From Branchiostoma floridae (lineage: Eukaryota > Chordata > Leptocardii > Amphioxiformes > Branchiostomatidae): a stretch of DNA of 64,000 nt. A program made the translations under genes and the position numbers. The notes beneath the pieces are model-generated. The model was given only the letters and a program-made list of their open reading frames with translations, made no database searches and was not told the origin of the DNA. Location of the stretch: contig NC_049982.1 in assembly GCF_000003815.2 (NCBI RefSeq), positions 14,347,704-14,411,703 on the forward strand, given 5' to 3'. Positions 1-64,000 of the stretch are shown piece by piece. Numbering within the stretch: position 1 is the first letter of the stretch; every line of letters begins with the position of its first letter.

Positions 1-1105
1 TTATGGAAGATTTCTCTGCGCACATCGGTTTTGGTATGTTTTCCTTTTGATTGATGGGCAGTGATCTCTGGAACAACAAATTTCGCCGTGAATTGAGATG
101 TCTTCATGCATGATCCACATTTTATCAAAATTGCAGCAAATTTTGTGTTACACGCATGCATCGGTTGTAACGTAAATCTCGAAAAAAATGCTTTAAATTC
201 GTGTTTCAAACGTTAATTGTGGATCCATGGAGCAAAGGTAACTTTTCCCACACCCTTACACGAGACTGGAGAAAGGTAATCTATGAAAGCGGCTTAGTTT
301 CGGGCCACTCTGGTTCTGGGCTTCGAAAACAAAATCATGAGAGCGACAACAATGATGTATTTCATCAGCATTTCTAGTGTTTTTCGGCATACTAATGATA
401 AGTGGGCACATCTGCTGCAGCGCAGTGTAATCGCGTTAATAGTTATGGAAACTCCTCAACACGTGGAAAGAAATCACGTTAATTTCCTGTAGCAAGGTTT
501 GAAAGCATGAAATGAAAGGAGAAGACCACTGGCCTGTAATTTCTGGTCTGTGTGATCTCGGGGTGAGCATTTAGACAGCAATGATTGCCAATGACAGCAC
601 AGCTTGATCTCTCACGACTTGCTACAACAACGGGCAGAATTGTGCGGCCAGCCGTACAGGACGTCCACGTGTCTGTTGAACTGACCTACAAAAGAGAAGG
701 AGCTCGGGGTTGGTTGCGACTGGTACTGATGCAGACTAGTTCTCCTCTTACGACTTCAGTCTCAGTCAGACTCTATTAGAAGGGAAGCATTTCCAGAGTC
801 AGCAATAGAAGCAAGTTCTTTTTATTCCGCAAACGACTGGACGCTGAAGCCTTTGCTCAAGAGGAGACGCAGTTGCATTGGCGACCCAGGACGAGGTCAT
901 CTGACAGAGGCCGTGCTCCTCCCTAAGATAGGTGTTTCATCAGCAGCGTTGTTATCGACAGACTAGGACATAAAGATCGGTCGCTTCAAGGTGACCACTG
1001 TCAAGGCGTTTCTTATCGGAGAGCTCTTCCAAGATCTCCATTAGTAGCAACACTGAAGGCGATCACTAGACTCGCAAGCCTAGCTACAGCCGTAGGGCGT
1101 CTGAA
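1..1105. other. Region upstream of the GPCR; no gene recognised
   Basis: No open frame with recognisable protein features was seen on either strand; the longest short frame (585-779) resembles nothing known. The stretch just before 1106 probably holds the 5' UTR and promoter of the GPCR, but no clear TATA box or splice acceptor could be fixed. The sequence looks single-copy, with no obvious transposon ends. Confidence 0.5.
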
Positions 1106-2236
1106 ATGGAAGGAAATTTAAGCGATTACAACGGGACAACTAACGGTTTTGCACATCCTTATTTTAATACTACAGGTCAATGTTTGGAATGGTACGCGGA
1201 AAGCGATGTCGGTGTGAAGTTGACTTTCGGAGCTATCAGAACAATTTGTGCGACTGAGTCAGACTGGGGACCGTTTGCATTCCGTGGCGGGCAAGCCGTC
1301 ATAATAGTCATAAGCGTTATCTGTATCCTGCTCAACAGTCTCATCATTTTTGGAATCGCCAAAGGACAGCAACATACACCGCTATACTACCTGATTGGCA
1401 ATCTGGCCGTTACAGATATAACCACCAATGTGATTGGTCTCGTTATGTTTGAGCTGAAGGATTCTGTGACATATAGACAGTATATGTTACTGATTGTAAC
1501 GGTATTGCACTTTCCCGTGATCCTATCTCTGACCGGACTGGTTCTCCTGTCTGTGGACCGCTACATCGCCGTCAAACACGCCATCTTCTACCACCACACC
1601 GTCCACGGTGGGCACGTCTCAATGGCGGTGGCAGGGGCCTGGGTCTTCGCCGCTCTCCTCTGCTTCTCACCGACGATGGGATGGAACTGTAACGCGATGG
1701 GCACCAGTGATCAGCTCTGTTTCCTCGGGGCCGTGGAGAGCAGCTACATCCTGTTCATGACTGTCCTGTGCACGGCTGGTGTCGCTGTGGTGGTGTTCAC
1801 AAACGCGCGCGTGTTCGCGGTGCTGAGGAGGCGCCTGAGGGTGGTCGCAGTCCAGGAGCAGCAGCAGGGCCGTGTCCACATCCACCGGCAGCAGATCGGC
1901 GCCGCGCAGAGAAAGGCCAAAAGCGTACTCATCATCATCGCCGTGTTCCTCATTGCCTGGCTGCCTTTTCTGTCCTGGCAGGTAACAGTGCTCGTCAGCA
2001 TTCACAACAGTTGGGACGGTTTGGTTGGGATCAACCTGCTCTTTAGGTGCGTGTTCATCCTTGTCATAGGGTTAGTCCCCATGGTGAATCCGTTTGTGTA
2101 CGCCTTCCGCCTGCCGGCGCTGAGAAGAGTGGTCTGGGACAGCCTTAGAAACGGCGGGATCTTCCTGTGGCGTCGTCTCGCTCCGCCACAACAGGTACAT
2201 CCAGCTTCAATAGAAATGTCTGTCGTTGCTACTTAG
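1106..2236 (+). CDS. Class A (rhodopsin-family) G-protein-coupled receptor, MECA-like, single exon
   Basis: An intact intronless frame encodes 376 residues with seven hydrophobic segments. The N-terminus has several N-glycosylation sequons (NLS, NGT, NTT) and no obvious signal peptide. TM1 carries the conserved Asn (ILLNSLI), TM2 has NLAVTD, TM3 ends in DRYIAV, TM6 has IAWLPF (a variant of CWxP with Ala for Cys), and TM7 ends NPFVYAFR (NPxxY). The MGWNC stretch before extracellular loop 2 resembles the GWNC found in EDG (S1P/LPA) and related MECA receptors. Intracellular loop 3 is basic and Gln-rich. The family suggests a plasma-membrane receptor for a lipid or small molecule; the ligand cannot be read from the sequence. 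The start is the first ATG of the frame. Intronless GPCR genes are common in lancelets. Confidence 0.9.
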   Translation: MEGNLSDYNGTTNGFAHPYFNTTGQCLEWYAESDVGVKLTFGAIRTICATESDWGPFAFRGGQAVIIVISVICILLNSLIIFGIAKGQQHTPLYYLIGNLAVTDITTNVIGLVMFELKDSVTYRQYMLLIVTVLHFPVILSLTGLVLLSVDRYIAVKHAIFYHHTVHGGHVSMAVAGAWVFAALLCFSPTMGWNCNAMGTSDQLCFLGAVESSYILFMTVLCTAGVAVVVFTNARVFAVLRRRLRVVAVQEQQQGRVHIHRQQIGAAQRKAKSVLIIIAVFLIAWLPFLSWQVTVLVSIHNSWDGLVGINLLFRCVFILVIGLVPMVNPFVYAFRLPALRRVVWDSLRNGGIFLWRRLAPPQQVHPASIEMSVVAT

Positions 2237-2682
2237 TTGCCTTGATTACTGAACAGCCGAAATTGTGTAGTAGCCAGTGGTTTTATTTTCTAAAAATACC
2301 GCTAAGTTGCGGCCCGAGCATGTTTACGTATACAAGGACACATTAGTCATTACGTCGGCACATAGAACATTATTCCGGGCCGTTTAAAAACACTATTAGA
2401 TTATAGATCTTTATTATGTGCTTCTGTTTTGTGTTTATTCACCATTTAGTTATTCCAATTGTAGACTATAGCTAGTGCATTAGAGTTCGAAGTATCGTCT
2501 AGATGTTGTTGCCACAAATCGCTGTGTAGTCTTGAGTACATACACATGAACATAATATTTTGTGTATGCTATAAATGTACGTCGACGTAGAAAATGTCGC
2601 CTTGTCCATTTGAGTTCTGCTGAACAATGTAGAAATATGACAAGAAAGTACGTAAAGAAGTGCGCTTCTGCCTTGAAGCAAA
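2237..2682 (+). other. Probable 3' UTR of the GPCR
   Basis: AT-rich non-coding sequence runs from the GPCR stop codon to a canonical polyadenylation signal. No other structure was seen. Confidence 0.5.
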
Positions 2683-2688
2683 AATAAA
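2683..2688 (+). terminator. Polyadenylation signal AATAAA for the GPCR
   Basis: A canonical AATAAA lies about 450 bases after the GPCR stop codon on the same strand, with no better candidate closer. Confidence 0.6.
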
Positions 2689-2779
2689 GCATTAAGAAGT
2701 AACAAAATTTGGAATGATGTATTCTTGACTCTGAGTCGAAGGGTTGTTATGATGGAACAGGAGCAATTGCACATGATAG

Positions 2780-2972
2780 CCTCCATAGTAGGCTCTCTGG
2801 GTTTTTTTCCCCTCATGATACAGCATTGTTGGCCATTTCTTTTTGTACTGGGTCATTTGCACTGCCTGTTCGTACAAAGGACCCAGTACGACGTACAAAA
2901 AGAAATGGCCAGCAAAAGTGTATTATGAGGAAAAACGAAAAAAAAAATGCCCAGAGAGCCTGCTAAGGAGGT
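2780..2972. repeat. Long imperfect hairpin (foldback MITE-like)
   Basis: Two arms of about 75 bases pair across a ~30 base loop. The outer parts match almost perfectly: the left arm begins CCTCCATAGTAGGCTCTCTG, and the right arm read in reverse is CCTCCTTAGCAGGCTCTCTG. Inside, GGCCATTTCTTTTTGTAC is present in both orientations. Neither target duplication nor coding sequence was seen. It is probably a small non-autonomous element of unknown family. Confidence 0.65.
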
Positions 2973-3107
2973 TAACATAATGTATGGTCGTACCCATTCT
3001 CCTATTCGCAGAGGGACCACAGTCGTGTTGAAACCCCAATAGGCTAATGCCATTGGGGACGGGGCGTAGGAGGATGGGTCCTACCAAGTGGGTTATAGTA
3101 GGAGATA

Positions 3108-3232
3108 GGTGTGGCCTCCAACCATATGCATCTTTGAACCAATCAGAGAATCACCTATTAAAACGATTTTTTTAAAAATCAAAGCCAATCTTCTGATTGG
3201 CTGAGAGCTGGCTAGCAGCCACACCCACAAAA
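3108..3232. repeat. Second inverted repeat, ~125 bases
   Basis: GGTGTGGCC near the left edge is answered by GCCACACC near the right edge, and AACCAATCAGAGAA by CTTCTGATTGGCT inside. The match is imperfect. It may be a degraded short inverted-repeat element. Confidence 0.4.
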
Positions 3233-3406
3233 TTGGAGAGTCTGGAGATCTTAGCCCAGCCGGACAGAGGCTCACCAATGAATATTGTACAGGCAATGGA
3301 CGATGCTCTGCATATTGATGGCATGATTGACAGAAGAAGCACACAGGATTCTTGGTATTGGATCAGAGAATCCTGTTTATCATTATCCACCAATTCACAG
3401 GATGCT

Positions 3407-3475
3407 ATAATAATAATAATATACCGGGTGTATTTGCAGCTAGTGCCATTGGCAGTAGGTACCCAATGTTATGAC
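3407..3475 (-). mobile_element. SINE 3' tail fragment (5S-type SINE family of this window)
   Basis: An ATA/ATT simple repeat followed by GGGTGTATTTGCAG and CAGTAGGTACCCAA matches the 3' ends of the two longer minus-strand SINE copies at ~48.1-48.4 and ~50.5-50.8 kb. Only the tail is present, so the copy is 5'-truncated. Confidence 0.55.
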
Positions 3476-4832
3476 TGTGTTGCATCAGTACGTTAACAAA
3501 ATGATGAAGTTACCATTGATAATCAAGACATCATACTGAGTCGAAATCTATCAGAAGGGTCACAAAGGAATACATTACAGTTATTCATTACACATCTATA
3601 AAAAAGACATATTCAGACAATTTTTTAACATGTCATATACAAGTACACTGAACCAGACATTCAAGTTCATGAAAAGGTATAAAACATGACAAAATTAACA
3701 CCTTTAACTTGACTAATAAAAAGCATGAAAGTTGGACTTTGACATTTTATGGCTGCCGCATACGACTGTGGTACAAAGTTGCATAGAATAAATACATGTA
3801 CTGGATAAATAGGTTCAAATATGTTAATGTCCAGGAAGAAACAAGACATTAAGACACCAATACCTGAGAACTGGAAATACTGGCAAAGCACATTGAAAAT
3901 ATGTCCCAGTCAACTTTTCTACAGAGTCAAGATTATGTTTTATGAATGCACAGTAAGGATAGTCAAAGGAACTAGTGTATTATAGCTACAAACAATTTGA
4001 TAGCATACCTGAAACTTTGTTGATCAACAACTGGAATCAAAAACCTTCCATCAAGACCCTTGATGAGTCCAGATTGGTAGATCATAGGAGAAAGAGCATT
4101 TTTTGCACAAATTGGTCATTGGTGAAATCATTTTGAAAAGGTTGAAGAGCATAAACTTTGAATATGCAGGAAGACACAAAATTAATTTTGATTTTTGTTT
4201 ATAAAGCTCCCAGTACAGGAGGTGCATAGTTGCTTGGAAAAGTGTTTGATAAAAAAATATGTTTCCAATAAATTGCTGACCTACCAGTAGAACTAAACTG
4301 AATGCATCATCGGTATTGTGTCAGTTGACTGCTGGCCAAACATGCTGGATGTTACATGTCCTTAGATAAATGTATGGGCAAGAATGGGTGTGGTTGAACT
4401 GTTAAAGTACTGCATAGATGCTAGCGTAAACTGTTACTGCCCAGTCCGAAACTGGCAGCTGTTCTGTAGACATGTGGTACACTTGGTCTATAGAAAGTCT
4501 AGTAAATAGCCACTCTTCAAGACACTTAACTATGTTGAGACAACAGATAAGTTTGGCTGCACATGTGAGGTAAATATGATCTTCAACAAGGATATAGAAT
4601 AAAAAAAGCACACAAGCACAGCAAGCTCAGTAAAGTGGGAGAGGTTGGCAGGATAGTGCTGCAGTCTATACTGGCTCATTTTTAAGATTGCCAAGATTGC
4701 CTATTTTTTGAGGTTGTTTGATTCCTCATTCTAATTCCACTATCTTTTTTCCATACATTTAATGCATTGAAAACAATTTTTTTATCATTAACATTTTCAG
4801 AGCCAGAGGGACTTAATTGGAATTAGCCTTGC

Positions 4833-5066
4833 TATACATGTAACTTTGTTTGCTATTATTTTTCCACCTTTCATTGCTCGATACATGTAACTTCGTTTGC
4901 TATTATTTTGCCACCTTTCATTGCTCGATACATGTAACTTCGTTTGCTATTATTTTGCCACCTTTCATTGCTCGATACATGTAACTTCGTTTGCTATTAT
5001 TTTGCCACCTTTCATTGCTCGATACATGTAACTTCGTTTGCTACTGTTTTGCCACCTTTCATTGTT
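4833..5066. repeat. Tandem repeat, ~47 bp unit, ~4.5 copies
   Basis: The unit contains CGATACATGTAACTTCGTTT, GCTATTATTTTGCCACC and TTTCATTGCT. Inner copies are almost identical and the outer copies are slightly diverged. It lies downstream (on the minus strand) of the P450 gene. The short frames it produces are not real genes. Confidence 0.85.
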
Positions 5067-5343
5067 CTTTACCAGACTCTATAAAGAGTCAGCCAGCCTG
5101 CCTGGGAGTACATCATACAGCTGAGCATACTATCTCCTCTGGCATGTTATCTGTCTGTTTGGCTAATTTCTACTAATTTTGCAGTGACCTATGTAGTCAG
5201 GTGGAGACTATCACTCAAGGCATTTGTCTTAAATGGAGCCAATGTGTCATCAGACATCAGCCAGTAATACATCAGAGGAAATTGCCAGCCACTTTGCACC
5301 AGCTCCCTCTGGTCACAGTGCTGTGAACGTCACTTCTGTTTTC

Positions 5344-8300
5344 TCACAATGATGTTTCAGCGACCTCCACCCCCACCTCCACCTCCTGGTCAGGTGAGTC
5401 TCTGGGTGTGAAGATGACCTGGTCCTCCACTGTGGGGCGGGACACCGGCAGCCACTTGTAAGGCGGGATCTCTGCTTGTGTCACCTCCCAGTGGAAGTTA
5501 TGCAGCAGGTACTTTGTAACATGCTGGTGAGAGAGACAAAATGTCAGGTATAAATTTACAACAGAGTCTGAGGGCTGGACCTTGGTACGCAAATTTCAGG
5601 TAGCGAATGTACAATGTATTTAGATGATGAAGATTTAAATCCAACATTTTTTTTTATCTAGACCACTAACTAAATTTTACTTTAAAATGTCCAAATTCCA
5701 AGGAAATAAATTGATACGGGATATCATTATTAAAGGTGAACATCTGTAAACTGTAAAATGCTTTCCAGTAAGTATCATGATATAGACGATAGGTTAATTC
5801 AGGAAAACAGATTCTAGAATTTCCTTGTACATAGAGCAAAAAAAACAGAGAAACACATGGAACCAAACAAAAAACCTGTAAGTTTGATGAACTTTTCAAA
5901 AACATATTGATCAAAACATAGTGATACACGGAATCTTTTATCACTATGGACACTTATATGTAAATTTTCACCTCACTTTTGGGTATCCAGCATTATGATA
6001 GCAAGCTGCTTGGTCCCAAGAAGAAAACTGATCAGAGGTGTGGTCATGTTTCACCATCCTCAGAACTAATGCAGGTGGCAGGAAGAGGAAGAGAGAAGGC
6101 AGATCACAGATGGAAATGGCATCCAAGAATGACAGAGATCAAAGAAGGATGGAGAGAGTTGTTTGCTAGATCACCCACCCATCCACAATAATTATCTTCC
6201 AGACCACAGAATAGAAAAGAAGACAAGCATCTGAAAAAAAAAGAGACATGAAATCGGGTACTCAAAACCTCTCCTACCTTGAGTACTAGTTGCACCAGCT
6301 GCGTCCCAATACATCGCCTGGGTCCTCCCCCAAATGCACACAGGTATTCCTCATGCCCTGCATTACTGTGGATAGGAATGTGCGCATGTCAGACTCTGCA
6401 GATGTTGTAATTGACCAGTTTGAATGTGATCAACACCAGCACAAAATATTTAGCCTTTGAATGTTTCAACGTTGACAGATTTTTTCCATCGTTTACAAAT
6501 TTTCTTCTTGACTATACAAAGGTATTTACATATCTATGATATTCACAGAGACATCATGTCTGCACTCAGGGCCATATGGTCCATCTTAACTTTACTTCAA
6601 CTACAGGAATTATGAATCTAACAAACCTTGTGCTCCATCTCTCTGGTTTGAAGCTGTTTGGTTCAGGGAAGATCTGGGGATCCCTGTGAGCCGTGTGGGT
6701 CACATACATCAGGCCATGCTCCTTAGGGATCCTGTACCCGGCAAGGGTAAACTCCTGAAAACCAGAGACACTATGTTGGTCCTAATGCTCTATTTGAAAG
6801 ATTTGAAAACTGCAAAGTTTACTCCCATCAAGTTATTATGTTTTAATTGCTTACCTGTCTGACAAGTCTCCTACCCCCGATGAAGGGTGGCCAGAGTCGC
6901 TGCACCTCAAGGAGGATGTGTTCCAGGAACGTCTCATCTTCTAGAGCCTTCTGTCTCATGGAAGCCTGCAAAATTCAACCATTGTCAAGCTATACGAATA
7001 CACACATTCCTCCACTTTAGGGATTATGTGTTTGACTTAGATGATAGTTTATGTTCCACATTGCTGGAACAAAAAGTTTTTTCTCTACAAAAAGGTGGAG
7101 TAACAGCCTTAGTAGCCCTGACCAGATCTGGACTGAAGACAACTTACCTTGCTTGGCCCTGCTAACTGCAGGGTGAAGGAGGTGAACAGGGAGGAGAAGG
7201 CTTTGGGCACCAGGGCTGACACAAACAGCAGCAGGTGGCGGTAGACTTCATCTTCCGAACGGAACCCAGCTGTCTTCATTAGACCTAAGACATTGCTGTG
7301 AGAAAATACATAGGTTAGAATTCACTTTGTCTTCACGGTACCAAACGTTCACGGTCTGAGAAAATTTAACTTGTTCTCTTAACTAAATGTTCACTATTGC
7401 AGCAAGTGCACATACAAAACGTCTGTGAATCATTTTTTATCAGTAATGATAAGTTCACGTTACAGTCGTCACCGTGAAAACCGTGAACATAACAGTACAT
7501 TGAAAAAATCAGGAATTACAGTAATGAGATACCTCAAATTTGTTGTTGTACAGTACATATAAATGGACTGGTAGTAAAAAAATAGGTTGGTGTTCTTTAA
7601 ATTTTTAAAGACAAGACAAACATCTCAACAAGAGAAAGAAACATATTCTGCAATACTTGTGCTTATTCTTTCCTATCCGGTCTCCAATGATCTTCAGAAG
7701 CTCATCCTACAAGCAAAAGACAAATGGTTAATGAATAAGCATTTAACAAATCTTTTAAAACTTAATCAATGTTAGTTGCAAAACCATAACAGCTAGCAGA
7801 TTCAATAAAAGATCAAACTGGAAAATGTCTTCCCTGAAGCCATGAAAAATGACCTGGTGATCACAGGCCCAGCCACAAAAAGATGTGTCAAATAGAAACC
7901 AATTGCAATAGAAATGACATGCCATAAGAAAAAAAAGCCAGATTCACAAATCCTGCTAAAAAGGATATTTTTATCCATCAATATCATTGCCTAATGGTCT
8001 GTCTGTATCTATGATTTCTTCACAATCATGATGGATTAAGCCATGATCGATGTCATTCCTAAGACAAAAGGGTTGTGTGCAGCATAGAAGACTCACCTTG
8101 GCCTCCAGTGCTTTACTGTACCCTGATTCCCAGTTGCCTCCCCATGTAGGCAGCTTCAGATTGGCTGGCATGGAGATGATACCTGAAGGTCAAACAGATG
8201 GACAGCACAAAGATCAGACAAATTGTGAATAAGCAGGGAAAACTGTACTGTAACTGAGAACCATCTTTTTGAGATTTTGTGATCCACAACCTCATTTTTT

Positions 8301-11300
8301 TCCAATTCCAATTATTATTAGGCCTTAGGACTACAGTGAAAAAAACATTAATGGAAATCTGCCCCTACCATGCCAGTGTTGAGTCATAAGTTGTGAGACA
8401 AGTGGAGCAAAGCTGTTGTCTGTTTCTCTCTCAATGTCCAAGAACAGACCCATGGAGATCTCTGTGGACATCTGCTTGAGGAGTTCATACACCTTCACAG
8501 GTCTCCTGTAGGGCAGGACAGATTCACAGTCATGTGTGGTAAGTGGCCAGGTATTTGTAAGGAGGTTAACAGTTTTTTTCCACTGAATGAACTGGAAAGG
8601 TTCTTCTGAAAACCCTTTGTATGGTTCAGTTTACATCTAGGACATTGATTTATTTGAACATTGTAAGCCAAGAGCATAGCAATTTAAATCCTGAATTGGG
8701 TTGAGGGTCTCCACATGTAACATTAAAATTGATTTGGGCAATTGTGGCAGTTGTTACAATGGGACATTGTACTTTTTATTTTGTTTGTTTATGCATTTGT
8801 TTATTATTGAAAAGCTAAAATTTGCCAAATCAAATAAAAGGATGTTTATACTATAGTTTATATGATATTACAATGTATGTATCAATCCACACAAAGTTAG
8901 GCAGTTTTAACTCTGACATGTTGAAGAGTAACTGTGTACTCACCCTGTAGGTATGGTCTGTAATGTTCTGTCACATATTCTGTAAGGAAGAAATTAAGAG
9001 TTTAAGAAGTACAGTTTGTAATATCCTGTTCAAGGCTTTAAAACAACATGTAATCACTTCAACTTCTACATGACTTTTAAAAACTATTTGCAAGTAGAAG
9101 TGACTACGACTACTTGAAAACTTCCTCAGTGCCAATTACTGCCATGGGTTATTCCCATACGTGACGACTAGTTATCCTGTTTTGATGTTGTTTCCATCAG
9201 ATGGAGAGGGATATCTTTTATTGCAAATTAAAATAGCCTGATTCCAAAGTGACACCTGATCCATAAAACCAGGTTTACATTCTTATCCACAAAGGGTGAG
9301 GAGGGTGACAAGCTGGAGGGTGATTTGGATATACACTGATGACAAAAGTAGACTCATAACTGCCCCAAATATGAAGTGGGACAGTACTGACCTCTCCACA
9401 GTGCTCTGGTAGCCGCTGACAGCCTCCTTGTTAAAGAGCGGGATCAGGAGAGCACGTAGAGCTATGGCTTCAGTTCCTGAAGGATCCAAACACAACAGGA
9501 TCAGGTATGGTTCAAGTGTTCTGCATGACTACATCACTACAGCTACACACTTCACATCTGAACCTCTTTGCCCTCCTTGCCTTGACTGTTCATACCAGCT
9601 GGTACTCACACAATTTCACTTGGATCATGACAGAAGAACATCATAGTTCCTCAAAGATATCTAATACTTACAACTGTCCTAAATATTTGTATCAACAACC
9701 TGACATGACTAGCTACTGCAGTTTGACTTTAAAAGCATAGAGCCTGAGTATTTGAATACTTACCTCCATTTGATTATTCATCTGTGACATTTGAAGAGCT
9801 TTTAAGCATTTATTGTTTTCTGTTTTCTGCCTTTGAGCCATGGAGCTGGTCCACTTAGTAAACTTCAAAGCAGAGTAAAATTACACACAGGCTGTCAGCA
9901 GTGCATACAGAGCTGGAACAGCTAACATGGAGAGAACATGCCCGTAGCCAGGGGGGGTTCGGAAGAACTCCCCCACACGCTCAAAAGGTCCGCTTTTTCA
10001 CACTCAAACTTCAAAGGTCCACTTTTTCATTTCCAAGATTTTTTCATAGGCATGGCTGATTTGCATTTTTCACTGATAGACATTTCATTCAATCTTTAGT
10101 GAGTCTATCAGCAAAATTTGCCCTGGAATTTGCAGGAAATTGCTTTTCAGAGGGTCCATATTTCAAAATTTCCCCGGACCTGCATTGCGACGCCTCGTGC
10201 CTTTGGTGTCGGACATCGTGGGGGAGTCGGCCTTAAAGAGTTATGCCCAAAGTCTTGTGTATTTAATAGAAATTCCATTAAACTTAACCAGCGAATTTTG
10301 CCCGTCGAAATGAAGGAAATTGCAATTTTAGAGGGTCAAGATTTCAATTTTTCCAGGGGAGCATGCCCCCGACCCCCTAGGAAGCTCACGCCTCCGGCGT
10401 GAGTCTCGTGCCTGCGGCGCTCGATGGTCCCACAAGTACTAAAAAGAACCCCCCCAACCAAAATCCTGGCTACGGGCATGGGGAAAGATCTGAATTGTCT
10501 ATCAAAACCTAAAATTCTGAGCCTCAAGAGACTGTAGAATGCTAACTGTTATAAAAACAAAGAAATTTGACCAACCATCAGAAAACAGCACATTGTCTCC
10601 ATACAGCCCCTGCCAAAGAGCCTTGTATCCCATCTCAAAATGCTGTGTTTTCTCTGCAAGCACAAAAAAGAAAACAAAATAAAAACTGGTTGTCAACTGT
10701 ACAATAAATACAATTGCTTCTAATCCACTTGGTACTCCTACTAGTTTGTGCAACAAATTATCATTAGAAGTTTATTAGTCAATCAATGATGCAAAAATAG
10801 AGTGTCTTCACGATTAAGTTTTTTGTTTGTTTGTTATAATCTTATAATCTATCATTATCAATGTTGTTACAGGACTGTAAAACAATATTTTACCATTTAG
10901 AAGTTTTTTGACTGCTTCTGCTGATCCCACAAACACAGTGGGTCGGTTGATGAACCTGGCTTGGAAGATCCTGCTGCTGTAGTCCTGTATTCTCTTCTCC
11001 ATGAAGCTGACTGGGTCTCTGTAGAACTCCAAGGAGTTGTCCCCCACCCAAGGGTACCCCACATAGCCTGGAAGCTCCGCCATCTTTGCTCCAGGTCTGA
11101 TCAGACTGGTGACAATGTCAGTATAACAGCAGTATTTTGTGTTTCTTTGTTGTATATGTAAGAAATGTTACCCTGGTATGACTTTGACATTTTCAGCTCC
11201 AGAAAAGTTCATAATTTTACATGTCAATGAGTTATAATTCCCTGAGAGATTGCAAAATGACTGCTATGTTGAAAAGAAGTGGGTAGTCAGTTTAATACAT

Positions 11301-11928
11301 CACCATCTTGGGTTGGCTCCCTTTCAAGACCTGCAAGGAAGAAGACAAAATGTCCATCAGGTGACAATATAAGTGTCTGAGCGCTCAATATCTCATATCA
11401 TATAAGTTATCTAGACTGCCATCTACTACGTATACTTGTGGCAATCAGACACTACCTGAAAACCCGAATGTCCTTTACAATATTACTCATAATATAATAG
11501 TAAAGATCCAACAAGAATTAATAGATCCATGGACAATCATCAACATAACCAGATTGCAAAGCAAAACATTGTTCTACACTCTTCCTACCAACCGTTATGT
11601 CAGTGTGAAGTTTTATATCAGACCAAGGACGTTCTGATCAAGGACGTCCTTGTTCTGACACATCATCATGATCACTCATGTTCAACCCGGAAGTCCCGTG
11701 GAGCCGGTATGTGGAGTATGGGTGGGGGTCTAGTTTGGAATGTCACTTTAAAACGCCCAAGCCACACTCAAATCAATGAATTTGCGACTAAGAATCAAGC
11801 TCACAACTAGCACTTCAGGGAAAGATGAAATCAGTAACGTGTACAAGGTACGAATGCTCTATTTTGTCTTAACGTTAGTATAAAAGGGAAACAGTACTCA
11901 CACTGTCAGCATGCGACAGGGCAGCCAT
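5344..11928 (-). CDS. Cytochrome P450, 14 coding exons, soluble-type N-terminus
   Basis: Exons in transcription order: 11928-11902, 11330-11299, 11096-10894, 10653-10576, 9476-9392, 8979-8944, 8505-8369, 8182-8097, 7706-7657, 7295-7148, 6965-6855, 6754-6627, 6365-6278, 5523-5344. All junctions are GT-AG and the phases agree, giving 462 residues and a stop. Visible P450 signatures are the K-helix EVQR (ExxR), the PERW region, and the heme loop FGGGPRRCIG with its cysteine thiolate. Two oddities stand out. There is no N-terminal hydrophobic anchor, and the I-helix region (LLLFVSALVPKAFSSLF) lacks the usual AGxDTT oxygen-activation motif. Loss of that motif is typical of P450s that rearrange peroxides rather than perform monooxygenation, so an isomerase or peroxygenase role is possible. 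An alternative start exists in exon 3 (AAAGATGGCGG at ~11083). The subfamily was not identified. Confidence 0.85.
9937..10480. mobile_element. Terminal-inverted-repeat DNA transposon, non-autonomous, ~540 bp
   Basis: The ends are a perfect 16 bp inverted repeat: CATGCCCGTAGCCAGG at 9937-9952 and its complement at 10465-10480. Runs of G (left) and C (right) follow just inside. The outermost CATG is palindromic, so it could be a 4 bp target duplication rather than part of the repeat. There is no transposase. It lies in intron 4 of the P450 gene. The superfamily is uncertain. Confidence 0.7.
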
Positions 11929-12249
11929 CTTTTCTCGCAATGTTTTGAGCATGTGACCAGAAGTTCAAGGTTACCAGAACTGTCAAATCACCATGATAAC
12001 GCTTTTGATCTCAAAATTTCTTCCATTCACAAATGTATATAAAGCATATATAAGCAAATTTGGAGTATCCCCTTACTTCTCTCGCGATTTTGATTGCTTC
12101 GCTGTGATTGGCCAGTTGATATTTTTCGCGGGAAACTTAACCACGTGACTCCACATAGACCAAAACTACCAAAACACACTTGGGCTGAATCCAAATCTGT
12201 CACGATTTTCGCCTGTACCTGTAGACGGACGTATTCGAGGAGTCTCGGC
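11929..12249. promoter_or_regulatory. Bidirectional promoter between the P450 (-) and UNG (+)
   Basis: The two start codons face away from each other across ~320 bases. The P450 start lies in AAGATGGCTGCC, close to the YY1-type initiator motif. The interval contains an E2F-like palindrome, an E-box CACGTG at 12142-12147 and an inverted CCAAT (ATTGG at ~12108-12112). No TATA box was seen. Transcription start sites cannot be placed from sequence alone. Confidence 0.55.
12124..12135. promoter_or_regulatory. E2F-like site TTTCGCGGGAAA
   Basis: The 12-mer fits the palindromic E2F consensus (TTTSSCGC and its complement) and lies ~115 bases upstream of the UNG start. E2F control of UNG is known in vertebrates, so S-phase regulation is a reasonable inference here. 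Confidence 0.5.
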
Positions 12250-15200
12250 ATGATCGGTCAGAAGAAGATCTCCTCTTTCTTCAGCCCCCAACAGGCGAAG
12301 AAACGGCCGACAGACGGAGAACAGGGCGGCACCTCTCCAGACGGGAAGGTTTGTTTGTTGGTGTGGGAGGGGGGGCGTATCTCTTAGTTTGAAGTTGGTT
12401 TTGTTCAGGGATTGTGTGGTGATGCTTGAACAATTTTGCATTCATATGTTATTCATCCTTGTCGTGATCACTCCCTTTTAATGGATTTCATCACTGTCAA
12501 ATTTATTCTTCAGACTCAGAGTATGCAGAAAGTCCACATGTGGGTTGTAACCAGTTGCGAGGCATGGAAGGACCTATAAGCCATTTCACAGAAATCAGAA
12601 CGCATGTGTGGCGACAGAAAGTCTATGTTATATGTCAAAGGTAAAGGCCCCGAAAAAAGAGAAACAAAACAATGGTTGAGAGTAGGGCTGGGTATCGGTA
12701 CAGCGTACCGGTACAAAACCGTTTTTTCTTATTGGACCGGTCCAGAAAAACCGGACCTGAAAAAATTAGGTGGACCAGATGTTGGACCGATTAGAATATT
12801 TTATCAGGCATTCATACTTTTTGGCGCTTGCAGGTGGAAGAAAATAACTAGAGTGAAAGTAGAGTAGAGTTTATAGTAATTTCTACCAAGTTTTACAGCA
12901 AATTGTACAGGTGCAGTTAGCGTTGTAGGCCAGTGTAAGTCTAACACTCCATCAAACAGATTTCTTTGTAGTGAAATGGACCATTGGTATGAGTCATACT
13001 GCATCAGGTCCAGGTTTAGGTCCGGACCTGGACCTGATCCTTTGGGACCTGAACCGGACCTGGACCTGATATTTCTGTACCGGTACCCAGCCCTAGTTGA
13101 GAGACTTGAGAGAAGGATTGTTTTCTTTTTTGGGAACTTAACCTTTGACATATTACCTAGAATTCCTGTCACTGCACATGTGTCCTGATCTGTGTAAAAG
13201 GGTTTATTCCCTTGTATATTACATACTAGGCAGGAGGACATAATATATAACATAAAAGTAAATACGTCCTTCCATGCCTAGTTGCATCGGCTGACGTGGA
13301 TAACTGTCCCATGTCATGGAGTAGCCTTTTTTTTGTAAGTCAAGGAGGTTTTTGTTCTAAATTCAGCCATGAGCCTAGAAGAATTTGAGTAGATTTCATG
13401 TCTGATCAAAGAACATATCAACAGAAGCGCTTAGAGAGCTACTTGTGCTAGTATATTGTAGACTTCAGTAATTGTTCCACCTGTGCAGGCCACTCCTGTG
13501 AAAAAACTGAAAGCTGACGACAGTCCAACCTCCCCTCCTACCAACAATGGACTGTCCCCTGAACAGCGTGCTCGGATGGAGGAGAAGAAGAAGGAGGCCC
13601 AGGCGAAGCTGGCGAGCAGGAACTGCCCTGCTGAGATGGGAGAGACGTGGAGGCGGGCACTAGATCAGCAGTTCAGCAAGCCATACTGGCTCAAGGTAAC
13701 AAACACCTTACTGCCCTTTTTGATATTTTGCAACTTGATCTAAGGTTGCATCAGTAAATGTTAATAGTTCTTGTCTCGATACATTTCCAGATATGTGTGG
13801 CCTTTGTTGGTTGCATAACAACAATGATATGTTTTGTTAACATTTTAGGGGACCATTGACCTCAAGATGCACAGTCAAATCAATGAAAGGGCTTATGCAT
13901 ATATAAACATGTTCATACATTCTGGTGCCAATTCTTGTAATGTTGTGTTTTCTTCAGCTGATGTCCTTTGTTCAGTCAGAGCGAGCCAGTCGGACAGTGT
14001 ACCCACCCAGCCAATCAGGTCTTCACTTGGACTCAGATGTGTACCATACAGGAGGTACAGGAATATACATGGAAAATATTGTTAAGGCCTCCTGGAATAT
14101 AGACATACCCCCAGGTGTTATGACTGAAAAAGCTGTCATCAAGCTTGGTCAAAATATCCTGTAATTTTGGAATGGAGGAAAGGAGAAATACCATTTAAAC
14201 TTAGATAATGGCTTGACAAGTTTTAAGTGACCAGTGCTTCATCATCTTTACCATATTGCCATTAGATCAGTGCTCAGTTATGTTTAATGGTTTACATATC
14301 TCTCCCCACTCGCTATCCAGTGTTTCCTCCAACACTGTTAGCTCTCCCCACATGTGCATTTTTGACATCTGTATNNNNNNNNNNNNNNNNNNNNNNNNNN
14401 NNNNNNNNNNNNNNNNNNNNNNNNNNNNNNNNNNNNNNNNNNNNNNNNNNNNNNNNNNNNNNNNNNNNNNNNNNTTTCCTTGTACAGGTAAAAGTGGTAA
14501 TCTTGGGACAGGACCCATACCATGGCCCTGGACAGGCACATGGTATGTACCATAGGAAAGGCCCCGTAACATTAGTCCGCGAAGCTTGACATTGTAACCT
14601 CCAATGTTCCCTTAATTGAGCCAGCTGCAAGCCGTGTCATTTTGTCTTTCTTGTCAAGTTGCTGCCGACATATCCTAGAAGATCAGGAGATGTGTGGAGG
14701 TTGGAGATTCACATGATGATGTAATAAATCTGTGCCTTTTGTTTCCAGGTCTCTGCTTCAGTGTGCAGCGCCCTGTCCCACCTCCACCAAGGTATAGAAC
14801 TTCACACTTCTTTTTTTTCTGTAACAAATCCATAGACAATATCCAGCTGCCATTTCCAACGGTGTATTATAATACAGTGAAACCTGTCTATAGGGGTTAC
14901 TCAAGGGACTGGCCAAATTTGGCCCCTATGGGCAGGTGGCCCCTATAGGCAGTATGGCAAAAAAAGGTACATTTCACCACAAGCAATAAGTGACAAGGCA
15001 TTCAGCTTCCACTGAGTATTTATTGACAATATTATTAAGGTTATACATTTAAACTAAATATGAGTTTAAAACAAACAGTTTAATGAAATACATTTGAATT
15101 ACTACGACTGCTACAGCACTGTAGCTGTTCCCTTATTTCTGTATAGTAAAATGTATGCCAATCATGACATTAACGATTTAGAGAGAAGACATAACGTTAC

Positions 15201-18083
15201 ATGTACTCTACTATTATTAGACATTAACTCTAATCTGAGTCCGACACTAATCTGAGTCTTGCCGTTCTCGGAATCTGCCGAATTACCAACGTCAATGCGT
15301 GTCCCTCGGGAGTCGAAGCCTTCGACATCGTACGTCTGAGTCAAAACTGACAGACATTTGCTTGGTTCTCTTGTCTTTTATCCAGTTGGAATTGTCTGAA
15401 CACGAAGTCAGCGCCGCCATTTTCCTTTGTTCCTCGATCTCACTTTTTCTGAGCTTGGGTCACAGCGCGAGTCCCTGGCAACTTTGCCAATCGAATAGAC
15501 AAATCTTGTAAATGCCGCTAGTTGCCGGCAAAAATTAGACGTTCAATCACTACTGATGACAAGTTCATAATCATTTCTAAGCATCAAAACACCACAAAAA
15601 CTTTCATTTGTTCACGAAGGCTTGGCTTGACTTGTCTGCATGTGCCATTATGCCGAGATGGTCACGACGAAATAAAACTTTCTCTACGTAGGCTTATTTC
15701 TTTGACAAAAATCCAACTAAGTCTAGTTCTCGCATAAATAATGGTGATTTAATTGATTTTAATCATTTCTATACCATAATTACCGTATTTTATGCTATAC
15801 ATCAGAATTCTTGTTGCGAAATTTTACCTTGGTAAAAATGGACTCGTCCACTGACCCCAATTGAACTTGTTCATTTGCTGCAGCGACGCCATCTTGGAAA
15901 ATCACGCAAATAAGATGCCGATATTTTTGGCCCGCGGAATACAAAAATTAGACCAGCGTACATGGATTTCAAGAACATATAACATCAGATACATGAACGG
16001 ATGGTCTACTTGTAAAATCTGTCCATATAGTCTTCCAGTCTGCACAGAAATGACGATGTAGAGAAGGGTACAGTGCAAAGAGTCTGGGGCGAGAAAAAAC
16101 GCCAACAACTTGGGTGGAAAAACTTCGCATAAAATCACATAATTTTGTATACTGTTTCTTTATTCAATGTTTCCTTCGTAAATCTTCCAAGTTGAGCCTA
16201 CATTTTGCTGATATATTGCAGAAATTGAAAAAAAAAAGTGAACCCCGCGTGGGTTTAGCGCGGCGTAACGCGGCCGGCCAGGTGACCGCTATCGGCAGTG
16301 TTGGCATAGCGGCCGGACCGAAAGAAAATCGTCTGGCCGCGACCGCATTCGACAGGTGACCGCTATAGACTATTTCTTAATGCTTAGGTCAATGGGGAAA
16401 ATTCAAGGGACCGACAAAAACTGACCGCAATGGCCAGGTGGCCCCTATACTCAGGTGACCCCTAAGGCAGGTTTCACTGTACATGAAAATATGCATCAAT
16501 TAATGTTCTGTTAGTACACCACTTCTATGAGATTAGGATTGTAGTACAGCAAATGGGACAAACCATCCAGAATTAAGAGACAAGTATGAACAAGATAGTT
16601 ATATTATGTCCTGGATTCTGTCCTTGGAATGAAGGACAAAAAAACGTGGAGGTGTGTTGTCTTGCCATAATGCTGTCCCCCACTTTTTTGTGACAACCCA
16701 CAACTCTCCTTTCCCCTGTGTTTCCCCAGCTTGGTGAACATGTATAAGGAGCTACAGAAGGATGTGGAAGGTTTTGAGATCCCCAAACATGGAGACTTGA
16801 CTGGATGGGCAAAACAGGGTACTCATCAAGCCTTCAGATATGCCTATCTCTGTGTATTATTGATGTTTTACCAAGCAGGAAAATAATTCAAAGCACACCT
16901 TTCTGTCAATAAGTTGTAGATTTCAGCATAAGAAAAGGCTGTAGTGTTGTCCTTCCTGACTAAACTCTATCCTGTGTATATTTGGTAAGCCCTTAGTAGA
17001 CCATGGGATTATTAGAAATAGAAGTAAGAAAATTAAATTTTCAAGCAGCCTACATGCATCGTCTGTTTTGCAGGGGTCTTGTTGCTGAATGCTGTTCTGA
17101 CAGTCCGTAAACAAGAGGCCAACTCCCACAAGGGCAAGGGTTGGGAAGAGTTCACTGATGCTGTCATCACCTGGCTGAACAAGAATGGTGATGGGATTGT
17201 CTTTATGCTGTGGGGGTCATATGCACAGAAGAAAGGTAGCTGTATCAACAAGGTATGGTATAGTTCTTTTTCACCATGTGACTGGCTTATATGGATTGAC
17301 GTTTCTGTTTCGAGTCCAAGAAATAAGTGGCTGATAATTGAAAAATAATTACATCTGAAGCTATGAATGTTAAGGAAGAATTGTCACAATTGCAATGTAA
17401 GGCCTGTCTGTGGGCTGTTACTATTCATATTTTACTTTAGGCCACACCAATTTAATTTCTTGGTTCACGGATTCGCTCGCTCCTATTTTTTGGAGAAAAA
17501 AAATAATAATAAAAATTACCACTCAGCAAATTTTCACCATTAATGAAACCATTCACCAGCTTTCTGGTGTAGCAAATTGGCCTTTATATTATAAGCTCCT
17601 TAAAGTGTGGGTACAGGTGCTGTTACTGTACAATAATAGTGTTTTTGTACTTTTCTCCAACCTGAAAACTTTTTTTCTTGATGTTTTGGATTAGCCGTTA
17701 CCTTTACCCCAACCATTTTACAATTTTTATTTTTATTTTTATTTCGCCCTCTCGCTCCATATTTTTTATGAAAAAATCCGTGAACCAAGAAATTAAATTG
17801 GTGTGGCCTTATTTTGAAGTTTATTCCTAGTCTTTAAAAACAGCTTCTGACTTGTAAGTGTTGTGACATCTCTGGTACCATATAGCCATTACTGTTTGAT
17901 AGTACATAGTTGTAGAACTTTGTACATTTTTTTCTTCAGAAGAAGCACCATGTCCTGAAAGCCCCCCACCCCTCCCCGCTGTCAGCCCACAGAGGCTTCC
18001 TGGGTTGTGGACACTTCTCCAAGACTAACGAACTTCTCAAGTCTGCTGGGAAGACTCCAATCAACTGGTCCAAACTCAGCTGA
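12250..18083 (+). CDS. UNG: Uracil-DNA glycosylase (UDG family 1), 8 exons, one frame-breaking extra base
   Basis: The enzyme removes uracil from DNA to start base-excision repair. Exons: 12250-12348, 13489-13695, 13958-14054, 14488-14542, 14749-14791, 16730-16818, 17074-17252, 17940-18083. The N-terminus [13 protein letters not shown] is a perfect PCNA-interacting (PIP) box, as in nuclear UNG2. Motif A GQDPYHG, with the catalytic Asp, is in exon 4; motif B HPSPLS, with the catalytic His, is in exon 8; [11 protein letters not shown] is in exon 7. The exon total is 913 bases, one more than a multiple of three. The surplus base is in exon 3 at about 14011-14012, between TVYPPS and [10 protein letters not shown]. 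Without it the protein would be 303 residues, close to the human length. An assembly indel is the likeliest cause; a real frameshift is possible. Confidence 0.92.
12683..13095. mobile_element. hAT-type MITE, 413 bp, with 8 bp target duplication
   Basis: The ends are TAGGGCTGGGTATCGGTACA and, read in reverse from the right end, TAGGGCTGGGTACCGGTACA. The element is flanked by a perfect 8 bp direct repeat GTTGAGAG at 12675-12682 and 13096-13103. TAGGGCTGGG-type ends with 8 bp duplications are characteristic of the hAT superfamily. The interior is rich in further GGACC/GGTCC palindromes and has no transposase. It sits in UNG intron 1. Confidence 0.88.
14375..14474. other. Assembly gap (100 N)
   Basis: Exactly 100 N stand in UNG intron 3, ending 13 bases before exon 4. 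The round number indicates a gap of unknown true size. No coding exon appears to be lost, since exon 3 and exon 4 join directly by homology. Confidence 0.99.
14875..16479. mobile_element. pogo/Tc1-mariner-like DNA transposon, ~1.6 kb, no transposase
   Basis: The left end is CAGTGAAACCTGTCTATAGG and the right end in reverse is CAGTGAAACCTGCCTTAGG. A TA dinucleotide flanks both sides (14873-14874, 16480-16481). CAGTGAAACC ends with TA duplications are typical of pogo/Tigger-type elements. Subterminal GGCCCCTATAGGC-like and CCGCTAT-like motifs recur near both ends and may be transposase-binding sites. No open frame resembles a transposase, so this is a deletion derivative. It fills most of UNG intron 5. 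Confidence 0.82.
17440..17808. mobile_element. PIF/Harbinger-like MITE, 369 bp, TTA target duplication
   Basis: The inverted ends of ~34 bp begin GGCCACACCAATTTAATTTC on both sides, and TTA flanks each side (17437-17439 and 17809-17811). A 3 bp TTA duplication and GGCC-type ends fit PIF/Harbinger. No coding capacity. It lies in UNG intron 7. Matching ends are seen near 42794 and, degraded, near 39997. Confidence 0.85.
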
Positions 18084-18464
18084 GTCGTCTCACCAGTGTG
18101 CTGTCTTCATCTTAAGGGAAAGCTTTCAAAGTGGAACTGAAAACACGGAAAAAGACTAGATTGTTTTAAACAAAGAGGTTTATATCTTTATTACGTTTAA
18201 GTTGTAGAAGTTATTGTGGACGATAGTGATGTTACTTTTTTGTTAAATGACTCTGTGTACTTCTTAGTCATATCACTTATCAAGATAACTTTTATTTGTC
18301 ATTTACATCAGTTTTTCTGTCCTTTTCTGTCTGAGTTGAACTAGTCAATGAGGGAACACTACAGTTTGTTAAAGTAGACTGTTCCAGTGAGATAAATGGC
18401 AATAAGAAGCTGTACTAACAGTACCTATAAAAGAAGATCAACTTTGAGCTCACAGCCTACTGTG

Positions 18465-18522
18465 TAAGAGCTGTGGAAAATATCTGTAGTACCGGTAAGA
18501 GCTGTGGAAAATATCTGTAGTA
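18465..18522. repeat. 31 bp tandem duplication in the UNG 3' UTR
   Basis: TAAGAGCTGTGGAAAATATC followed by TGTAGTA occurs twice in direct succession without mismatch in the shared 27 bases. This is a simple recent duplication. Confidence 0.85.
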
Positions 18523-18921
18523 TTGATGGTCAAAAATTGCCAAACAATTGACAGTGATTTTGCATCACCTTGCAATAGACTTTGCATAGCATTGAAGTCG
18601 AAATGAGCTGATCTGTTGTAAGAAGCCACCATACTAGTATACTGTACAGTGCATGATGTGCAATTGTAATGCTTGTAGTTGTAGTGTCATACTATAACAC
18701 TCATAAACAGGATGGATCATTGATTGTGTGATTTTATGGTTTAGGTACAATGTGTTCATCAAGGATAGTCCACTTTAATACCTGTAGTTAGGTCCTGTTG
18801 AGACTAAGAGACAACATCTATTGTATTTAGCTTGTTATGATATTTACCTTGTTAAGATATTTAACCCGTATTAGGTTTTAATGTGCTAGTCTTGTTGCTT
18901 TTGAGTTCATGTTCAGCCTAC

Positions 18922-18927
18922 AATAAA
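18922..18927 (+). terminator. Polyadenylation signal AATAAA for UNG
   Basis: A canonical signal ~840 bases after the UNG stop codon, before the next gene on the same strand. Confidence 0.55.
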
Positions 18928-19945
18928 TAGCGTTTTGTTTGTATATTCTTGGAATCAGTTTATTCAATGCATATTTTTATTTTATCAGCACCTTTTGCCA
19001 GGTCACCTTTCCCAGCACTATGTATAAAGAGGTCTGCACGCCCTTTTGTACACTTTAGCCGTTTTATCTCGAAAAGTTGTTAGCCGGACAAAATCAGTTT
19101 ATTCTGCATTTGGTGAAATAAGGGCCTTAATTTTACTTGTGTAGAACAGAGTCAGTCATAATTTTATGCACCTCTGGTTTGTTTATTTCCGTAGCTGATA
19201 ATTTACACCGATGGAGCATATGATTGAAAGGCAAACATAGGTGAGCACTTTGTTGTGGTTTGGAAAGTAAAATTGGAAAGTGTTAATCGAGTATTATGCC
19301 ACCTAGCAGCATTTCCTATATTGCAATTGGTGATTTGGCTATTGAAATGGAAGGTGAGGATTTTGCTGTCTGGCATCTGGTTCAAAAGATGAGCAAATTA
19401 GTTCTTCCATGGAGGTTCAAATATTATGGTTCTTCAGGCCATTGAAATCATCAAATATACACAATAGAGTATCCTGGTGTGTCTGTGTTCCAACGAAGTT
19501 GTTCTTGAAACCTAGCTTTAGCAATCACAAGTCAATTCACTGCTAGGCGTTTCCAGGACCTCTATATAAACGAATGCACCTGGAAAGTCAGATATTTAGC
19601 TGCACTTTGAGCTTAAGACGATAGGTGGCGCTTCCGTTTTGAATATACTGTACGTATTGCGACGTATAAACCTTGATTGAACTCCACTGCTATTTTATGA
19701 CTTAAGTACTATGTATTTGAATATCAGTGGGGAATATTCACGGTAAATTTTGTCTATGAGGGATTTCTCAAATAGCAGTGTATTTGACTTGTATCGAATC
19801 TGCGGATACGACTGAGTCGCTAGTGTTGCTGCTGAGAAAGCGGGAAAGGTATCAAAATTTGAGTTTGGGAGTTTGTGACTATGTTTCCAACAGGAATGAA
19901 GCGCTTTTAAATTCGCGAATTGTAGTACCGAAAAACAAACGAGCT
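18928..19945. other. Intergenic region between UNG and DCLRE1A
   Basis: No gene, RNA or clear repeat was found. The end of the interval must contain the DCLRE1A promoter and 5' UTR. The reading frame of DCLRE1A stays open upstream to 19778 with another ATG there, but that extension resembles nothing in the family. Confidence 0.45.
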
Positions 19946-22900
19946 ATGTCTCAGGAGGATAGCGAGGAGGAGATCTGGGGGTACAGAAGTCGTTTGAAAC
20001 GCGAACGGCAACATCGACCGGAGCAGGCGGATGGGGAGGGGGGCGCGGACCGGTACCCTCCCCCCTCTCAGGCGAAAGGAAAGGCTCGCGACAGGAAAGC
20101 CACCACTCCCAAAGGGAAAGGTCTGATGGTTGCTATGTAGAGTGTAAAATGTCTAAAGCGCCTGTAGTGTTTACTTAAGTGGTACCTGGCCCTGAAAGAG
20201 GGCGTCTACTGCTGTCTCAGTGTCTGGATGAGTTGTGTAACGTTAATCTCCAAGCAGATGTAGCAGTCGGGCATGTTTGGAGCGTGCCCATTAGATTACA
20301 CTAGTTCGACCGTTACTAGAATTTGCCAGTCCTGTTTGGGATCACTATACAGCAAAGGATATCAAGAAGCTCGAAGCGGTACAGCGTCGTGCCGCCCGTT
20401 GGGTGTGCAATAGGTACCGCCAGACTTCTAGTGTCAGCGAAATGCTCCACGACCTCGAGTGGCCATCACTCCAGGAAAGGCGATGGAAGGCCAGACTTGT
20501 CACCTTCTTTAAGTACCACACGGATGATCTCACTATCAACTGTAAGACAAGCCCTTCAACACAAACTACTAGTAGAAGTTCCCGCTCGACCCATCCTGCG
20601 GCTTACAGGGTCCCCATCAGCAAAACACAGTACAGGCAAAATACTTTCTTCCCACGTACAACTAGGGATTGGAACAACCTCCCAGCTGAGGTAGCTTTGT
20701 CATCAACCCTGCCAGTTTTCAAATCCAAAATTTAAAGTCCCCCTTCGCTTGCGCAGTGGTCTTCTCTGAGTAAGCTATGGCTGCAGAATACTCAACAAGT
20801 TGAGGGTGGCAGCCCTAATGAAAGAAGAAGAAGAAGTGCCCGCACAAACAGAAAAAAACGTATAGACCGCTGATACAATCAAAACAAACCTGACTGCTAT
20901 GTATGCTTTGATATTAAGAGTTGGGAAACCGATACTCTAACAGTTACTGGTGGTAGGCCAAGGGGTTACACATATTCTGTACATGGGATGTCTGCACTCC
21001 TACAATAAGGACATCCCCAGGTGTTAGCTGTTTTGTAATAACAGCAACATTAAGCTGAGAACTAGTGTGTCACAATATAGGATACTTTACCTGAAATGTT
21101 ATGGAATTTGTCTATAGTATTTTATATCTTCAATTTTTGCACATGCTGCATCATAGGAAAAACTACCTCCAAGTCACCAGGCAAGTCTCCGCGGGGCAGG
21201 CAGTCAGGAGATAAGACGACCCCGAAGCGTGTCATCCATGAGGGTTTCTGCCCAAACTGCCAGATGCCATTCAGCCTCCTATTGGTCCAGTCTCCACGCT
21301 GGCACGTGGCTGAGTGCATGGAGCAACCCATCCAGGCAGAAGGGGGTAAGTAGTAGGACTTAAAATTTCAGAACTATCTTTTCTTAATTTCTTAGTTCAG
21401 GTAAAAATGGATGAACAGATACAGTTTGTTGCTCAAGTGGGTTCTATTCTTTAGACTACAATGTCTCTTTAAGGCTACAAGAAGGGATAAAGAACCTTTA
21501 ACATACTGTACATCTCCTTTCTTAAATCCTTACCAGAATGCCCTGCAGGCCTGTCCTGTGACTGCACCATCCCCTCCCACTACAGGAGGTTCCAGCACAC
21601 CCTGCTGGCAATGGGGAGGGCGGGGCTGCCAGACACTGACCTGCAGGACGCTCACCTGATGCCCTCGCAGGGTAAGCAGCGTGCGTTGAGCAGTTTATCA
21701 TAACTGACAGGTTTCTTGTAAATGGATCAGCTAATCTAAGATTTTGTTACCTCCTAGCAGCATGATTAAAAGACTACCCATGGCCACATTATAGCTAGAT
21801 TGACCATGACAATGTAATGTCATTTAGACTGCATTTACCATACTAAGATGGCCCTTGAAGTAAAGTGAGAAAGTAAGTATGGCCTTTTATAGAATATCTA
21901 ATGTATTTTGTGTGTTATATTTGACACACAGGAGATGAAGACCATGACAGCAAAGACACTGCCACATCATCTGTCACCAGTGTCTGTATGGAACAGGGGG
22001 GTGGAAGGAAAAGGGAGCTCTCAGTCAACTCTGTGGAGGAAGTTCCTTCTCTGAAGCGTATGAAAAAAAGGCAGTATTTCAGAAGCAGAAGTTGCTCGAA
22101 CACTTTCTCAAGACGAACCAAGAAAAGGAGCGTTTTTCTTCAACAAGGCCAGAGTCTCGTCATCAGAAGGTTTGGCTGCCAAAGAGAAAGGGAAGACATC
22201 AAGGGCACCATCATCAAAGCAGGGTGTTAGTGAAGTGAAGTCTAGACATTTTCAAGTGTCAGTCAATTCGGGTTCAAATCACACAAAACCAGAGGATCAA
22301 ACAATCCCCAAACTGCCAAACATGTCAAAGAAATGTTTGGGTATGAGGAGACAAATGTCTGAAGACAAGATAACTGACCAAAGAAAAGTTAGTAGCACAC
22401 AAGGCTGTGAACAAAAGATGGAAGAAACAGAGGAAGCGTTGGAAGAACAGGAGAGTTTAAGTGACATAGACATGTTTGGAGAAGACAGTAGTGAGGATAC
22501 TCCTCAGATAAAGAACCCAGCTAAGTCAAGTCAAGAAGAAAGTGACAGTTGCAGTGATGAAGACATCTTTGCCAGTCAGGATGGTGATGGAGATCCTGTC
22601 AATGAAGAGGAATGTGGAGACAAGAATGATGTACCTGGGTTTGATGTATATTTGGATGACTTGGTACGGGAAATGTCTGACTGGAGAGATGGACAGAGTG
22701 ATGGAGATGATGATGACAAGGAGAAGGAAAAAGAAGATAAGGATTCAGATTATGCTGTAGGAGGCAGCCAAAGCTCTGTGAACAATGTTGTTACAGAAAC
22801 ATCTTCCTTCTCCCAAACCTCCAGTCAAGGAAAGGGTGGAGCTAAGAAACAGTCTAGGATATTCTCCTTTTTCAAACCAGTCTCAGGGAGTACTGTACCA

Positions 22901-25900
22901 AAATCTGCACAGGTGAAAACTGAGGTCAAACACAATGTAAAAGGAGGAAGGTCTACCCAATTGGACATTACAGGAAGTGTGGGTAAGACCCAGACAGGGA
23001 CAGGGTCTGAGATGGGCAGGACCAGGAATTGGAATGGAGGAGCGACATTCTCCTACCCACGAGGAGGCTCACAGGGGGCACCAGCAGCTAAACAGTGCCC
23101 GTTTTACAAGAAAATACCTGGTAGGAATGGAGATAAAAGCAATTGACTTTATGTTTTATCTGCATGTGGGCTTATAGATCTGCATGTACATGTACACTAT
23201 GCTTTTGAAATCCATATTACAAGTTACACACTTGAGCTTTTGTCAGCATGTCTATAGCCAAGATTTTTGTGTCATGTTCTAACAATTATACTATTTCAAC
23301 ATGCAGGAACTACATTTGTAGTAGATGCATTTCGCTATGGTACTATCCCAGGATGCACGGCTTATTTCCTGAGCCATTTTCACTACGATCATTACCAGGG
23401 TCTCAGCAAGCACTTCCGACATGCAATCTACTCAAGCAAGGTACATACAGTACAGATGCCACTGTGTTTTTATAACTTGGTTTTTCATACAGTGATATGG
23501 ACATAATAGATATGAGTCTTTATTGCTTTTGACGATTAATGTGATATCTCGTTTCCCAGGTAACGTGTAACCTTGTGAAGAAGAAGATCCGTGTGGCAGA
23601 CAGGTACCTGCACCCCCTCCCCCTGAACACCCCCTGTGATGTGGAGGGGGTACAAGTCACTCTGCTGGAGGCAAATCAGTAAGTGGTCTTGTTTCATTTC
23701 CTTCATTCAGTAGAATATATGATAATCATTTAGATTCAAGATGTTTTCATTGCAATCTGCATCCAGGTTACAATGGTAGGAAATATTCATACAATGTTGC
23801 TTATCATATGTCTCCAACTTACAAGCTTAAAGTAAAGTAGTACATGTAGTTTATAGCAATCCCACTGTTGACCACAAAGTCATTGGGGGCATTTTTTGTT
23901 CTGACCTTCAGTTTGCTGCCTGCTTTATGACTTGCCAGCTTTCAAAGTTCAGCTTTTAAGTTGTCATGTGACATTTTGCTTGATGTAATACAGGCAGTCT
24001 CCACCACTTAGGCATTTAGACCAGGTAACTACCTCAGAAGTGCACTGCCCAACACTACAGAGGATGAAATAACAACTATATGACTGTATTGTATGTGATC
24101 TTGTGCAGTTGTCCAGGTGCTGTAATGTTCCTGTTCCAGCTGCCAGATGGGAAGAACCTGCTGCACACAGGTGAGACACCTGTCTGATGCTTACACCTGT
24201 ACACCGCCAAGTATGAGGGAAGACAAGGCTACCTCCCCAACATAGAATCTGCATACTACAATGTTTTAGTTTTTGTTGAATGTTCTTGTTGTATTGGTGT
24301 GTTAGCATGAGAAATTAAGAGTGAACCAGTCTATAACTGCAGTGCAGTCTTGTATACAAATCAATTGAGCAGTCAATGAATAAGATAACAGTATCAAGTG
24401 GTGCTTACTAAAGCAGATGGTAACATTTTTTTCCAATAGAACAATTTTACCGCTGTGATCATGTCTGAGTAAGTGAGTGAGTGTCATGACTGAAAGTGTT
24501 CCCCCTTTACATAATTACAGGAGATTTTCGAGCAGACACATCGATGGAGTGTTACCCTGCGCTGACTGGGTGCAAAGTTCACACACTCTACCTGGACACC
24601 ACGTAAGCCTCACTGCTTCTCAACTCTAGCTGTTGATTATAAAATAAAAGGAAAAAAAGCCAAAACTTGGCATTATATGTTTAGGAGCTGTGAAAAGAGT
24701 TTGCCTTCAGACAGTCCCAGACTTCTGAAATCTTCACAACTGACCGTTTGACCCTCTGTATTAACCTTGGGGATGTTTGGTAAGATGGAGTTAGCAGTGT
24801 CATGTGTTGATGAGCTACTTGATGTGATGTTTATTTCTTGCCATGTGTAACAGTTTCTAACACTCCAATGGTCCATCAATGACTTGCATCACCTTCTAAG
24901 CTGATGTGAAATTTTCCATTTTGCTATAACCGTATTGTGATGTATTATCATTCTGATGACTAATCACAATACCCAATTATCATTGAAATTGTGGAAATAT
25001 CAATTAGCCACTGCCTGCAAAGAAGTCAACCCCCCAGCATGGTATGTAGGAATATTAGATAGATTTATAGGCTAGATATTTTTTAACTTTATACTTTATT
25101 ATACCTGTTTGTTCACTTGGGTACAAGTTTGCAAATAAAGATGACACTGTGTGCCTGTACTAGGTACTGTAACCCAGCCTACAGCTTCCCTGCTCAGATG
25201 GAAGTGATAGACTTTGCAGTGGGTGTGGCCGTGGAGGCAGTACAACATAACCCCAAAACTCTCATTGTCTGTGGCTCCTACACTATCGGGAAGGAGAGGG
25301 TCTTCTTTGGTGAGTATTACTGCTTTAACTTTTGTTTGTATTTTATGTTTAGCACCAAAATATGGGTATACCAGGAAGGATGGCAGGGTTTGAATTGCAG
25401 AAGGAGATTGTCAGAAAAAGAAACAGGATTAGTCCCTGTCAGCGTCACTCACATATATTCAATATTTTTTGCCTTGCCGCCAGGCAAGGCCTTACGCCAG
25501 CTTTCTTCCATGGATCCATGGATGGACGGACCTGTTAACCCAGCCCTTCCAAAGCCCCTTCCAAAGGCCCTTCTTTTTGCTGGAAGGTGACAGTTCAAAA
25601 TTAGTAATGACCATTCGATACAATGACCATACTCACATGTAGTTGACCCCTAAGGGTACTCAAACATTAGGGAGGCAAGCCAATCCACTGGACCACGCTC
25701 GCTCGCGGCTAATCGCTCGCTCGCTCGCTCGCTCACTTGCGGCTACTCGCGGCCGAGTTTCATGGCTTAGTTAGACAATGGTACATTCCAGGCGAGTATT
25801 AAAACGCTCTTCTAGACGCATGTTACTGTATGTGGTCCAGCGTAATAAATCTACGCTTTAACTCACCATGTTTATATAAAGATATATCACAAATTGCATC

Positions 25901-27714
25901 AGAAGGAACTTAGTTTGTAATAAAATATAATGCATATTCATTGTGGGTCAAAAAGTTTTACAAAACCTGTTTAATGTGCCAATAATTCATCTGACATAAA
26001 TTATGATAATGAGGGGGGAGGGGGGCGACATGTGGAACTCAGGATTTTTAAGCGTAGAATCTAGTCTAACTTACCAAAATAACATAAAATACGCGGCAAG
26101 GCACAGCTTTTTTAAAAAGATTTCTTGTTTCTATTGGAGTAGAAAACCATACACAGGGATATCAGTCTGATCATAGCCCCGACACTACCATATCAGTACA
26201 TTAATTTTACGTTTTTTTAGCCATAGCAGAAGCCTTGGGCTGCAAGGTCTGTGCGACACGTGACAAGAAGAACACGCTGGACTGCCTGGACTCTGATCAG
26301 GTGAAGCGACTGGTCACGCTGAATGGTCGGGAAACTAGACTACATGTTCTGCCCATGAAGGATCTCAAATTCAATGTAAGTATCAGGTCTTTGCTTGCCC
26401 CTACATCCTTGTAATATGTTTAGGCCAACTAGATAAAATTTTGCCTTGTACATGTGTCACCTTTACTCGGGTGAGAGTGAGTACCTGGCTTCGGCTGGGG
26501 CCGTCCCTCGGATAGGACGTTAAATGGAGGTCCCGTGTATGGGGAGAGCCACACCCCATGCACGTTAAAGAACCCCCACAAGTGCGATGGTGCGGTGTGG
26601 ATGGAGCAAACCATTCTGTCTAGAGTTGGTGATTCACTACAAATCACCCGGACGGAGGCCTGGCGAACCTTCGTGTCGTATCAGCCACACGGTGATTACA
26701 TCATTCACCATGCCCCGGAGAGGAGATATGCGCCGCCAGGGTACTAAAATGCCTATTGATACAGCAGCATGTTGTGCTGCCCCTACGGCTGATTAATCAG
26801 CACACGGCTGATTAAAAGGCTATGGGACGAATGAATGAATGAATGAAAGTGTCTTAATGTCATGCACTGGAATACCATCAGTGCTTGTGTGGTTGAAAAC
26901 AGTCACTTACTGATATTTTGATGTGAATCAAAAAGTGCTGTCAAGTAAGTTTCATATAACTGTAGGTATGGTGTATTGCTACCAGACTTAGATAAGTCTA
27001 ATGTATTGTTTTTCTCTCCTTTCTCTGTTTCCCAGAGCCTAAAGAGCTATCTGGAGGGATACAGGCCACAGTACGACAGTGTGCTTGCCTTTGAACCAAC
27101 AGGCTGGACTCACAACAATAGCGTTTCCACTGTGGCAAATATCAGGCCAAAGAGACATGGCAACATCACTGTATATGGTAATAGGATGTTTGTTTCTTTG
27201 AGTGGCATACATTCAGGACATTGAAATTTCTTAATATTTCATTTTTTGCTGTTGTTTAGTTGATACATTTTGTAGGTAGGGGACTAACATAATGCTGCAT
27301 TGTAATATGTTACCAACATGACTAGATGATGATGATGAATATGTATTAACTGCCTTGGTGTGGTTACACTTTTAGAGTGGTGTCCCTTCAAATTGCATGC
27401 ATGAGTTGAAATCATCTGAACTAACCGTCAAGCATGAGGTCATTGGCAGGGGCTAAAGATGAACACAGCTTATATGAATGACTAAGACAGTAGGGTAGAG
27501 TAAACCTGTATGGAATTCTGTTCATACAGGTATTCCATACAGTGAACATTCCAGCTACACGGAGATGAAGCGGTTTGTCCAGTTCCTGCAGCCAGCAAAG
27601 ATCCTGCCAACTGTCAACAACGGATCACCCAAGTCCCGCCATGCAATGGAGCAGATCTTCCAGCAGTGGGATTCGGAGGGGAAACAGCAGTCTTTGGCAT
27701 CTTGGGTCAAATAG
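19946..27714 (+). CDS. DCLRE1A: DNA cross-link repair 1A (SNM1A) nuclease, 12 exons, one frame-breaking extra base
   Basis: A 5'-3' exonuclease of the metallo-beta-lactamase/beta-CASP family that digests past interstrand cross-links. Exons: 19946-20120, 21157-21345, 21537-21671, 21932-23120, 23307-23440, 23560-23678, 24109-24170, 24521-24602, 25164-25309, 26221-26375, 27036-27177, 27530-27714. The N-terminus [15 protein letters not shown] matches the start of vertebrate SNM1A, which fixes the start codon. A UBZ4 zinc finger follows (CPNCQMPFS...HVAEC). A PIP box QSRIFSFF precedes the CPFYKKIPG boundary of the catalytic domain. Active-site motifs are HFHYDH (HxHxDH), NHCPGAV, TGDFRAD and the terminal IPYSEHSSY. 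The exon total is one base over a multiple of three; the extra base is in exon 4, in a run of seven A at 22063-22069. Corrected length would be 903 residues, against 1040 in human. Confidence 0.93.
20305..20840 (+). mobile_element. 5'-truncated CR1/jockey-like LINE fragment
   Basis: One frame from about 20325 to a stop at ~20733 reads [23 protein letters not shown] and [11 protein letters not shown], motifs found at the C-terminus of reverse transcriptases of CR1/jockey-type retrotransposons. It ends in a short GAA repeat (~20819-20836), as expected for a LINE 3' tail. Everything upstream of the C-terminal part is missing, so it is dead. It lies in DCLRE1A intron 1. Confidence 0.8.
25475..26102. 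repeat. Possible degraded inverted-repeat element in DCLRE1A intron 9
   Basis: GCCTTGCCGC near the left edge is answered by GCGGCAAGGC near the right edge. The left end also forms its own small hairpin (GCCTTGCCGCCAGGCAAGGC). A CGCT simple repeat stands at ~25700-25735 and a G-rich run at ~26012-26026. No coding sequence. The match is short, so the call is weak. Confidence 0.35.
26430..26850 (+). mobile_element. SINE/LINE-tail repeat ending in (GAAT)n
   Basis: The block contains CTCGGATAGGACGTTAAATG, GGTCCCGTGTATGGGGAG and GCACGTTAAAGAACCC, which I recognise as a dispersed sequence in marine invertebrate genomes, and it ends with GAATGAATGAATGAAT. Part of its 3' end (GGCTATGGGACG, GCTGCCCCTACGGCTG) reappears in reverse at ~35705-35740. 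The short frames inside are not genes. It lies in DCLRE1A intron 10. Confidence 0.6.
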
Positions 27715-28955
27715 AGCTACGGCTTAATGTAGAGCATATTTGATAAAGTTTCAATATCATACAGCTGTAAGAAATGAAAATGTTAATTTGTTTGATTTGT
27801 GAGGGATCTTGGAGCTATAACGATATACTAGTGTGTAAAATGAATTAAAGCTATAATATGTATTGATACCTATGTTGCTTATTGTTTGAATGTAAAGCTG
27901 TCTACTTTGCTTGACTCTTTGTCTTTGACTCGTTCTTTCATTTCATTTTACGATGTCAAGGAACAAGAATTGTTTCGATGTGGCTATAAAGTTGCTTGGA
28001 AAAAGATGCATTGTGTAGAAATTATGCTGATACAAGTTGACAATCATGTAGTTAATTAAAGGATTGGAGCAGAGGAGATCTGGACCCATGGTCAGAAACG
28101 AGATCTGAATATGTTATTGCATTACTTATTGTACTACGTGTACATGATGGACTGGCTGGAATATTGCCTACGTCATAATGTTAGACACCACAAAATTCCT
28201 TTCTATGGATAATAACATGTACACTTGTGACATAGTCGTAGAGCATAGCACATGCCAACTCTGCGCGATGTGACAAAAAACGTATACGTGAAGTTTGTGC
28301 CTGTGCTGAAGAAACTCCTGCTGTGTATTTCTTCCAATTTGGGTCAACCAATTTACTTGACCAGCTGGAATATTGTCCATGTTATACTGTTAGACATCAC
28401 AAAATTTATTTCTGCAGATTTCCATGTACACTTATGACATATTATAGCCTGTTAGCTCTCGGAATTTTCCTTCTTTTGAAAAGATTAAGTCAACAAAGTA
28501 ATAATGATCAATAACTGAATTAATGTTATATTTCATATTCTAAGAGCTTAAGAAAATAAATCAATGTGCCAACAAATTTATTTGCTTTTTTTCTATTGGA
28601 AGAATATGAATGAAATAAATGTTGTTACATGACATCCTGTTGATGTTCCTCCATTTTATACTTTTAAGGCCAGTCTTGTTTTCCTGTGGCATTAAATTTG
28701 ACTCCATGTGCATATTTTTGTGTTGCTCTATCATCAACTAACTAGTTTGGTATCCCTGCCTTTCCGAAGTATTGAAACACTCTTCAGAGGTGAGAGGATA
28801 AATGGAGAGATCGTTATTGAAGCGATGAAAGGGAAGCGATGAAAAGTTTACAAACTCGAAGCAAAAGTTGGAGAAAGTTTGACTGCGGACTGTGACCAGA
28901 TTGGCTGATATCCCAGGTCATCAAGGGTCAGGGGGCGTGGTCTTTCTCTTCCAAC
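27715..28955. other. DCLRE1A 3' UTR and intergenic region with a diverged direct repeat
   Basis: An ATTAAA at 27844-27849 may serve as the DCLRE1A polyadenylation signal. Two diverged direct copies of ~90 bases lie at about 28150-28240 and 28360-28445; both contain CTGGAATATTG, GTTAGACA followed by CACAAAATT, and ATGTACACTT. Otherwise nothing was found until the promoter of the aminopeptidase, whose start sits in CCAACATGGCGGCC, a YY1-type initiator context. Confidence 0.5.
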
Positions 28956-31900
28956 ATGGCGGCCTCAAGGTAAAACGTGATTGAGAGTTAGTCTGGATTC
29001 GTAGCAGATTTTAGCTTTAAAATCGCATTTGGTCGCAACATCTTTTTTCTTTGCATTTCGTAATACACAAAGTGTAGCCAAATGATGGTTTTGCGACCTT
29101 AATCTTGCCATTTTGTCCTGAATTATAGTAATATGTTGCCCCATATTCATGGTAAACTGTAACGTTACCGTTACATCCGGTTGCTTGCGGACCTTTTGTT
29201 TTTCCATCAAAATAATCATTTTCGTGACATGATCGTTAAGTTAGTTTGGCGTCATCATCAATCATTAGCTGTTCTTTCGTTTTTAAAGGGGAAAACGTAA
29301 GAGAACTAGTTGAAGCGACTTGAAGTTACTCCTAATTATGGTTCAGCGTTCTGGCAGAATTCAAGACTAAGCCACCACCACTCAACGGAAACTTCCCTGT
29401 CCTGTGCTTAAATGTTTTCCTCACCAAGGAAACCTAAAGGGAGAAGAAAAGATTGTGTGTTTCTGCCGGACTGAATTCGGTCAGAAAACTCTGACGATCT
29501 TTCATATGAATGTTTCCTGTTTTTCCCTTTATCAAGAATTAGACTACCCCATAAATAATAATTTCAACCAACGACCTTGTTTCAACTTATCATTTCTGAC
29601 AAATTTCCCTGACTCTACTTGCTCACACACTTTTAGTTTTACTACGGTAACTGAAGATGACTGTGAAGATACCAAACAATAATGTTTCTAGGTGGAATGC
29701 CAGAAACCCTAAGTAAACTCAAGCCTCGTAATTTACCTCATTATTTAGGCAGTGCAGTGCTAATTATTAACATTAGACTGTAGACACAATACCTTTAACA
29801 ATGGATTATCAAACAGTGATCTGTACTCAGCAACCAATGGTAGGCTACAATCAAATACAGGTGTGGGCCACCTGTTAGAGAAGGACAGAATTTTTTCCCT
29901 TTTTGTTCAGTTTTTGTTTCAATTTTTCTGTATCACGAGTCGATTGTGGTTGAAACTCAAACATATTTCAGATTAGATATATTGTAGAATTTGCTTTATG
30001 TACTTTGAAGCAGAAATGTAGGATTGAGTGATCCGACAGAACATGTAACATTATCTTTCTCATACCAAATGTTTCTGAGTCTCAGACACTTTGTACCCTC
30101 ACCATACAGTACTCCCTGCCCCACTGTGCCCACCACTGAGCTGTGCGGCAGCCAATGGGACGGAATCGTGCTGGTCACAGATGACCCTTCCAAACTGGAT
30201 GGCAGTCTGGAAGTCCTCAAGGAGGCTATCCAGACTTACAAGGAGGTGGGACCAGTTGGACATTCCCAATGTGTGAAGAAGATTTTCTGGTCAAATACAC
30301 TTGGTACCTTGTGGTCCATGTTTTTGGGACTTATGATTCCTGCTACTGGTACTCTGCAATTTCTGACTAAGATGTTTCACAGGAAAGTGATGTTGACAGT
30401 GATGAGATTGTGACAAGTTACTTTAAAGTTTTTGTGTCCTTGTCCCATTGCCCAGGTTGACAGCGGTGCGGATGGTCTGGCTGTCGTCATCCCTCTCCCC
30501 AGTCTGCCTGCTAAGAGACTGGTAAGGACATATGAAACATTGTCATAGCACCTCATACTTGTAATAAACCTTTCACATTATTTTGCAAATAAAAAGAAAT
30601 TCCTTCTGAACTGTTCAGAGTTGTTGCAGAGAACAATTGGGGTAGAATTTGAATGTGGAATGAATGCACACAAGTACTTATTACTATAAGCCCATTGATA
30701 TGTAAATTTTTGTGTATTATCTGTTGGAAAATTTATTGTACCTCTATGCTGTTGTAAAAAAGAACATCATGTTGTATACAAGAGACCAATGTGTTCTTAC
30801 CTCCCCAGATCTATGCCTGTACTGGCCCAGTGACACGTGACATCGATGACGTCCGCAGGTTTTATGATGCAGCAGTGAAGGGTGTGCAGAGGTGAGCTGT
30901 TAACAACCCTTCTCTGCCATAGTCCTATATATGCTGAAAATATTTATAGTAGGAGAGGGTTACAGGTGCAAAATGCTAGATTGAAATGTCTGGAACAGGT
31001 TTTGGCATCAACTGCTTTTGATGTACATGAGGTACCTGAATGCTTATCAATTAGTTATACATGATAGTAGTTCAGTCCGGTAATTGAAGTGATATAATCA
31101 TGTAACCAAAGCCCCTTGATATAACGTACGGGAATAATGCAGCTGTTTGTGTTCCCACAGGGCTCTGAAGGCAGGATGTAAGTCGCCGCTGCTGGTGTGC
31201 CCCGCCCATCCCTTATATGTACATGCCCGCGGTGTGGCCACGCTGGGGGCACTGCATGCTTTGTATGTGGTGAGTACAGAGACAAAACTTTGCACTCTGG
31301 AGTCCAGCGTTGCTAGCTTCAGTTGGAGTAGTGACATCCAATATATAGGCAAATACAGCTAACAACTTGGATCGATTCCAAGCTAAACAGTGACACCCAT
31401 TTCAGGAGGGTTTAGCTTTGTGAAGATGGAAGTAAAAAATGCCTTAATAGATAGACAATAAAAAAGCTTTGATTGATTTGATTGATAACCAAAAGGGAGA
31501 AAATGCCTTGGTCTCTTTTAATTGTTCTAAGCCAATCTAAATGATATATACATATATATGACTCCAGCATTAAAATAATTTGTAACTGTTATTTCTGTGA
31601 TGTAGCCTCTGGAGATCCGTCAGGATGTTCCGGACCGTACCACCAAGGCTCAGCAACTGGGGGTGTGGGCTGTCTCTGAAGAGACCGCTAACAACATAGC
31701 AAAAAGGGTTGAGGCTTTGGAGAGTGGAAGGTAAGAAGAATGACACCTTTTAATTCTCTCAACTCTTCACAACTTATGTAACACTGCTGAAGACTGCGAT
31801 TGAGTTAAACAATTCTGAAAGACGTCTCTACTTTTGTTGGTCAGCTGTCTGCAGACATCTCCAAAAATCATTCTATAGCTATAGCATAGCTTCAATGTAT

Positions 31901-34900
31901 ACTGGTGGTCAATATGTTGTACCATATGACTGATGGAATCCTCTTCATGCAAATCCAGGATTGTTGCCCGTGACATCGGAGGCTCGGACCCGGAGCGCAT
32001 GGCAGCGCCGCGGGTGGTGGAGTACCTGCAGGAGAAGTTCAAGGACACTGCCATCAAGATGAGGGTGACCTCTGATGCTGCGGAGTTTGAGGAAAATTAC
32101 CCTCTCCTGGCCGCAGTTAACCGCTGTGCCAAAGGTATCGAGTTGACACACCTGTCAAGCAGTCTGTTTCCATTTTTGTTGATTGCAAGTCAATGTCAGA
32201 AGGTTACAGAATCGCCAATTACCTAAAAATCGAAAGTATTTTCTGCCTGAAAATCTTATAACTTTGAATGTGGCTCGAAGACCTGCAAACGGCAGCCAAT
32301 ACCTAAAACTATGCGATGAGTAAGAGAAGACAGGCCGTATTGCTGCCAAAAATTATTTAGAACTTGCAGACTTATTGTCCATTTGATCCTTCTGCTATGT
32401 GGTTGGCTTATGGTACTTGTTTGGGGAACTGTATTATGAAAATACTACAGTAACTGTACAAATGTCTCTGTGACTGAACACTGAAGATTTCAGAACTGTT
32501 GTGTAGCATATTTCTGTTTTTCCCTGATGGATTGGTTGGTGAATATTTTCAGCTGTGTCCCGTCATCACGGGCGACTCATCCACCTGGAGTACACTGGGG
32601 AGGGGGAGGTGGACAAGACCCTGCTGCTGGTGGGCAAGGTAACTACAGTTCCTTATAAAGCACTGCTGTAAGCAATGGAGCCAGTTCCCTGTACCATTTA
32701 CTCTCATCTGGATGTAGTTTTGATGGTAGAAAAAAGCATCTGGATGGCATTTAAGGCAAGCTGAAAGTACTGGAAAGCACACCTTCCTGATACATGTGTG
32801 AAAATCACCTATGCTACATCAGCACTATAGTATGAAATAGAGTGTAATAACATTGCTTTTGGGTACAACCAAACCACCCTATTCCCTGATGATGTTCATA
32901 CTAGTACAAATGTATATGTTTTGTCTGTTCCAGGGTATCACATATGACACAGGTGGTGCAGATATCAAGGCAGGGGGAGTGATGGCGGGCATGCACAGGG
33001 ACAAGTGTGGAGCTGCTGCCGTGGCTGGCTTCTTCCAGGTAACAAGCAAACACATTACAGCTCAGAAATCTCTAAGGGCACCAACATCCTTCTGTGTCTG
33101 AATGAATTGTTATGATGATTAGAGGTTGTTTTGTGCCCAGCTCATTGACAAATAAGACTGGTGGATGAAGTTTGAGAATAGTTTCTGAGTCTTAGTATTT
33201 CATTGTTTTGGTTTGTTTTGCTGGGCAATTAATTATGCATTTCCGTCTACCCCTCCAATATCAAAAGTACCCATGCAGCACCTACATGTAGCGCCATGTG
33301 TTATTTGCTTGTAACAATGTGCTGGTAACATCGCTGCTCTGGGCTACATTTACCAAAGCTTAATGTGACCAACGAGGTATATATAACCTCCTTGATGTGA
33401 CACTACAATGTCAGATGTAGACCTTGACAATAGACTGATGTTTTTTTTAGGTCCTGGATGCGATCCGTCCCAAGAAGCTGCGTGTGCTGGGCATGCTGGC
33501 CATGGTGAGGAACAGTGTGGGGGCAGGTAGGGCACCTGTTTATTTTACTCCAACTCGGGAACACATGTCTTTCTCTGTGTCCTGTTAGCTGACCACCACC
33601 TTGCCTGAGTGTGTGTGGTCATGTTATGTTTTATGTACTGTATTATTCATTAGTCTACCCGCCAGATCTAACTTCTTCTGACAGATCTAGATACAGGCAA
33701 CTGTATGTTACAATGCCTGCAATGGGAACAATGTGCTCTGGGCATTTCATAAAAGTTGTAACAGTGGGGTTCTAGCGCTGCCAAACTGACCACGCCAACA
33801 GCTCTTGAGCTTTTGGTGTTGTGGTTAGCGCGTTGGATTTGTGATCCGGCTGCCCGGGTTCGGCGCGGGTTCGAATCCCGGGAGTCGGGGTGTTGTTTCT
33901 TTCTGTTCTTACTCGCCCCTCCGAATTTCTACAATGGTTCCCACACCGGGAATCGAACCCGGGCCTTGGCGGTGAGAGCGCCAAATCCTAACCACTAGAC
34001 CATATAGTACTGCCTATCGTCCTTGCCCAAACGCACTAGTGCTTTTGTGGCGACGGTGATAGCGTTCGTGATTTGTGTTCTGCCGACCCCGGTTCGATTC
34101 CGGGTAGGGGGCATGTTGTTTCTTTCTGTTCTTACTCGCCCCTCTGAATTTCTACAATGGTTCCCACGCCGGCCCTGTGAGTAATAGGCTAGTATGTGCC
34201 ACACAGGGATGTCGATCTCGGAGATTCGAGGACGAATCTTGAAAAGAAAAGGGGGAGTAGTGTAACAGTGGGGTTCTAGCGCTGCCAAACTGCCCACGCC
34301 AACAGCTCTTGAGCTTTTGGTGTTGTGGTTAGCGCGTTGGATTTGTGATCCGGCTGCCCGGGTTCGGCGCGGGTTCGAATCCCGGGAGTCGGGGTGTTGT
34401 TTCTTTCTGTTCTTACTCGCCCCTCCGAATTTCTACAAAGTATTATAGTGTACAGAATATGGTGTAAAAGTGATAAAATATAAGATTATGTGTTATAAAA
34501 CATCCTGTCACAAAACTAGCCATTCTATTTTTTACTACTCTATTACATAAAGATTTGGGTCTTCTGTGTGTGCCACGTTTAAAACCAGGTTTTTGTGCGT
34601 TTGTATGTCTAATAAAAATGTCTTTATTTCACAGACAGCTATGTGGCAGATGAGCTGATCACGTCTCGTGCGGGGGTTCGTGTCCGTGTGGGGAACACCG
34701 ACGCGGAGGGTCGGATGGTGATGACAGATCCGCTGTGTGAGATGAAGGAACGTGCACTGAAGGAGACCAACCCCGAGCTCTTCACCATAGCAACCCTGAC
34801 GGGCCACGCCATCCGCGCCATGGGACCCAACTACTCTGTACGTCTGTCCAAATAATTGTCATAGATTTGTCGATGGACCATATGCCAGAAATGCTTTTCT

Positions 34901-36924
34901 GCAATAAAGTTCCATGTCTATCTGTACTCATGATGTTTATATTAGTAGTAAATTAATACTGAGTGAATGAATGAATGAACTTTGTTTCTCGATAGTTGCA
35001 CCTCCCACAACCTATTGCAGCAACTACTAAATAACAGTAGTACGATAAAATAGTATTGTTAACAATTTAAGAGGTACAGCACAGTCATGTATGAGTGCAA
35101 CTGTAACACAATGTCCAATCAGTCATGCATCCATCGTGAATTCTATAGAAACTCCTTGGTGAAACATCTTACTTCTTGGATAGAACCTGCTTACTGTCAT
35201 GAATTTGTCTCTCCTCAGATCATCATGGACAACGGCCCAGCCAGGAAGCTGCAGACAGCCCAGCAGATGCAGCAGGGTAAGTGTGGGGGTCCCTTCTTAT
35301 TCTTAAACGAGTCCTAAACTCCACAAGAGAGTGTTACTTTCCAATAGATATTAATTCTAGGAAGTAAGACATGCAGGTAAGCCTAGTCTTCCGTGGATAA
35401 GAAATGTTTTTCAGGTCCATATGTTTTGGGTTGTAGGTTACTAGTATTTGCACATAACCAAGAGATATTCACCTGCTGACATTCACCTGCATATGATTTT
35501 TTTTTTCATCCTATTGTTTTTTCTCTTCTGTAGTTGGCCATGAGTTTGCCGACCCATTTGAGATCTCCACTCTGCGTAGGGAGGTATGTTATGCTTATGA
35601 GTAAATGTTAAGAATATCTTGTACCTGTAGTTAAGATTGGATTATATCTATAAAAAAAAAGAAACTATGACTGTATGAATATATCTAGAATCACCTCACC
35701 TCACCTCACCAGTCCCATAGCCTCACCGGCTGTAGGGGCAGCAATGCCATCAACGTAGGTTTTCCATCCTCTTCTATCTTTGGCCAATGTTTCTAGCTGA
35801 TGTACTGTATATAGAATCAGCCAATAGAAATTGGCTTACCAAATCAGTTGTTTGCAAAACTTCAGAGCAGCAGTCTGCTTTTAACACAACATTGTTTCAA
35901 GTCATACATCCATGACTGTATAGGTCTCTAATTTCTCATGTCCTCCAAAATCACCTTTTGACTTACATTACAAAATCTATGTAAAAAGGACATCAACCAA
36001 ACTTGATGCCTCTAGTAAGAGTGAGTTAAACTTTACCTTTGCCCACATCAGGACTTTGACTTTGTCCGTGGGCCATCTGAGTACGAGGATGTCCTACAGT
36101 GTAACAACCAGCCGTCCTCCGCGACGCCCCGCGGTCATCAGTTCCCAGCAGCCTTCATGATGCAATCCTCCGGACTGGACAAGGTTAGAGTCATGTCTGT
36201 GATGTTGTGTGGATGTCTTACGTGCCTCATCTGCCAACAGGGATGTGTTTACACTAGGAATATCAATGTGTAGATGGGCTTGTTGGCTGAACATGAGACT
36301 TTGCTTGTTAGCAGGATTTCAAATTTTCAATATATTTTTATTGTAAGATTACTGTTTTGGGCCCTTTGAAGAAATTATGTGAAGATTCATTTGTACTCTT
36401 AATGAATTATTTCCCTAGCTGCTAGTTTGTGACTTTTCCAAAGTTTTCGCAAACATTTAGGATGGATTACTAGACAATGTACATCAAGCATCAGAGGAAA
36501 ATGGTTCAGTGCAAGCTTTATGATCATCTATAAATTTTCTGCTGAAAATCAAACTGGCTTCAGCTTATTGTTTCCACTGCTGCAAATCTGTAATCTCCAA
36601 GCAGACCCTACACCAGCATAAGATATTATCAAAAGCTGGCAAAGATTTGAAGCCGACCTAGGAGTGAGCATCTGCTATCGGAGGTACTCCTTGGAGATTA
36701 CCAAGTCTGTACATTTCAAGAACATAGAAATTACCCCAGTACAAATAAGACTATTTATTTCACTTAAATGCCACAATATTCCCCTCCAGCATGGCTGTGA
36801 CTCGGCCCAGCCCCTGCCCTACTCCCACATGGACATCGCTGGATCCTCCGGACCCTTCCCAGGGGTCCCCACCGGCGCCCCCATCATCGCCCTGGCGGCC
36901 AAGTACATCTACCCCCGGCTGTGA
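28956..36924 (+). CDS. M17 family leucyl aminopeptidase-like protein (W07G4.4 type), 15 exons
   Basis: A two-metal cytosolic aminopeptidase of family M17. Exons: 28956-28969, 30110-30245, 30456-30521, 30809-30891, 31161-31269, 31606-31730, 31959-32134, 32553-32638, 32934-33038, 33451-33526, 34635-34837, 35219-35276, 35534-35583, 36052-36183, 36790-36924. All junctions are GT-AG and the frame closes at 517 residues. The N-terminal macro-like half includes WDGIVLVTDD and VARDIGGSDPERM. The catalytic half shows GKGITYDTGG, DIKAGG, HRDKCGAAA and NTDAEGR, which supply the Lys, Asp, Glu and Arg metal-binding and active-site residues of the family. The sequence resembles the nematode W07G4.4-type branch more than LAP3 or NPEPL1. 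The substrate is unknown. The tiny first exon (MAAS) is supported by phase only. Confidence 0.87.
33757..33933 (+). repeat. 5' LTR with embedded tRNA-like sequence
   Basis: It contains an A-box-like TAGCGCGTTGG and a B box GGTTCGAATCC about 40 bases apart, and a foldable anticodon-like arm (TTGGA, loop TTTGTGA, TCCGG) between them. No matching acceptor stem was found, so it is tRNA-derived rather than a tRNA gene. A 45-base T/C-rich segment follows to the LTR end. Confidence 0.8.
33935..34007 (-). pseudogene. Primer-binding site extended into a nearly complete tRNA-Glu(CTC) complement
   Basis: Read on the minus strand this is a tRNA-Glu: A box TGGTCTAGTGGTTAGGATT, anticodon arm GGCGCTCTCACCGCC with CTC, and T arm CCCGGGTTCGATTCCCGG. 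The plus strand begins TGGTTCCCACACCGG, complementary to a tRNA 3' end including CCA, exactly where a primer-binding site belongs. The 5' acceptor strand (about TACTATA) does not pair with the 3' strand (TGTGGGA), so a functional tRNA is unlikely. Confidence 0.75.
34038..34155 (+). repeat. Diverged internal copy of the LTR 3' half plus start of the primer-binding site
   Basis: The block has its own A/B-box-like sequence (GATAGCGTTCG, GGTTCGATTCC), then the same T/C-rich tail TTGTTTCTTTCTGTTCTTAC and TCTACAATGGTTCCCAC as the 5' LTR junction. The tRNA-like head is diverged but the tail is almost identical. Confidence 0.7.
34261..34437 (+). repeat. 3' LTR with embedded tRNA-like sequence
   Basis: Same length as the 5' LTR and identical apart from one visible substitution (CTGCCC here for CTGACC). 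It directly follows the polypurine tract and is followed by the AAGT target duplication. Confidence 0.82.
35690..35800 (-). repeat. Fragment related to the (GAAT)n-tailed repeat, reverse orientation
   Basis: CAGTCCCATAGCC and GGCTGTAGGGGCAGC match the reverse complement of the 3' part of the repeat at 26430-26850. A CACCT simple repeat precedes it. It lies in intron 13 of the aminopeptidase gene. Confidence 0.45.
36590..36701. mobile_element. Short inverted-repeat element, 112 bp
   Basis: GTAATCTCCAAG at 36590-36601 is matched by its perfect complement at 36690-36701. The outermost TA may be the target duplication, as in Tc1/mariner-type elements. The same end motif, TAATCTCCAAGCAGAT, recurs at ~20247 and ~42149 without a visible partner, which shows it is a repeat family. 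Confidence 0.6.
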
Positions 36925-36975
36925 AATGGATCAGCCCTGTACATCTACCCCCCGCTGTGAAATGGATCATCCCTC
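36904..36975 (+). repeat. 36 bp tandem duplication across the aminopeptidase stop codon
   Basis: The last codons, the stop and ~18 bases of 3' UTR (starting TACATCTACCCCCGGCTGTG) are repeated immediately downstream with a few differences. The second copy is therefore untranslated. Confidence 0.85.
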
Positions 36976-37697
36976 ACTGGAGCAGCGATGACAAGGCTTG
37001 GGGGAGTCTTAGACTCCTGGGGACCAGAAATTTCCTTTCAGCTGTGTTAGGACAGTACAGATTATGAATTACATTGTGCATATAGTGGGACCTAAGAAAA
37101 TTACAGATCAGTCATTTCCAAATATTTGAGGTACCAATCATATTAGCTGGTCTAGCAGGATTTTGCAACGCATACATGCTCCAATCACACAATGAAGAAT
37201 AAGGCTGCCACACTTGATGGTGTTATTTTTTCTTACTTCCTGTTGCATTTTTCGGATCATCTGCTGTCAACAAGTGTATTTAAACATTCTGTGTTGTGAT
37301 GACCGGAGGTTTTTGTTCGAATTCTGCAAACACAAGAGCACAATTTATGCCTCATACCTGGACCAACAGTAGTAATACAAATTGTAGTTTTGATTAAATA
37401 AGAAATATTGTGAAGTGAGTGAAGACAATGTGTAAGTGTGACTCAGGTCTAAACTGTTTAATGATTGGTCATTGCAATATCGACAAATATCACCATGTTA
37501 AGTACAGTCATGTACATGCATTTGTGATTTAACTATTGAGAGTTAAACAATAAAGCATATATTTGATTCTGCAAATAAAGACTTTTTAAATTGGCTGGAC
37601 ATAGACTTGTACATTCTATCATTCACTACAAACTGTTTTGATGTTTTCCATAGTGAAGACTCCAGTGCTGGGTAGACAAGGTTTTTGGGCAACTCCT
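36976..37697. other. Convergent intergenic region and aminopeptidase 3' UTR
   Basis: The plus-strand polyadenylation signals at ~37549 and ~37574 end the aminopeptidase transcript. No minus-strand AATAAA lies within this interval for the opposing gene. No other structure was seen. Confidence 0.5.
37549..37579 (+). terminator. Paired AATAAA polyadenylation signals for the M17 gene
   Basis: AATAAA stands at 37549-37554 and again at 37574-37579, ~630 bases after the stop codon. Confidence 0.55.
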
Positions 37698-39884
37698 TTA
37701 CGTTGAGCTGCTGCTGATGTATAAAGTCAATGGGTTAATTTCTTCCTCGTACCTGTAGAATGAATCACTGTTAGAGTCCTGAAAACTCAGGTCATATGGC
37801 CGGCTAGATTTTTGAGTTAATCTCATCCGTGACCTTGGAGTTTCCCCTGCCACCATTTCTCTGCCTTCCTCATAGCCCGCTCCTTTCTTGGACCCAGAGT
37901 ATGAACAGCAGCTGTAACGTGACCTTCCTTTCCCTTTTACTGAGAACTCTTGTCTTTGTTTGTGTGTGTCCTTTGTTTTTATCCATTCCATTTTTTCAGC
38001 CAGTTTAGGATTATAGCTGTCTGTCAGCTTGATGAATGGACCCTTTGTTAGGGATACTGAATGTTTTAAGTGTTCCATTTGCTTCCTTTCCTTTTTCACT
38101 AACTTGCCATACACTGTGTTGTATTCACCTGATGTACTGCTGACATACACTCCATCTGGCATATCCTCATCTCTTGCTTTCTTTGATTTCTTTTTCTCTT
38201 CCCAAACTGACAGACCAGTATAGAGGTCTTCCTCAGACACAAAGTCAACGGAGTTGTCACCTTCTCTCTCATGAGGCAAGTATTCAGGACAAGTTTTCTC
38301 ATCCTGAAGTGGATATTCACGACAAGTCTTTTCATTCTCAGGACAAGTATTCTCATCCTGAGGCGAATGTTCAGGACAAGTACTCTCATCCTGAGGTGGA
38401 TATTCAGGACAAGTCTTCTCATCCTGAGGAGTATATTCAGGACAAGTCTTCTTATCCTGAGGTGGATGTTCACGACAAGTCTTTTCATTCTCAGGACAAG
38501 TCTTCTCATCCTGAGGTGTATATTCAGGACAAGTTTTCTCATCCTGAGGTGGATATTCACAAGTCTTCTCATCCTGAGGCAAATGTTCGGGACAAGCCTC
38601 CTCATCAAACACCTTCACACGTCTCCTTAGTTTCGAAGAGATTTTGTCTGTGGTGTTTAATTTTGAACTTGACTTTAATAGATTATCATGTAATAGATTC
38701 AGTACTCTTTTCTTCTTCAATCTTTTCACCTTAGGGGTCTGAGACTGGTCTTCACAAATGTTTCCATCTTTCAGATATTTCGAGGTTTTTCTTTTTTTTA
38801 TGTCACCTCTCTCCAATACAGAGGAAATGTTAAAGTCAACAACCAGTTTGTTGAGTTGTCCTGATACTTCAGGTTCCTTACTTGAGCTTTTTGACTGGAT
38901 CAGTTGTTTTGTATCCTTGTCCCTGTCTGAGATCGATGCCACCATTTTGTTTTCTGTCATTGAATGACCAAAGCTGGTCAGTGATGCCATTTCTGGCTCG
39001 GAACCTCTGAGGTTTGTCCCATCATTATTGTTCAAGTCTGTCTCTGACCCTGTGACATTCATTTGGTCATTATTGTTAAAATCTGATTCGGAAATTTGGA
39101 GCATTATTTTGTCATTATTGCTTAGATCGTCTACCACAGGGGCTTCCATGGGATCAGAATTGCCCTGACAACTGTCTGAAGCATGGTGATCTTGTCCAGT
39201 TTTGAATTCTTTCCTGACTGGCTTTGCTGACCCAACATCTTCAGAGTCTTTCTCAGAGATTTCCGGCAATTTCTTCTTCTGTTGTTTTGCGAAAGTCGAA
39301 CATCGGTAATTCATTATAGGATCATACTCCATGTCTGTTCCACGATATTCAAAAGCCTCTTGATACTTGTTCGCTGCTTGTTCTGGCTGTGTGTCACTCA
39401 TGTGCAAATCAGTGATGGGAGTTGGGCAGTACCCTATGGTTGTGGATGGACATGTGGGGTCATATTCAGAGCTGGGATGTTCCTGAGCCATAACATTGAC
39501 CTCAGCAGCTTGGCGCCTCTTCAGCTCTGCTATGGGAGTTGGCCGGTACTCCAGTGTTCTTACCACACAAGGCATGCTGCTGGGTCGGTTTGTGCGGACA
39601 GTGGAAACAGGTACTCCTCCTGGGTGTGAGGACTCACTCACAGATGGTTCATTAGGCACATAGTTGCCATGGTGATGACCAAGATCCCCCTGCTCTTCTT
39701 TCATTGCATTCTGGACATCTACGATAGACTCGTCGACAATGTCATCAATGATTTTGAGGACTGTTGAGATGTTGTTGTTGTGAGACTGGCATGTAGAGTG
39801 TTCCTGTGCAACATCACTTCCTGAGGGGTTGTTGGTTGATACTGTTTGAGCTAAGATGGAGGGTGGGGTTGGGAGCAGAGACAT
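37698..39884 (-). CDS. Large single-exon protein resembling the N-terminal part of REXO1, with an 11-residue repeat
   Basis: An uninterrupted 728-residue frame. The start is the first ATG, with an in-frame stop two codons upstream. The first ~200 residues repeat the pattern Y-x-PTPI (YRPTPIAEL, YCPTPITDL) and EYDP, including MEYDPIMNY, which resembles the EYDPLSNY region of REXO1 (elongin A-binding protein 1). The middle is acidic, Ser/Asn-rich and probably disordered, with basic KKRK-type nuclear-localisation candidates. About residues 430-540 are ~11 copies of an 11-residue unit, CPEYxPQDEKT. No exonuclease domain, zinc finger or membrane segment is present. The stop codon overlaps a donor-like AC|GTAAAG, so this could be one exon of a larger gene. 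The function is not known; the REXO1 link is moderate. Confidence 0.6.
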   Translation of the reverse strand: MSLLPTPPSILAQTVSTNNPSGSDVAQEHSTCQSHNNNISTVLKIIDDIVDESIVDVQNAMKEEQGDLGHHHGNYVPNEPSVSESSHPGGVPVSTVRTNRPSSMPCVVRTLEYRPTPIAELKRRQAAEVNVMAQEHPSSEYDPTCPSTTIGYCPTPITDLHMSDTQPEQAANKYQEAFEYRGTDMEYDPIMNYRCSTFAKQQKKKLPEISEKDSEDVGSAKPVRKEFKTGQDHHASDSCQGNSDPMEAPVVDDLSNNDKIMLQISESDFNNNDQMNVTGSETDLNNNDGTNLRGSEPEMASLTSFGHSMTENKMVASISDRDKDTKQLIQSKSSSKEPEVSGQLNKLVVDFNISSVLERGDIKKRKTSKYLKDGNICEDQSQTPKVKRLKKKRVLNLLHDNLLKSSSKLNTTDKISSKLRRRVKVFDEEACPEHLPQDEKTCEYPPQDEKTCPEYTPQDEKTCPENEKTCREHPPQDKKTCPEYTPQDEKTCPEYPPQDESTCPEHSPQDENTCPENEKTCREYPLQDEKTCPEYLPHEREGDNSVDFVSEEDLYTGLSVWEEKKKSKKARDEDMPDGVYVSSTSGEYNTVYGKLVKKERKQMEHLKHSVSLTKGPFIKLTDSYNPKLAEKMEWIKTKDTHKQRQEFSVKGKGRSRYSCCSYSGSKKGAGYEEGREMVAGETPRSRMRLTQKSSRPYDLSFQDSNSDSFYRYEEEINPLTLYISSSST
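38273..38605 (-). repeat. 33 bp coding minisatellite
   Basis: About eleven units of 33 bases, some shortened to ~18 bases (CPENEKT), encode the 11-residue CPEYxPQDEKT repeat. Because the unit length is a multiple of three without stops in several frames, it also creates long spurious frames on both strands. Confidence 0.88.
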
Positions 39885-41571
39885 ATGTTATGGCACGTGA
39901 CTGATGGTATATGGCATTTTCACAACACTCATGTTATTAGTTTGGAAGCAACTTTTCAGTAATAGGATTCAGACTACATGTGGAAATTGTACTTTTCCAC
40001 ACCAATTTGATTTGTTGCTTCTCTGATTTTTTTCAGAATAAAATTGGACTGGCGGGTCGAAAAAAATACAAATTAAAGTTTTTTTTGCAAAACGTCCAGG
40101 GTGGAGAGATCAGCTTACTCAAGTTGTGCAACATAAATAACAACAGACTTTACAAATAATTTTTCGGATTTCCTTGGCATATTTTATGCAAGGAATCAAT
40201 ATTTTTATGGTGGTCACCAATTAGCAAAGCCCCAATTCTGAAATACAATAATATCAATTCCAGAATTTGAGGCCCATAGTTTATTTGGTAGTCAGGAGAG
40301 GTAGTGAAAATTTTTCTTCAAATTGGTAACGTTATAAATAGGACAGCAGAATCCGAGAAGCAACAAAGAAAATCTTTTTTTCAGGGCATTGAATTTGTCT
40401 GATACAATGTAGTCCTTTTACAAAAATGCTCCAACCACTTTCGACTTGTGACATGCATGAAAATGTAATGATTTTGCATTTTCCAATCAAAGGTTCTGTC
40501 TCGGGGAAATATAACGTTAGTTGCCGGGATTTTATACCGCTCCCTCCCATAGGGGGACCTCGAGGCCGACCACTAAAATCCCCGCGATCCAATCTGGGTT
40601 GTCAAAACTATTTTTTTCTCACCGTGCTTGAGGTGGCAGTGTGAGCTGTCACGTACGTCGTCGGCCAGAAAAGGGCACGGACTGATGTCGATAAACCCTG
40701 ACGAGGTAGACATGTTTCAGACACTTGAAAACGCAAACTATACATACTGCCTTTACAAGAAGATGGCGATTCTGACTACTAGTATCCATCGCAATTAGAT
40801 GTTCAAGTAATGAGATGCTGGTTGCATGTCCGCCAAATATTTGCATTTCTATTCTTTTAATTTGCATTTGGACGGAGATGGGCGGGGCTATTGGGGCAAA
40901 CCTTATGGCAAAAGGCTTTTGGGAAATCAACTTGTTTCTTTATCGGGAAGAATCTTTATTTCTTCACATACACGTTTAATACTCAATTTTTTCATAAAAC
41001 TGATGTTCAGTGGCTGATTTTGGAAAAGCAAGGGAAACTCATCAGGATAATCAAGCAATGTTGACAAATAATGAATTCAAAGAGGGTTGAACTTTTAACC
41101 AATGAAAATGCAGCAAGCAGTGTGATCATGCGCTAGAAAAATGTTCTGCAATTTGTTTACAACTCGCCAGATGTCGCTCTATTGTTAAACACAATACACT
41201 GCTGCACTTTGTAATTTTTCCGCTAGGTATCGCTTTTGTGCCGTATTGTCGTCACATGCAGCTGTGCCATACCTCTTCAGTGTCCTATATGTACATCCGA
41301 AGCTCTCGAGTCTCGGCAGTAGTCTGTGCCTGACACAGGCTTCGTAATATGTTTTCTGGGGTTGAAAGATAAGGTAAGTTAAGCGTTAATGAAATTTTAT
41401 AGTTGTGAAGTGTGTTCGTTGGCCGCAACACCGAATATTTGCTTCTGGGCCTTGCCCCCCTCCCCATATTTTTGCACAGGATCCTCTGATGACCTGCTAG
41501 CTGCAAGCTGAGCGTGCTATATTACCTGAATTTAACCTGTTAAGTATACTGATCCCGAACAGGGACTTTCA
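39885..41571. other. Intergenic region; no gene recognised
   Basis: It begins with an E-box CACGTG (39894-39899) just upstream of the minus-strand gene. A degraded Harbinger-like segment lies at ~39997-40374. The rest shows no credible coding frame or RNA gene. Confidence 0.45.
39997..40374. mobile_element. Degraded element related to the Harbinger-like MITE
   Basis: CCACACCAATTTGATTTGTT at the left resembles the MITE end at 17440. TTGTTGCTTCTCTGATT is answered near the right edge by ATCCGAGAAGCAACAA. The match is imperfect and no target duplication could be fixed. Confidence 0.35.
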
Positions 41572-41605
41572 CGTTTAATGGCAAGTATACAAAAGTAACG
41601 GGTTC

Positions 41606-42060
41606 CGCACTGGTGTTCCAGTGCTGAATCAATGGGTCGAATCGGCCTCAGCACTGGTTTTCCAGTGCTGAAGAAACATCAGCACTGGTTTTCCAGTGCT
41701 GAACGGCCTTGTTCGAGTGCTGAAGCTCCCTCAGCACTGGAATTCCAGTGCTGAACCCAATGCGAGCACTGGATTTCCAGTGCTGAACTTCTCCGAGCAC
41801 TGGTTTTCCAGTGCTGAACTGCCGTCAGCACTCGGTTACCAGTGCTGAACTCGCGGCAGAGGTCATTCAGCACTGGTTACCCAGTGCTGAAACTGCCGTC
41901 AGCACTGGAACCGAGTGCTAATATACAAAAGTAACGGGTTCAGCACTGGATTTACCAGTGCTCGGGAACTTTTCAGCACTGGAAGACCAGTGCTGTAAAA
42001 ACTTCAGCTCTGGGCTTCCAGTGCTGACGTTTATAAAGCACTGGAACGTTCCAGTGCTGA
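41606..42060. repeat. Left hairpin array of the foldback element, ~14 units
   Basis: Each unit is a near-perfect palindrome of the form CAGCACTGG-NNNN-CCAGTGCTGA, ~23 bases, beginning at intervals of about 30-40 bases (41606, 41649, 41680, 41731, 41764, 41795, 41825, 41868, 41900, 41941, 41974, 42004, 42037; a half unit at ~41712). The 8-20 base spacers differ from each other. Several arms show paired or single substitutions. Confidence 0.92.
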
Positions 42061-42744
42061 ACGTAATATTCGTGTACTAGTAGCATGCGTCCGTACGGCT
42101 GTCTGAGTTATTTCCTTTAGACTTAGGTATATCTGTGCGTGTTATTTAATCTCCAAGCAGATCTTGCATGGCACTAGCTTTTACTAGCTTTAGACTAGAG
42201 TAGACACTTTTGATATTGTTAATTGTGTATACAGTTAATGGCACTCAAGTTTCTTTTCTTTTGGTCAATTGATACGAAAATTTTAAATCACAAATCACAT
42301 ATTCTATACTTGTGGCAAAGTAGTGTCTTTTTAGTCAGAGGTAGACAACTAACAGTTGGTCTATCTGTGTGGTAAAGAGATCGCTTGTTTTTTTTTTTTA
42401 CAAAGAATAGGTAGTTACAGGTGGACGACACATTCTGCTTGTGCGGCAAAGTAACATCATTTAAAAACAAGTGCTTTTAAAAAAGCTGGCATTTTGCCAA
42501 TGTTTGCGTGTGTGAACGTTTTTTTCTAGTTATTAGAATGTCATATAAATAGAACAGAGTAACTAAACCTGATATTGGCGCATGGAGAGATTCACATATG
42601 TGCCTGAACTGCAGCAGATCTAGACGCCACCTGTTAAAATTTGCGTGAACTGCAGCAAATTTCACTACACATTGCCTGTTTTTGAGTGAGCTCTGTTGCG
42701 GGGCATTTTTAACTTTTTTTTTTAATTTTTTTTTCTATTCGGCA

Positions 42745-42794
42745 AAAAAACGAAGCGGCGAATCCGTTAACCAAAGAAATAAATTGGTGTGGCC
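42745..42794. repeat. One end of a Harbinger-like element
   Basis: AATCCGTTAACCAAAGAAAT followed by AAATTGGTGTGGCC closely matches the right end of the MITE at 17440-17808. No left end was found, so it is a fragment or the edge of a longer insertion. Confidence 0.55.
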
Positions 42795-42799
42795 AAATG

Positions 42800-43600
42800 G
42801 ATGTAAAAATTAGTATTTTAATGGATGTTGGGGTCACGGAAGGTCACGTCAGGAGGCCAAAAGAAAACAAATTTCCCCTCAGAAAAGTGCCAAAATTAAT
42901 CATTTTAAAGTTGTTTATGTCAAAAATTTTACTTGAATCTTGTTACCAAGTATCTAATGCCTATCTATACCAAATTCAGGTCATTTAATTGTAATACCAG
43001 GGTACAGGAGCCAAAAGTGTCCTTTTTTGGTCAAAAATTGGTCAAAAAATCGCAAAAATAAGCATTTTGTTGTACTGTACACCAAAAGTGTTATTGAATT
43101 TATATGAGGGCATTATCAAGGCACATCTCTGTCAAATTTCAGCTCATTTGGTTGTAATACCAGGGTACAGGGGCCAAACGTGTCCTTTTTTGGTCAAAAA
43201 TTGGTCACAAAATCGCAAAAATAAGCATTTTGTTGTACTGTACACCAAAAGTGTTATTGAATTTATATGGGGGCATTATCAAGGCACATCTCTGTCAAAT
43301 TTCAGCTCATTTGGTTGTAATACCAGGGTACAGGGGCCAAAATATACAGTTTTGGTCTAAAATTGACCAAAAAATCTCAATAAAATCATTTTAGAGGCAG
43401 ATATGAAAAAAATGGGAAAAAGCATCAAGGTATTGGCCCACTCTACCCCTGTGCCGAATTTCAGGTCATTCGGTCCAGGAACGGCGGAGATGAATCACTT
43501 TGAAGATTTGACAGGAGAAAGAAAGAAAGAAAGAAAGAAAGAAACATTACGAATACAATATATTTCACCATACTATGTATGGCTGAAATATAAAAACATT
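42800..43600 (+). repeat. Dispersed element with ~163 bp tandem units, plus orientation
   Basis: Units starting at TACCAGGGTACAGG recur at 42996, 43158 and 43321. The block ends with a (GAAA)n run at ~43516-43542 and a small hairpin, TTTCACCATACTATGTATGG, at ~43565. A homologous block in reverse orientation lies at 53085-53830. The frames inside are not recognised proteins. Confidence 0.75.
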
Positions 43601-43668
43601 GTATAATACAGTTGTCCATTTATATTTTGTTACAGAATGTAAGTTCTTTTCACCAACTTTATACATTT

Positions 43669-43899
43669 TATTCTCGGTTTCCAGTGCAGAATATTTGTCA
43701 GCACTGGATTTCCAGAGCTGAAATGTCCTCAGCACTGGAAATCCAGTGCTGATTGTAGTCTCAGCACTCGGTTTCCAGTGCTGACAGGAAGGCTTCGAGT
43801 GCTGAAGCTGCCTCAGCACTGGATTTCCAGTGCTGACGCCGGCTCAGCACTGGACTTCCAGTGCTGACGACCACTTCAGCACTGGTGTTCCAGTGCTGA
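43669..43899. repeat. Right hairpin array of the foldback element, ~8 units
   Basis: The same CAGCACTGG...CCAGTGCTG palindromes as in the left array, starting near 43699, 43730, 43762, 43813, 43843 and 43876, with half units at ~43669 and ~43794. It ends ten bases before the right terminal repeat. Confidence 0.9.
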
Positions 43900-43938
43900 C
43901 AGAGGAGACCGTTACTTTTGTATATTTGCCGTTTAATG

Positions 43939-44303
43939 AAACGTTCAAGCATTAGAGGTTCAGACGATTTAAGAAGATGAAGAAGATCTCACAGTCACAT
44001 CTAGGTTATCAAGAAGACGCTTACGGTGACATCAGAAATTGTCAACAGTAGTCAAAGCATTCCTTTTTAACCTCCTTGGTCAAAGTGAAAGAAAAAAAAA
44101 AAAACTCCTGCATGTAAACATGTCAAAGTGTCTCATAGTTATCCGTAACATTACTTTAACATTAGATAAAAACGTTTCTTTTTCCCTTTCAGACTACTGC
44201 AATTGCTAATGAAGTTCAACGTTGACTATGAGCTGATCAGTGAAAATGAAATAGCAAATGGCTCCAGAGCTATATGCCGAGGCACTAAATAGAGGACTGA
44301 AAT
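43939..44303 (+). promoter_or_regulatory. 5' region of DHX34
   Basis: The space between the foldback element and the DHX34 start. TTTCCCTTTCAG ending near 44192 is a good splice acceptor, so the segment after it is probably the 5' UTR part of the first coding exon and a non-coding exon may lie further upstream. The foldback element therefore abuts, or lies within, the DHX34 5' region. Confidence 0.4.
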
Positions 44304-47300
44304 ATGAGTGACCAAAGACACCACAGACATAGGCCGGAGGAAATGCACCATGAAAAGAAAAAGAGTAAGGAGAGTAAAAGTTCAAGAGCTAGCGATCAGA
44401 GGAGCAGTAAACATCACAGACATGAACATAGGCACTCTGGTTTGGACCAGTCTGGAGGGTACGATGAAATGACAAGTAGGAGGATACAGGAGGCCTCATG
44501 TTCTCGTGACGTACATCAAAGAGACAGAAAGAAGGAAAGTTCAGATGAAGGGCACGGAAACAAGCATGGTAGGAGTGATAGAAGGAGGGAGGAAGAAGCA
44601 GAGAAATACAGGCACAAGCACAGGAAAATGGAGAGAGTAGGAGATAGAGACAAAGAAACTTACAGAGGCAAGGATGTGCATGTTAGGGACATGGCGAGAG
44701 AGGATGTGAGACCCAGGGACAAGCATGGTAGGATGGAGGGAATGAGAGAGCAGGAGGAGGAGGAGGAGGAGTGGGACCGTCAGGAGATGTGGGAGTTTAA
44801 CTGGGAGGAGTACAGGTCAACTCTCAACAAGATCTTCTTTCGTGATGAAGATTTTATTGTCAGGGATGTTCAGTTGCCTGGAATGAGAGTGGGTCTTTTA
44901 CATGCATTGGTAGACTTATAGATGCCCCATTTTGCAGTTAATACCCATACCATGCAACTGTTTTCTTGATTGAATATTCATACTTAGTTGTTGCCCAATT
45001 CTTTCAAGGTACTGTAAGTTGTCACTGTTGTACTTACATGGTTCATATGCATGACTTCTCTCTCCAAGGGGAACCCCAGAGTATGATGATTTCTGGAAGT
45101 TCTTCCACCGCTACTGTAAGTTCCAGATGAAGAAGTCAGGAGACCAGAGACCAGCCAGGCCACACCACAGCTCTCCGCAGCAGAAAACACTGGGGCTGCC
45201 CGATAAGTACGACAAGAGGTACAGAATCAACTTCTCCATCAAGACTAAAGATGTGGAGGAAAAACTGAAGTACTTAAGGACAGGCTCAAGGACAAATGGT
45301 GAGGATTGTGTGCCTCTGTTGTAGTTAGAGGGAAGTCCAATTGAATTTATGTAGGCCTTACAGTTACAATTGTTTCAATTAAAAATGCACCTGTTTGTTG
45401 CATTTCCTTTGCATGCAATTGTTTTATTTTGGCAGCTGATGCAAAGATTATGGCATTTGTTCTATGTGATTTAAGTTGATGCCTAACAATAACAAAAAGC
45501 CAGTACCTCTGATATTGTGTCTCACCATTGTAACTGCAATATGTTCCAATGTGACCTGCATGGTGTACATTAAATTTCCCTTTTCCTGCCCTTCCAGATG
45601 ATGAGGACCTGACCCCCAGCAGAGTGGCAGAGTTCCGTCTGGCCTGGCTGCACTACATCGACTTCTGTCAGAAACAGAAGGTAACACCGAGCTGTTGTTC
45701 TGAACTTTCTCATACTTGATTTATATCAAGACATAGGGATAAGAGAGCTATCTCAATAGCTTACTGGACATTGCACTGAAATGCTGTTCTTGTCCCTAAT
45801 ATTGAAATGCTTTCACTGGTACTGAAATACTATCCCTGTCCCTCATACCAAAATGCTATCCCTGTCCCTGGTACTATCCCTATCCCTGGTACTATCCCTG
45901 TCCCTGGTACTATCCCTGTCCCTGGTACTATCCCTGTCCCTAGTACTGAAATGCTATTCTTGGACTTTATCATTTACAACATTTCATTGCAACAAAGACC
46001 TAATTTATACCAGTATTTAACAAATCGGGATTGACCCATATGCTGGACTGAGTGTAATATAACTGGCCGCTGCTGCAATGCATGCCTGCGAAGCTGTATT
46101 ATACCAAAGGGCAGTCATACTGGCTGTATCAATGTAGATTCTGTATTTTGATCTGTTTTAGAGTGTAGAGCTTACCTGAACTGAAATCTAAGCAGACTTG
46201 TATTACTGTAAAGACCCCTGGTCATGGTGCAGAGATGTTGATGACTTGTCTGTGTCCCCAGCTCCAGAAGCTTGCTAAGCTGCGGCATGACCAGGCCAGC
46301 CTGCCCATCCACCAGTACAGGGACCAGATAGTGCAGGCGGTGAGGCAGCACCGGGTGGTGGTGGTGGCAGGGGACACCGGCTGTGGGAAGTCGACTCAGG
46401 TGGGACTATGGGACAGTCTTTACTCAGGAATAGGTTTGAATACCAGACCATTGCATGCTGAGGTCACTGCAACAAAAGCGCACTTGGCCCTACAGCTTGA
46501 CCATAGAGGTGCCACATTTGTGCCTTGAGAATCGTGATTTATTATGACCAAAGTATGTCATTCTTCTGATTTTACAGAAGACAATACTTAAAACCATCTA
46601 CTGACTTCTCAAATGGGTTACATATGCCTTTGGACTGGTGATTTATGACTATTGCTCAAAAGTTGGACTTGCCACTTTGATTGGTAACTAAGTGCTTGTA
46701 CAATTGTAATAACCAGTGTTCTATTTGGTTGTTTACTTTTTATTTCACATGTTATGCTGTTGTACCTCAGGTTCCCCAGTATCTCATGTCGGCTGGCTTC
46801 ACCTGTATCGCGTGCACGCAGCCGCGCCGCATCGCCTGTATCTCCCTCGCAAAACGTGTCGGCTACGAGACCCTGAATGAGTATGGGTCAGAGGTCGCCT
46901 ACCAGGTCAGGTTTGAGGGAAGTAAGACAGACGCGACCAGGATCCTGTTTCTCACAGAAGGTGACTTGTAATTACAACAGATACAACTCTCTCTCTGTTC
47001 AGTTCACTGAAGAACTATCCCTGTCTGTCCCTGGTACTGAAATACTATCCCTGTCCCTATTAGTAGAGTATTATCCCTTTCCTTGGTACTGAAATACTAT
47101 CCCTTTTCTTTGTACTGAAATACTATCCCTTTCCTTGGTACTGAAATACTATCCCTTGCCTTTGTACTGAAATACTATCCCTTTCCTTGGAACTGAAATA
47201 CTATCCCTTTCCTTGGTACTGAAATATTATCCCTTTCCTTGGTACTGAAATACTATCCCTTTCCTTGGTACTGAAATACTATCCCTTTCCTTGGTACTGA

Positions 47301-50300
47301 AATACTATCCCTTTCCTTGGTACTGAAATACTATCCCTTTCCTTGGTACTGAAATTCTATCCCTTTCCTTGGTACTGAAATACTATCCCAGTCCCTGTTA
47401 GTGAAATGTTATCACTGGCCCTTGTACTGAAATGCTATCCCTGTCTTGTGTACTGATATACTATCCCTGTTCCTGTTACTGAAATACTATCCCTGTCACT
47501 GGTATGGAAATGTTATCCCTGTCTGGGGTTCGTAAATGTTATCCCTGCCCCTGGTACTGAAATGCTATTCTTGGACTTTATCGGATACAACTGTTACAGT
47601 AGATTGCAACAAATACCTCATTTATACCACAATTCACGAATCGGTATTCACCAAGACCGTGGATTGATCCCATGGGAATGATAGTATGAAAGATCAGGCT
47701 CTGAGGGGCTAAATCCATCTCAGGATGTGGATTTGGCAGATTGAATCGGGATCAGTCCCAAAGCCTGGCATGGGTGACTCCTAATGCAAATTTGGTATGA
47801 ATGGTAAAATACATCTAGGTCCTTTATTGAACCACACATGGGACCGACTCAGAGGTTCTAAGTGTTTACTTGTGTGTGTGTGCAGGCCTGCTGCTGAGAC
47901 AGGTGACTACTGACCCCACCCTGTCCCAGTACAGCATCATTGTCCTGGATGAGGTAAGGAGGTTTCTATGGTGTCTTTACTATTCTCTCTGGTGTGGGCA
48001 AGTGATGTGGTGATATCATCAGTCAGCAGGGAAAATATTGTTTTTGGGAAGTTGTTTTTGAAAAAGTTACCAATTGAAAGCATATCCATTCCCACTAGCT
48101 ATATAGTATAAAGTATGTATAACTTTAACTTGAATTTATAATCATAATAATCATAATAATAATCATCTGGTGTATTTTGCCAGCCAGTAGGTACCCAAAG
48201 TATGAGTAATGAGGCTGTTTAACGTGGTCGAGGCACCTCCTCGAGCACGGGACCCCCGTTTTACGTCCCTCCCGGAAGACGATTTCGTGGAAAACTTCGT
48301 GAGGCTACAGCAATCCGGACGTCCTTGGTTGGTCCCCCATCCAAGCACTATCCGGACCGCGAATTTATCGCTTTCAAGAAATGATAAAAATCCCCAATTT
48401 TATGTAAGGCCACGGCAAGTAAATTTTATGGATGACATCAGCGCGCGCATTAATTTTCGCCTGATTTCAGAAAAAAAAACAGGAATTTTTTTCTTCTGCA
48501 GGGATGGTCAACATGACAATAAAATAAAGTACCAAAATGAGCAAATATGTTGTATTGTAGCCTAATAATTGTACTTGTAGAAGTGACACTTGCGAGGTAC
48601 CCAGGGCTGTAGTTGTAGAAATAAAACTTATTGGATAGTTGTAAAAGTGACACCAATATGTAAGCCATGAGTGTGGTTACCAACTTTGTTGGTGATGCCA
48701 GTCTACCACACTATTGTCACTTTTACCACACCAGTACATGTCTTGAATATAGGAATGAATGCCTTGTTGGCTCTGATACCATGTTTTGTCCCTTTAATTC
48801 TTGTTACAACATTCATCACAACTTTATAGTGCCTATTTTTGAAAATGTAGCCATCTTGTTTTTTTTCACCCATCTTGTTTTTTTTCCGTCCTATCGCACT
48901 ATTTTTGCAGTCTGCAGAGGATGTCATCCATAAAATTTACTTGCTGTGGCCTAAGACAAAAGCTGAAACTGTTACAGTAAAAGCTTTTGTTATTGAACAG
49001 TGGCTAGCATTGTGCTATACTGCCACCTAGCAGTTGTTCCCATGTCTGCACCCGTGCAGGTCCATGAGAGGCACCTGAACGGTGACTTCCTGCTGGGCGT
49101 GCTCCGAGCGCTGCTGCGGGCGCAGGAGGACCTGAAGATGGTCCTCATGTCCGCCACCATCAACATTAAACTGTTCGCTGGGTACTTCAACGGAGCACCA
49201 GTCATACAGGTCAGGGTGGAAATTACTTCACAGTGAGTTCACAGTGAGAGATCATTGCTTTTAATGTTTTTAAAAATTGCATTTCACACATCAATGCACA
49301 ATTCACATTAACAACACATAAGAACATAAACAAGCATGATCCACGGATCCAATGGAAAATGAAAATAGAATTGAGTGACATATACAAATTACATGTACTA
49401 GAGATCATTGTTAAAGAATTCAAACATTAATGTTTCTGCACATATATTTTTCTGAATTACAGTACCGATATTGACATAGTGGTTTGTCCCTCTAGCATCT
49501 TACTAAACTACTTCTAGCATACCCTGAAGTCTTGATGAGTGAATAGAACTGTAATGACCTTCCCACCCTCCTGTGTACCCCAGGTCCCAGGCAGACTGTA
49601 CCCCATCCAGCTGGAGTATCTACCCATCAAACAGGAGGTAGGGATTGACTCAACAAGTATGCTTTTTATGCATGAATCAATATGTCTTTACCAGTTAAGA
49701 AAATAATTGTTCTTTTAGAGACAGTTAAAACAAGACCTGTAACAATTACGCCGTGCCAAGAAATGGTGCTGTCCATGTCTTAACGAGTTGAAGACAAATA
49801 TAGCATGGCAGTGAAGTGAAGAGCTTTGATGATGTTGATTGGATGTGCTATTTATGTGTTGTTCTGACTGAACCTGAGGAAATGATGTTTTCTGTCCCAG
49901 GAGCAGACCAGTAAGTCAGAGAGGCTTGACCCTCGACCTTACCTGAGGGTGATGCAGAGGATTGATCACAAGGTGAAGATTGTCTTACACCAGAAGTATG
50001 ATACGTGGTGCTGGCTGTTAAAAGTAGTGGGATGTCTGATGGCATCCTAAATGAAAAAAAATGGTAGACTTAAGTCTTAAAATGTTTACGGTGGTTTGGT
50101 TTCTGTGATTTCTCTCCACCACAAAATTACGATGCTGTGTTTTCTTTGCATGTATATTATACAATTGTTTTAACCACGAATTTAGACCACAGCAAAAGCT
50201 CCTTTTGTCTTATCCTGCAAAATGTATGAATTTACTGTGACTAAAAATGTTAAGTCTAGTACACCACACTTTAGTTGATTAAATTGTTGTCATGAGTCAA

Positions 50301-53300
50301 AGCTGTCCAACCTGTTGTGCTCTCCCCTACTCCTGCCCTAGTACCCCGGGACAGAGCGAGGAGACCTGCTGATTTTCCTGAGCGGGATGTCGGAGATCAC
50401 GGCGGTGGTGGAGGCTGGCCGGCTGTACGCACAGCAGACCAAGCGCTGGATCGTGCTGCCCCTGCACAGCACACTGTCCATAGAGGAACAGGACAAGGTA
50501 CAGTCAGAGCAGAGGTCTAATTTGTGCTGAATATTTTGTTTGATATATTTTGCACTATAATGATAATACTGATAATATCGGGTGTATTTGCAGCCAGTAG
50601 GTACCCAAATTTGGGTATTGAGGCTGATTTATGTGGTCGAGGCACTTTCGAGTACGGGACCCCCATTTTACATCCCTTTTGAAAGACCATTTCGTGGAAT
50701 TCTTGGCCAGCTACAGCATCTGATTGTCATTGGGTGGTCTCCCATCCAAGAACTATCCGGACTGCACATTGCTTAACTTCCTAGTTCGAGGGATGGGGTG
50801 TGTCCAACATGCGACACGGCCGTGCCTTATGTACATGCAGTACTGACAAAAGGAGGCAGGTGGTGCTGTTATGGTTTTGTTTTTCACTCATAGAAAACAC
50901 TGTGACATTTTAATAAGATGATTTATATTTTTCTTCAGGTGTTTGACATCGCCCCTGAGGGTGTACGGAAGTGCATCGTGTCCACAAACATAGCTGAAAC
51001 CTCCATCACAATCGACGGTGTCAGGTTTATATGTGACTCGGGAAAGGTATGTTTGATACAACCTATAAAACACATACTATATTTTTCTGAGAAAAAGTAG
51101 GATTGTTTTCTGAGAAACAGTAAGATTTTTTTCTGAGAAACAATAGGATCGTTTTCTGAGGAACAGTAGGATCTTCTTTAATCTCAAAATGTCTTCCCCA
51201 GGTGAAGGAGATGAGCTATGACCCAGGCGCTAAGATGCAGCGTCTTCAGGAGTTCTGGATCAGCCGAGCGAGTGCCGAGCAGAGAAAGGGCAGGGCAGGT
51301 ATGAGTGGAACTGCTGCTGCAGTCTAATGTAGGCTGTTGGTGCCATAGGTACAACTGTTAGCGCCGATTATTTGGAGGGATTCCAAGTTGAGTCCTTCTG
51401 GATGTTGTTTTTTGAGCTGACATGATTCCTTGTTTTTGCCTTAGATATTGACGTATATCATAGATGGCTGTACCATCTGTAATATTGTACTTGTGTTGAA
51501 ATGACTGTGAACATAGCTTTAGGTGAATGATTACTATTGACACTTTGCTAGATAATTTTGATGAGTAGAACACATTATGTTATAATTCGTATCCTCTTCT
51601 TGAACACATCTGACAAACTGAGAACTGAGATTTTTCTTTTATCTAAACCAGAAGAAATTTGTACATCCATTTGTACCTTCCCATCTCTACAGGACGGACT
51701 GGCCCAGGTGTCTGTTTCCGTATGTACGACGAGTCAGAGTATGACAACTTCCAGGAGTACGCCACCCCTGAGATCCAGCGTGTGCCCCTGGACTCCACCC
51801 TGCTGCAGATGATATCTATGGGACTTCGCAACCCCAGGAAGTAAGATGTCATTTCAGTTTTTCTGACTCTTGCCACTGCATCCAAGTGCTTTAGCTTGTA
51901 GAACTATCTTGCAGGCCTCTGAATTACCTGCAATTTTTATTTTCAACTTGCAATTTGTAAGATAAAGGTGCCTGGCATTTTATGCCTGAGATGATATTTA
52001 GATTTCACAACATGTGTATGCTACAGTTAGTCTCTCTGTGTCCATTGTCCTGAAATCTTCCTTGATCTTTCAGGTTCCCTTTCATCGAGCCTCCAGCCAT
52101 GTCCAGTATTGAGAACTCTGTGGCTTTTCTGAAGGAGCAGGTATGTGTGAGGAATCACAGGGGTCTTGTGTAGTCTCTACCAGACTGACTACGCTAGCTA
52201 TTATAGTAAGAAGAAATTGCCACTCCAGGGGAGTTTTGCTACCAGAGGAGTTGGTCGGCTGTGCATAATGTACCGAGATACCACAGACCTCCAGAAGGGA
52301 AATATGAACCTAAGCATGGACTGGCTTCTCTGGCCAATTTCCTGATTTTTTTGCCAAATCCTATGATCCCTGCCCCCCATAGAAAGGCCTGGAGGATAGG
52401 CATTGTGGGGAATGGGGTTTTCAGAAAAGAATCAGAGTGATAGATCTGAGTAAACAGCCTTTTTAAGACTTTTAAATCTGATATTTTCTATCCTTTGTAC
52501 TGATTGGCTATCAGAGTGATGTACAGCAATGTTTTGTACTTTGTTGCCCAATCAAAGAACTTGATAGATCATTAAGTGTGTTTGAATTTGCAGGGGGCAC
52601 TGACAGAGGAAGAGACGTTGACTCCCATTGGTCGGATGTTGGCACGGCTACCGGTAGATGTGGTGATTGGCAAGATGCTCATTATGGGAACTGTGTTCCA
52701 TGTGAGTATGATATAACTGGTCTGTAGGACTATTGATAAGGACTGTGACGATGATGATGAGGACTGTTAGTAAACTTAATGTTTACAGGGTTTCAGGCTG
52801 CTTTAAGAGATTTCCGTATCAAGAACATAGAATTATCATTTTCAAGTATACACAGTGATGTTATTTTTGTCAATGGTACCATTGTTTATAACAGAATACT
52901 CAACAGTTACTCTCATAATTCAACCGGATGACATAACACCGCTAGATGAGAAAAAATACATTTAAGTTTTATTTAAGTGATTTAAAGAGATGTACCAATG
53001 CAGCATGAGAAATCATGAGGTATATACACTTAACATATTAGGTGCTCATGATCAAGACAATCTTGAGAAGGTCCCTATGATATTTTTATATTTCAGCCAT
53101 ACCATAGGTATGGTGAAATATATTGTATTCGTAATGTTTCTTTCTTTCTCCTGTCAAATCTTCAAATCGATTCAACTCCGTCGTTCCTGGACCAAATTAC
53201 TTGAAATTTGGCACAAGGGTAGAGTGGGTCAATACCCAGGTGCTTTTTTCTCATTTTTTTCATATCCTCCTTTAAAATGATTTTATTCATGTTTTTTGCA

Positions 53301-56300
53301 ATTTTTATGTACATTTGGCCCCCCTGTTCCCCGGTGTTACAGCCGAATGACCTAAAATTTGGTACAGGGGTGCCTTGATCATATGCCCACAAAATTCCAA
53401 AAACAATTTTGGCATACGGTACAGCAAAATGCTTAATTTTGGCATTTTTTGCCCCAGAAATGACATTTTTTGGCTCCTATACCCCCATTTTACAACCAAA
53501 TGACCTGAAATTTGGTATAAGAGTGCCGTCTGCATATGCGCACATGAATTCATTTACACCTTTGGCATACGGTACAACAAAATGCTTAATTTTGGAATTT
53601 TTTGGTCATTGTTTGACCAAAAACGTACGCTTTTGGCTCCTGTTCCCTGGTCTTGTAACCAAATGACCTACATTTTGGTAAATAGGTGCACTAGATATTC
53701 ATTCAAATGAACCATGTATAATTTCTGGCATAAACCACTTCAAAATGATATATTTGTGGACTTTTTTGGTAATTCTCCACTGGCCAGAGGGTCAATGACC
53801 TCAAGGTCGTTGACCTCTCCCACCTGAAGACAGCATGTGCACAAAGTCATGTCTATGTATACTAGTAACTTGATTAAACAGGCAACCAATCACGTAGCCT
53901 GAGTCAACATCTCGAAGGGGATTGGCAGCCAATAAGTGAGCCCGGTGTTATCTGGATGAGCCCATTCTGGCACAGAGGGGGTACATATTTTTTAAATTCA
54001 TCTTTGGACTGTTGATTATATAATGTCTCTCAATGGGAGTATTTTTGAACTGGACTATTTTGCAATTTTACATGGGGTGTACTGGAAGAGTCCATTCTTG
54101 CATGGAGGGGGGCATTTTTTAAAAATTTGTTTATGGACTTTGGTGATTTGATATGTCAAAGTGTTTCAGTGTGGTTATTTTTTGACTGGTCAACTTTGCA
54201 ATTTTACATAGGTTTTGCTGGAAGAGTCAATCCTTACATGGGGGGATTTTCAAAATCCATTTTTGGGACTTTGGTGATTACGTCCAAGTCCAATTTTAGC
54301 AGATGTATATTTGGACTGCACCACTTTACATAGGGGCATCGCAAGAAGAGTCCATTCTTGCATGGGGATGTTTTCAAATTTAGCTTTAGAAAGGTGATAA
54401 TTCAATATTCCATTTTTAGTGGAAGTGTTTTTGGACTGGTCTATTTTACCTTTTCATGCCTTTTTTGCTTAGTTCAACCTTGACCATGTTTTCAGTGAGA
54501 GTATTTCTGGACTGGTCTATTGTGCAAATTCACATGGGGTGCACTGGAAGAGTCCATTCTTGCACTAGGAATTTTGTAAGATTCATTTTTGGGTGTCATT
54601 AAGTGTCATTAGTGGAAGTGACTTTTAAACAAAAGTGTTCGATTTTTGCACATGGGTGATTTTGGAATAGTCTGTTGTTGCATGGGGAGGGAGATGGCTG
54701 AAATATGCTGCATTTGCTCTCAAGCAAATGTCGGCCTTTCTAGTTTTATTATTTTTTTTTGATGTGGCGATATCATGGCACATAATGGAATTATGATAGT
54801 TGATGTTACACGTCCTTCCTTCCTGTACATCAACTAACAATAACAACTTTCCTCCGTGTCAGGTTATCGACCCTGTGTTGTCCATAGCAGCAGCTTTAAG
54901 TGTGCAGTCTCCCTTCCACCAATCAGCACGCACCAATCCAGATGCTATGGTAATGTCTTCACATTCTCAGTAGCATGTAGTCCCAATGAAATGTTTCATT
55001 TGTATCAGAAGACCCGAGGTTCTGAAATAACTAACTGAATAGCTTGGAAATCTTAATGTCCTGTCTTCATGTATTATAATAAGACCACATTTTGCAAAAA
55101 AGATACCTGATGTTTATTTCAAAGACAGTCACTGTACATGTAGTTTTCGTAACTTCAGTGTAAGGCCTGACCTTCTCTAAAAGCCATTCTGGACTTTAAT
55201 CATGAGCTGAGCCCAGAGACAAGATTAAAGTTCGCTGCTGAGAGCTGGAATTTAATTCCCAAAGTCTTATCTGCCAGCAAATATTGAAAGGTTGGTGTGT
55301 GCTGTGCCTCCTGTGGCTGCGTAAACAGGTAGTCCGTTTACCTGGCAAACAGGGGCAGGGGCTATCTCCCAAGGCCGTTGATAATCTGACTATTTGATGT
55401 GGCAGGTGGCACGTATTTGCCAATATTGATAAGATGTCCTAGTCAGCATAGTTTTCTGATTATGTAGCATTAATGGGTGTGGAAGCGACTACTTTTCAAA
55501 CAATGCAACAGCAGGGTAAGAAAGATGAACCCCAACATTTTTTAACATAACAGATGAAAAATATCAATTATATACAAAGTCATGTAGCCGTAACTACATA
55601 TGTCTGGAAAAAAGGAAGAAAACAATCAATTTGCTGATGTGGACACAAACCCATGACCCTAGGATCCAACTCGATCAACATGTTGGTGTACCTTAGCTTT
55701 TGTGACATTAGAGGAGAAGCGTACATGTACATGTAAAGTATTCACCATGTCAGCATTTCTCAAGGATCAAAATTCAACCCCTTAAGTATTGTTCTGGAGG
55801 TCAAGGCCTACTGCCCTAATACAAATAATAAAGATCCATATTCTTAACATATACATGTACATGTGTATCATGACTAATGTGTTCACACACTAGGTGACCA
55901 CTGCAGTCACTAATGCAGATAAAAGCATAGCCCTTGTTTGGCAGAAATAGTATACAAAGAAATGAAGCATAGTATTATTATCATATTATATTAGATGAAA
56001 TTTTATTGAAATGGCTTAAGCTGTTTGCATTTAGTAAATAGTATTATAGCATTTAAGTGTCATTAAAAGCAATTTCATACAGCAATGTTACATATTTCTT
56101 TAGAATGTAGAATGATATTTGTGACGGCAAGCTTTCCATATGACAAATATAGGCATGGAAATATATTATCTAAGGCCATGTATACCAACAAAAAAGGCAG
56201 AATACATATATGTCTTGGGAAAGAGTTGTTATACCAGACTAACTTAATTTCTTTTATAGCATGCTCGAAAACCCCTGGAGTCGGACCACGGAGACCCCTT

Positions 56301-59300
56301 TACTCTGCTGAATGCCTTTGACGAGTGGATTCAGGTACAGCTGTTTGAAGATTTTTTTCTGTTTGGATGAATGATATAATCCAAACAAAGCACATGTCTA
56401 CATGGAATGGGATATCATGTAGTTTTTACACGATTGTTGTGCTGAAAGGAATCCGCTTAAAGTTGTTAAGCTAAGGACTGGGTCATCCTGGTACATGTAT
56501 ATGCTGTACGTTCACGGTATGATTGCAAACTGATGATATTCTTGAGATACCCGTGTTCAGCAAAATTCAATTATCTTCTTAATATAGAAGGTTGTCTGAA
56601 TACCCTGTCCACATTTGGCTCAGTCACAGCCTGCTTGAAAAAGTAATGAAAATTATGCAGGGACAACTTTGACTGCATCATAGGATGAGTTTTATTCCTA
56701 CACACAGTCATGGGGACAGCATGGCTATAGATGGATGTTTTATAAAATAATATGTTTTACGCCAGGTGAAGGCAGGAGGGCGGAACTCCTCCAGGAAATG
56801 GTGCAGGAGGAGAGGGCTGGAGGAGCAGAGGTTCTACGAGATGGTCAAACTGAAGGAGCAGTTCAAGGACCTGCTGAAGGTGGGTTTGGGAGACAACTTT
56901 TAAGTTAAAACTAAGATTGCAATTGCTGAGATTTTGAGAGTTAGGATCTTTTGTCTATGTTACATGTCCAGTATGTCCTGCATGTGATATAATCAGTAGC
57001 TTATCTTGAGCTCTAAGTTGCTGTTTAAAGTTTTCTAACAATTTCTGCTCATGACTAGATCAAACACTTGTGCACATGAATAACTATAATCTAGGGTGTA
57101 TGGTTCTCAAGTATTTTTGTGGAAGTAAGGCACTAAACTTTAGATGTATCGTAATAGAAGCAGTAGCTACAGTAAATGTTGCACAGAATATTTCCTGAAG
57201 TAAGTTCTGTAGCTCTGTGTTTGTTTGCTACCCAGGACCATGGGCTGCTGGAGGGTGAGCAGGATTATTACTACCGTGAGGAGGAGAGGAGGAGGAGGCA
57301 TGGGGAGAGGAGGAGACTACAGGAGCTGAAGAGGAGACACGACAAGGGGCCCAGGAAGAGGAAGGTCCTCAAGTTGGAACATGAGGCAAGTCTAAAGACA
57401 TGTACAGTATCGCTTTGTGCAAAGTACTTAGAGATTGTGAATGAGTTAGTGATACATATGCACATGTACAATATTTTGAATTGTAAACATATGTCAGTTG
57501 ACTGTGAATTTATTCATATTTATTGATTTATTGATGTAAAGATAAGATATCCAGCTACATGTAAAGAAAATCCATGGTACTCAAAACTTTTAACATCTTG
57601 GCTTCACAACTTCTTATTTCATGGAGACACTGTGGTGTAACATGTGGGATATAAGTGCTGTATAACACAACCATAACCCCCTAAATGAATGCAAAACTAC
57701 ACATCTCACTCTATCCCGTACAGGACATAGAACTGAGTGGTGGAGATGATGATGATGATGATGAGGTTGACATTAAGGACATCGAGTTCAAGCTGAAACA
57801 CGACCTGAACCAGCTCCAGGAAACGTCCAATCAGACGCGCAGCTTCACACTCCGTGACGTCCTTCTCCTCAAGGTTGTGCTCTGCAGGTGTGTGAGGACA
57901 GGACATCAGCATTACTTTCCTGAAATTTTAAGACACAGAGCTAGTGGCACATATAAGGCATTTTAAGTCTATACCGACAAGGCAGTTGTTTGCTTCATTT
58001 GCTTGTTGTACACATCAAAGGAGATAAATGTATTAGATCTATATCAATGCTAATTACCGTACATAATCTTAAAATCATTAAAATGCTTAACTCCATCCTT
58101 TCCTCCCATGTTCCAGTGGCCTGTACCCCTTGGTTGCCATAGCAGACGACTGTAACACTTACAGGAGAGACTCTGAGCAAGTCTTCCATACCAAAGTGAG
58201 CCACAAATGAAATCTATTTCGATTTTTATTGTTACAGTAGTAAACTTTCAGTTCATATTCACATAAGGGCTTCTTGGAGCATGACTTTTTCAAAATAGAA
58301 TTTAAGGGAAAAGGATGCTAAAACTAGAATAAGGAGACAGAAAATATTTAAAAAATCTAATGCCTACCCCTTCTCAATTTTCAGATTGAATAAAAAAGGA
58401 GATAATGTATACTATACTAGAGAACTCATCTCAGATTTTTTCTGCTCACTTCCAGTCCAAACAGTTTGTAGTGCTGCACCCCACGGGTGTGTTCTGTAGT
58501 AACCCTGAGCCCCTCCAACTGCCACACACGGAGGGGAAACAGGGCGTGGCACAGCTCAAGGGACAAGTCAGCAGTAAGCACCAGCTGCTGGCTTACACGT
58601 AAGTTCCCTTTTCACTCACAAAATCTAGGAGGGCACAAAGCAACAACTCCCAACAAACATGATCTACCAGTATTTTTAGACGTATTTAGTATTTTTTATC
58701 AATTTGAATGAATGAATTTCACAGTTTGCTTGATAATCATCCTTTATTCAGCTTCAGGTAAGAAATTTGGCAATACTAAATAGAAATGTCAAATTTATAT
58801 TTGGCTATTACTTTCAATGTCAAGGGACTTGTAATTTTTTTCACGTTAATTATTTTGGTCAGGAATATCATCAATCAAATAAGGCAGTCAAAAGATCAAA
58901 ACTTGACCTCAAATCATTTTTCATTTTAAGATTCACTTTCCACTTTCTACAAGAATATATTTTCCCCTGATTCATGCTTTATCTTTTGTTTGAAGCATGC
59001 CAATAACATTGTGTTCTAATCCTGTCATATGGTAATGCTGCTTATCTTGTCCTGAATTTTGCCCCGCTAGTTCTCTACTGGAGACCAACAAGCCATACTT
59101 GGTGAACACCATGCGGATCCCTGCTGTACAGACCCTGATGCTGTATGCACACTGTCTGGACACCAACCAGGACTGTACCAGGTTGTCACACATCTGCTGT
59201 AATGGTTGAGTGTTGATTTCAAAGACTCAGTATGATTAGTAGGTCACAAAAAATAGCAGAACGATGAATTGATAATGTGATCTGAAAACAGTTTGTTGGT

Positions 59301-62193
59301 ACATTTGTCAAGCTATTTTCAAAATAATTAGGATGAAATGCTGTGCATTGTTTAAAATTTTACCTGGAACAAATGTAGATTCAGACTCTACATACTATGT
59401 GAGCATCTTCTTCAGACAGACTTTTACTTATGATTTCAAATATGCAGAGCTAATTCTAATGTGAAACATTAATAGGTGGTCTTATACAGATGAGTTTGAT
59501 AGATGCAAACCTACATATAGGTTCTCCGTCTTCCCAGGATAGTGTCTGACTACTGGCTGGAGCTGACCTTCCCTGAATCTGAGGCTGCACAACTCCTGCT
59601 GTCCTCAGTCATCCAGCTGCGGGTCACATGGGCCAAACTGCTGGGGCTCAGGCTACAGGGTGACTAAAGGAGTTTCTCAGAATTTTTTCTGGGTATTTTA
59701 TTTGGCATAGCTTCTTAAATGTAGCAGGCAAACAAGAAAGTTGTAATACAATGTATATCATTGACAAATTTGGAGGAAAATCTTGTAATTAGTAACTTGA
59801 ACAACCTACTTTGTAGATATTTTCTAAAGATATATTCCATCCTTTTATTTAGCCATCTTTCTTTTCAAGCTTTCCCCTAGATTATAACAGTTTTCTTGTT
59901 CCTGGCAGAGTCGAGTAGAAGAAAGAAGGATGATGATGATGAAGATGACACCAGTCGGAAGGCAAGGAAGCTGGAGAAGGTGTTGGCTCGCAAGCTGACA
60001 GAGTTCCTGAGCAGTGATGTGGAGTACTCCATCAGGAGGCTCGGCAACTCTGAGATCAAGAACCTCTTTGTAGGACCGCTGGAAGGTTTGGACTTCATCA
60101 ACCTACTTCGTAAAGTAACATGGGCCATGAAAGCCCTCATTTTCATACAATCATGGTGGAAATATTCATTTTTAAAGTCAAGAGACTGCCTTTGTTCATG
60201 GTTATGGTTTGATGTATTTTGGTTGAGTCAGGTCCTTTTGCAGCAAGAGATATATTGATTTTAGGTACATTGAGATCATTTGCCTTTTGTTTAGAATTGG
60301 ACCCCAGGGCAAGAAAACACTCCAACTGTTATCATGGGTTTACATGTCACATGATACAGCTTGATAAGAAAACATTTAACACAATAGTTAGTAGATTTCC
60401 ATGCAGGGATAGTGGTAAATGATAGCAACAAGTTAAATGAAAAATTAAAGTGGAAATGAAAATAGAGCAGCATACTATCATTAAGTGATAAAAATGATAA
60501 GACAGAGTTACTGCAGTGAAAATAAGCATTCATGGATGGTAATTTCCATGTATATATATAAAAAAAAACACATGACCAGTACATATATGTTTTATACTCA
60601 AACTTTTTACTAAATGACACTCAAGAAGTCACTTGCATTCAAACAAAGTTGATTTCCTAATACTTAACTAGTAAAAATACTTGTTTGAGATTTATGTAAG
60701 TTACTTACAGGGTGATGTAATCTTCTCACAAATTTTACTTGAAGAAATTGGTATTCAGAACCACATTGGTATGTGTTTAAAGGGAAATACTTTTCTCACA
60801 GTAGGTTCCACAGCAAACAAACCTGTGCCAACCCTGTTTTCCGGTGAGTGCAGACCCCACCCGACCAAAGGTGGTGTGCAGATCAACGACTACCTAACCT
60901 ACAACTGGTGAGCTGTGAAATGTTACTATCTGTGCAGCTGACTATTTTCAAACTATTCCAGTGGTGTACTTTTACCCTTCTATGAAACACCCTGTTATGA
61001 CACAAACAAACAGCAGTTAACAGTATAGATCAGTATGTGTCACACTGAAAAGTAAATGCTTTGGCTGTACAAAGGGTCAAGAAATTAAACCCGTAAAGAC
61101 ATGGGCAAATTTACATTTTCTGTCACATTTCATCATGAAAGTACTTTTTTTGTGTAATAAAGTTCTTGCAAATTGATAAGGTTTCTCATGGCTATGGTGC
61201 ATGTTTGTAAGGTTGAAGTTTCAGAAATCTGTATTTGTCACCTGCTAATGGCATTAGTCACTGATGTAAATCTATTCTTTGATTAAGTATTCTTTATGTT
61301 AGGTTTCCACTTACTTGTAATTTACCTGTATCTGTTTCAAATGTAACTTTTAATTGTAGAGTGCAATTCTGTTTTGAAAAAAAAAAGAATGAGATATAAT
61401 TTTGATGTTTAAAACATCATTATATACTTATCTGCCAAACTTTATTACCATCTAAACTTGAGGTGAATGCTTGGTCAAACTGTCGTATGCTTTAATTTGT
61501 CTGACCTCCCCAGCCTGCAGGATGATGGGATGTCTGTCCACAGCTTCATGGCGCACCTGCGGAACAGCTGGACCTGTCCCACCTGCCAGGTGGACATGGC
61601 AGTCACCCTGCTGGAGAGGCTGCAGCACCAGGACCAGTGTCAGAACAAACAAGGTGACGACAACACCTCTGTTCTAGGCCTCATCTTTGTGGTAGTAGCA
61701 GTGTATGGTCCTCTTTAACTCATTTGCTGTTTTAGTATAAGCCAAGCATGCTGCATGTAATGTATTGAACATGGATTTCTTCAGTTTTTTGCCTGTTCAT
61801 TTATTTATCTATCTCTGTCTTCTTTAGCCAGGGTAGGCCATCTAAGTGTAAAACACTGCTTTACAGTGGGGGCTGTCTGAATGTCTGCAAGAAGGACATC
61901 TTAATTTCAGTAGCAACATGACTATTAGTCCTCTATAAGTCTTGATTATGTGTCCAGGCCAGGTGCTTGCTCCATACCCTTTCTATGTGTAATGTATCTT
62001 TCTTTCTTTGTACCCAGATGTGTCTGTTGATGAGTCGAGGCAGCTGAGCGGCCCGTCCAGCCTGGAGAGACTGAGGAAGCCATGGTTCTGCACCACCTGC
62101 CAGCAGGAGTTCTCCTTCACTAACACTGAGATCCTCAAACACAGGAGAACTCATGCTCAACCTGCTGCCACAGGGGAAGGACCTACAACATGA
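44304..62193 (+). CDS. DHX34: ATP-dependent RNA helicase DHX34, DEAH-box family, 28 exons
   Basis: A nonsense-mediated-decay helicase. Exons: 44304-44863, 45069-45298, 45598-45680, 46262-46399, 46771-46960, 47886-47953, 49060-49209, 49584-49637, 49901-49972, 50342-50497, 50939-51046, 51202-51298, 51693-51840, 52074-52140, 52594-52701, 54863-54949, 56260-56334, 56766-56879, 57236-57385, 57724-57887, 58117-58195, 58456-58598, 59071-59181, 59538-59659, 59909-60085, 60802-60907, 61514-61653, 62018-62193. The total encodes 1290 residues in one frame. An Arg/Lys/His/Glu-rich N-terminus (~150 aa, longer than human) is followed by Walker [10 protein letters not shown], motif Ia TQPRR, DEVH split between exons 6 and 7, [11 protein letters not shown] and QRKGRAGRTGPG (motif VI). 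Winged-helix and OB-fold regions follow, and two C-terminal CxxC zinc-finger-like motifs (CPTC, CTTC...HRRTH). Intron 1 has a GG donor; intron 19 is GC-AG. Confidence 0.93.
45781..46060. repeat. Minisatellite plus flank, DHX34 intron 3
   Basis: Variants of CTATCCCTGTCCCTGGTACT, some with GAAATG inserted, repeat ~8-9 times to ~45957. They are followed by GAAATGCTATTCTTGGACTT and a unique flank that contains TTGCAACAAAGACCTAATTT. The same array and flank recur at 46985-47650. Confidence 0.85.
46985..47650. repeat. 26 bp minisatellite plus flank, DHX34 intron 5
   Basis: About 20 units of ACTGAAATACTATCCCTTTC plus CTTGGT (26 bases) run to ~47565. The centre is homogeneous and the edges are diverged. 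The same flank as in intron 3 follows (GAAATGCTATTCTTGGACTT, TTGCAACAAATACC), so both arrays belong to one dispersed family. Confidence 0.9.
48118..48368 (-). mobile_element. 5S rRNA-type SINE, minus strand, copy 1 (truncated)
   Basis: On the plus strand it starts with an ATA/ATC-rich tail, then CCAGTAGGTACCC, GAGGCTG, GTGGTCGAGGCAC, ATTTCGTGGAA-like sequence and GGTCCCCCATCCAAGCACTA. The last piece matches the complement of the 5S rRNA internal control region (GGTCTCCCATCCAAGTACTAACC). The 5S head breaks off at ~48365. It lies in DHX34 intron 6, between the two halves of the DEVH box. Confidence 0.75.
50545..50828 (-). mobile_element. 5S rRNA-type SINE, minus strand, copy 2 (near full length)
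   Basis: The body is as in copy 1, and a complete 5S-length head covers ~50713-50828. The plus strand reads CTACAGCATCTGATTG, GGTGGTCTCCCATCCAAGAA, CTATCC, TTGCTTAACTTC and ends with ACGGCCGTGCC, following the complement of 5S rRNA along its whole length. The tail has TAATGATAATACTGATAATA. It lies in DHX34 intron 10. A SINE3/Deu-like family is the best fit. Confidence 0.82.
53085..53830 (-). repeat. Dispersed element with ~150-160 bp units, minus orientation
   Basis: The reverse complement of the block at 42800-43600: it starts with TTTCAGCCATACCATAGGTATGG and a TTTC run, then has units marked by AAATGACCTGAAATTTGG-like sequence at 53191, 53343, 53496 and 53658. It lies in DHX34 intron 15. 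Confidence 0.78.
53950..54690. repeat. Degenerate tandem repeat, ~110-130 bp unit, ~6 copies
   Basis: Units contain GGAAGAGTCCATTCTTGCAT, then GGGGG, ATTTTTAAA-type tracts, TTTGGACT and TGCAATTTTACATGGGGTG. Copies are strongly diverged, so the array is old. It directly follows the element at 53085-53830 in DHX34 intron 15. Confidence 0.7.
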
Positions 62194-62838
62194 TATGAAA
62201 TTTTGGGTCATGTGGCTGTCTACATAACACTAGAGCAGAAAATTAAGATTAATGTTAACACAAACATACACAAGCTACGTTATGTAAAATACTTTGTGTA
62301 CAACATGGTACTTCTATAGATAACACTATCAGTGCTTATCTGTCAAAAGGAACAAGATGTTTTTTTAATGAAAAGCAGGCCAACTGAAGTGCTGGTGTGC
62401 ATGACATGTAAATCAACTTTTTGTAGCATACTGGACCAGGTGATCTACTTCGATGACCCATTTGTAAGGGGGTGAACTGAAGAAGAGAATAAAGAACCCT
62501 ATTCAGAGATTGCAATATTCACCCTTATCAGGAAGTTGTTGTCTACAGTCATAACTATGAATTTTAAGCAAGTGTTATTCACAGAGACTGTCACTTGCAA
62601 AGATTCCTTGGAAAAAGTATTGCAGGAACATTGCATAGGGTGAAGAACCAATGAGGATCCCTTATCAGAATGACTTTTTTGCATCCCCTTCACCTCAAAA
62701 CGCATTGATTATAGTGACAAATTTAAGAAGGTTGTGATACAATTTGGCCTTCGCCTTTGTTCTAATGTAATGAACTGTACACCTGAGGCTATGAGTGACC
62801 TTTAAGCTATTATGAAACACACTGTATACATTGTGTAA
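62194..62838 (+). other. DHX34 3' UTR
   Basis: Non-coding sequence from the stop codon to the polyadenylation signal. An earlier AATAAAG at ~62489 could give a shorter UTR. Confidence 0.55.
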
Positions 62839-62844
62839 AATAAA
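62839..62844 (+). terminator. Polyadenylation signal AATAAA for DHX34
   Basis: AATAAA followed by TTGTATTTG-type sequence, ~650 bases after the stop codon. Confidence 0.6.
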
Positions 62845-63502
62845 GTCTTATCAGTTGTATTTGACCAACAAATATTGATGATTATGTTACTTTATCAGGT
62901 TTATAATGACTTATTAGTTATTCAAGCTGTATTACTGGCACATAATGATCACTCATGATTCAGTATTTCATTAACTTTTTGCAAAATATTATTGGTCGAA
63001 TTGGATCCAAATGTTTGTTGTCGAGTTGCAAAATTCATAATTCTATTAGTAAGAGTTTTGACAGTTCCAGTGATAACTTCCCAAGGAAATGCACATAAAC
63101 ATGAACCCACCACCACACGTCTGGTATGCTTATCTTGCAGATAGTTGAAGTCATATCCGGTGGATCGTAGGAATACCCAAGTAGCTATGTAGGAAAACTA
63201 TAGCATTCTATAGGATTCCAATAGCTATAGACTGATGCAAAAATCAATGTACAATTAATGTGTATTTTCTCATTACGTAAATGAGAACGTCATTACACGT
63301 ACACCCCACAAACATCATAAGGGGAAAGACCATTGAAAGGCTTAAAGAATGACTGCATTTTGAACATAGGTTACTTAACTTAATCAGTTGCCTCGTAATG
63401 CATGGGTGTAGATGTTGCCTAGGTACAGTTTAGCGCACAAATAAATCCTCTGTGACAACAGAAGGTTTGGTTGACCTCCGTAGGGCAGCCACCGTTACCA
63501 GT
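62845..63502. other. Intergenic region; nothing recognised
   Basis: AT-rich sequence without credible open frames, RNA genes or clear repeats. Confidence 0.45.
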
Positions 63503-63572
63503 TATAAACGCGTGGCACTCTCGTCAAAGACATCCAAAGAGTGGCCACAGAGCAGAGACACAGGTTTTGTAG
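63503..63572 (+). promoter_or_regulatory. Possible TATA-box promoter and first non-coding exon of a downstream gene
   Basis: TATAAA at 63503-63508 is followed ~65 bases later by GTAG|GTAAGC, a strong splice donor at 63573. The segment between could be a short 5' UTR exon of a gene that lies beyond the window. Nothing else supports it. Confidence 0.3.
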
Positions 63573-64000
63573 GTAAGCTAGTATTTTTCTCTTTACTTTG
63601 AATTGCATCACGTCCCAATTTCCCGTTGGGTTTCAAAGCTAGAAGCATTTTTAAATCAAATTAGGCAAGTTAGAATCCATTAGAGTTGAAATATGTTTAT
63701 TACAGGCTGTTACATTTATAACAGTTTTGCTTCGCCATCAAAATGATATTTCTGTATCAAAAATCTTATTGCACCTTTATGTACAGTACATCAAGTTTTG
63801 ATGACTGTTAGAAAAAAACAGTATCTCTAAGTATCTTACCATAATCTGGTAACATTATGGAAATCTAACGTGTGAAAGAAGGCTCTGGTTACCCTTATAA
63901 ATGTTTCTTGATATCGAAGTTATTGACATATGTCTTGGTTTTGTATAACTAATAGAATGCAATTATGCGATGAAAGCAATCCGCATTTGCAAAAAAAAAA

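Follow-up and report, generated by a model that had tools for sequence, protein, structure and literature searches.

The window, a stretch of 64,000 nucleotides from the lancelet Branchiostoma floridae, contains a two-LTR TRIM of 681 bp (33757-34437), whose direct repeats (33757-33933 and 34261-34437, both on the plus strand) are 177 bp each, differ by a single mismatch, and begin with TGTAAC and end with TCTACA (TG...CA). The extent of the 5' LTR follows from the repeat pair and from the presence of the same LTR at other loci, and the flanking sequence provides a target duplication, AAGT, on either side of the whole unit (33753-33756 and 34438-34441). After the 5' LTR and one further base comes a stretch of at least 15 nt that matches the tRNA-Glu 3' end with its CCA and constitutes a primer-binding site (PBS), and a polypurine tract occupies plus-strand positions 34241-34260, with GAAAAGAAAAGGGGGAGTAG directly 5' of the 3' LTR. 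Only one long frame overlaps the element; it lies on the minus strand and runs from stop to stop over 145 codons. The structure that the first-pass annotation had assigned to this element, with near-identical LTRs, TG...CA ends, duplications, PBS and polypurine tract, is thereby borne out. Elsewhere in the window are a 5S rRNA-like sequence (50708-50827, minus strand; 43.8 bits; gathering score, 38) within an apparent intron, a frame (20295-20735, plus strand) that resembles, by eye, the C-terminal part of a non-LTR reverse transcriptase and has no Pfam match, a tandem repeat (38281-38606) with units of 33, 66, and 153 bp in a 729-codon minus-strand frame, also with no Pfam match, and a run of ~100 N (14217-14555), which the listed frames translate as 34 unknown residues.

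Each LTR carries a tRNA-like promoter block, as had been claimed from the sequence at the outset, consisting of an A box (10/11 by box scoring; LTR position 58) and a B box (11/11; LTR position 112) located 54 nt apart (33814-33824 and 33868-33878 in the 5' LTR; 34318-34328 and 34372-34382 in the 3' LTR; all plus strand). Dinucleotide shuffling of the window LTR yielded such a pair of boxes, 20-90 nt apart, in 8 of 2000 cases. The block scores weakly as a tRNA (best Rfam score 24.3 bits, to the tRNA-Sec model; gathering score, 47), as expected for a promoter remnant. Directly 5' of the A box is a TTTT (33811-33814 and 34315-34318, plus strand) at which Pol III transcription may terminate in the 3' LTR, and 68 of 75 LTRs (eight clusters; loci gathered across related families) have a TTTT at the same place. 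A TTTT near the promoter start could leave the RNA with a short repeat at its ends, comparable to the 18 bp reported for Cassandra, though the TTTT is present in just 7 of 13 LTRs of one family and is therefore only a hint of such a repeat at the RNA ends. Avoidance of TTTT in the presumed transcript was not significant, with 286 of 2000 shuffles also free of TTTT, and the stretch used for that comparison wrongly held one TTTT. Transcription of the window TRIM would probably be by Pol III, starting from the tRNA-like promoter of the 5' LTR; for Helenus, a described group of TRIMs considered below, Pol III transcription is stated not to be validated (PMC10886601).

A search of the genome (513 Mb, 431 contigs) with the LTR returned at least 46 matches from the best 40 of 1264 candidates, so that the counts are lower bounds, and from 30 fetched loci 22 distinct family places were examined. 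The family and its solo copies, both of which the first-pass annotation proposed searching for, were present. A normal interior of ~104 bp (the normal element measures 458 bp) occurs at 14 of the 22 places (three with a truncated 3' LTR and one with a 5' LTR from another family), insertions of primer tRNA occur at three (the window, L002, and L013), solo LTRs at four (L021, L023, L026, and L029), each with its own duplication, and one place is rearranged. Duplications of 4 bp flank the unit at 15 of the 22 loci, most of the others having truncated or altered ends, and at least one complete LTR containing the promoter block is present at all 22, placing the block within the duplicated LTR. Among the loci gathered, 75 LTRs fall into eight clusters, and several related families therefore exist in the one genome. 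One normal pattern for the junction of LTR, PBS, and interior is found at 99 places (≤2 mismatches), at least three of which are the second sites of composite copies. Three LTRs of a sister family at G000:C5:1339631-1340321 (L034-L036) are spaced 270 bp apart and suggest a tandem array; zebrafish Helenus is described as forming tandem arrays (Kojima, PMC10886601).

The initial suggestion that a TRIM with a tRNA-like LTR was not known to have been described does not stand, since tRNA-derived sequence in the LTRs of TRIMs from fungi, animals, and Selaginella has already been named Helenus (TRIMp3; Kojima 2024, PMC10886601); the identification was right in substance and the kind already known. 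The window TRIM shares these defining features of Helenus: it is short and non-coding, each LTR contains an A box and a B box, a PBS matches a tRNA 3' end, and a polypurine tract and 4-bp duplications are present. Helenus in animals is likewise reported to have 4-bp duplications, with Gypsy as its likely helper, and Helenus of bivalves is also primed by tRNA-Glu (PMC10886601). Lancelets are not named in the main text or table of that paper (PMC10886601), and the window TRIM is a new Helenus member in what appears to be a new host group. The parallel with Cassandra extends to a Pol III-type promoter in the LTR of a TRIM; unlike Cassandra, the region 33600-34600 has no 5S match in an Rfam search, and a Cassandra-like 5S element was rejected.

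The window copy exceeds the normal 458-bp element by 223 bp, and its interior was overlooked in the first-pass annotation. After the 5' LTR, the order is an antisense tRNA-Glu, an LTR of a sister family from position 18 onward, a PBS, the normal interior, and the 3' LTR. The tRNA (33935-34005, minus strand) is a copy of the primer tRNA-Glu(CTC), identical over 71 nt, that starts with the CCA (33935-33937) and ends at tRNA nucleotide 5, and the 5' PBS is simply its first part. An antisense tRNA-Glu scores strongly at 33938-34009 (51.2 bits) and is called a gene by ARAGORN. The LTR piece that follows (34006-34156, plus strand) runs from position 18 to the end of the sister LTR, has its own B box, and is identical over 151 nt to locus L032 (C3:28428573; from the best 40 of 874 candidates scored); with the second PBS (TGGTTCCCACGCCGG; 34158-34172, plus strand), this diverged LTR tail makes up 34006-34172. 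The normal 104-bp interior (34157-34260, plus strand) was delimited by comparison with the other family loci. The copied primer tRNA, which the standard scheme of reverse transcription would not be expected to leave in the product, is, with the second LTR tail, the most unusual part of the window copy, and the recurrence of such long copies is the main finding of this analysis. Copies in which the primer tRNA extends past the PBS receive no mention in the consulted text and tables of the Helenus description (PMC10886601).

With tRNA-Glu plus CCA as the query, which favours long tRNA copies, the best 40 of 130 candidates comprised 15 tRNA genes and 25 copies at LTR tails. The CCA is present in all 25 LTR-adjacent copies, ≤8 bases from the LTR tail, and is encoded at none of the 14 tRNA-Glu gene loci examined of the 15 found (13 distinct, as L073 and L088 overlap). 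A 25-nt pattern, composed of the CCA and 22 nt of antisense tRNA-Glu and reaching 7 nt into and past A58, has 35 exact sites genome-wide and 63 with ≤1 mismatch, and the reversed pattern has none. A recognisable LTR end, in some cases much diverged, precedes 34 of the 35 exact sites, and at the remaining one (L110) no LTR was recognised within the 220 nt examined. Nine of the 28 one-mismatch sites were classified, as two genes and seven LTR-linked copies, and the latter were aligned together with the exact sites (42 loci). The copies reach tRNA nucleotide 1 at eight of the 42 loci and nucleotide 16 or further at 35 (including these eight), with the remainder ending at nucleotides 21-23 (three loci) or 37-45 (four loci); L103 is counted by its antisense copy, the alignment having taken its sense copy, and the alignment ends of L013 and L095 are a few bases longer than another reading gives. 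The base opposite A58 is T at all 42 loci, of which 35 had been selected by the exact pattern, and a fairer figure comes from the 28 one-mismatch sites, among which a single one (C17:1770633) has its mismatch at this base, at about the level of chance. Methylated A58 is reported to be misread often by reverse transcriptases (PMC7472051), and the T would therefore fit an unmethylated base. A tRNA-Lys query as a control for another primer gave one site only, too few for a comparison.

Sorting by what follows the tRNA covers part of the 42 loci and reveals a variety of continuations. A stretch of the U5 end and then host DNA follows at seven loci (L061, L065, L069, L070, L107, L109, and L117), an LTR start preceded by AG at two (L074 and L076), and an LTR piece or LTR end and then PBS and interior at four (the window, L002, L062, and L096); at two more (L079 and L104), the sequence passes straight into the PBS or interior of the same element. 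An inverted LTR piece comes after the tRNA copy at L063, L093, and L094, so that the ends are near-palindromic; at L097 a Gypsy interior follows, with an integrase match (Pfam rve, 28.4 bits, E 2e-6) below the cut-off of 32.6; and host DNA or unassigned sequence follows at six loci (L013, L066, L067, L071, L077, and L095). Overlaps at the 11 junctions compared are 0-3 nt, with the acceptor at L109 assumed. At L103 (G000:C6:16096331-16096755), and with it L119, a chimeric LTR-like unit opens precisely at nucleotide 1 of a sense tRNA-Glu, whose T arm is joined to an LTR end; the unit may have captured or renewed a tRNA promoter through template switching onto a tRNA.

Scripted scoring identified a 4-bp duplication at the predicted end of nine of 41 loci (L061, L063, L065, L070, L075, L076, L107, L109, and L117), from 28 ends tested at 16 loci with ~0.1 expected by chance; the altered end of L109 (CTATG) was entered in the list of ends after it had been seen by eye, and the left ends that the script assumed for L069 and L097 were wrong. 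Duplications were also seen by eye at L069 (ACAA), L013 (GATA, after a CA end derived from the tRNA), L094 (ATGT), L002, and the window element, and at L092 (CTTG) only with 10 extra bases allowed. The duplications around several composites imply that these were integrated as cDNA. No duplication was seen at L064, L066, L067, L071, L077, and L096, and some composites may therefore stem from, or have been altered by, repair after insertion; at L067 and L077 the first seven LTR bases are missing. At L096 (G000:C6:18320180-18320760), another LTR is interrupted by an LTR-tRNA piece, with neither target duplication nor loss, and this is therefore not an ordinary integrase insertion.

Copied primer is not restricted to the TRIMs, as at least two non-Helenus kinds of LTR also carry it, a Gypsy family (L069, L093, L097, and L118) and L075. 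The Gypsy LTR (511 bp at L069) starts with TGTAAC and ends with GTTTCA, and pairs of it stand 7.8-7.9 kb apart at three places; one pair encloses a 400-codon open frame with reverse transcriptase and RNase H (Pfam), which also matches a viral RNA polymerase family exactly at the cut-off, taken as a cross-match. The Gypsy PBS is TGGTTCCCACACCG (L098) and its polypurine tract ends in GGGGGAGGTAG before TGTAAC, compared to GGGGGAGTAG for the TRIM, so that primer, LTR end letters, and a similar tract are held in common. The interpretation of a G/A difference in the PBS as a wobble pair was dropped, since L093, L097, and L118 show a second form of tRNA-Glu that fits the G. The Gypsy family is a candidate helper that would move the window TRIM. 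Read-through into the primer would be due to the replication machinery or the tRNA, rather than to the TRIM alone, because Gypsy copies carry it as well.

Collectively, the window element is quite probably a Helenus-type TRIM that would be driven by Pol III, primed by tRNA-Glu, and mobilised by Gypsy, with a reverse transcriptase that overruns A58 of the primer and an overlong product that is rescued by switching or integration. The putative order of events would be that tRNA-Glu primes the TRIM RNA, which Gypsy proteins reverse-transcribe and integrate; that in plus-strand strong-stop synthesis the reverse transcriptase often passes an A58 that is unmethylated or ignored, the stop being absent or leaky; and that the overlong LTR-tRNA product, unfit for the normal second strand transfer, either switches to an LTR, a PBS, an interior, or an inverted LTR start, or integrates with a tRNA-derived end. 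The window copy would then record synthesis through the LTR and primer tRNA, a switch to the LTR of a second family, and continuation through PBS, interior, and 3' LTR. According to a review, m1A58 is where plus-strand strong-stop synthesis normally stops; on an unmodified tRNA, copying goes on to the tRNA 5' end, and such full-length primer copies cannot serve the second transfer (PMC13191261). Primers known to bear m1A58 are given as Pro, Trp, Lys3, Gln, His, Asn, Arg, and Ser, and m1A58 is reported to be low on the tRNA-Glu(UUC) packaged in SARS-CoV-2 particles (PMC13191261). A primer tRNA-Glu without the A58 methyl is plausible. Human tRNA-Glu(CUC) is listed with m1A58, lowered in COVID-19 swabs (PMC13191261), so tRNA-Glu can be methylated at A58 in mammals at some level, and because most family copies have the normal junction, the normal stop or transfer does work. 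It may tentatively be proposed that germline tRNA-Glu entirely or largely lacks the A58 methyl, that a Gypsy-type reverse transcriptase regularly runs off the end of the primer, and that LTR-tRNA DNA is kept as a fossil intermediate.

Other origins for these structures fit the observations less well. The most serious would have the composites built within the chromosome by nested insertion or recombination, with the tRNA entering only once or twice, and would account for the joining of two LTR families in the window copy and for the LTR at L096 that is split by an LTR-tRNA piece with no duplication. It is improbable given that there is one outer duplication and that junction overlaps are so short (0-3 nt, including the junction with the assumed acceptor), and no second insertion has to be assumed for composites with short LTR tails and duplications. 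Descent of all tRNA-bearing copies, as a subfamily, from a single ancestral capture could explain why AG comes directly after the tRNA in the window copy and in L074 and L076 alike, but loci vary both in the end point in the tRNA and in the sequence that follows, and the copy is found in several LTR families, among them Gypsy, making such descent very improbable.

Retrotransposons of yeast and Dictyostelium are known to target tRNA genes (PMC5006619), and the tRNA could in principle be a target-site neighbour of elements that integrated beside tRNA-Glu genes. This is scarcely credible where the copies carry a CCA that the gene loci examined do not encode, where the tRNA begins exactly at the PBS, and where, at L061, L065, L070, L117, and other loci, the duplications enclose it together with the LTR and the LTR tail on its two sides; the CCA and the duplications outside the tRNA rule out such targeting. 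Least likely, to the point of being negligible, is that the two direct repeats of the window element are independent SINE insertions. They do contain tRNA-like boxes, as SINEs do, but the unit of LTR, interior, and LTR recurs at many loci with one outer duplication, the four solo LTRs are themselves flanked by duplications, and the window element has a single outer AAGT with separate duplications for each repeat absent. The SINE pair is thus ruled out and the original assignment to an LTR element upheld.

Both overlong strong-stop DNA and template switching have been described in other settings, and the reading preferred here, of primer read-through and rescue, has several counterparts. Copying to the tRNA 5' end resembles the full-length strong-stop DNA that HIV-1 makes on unmodified primer (PMC13191261), but that product is an experimental dead end, whereas many of the lancelet copies were integrated and kept in the germline. 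Similarly, primer tRNA sequence lies beside the U5 end at HIV-1 2-LTR circle junctions (PMC5618025); those circles are unintegrated, in contrast to the chromosomal lancelet copies with target duplications. Ty1 and Ty3, the latter from the same superfamily as the candidate helper (Metaviridae/Gypsy), are said to inherit the PBS strictly with the primer uncopied (PMC7472051), while the lancelet progeny DNA holds primer tRNA. Repeated genomic integration of overlong strong-stop DNA was not found in the open-licence literature searched.

In the lancelet genome, some predicted tRNA genes are the debris of mobile elements, as with the antisense tRNA of the window, and this genome is added to the hosts of TRIMs with tRNA promoters. 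The copies run counter to the view, derived from Ty3 of yeast, that elements of the Gypsy group inherit the PBS without copying the primer. If the tentative proposal of a germline tRNA-Glu lacking the A58 methyl were true, the process would give rise to new tRNA copies that bear a CCA, and LTRs could acquire tRNA promoters in this way, as L103 suggests. Dozens of loci in this genome would display the outcome of a failed stop in primer copying and the rescue of the failed products, and would offer a naturally occurring system in which to study how tRNA modification affects retrotransposition.
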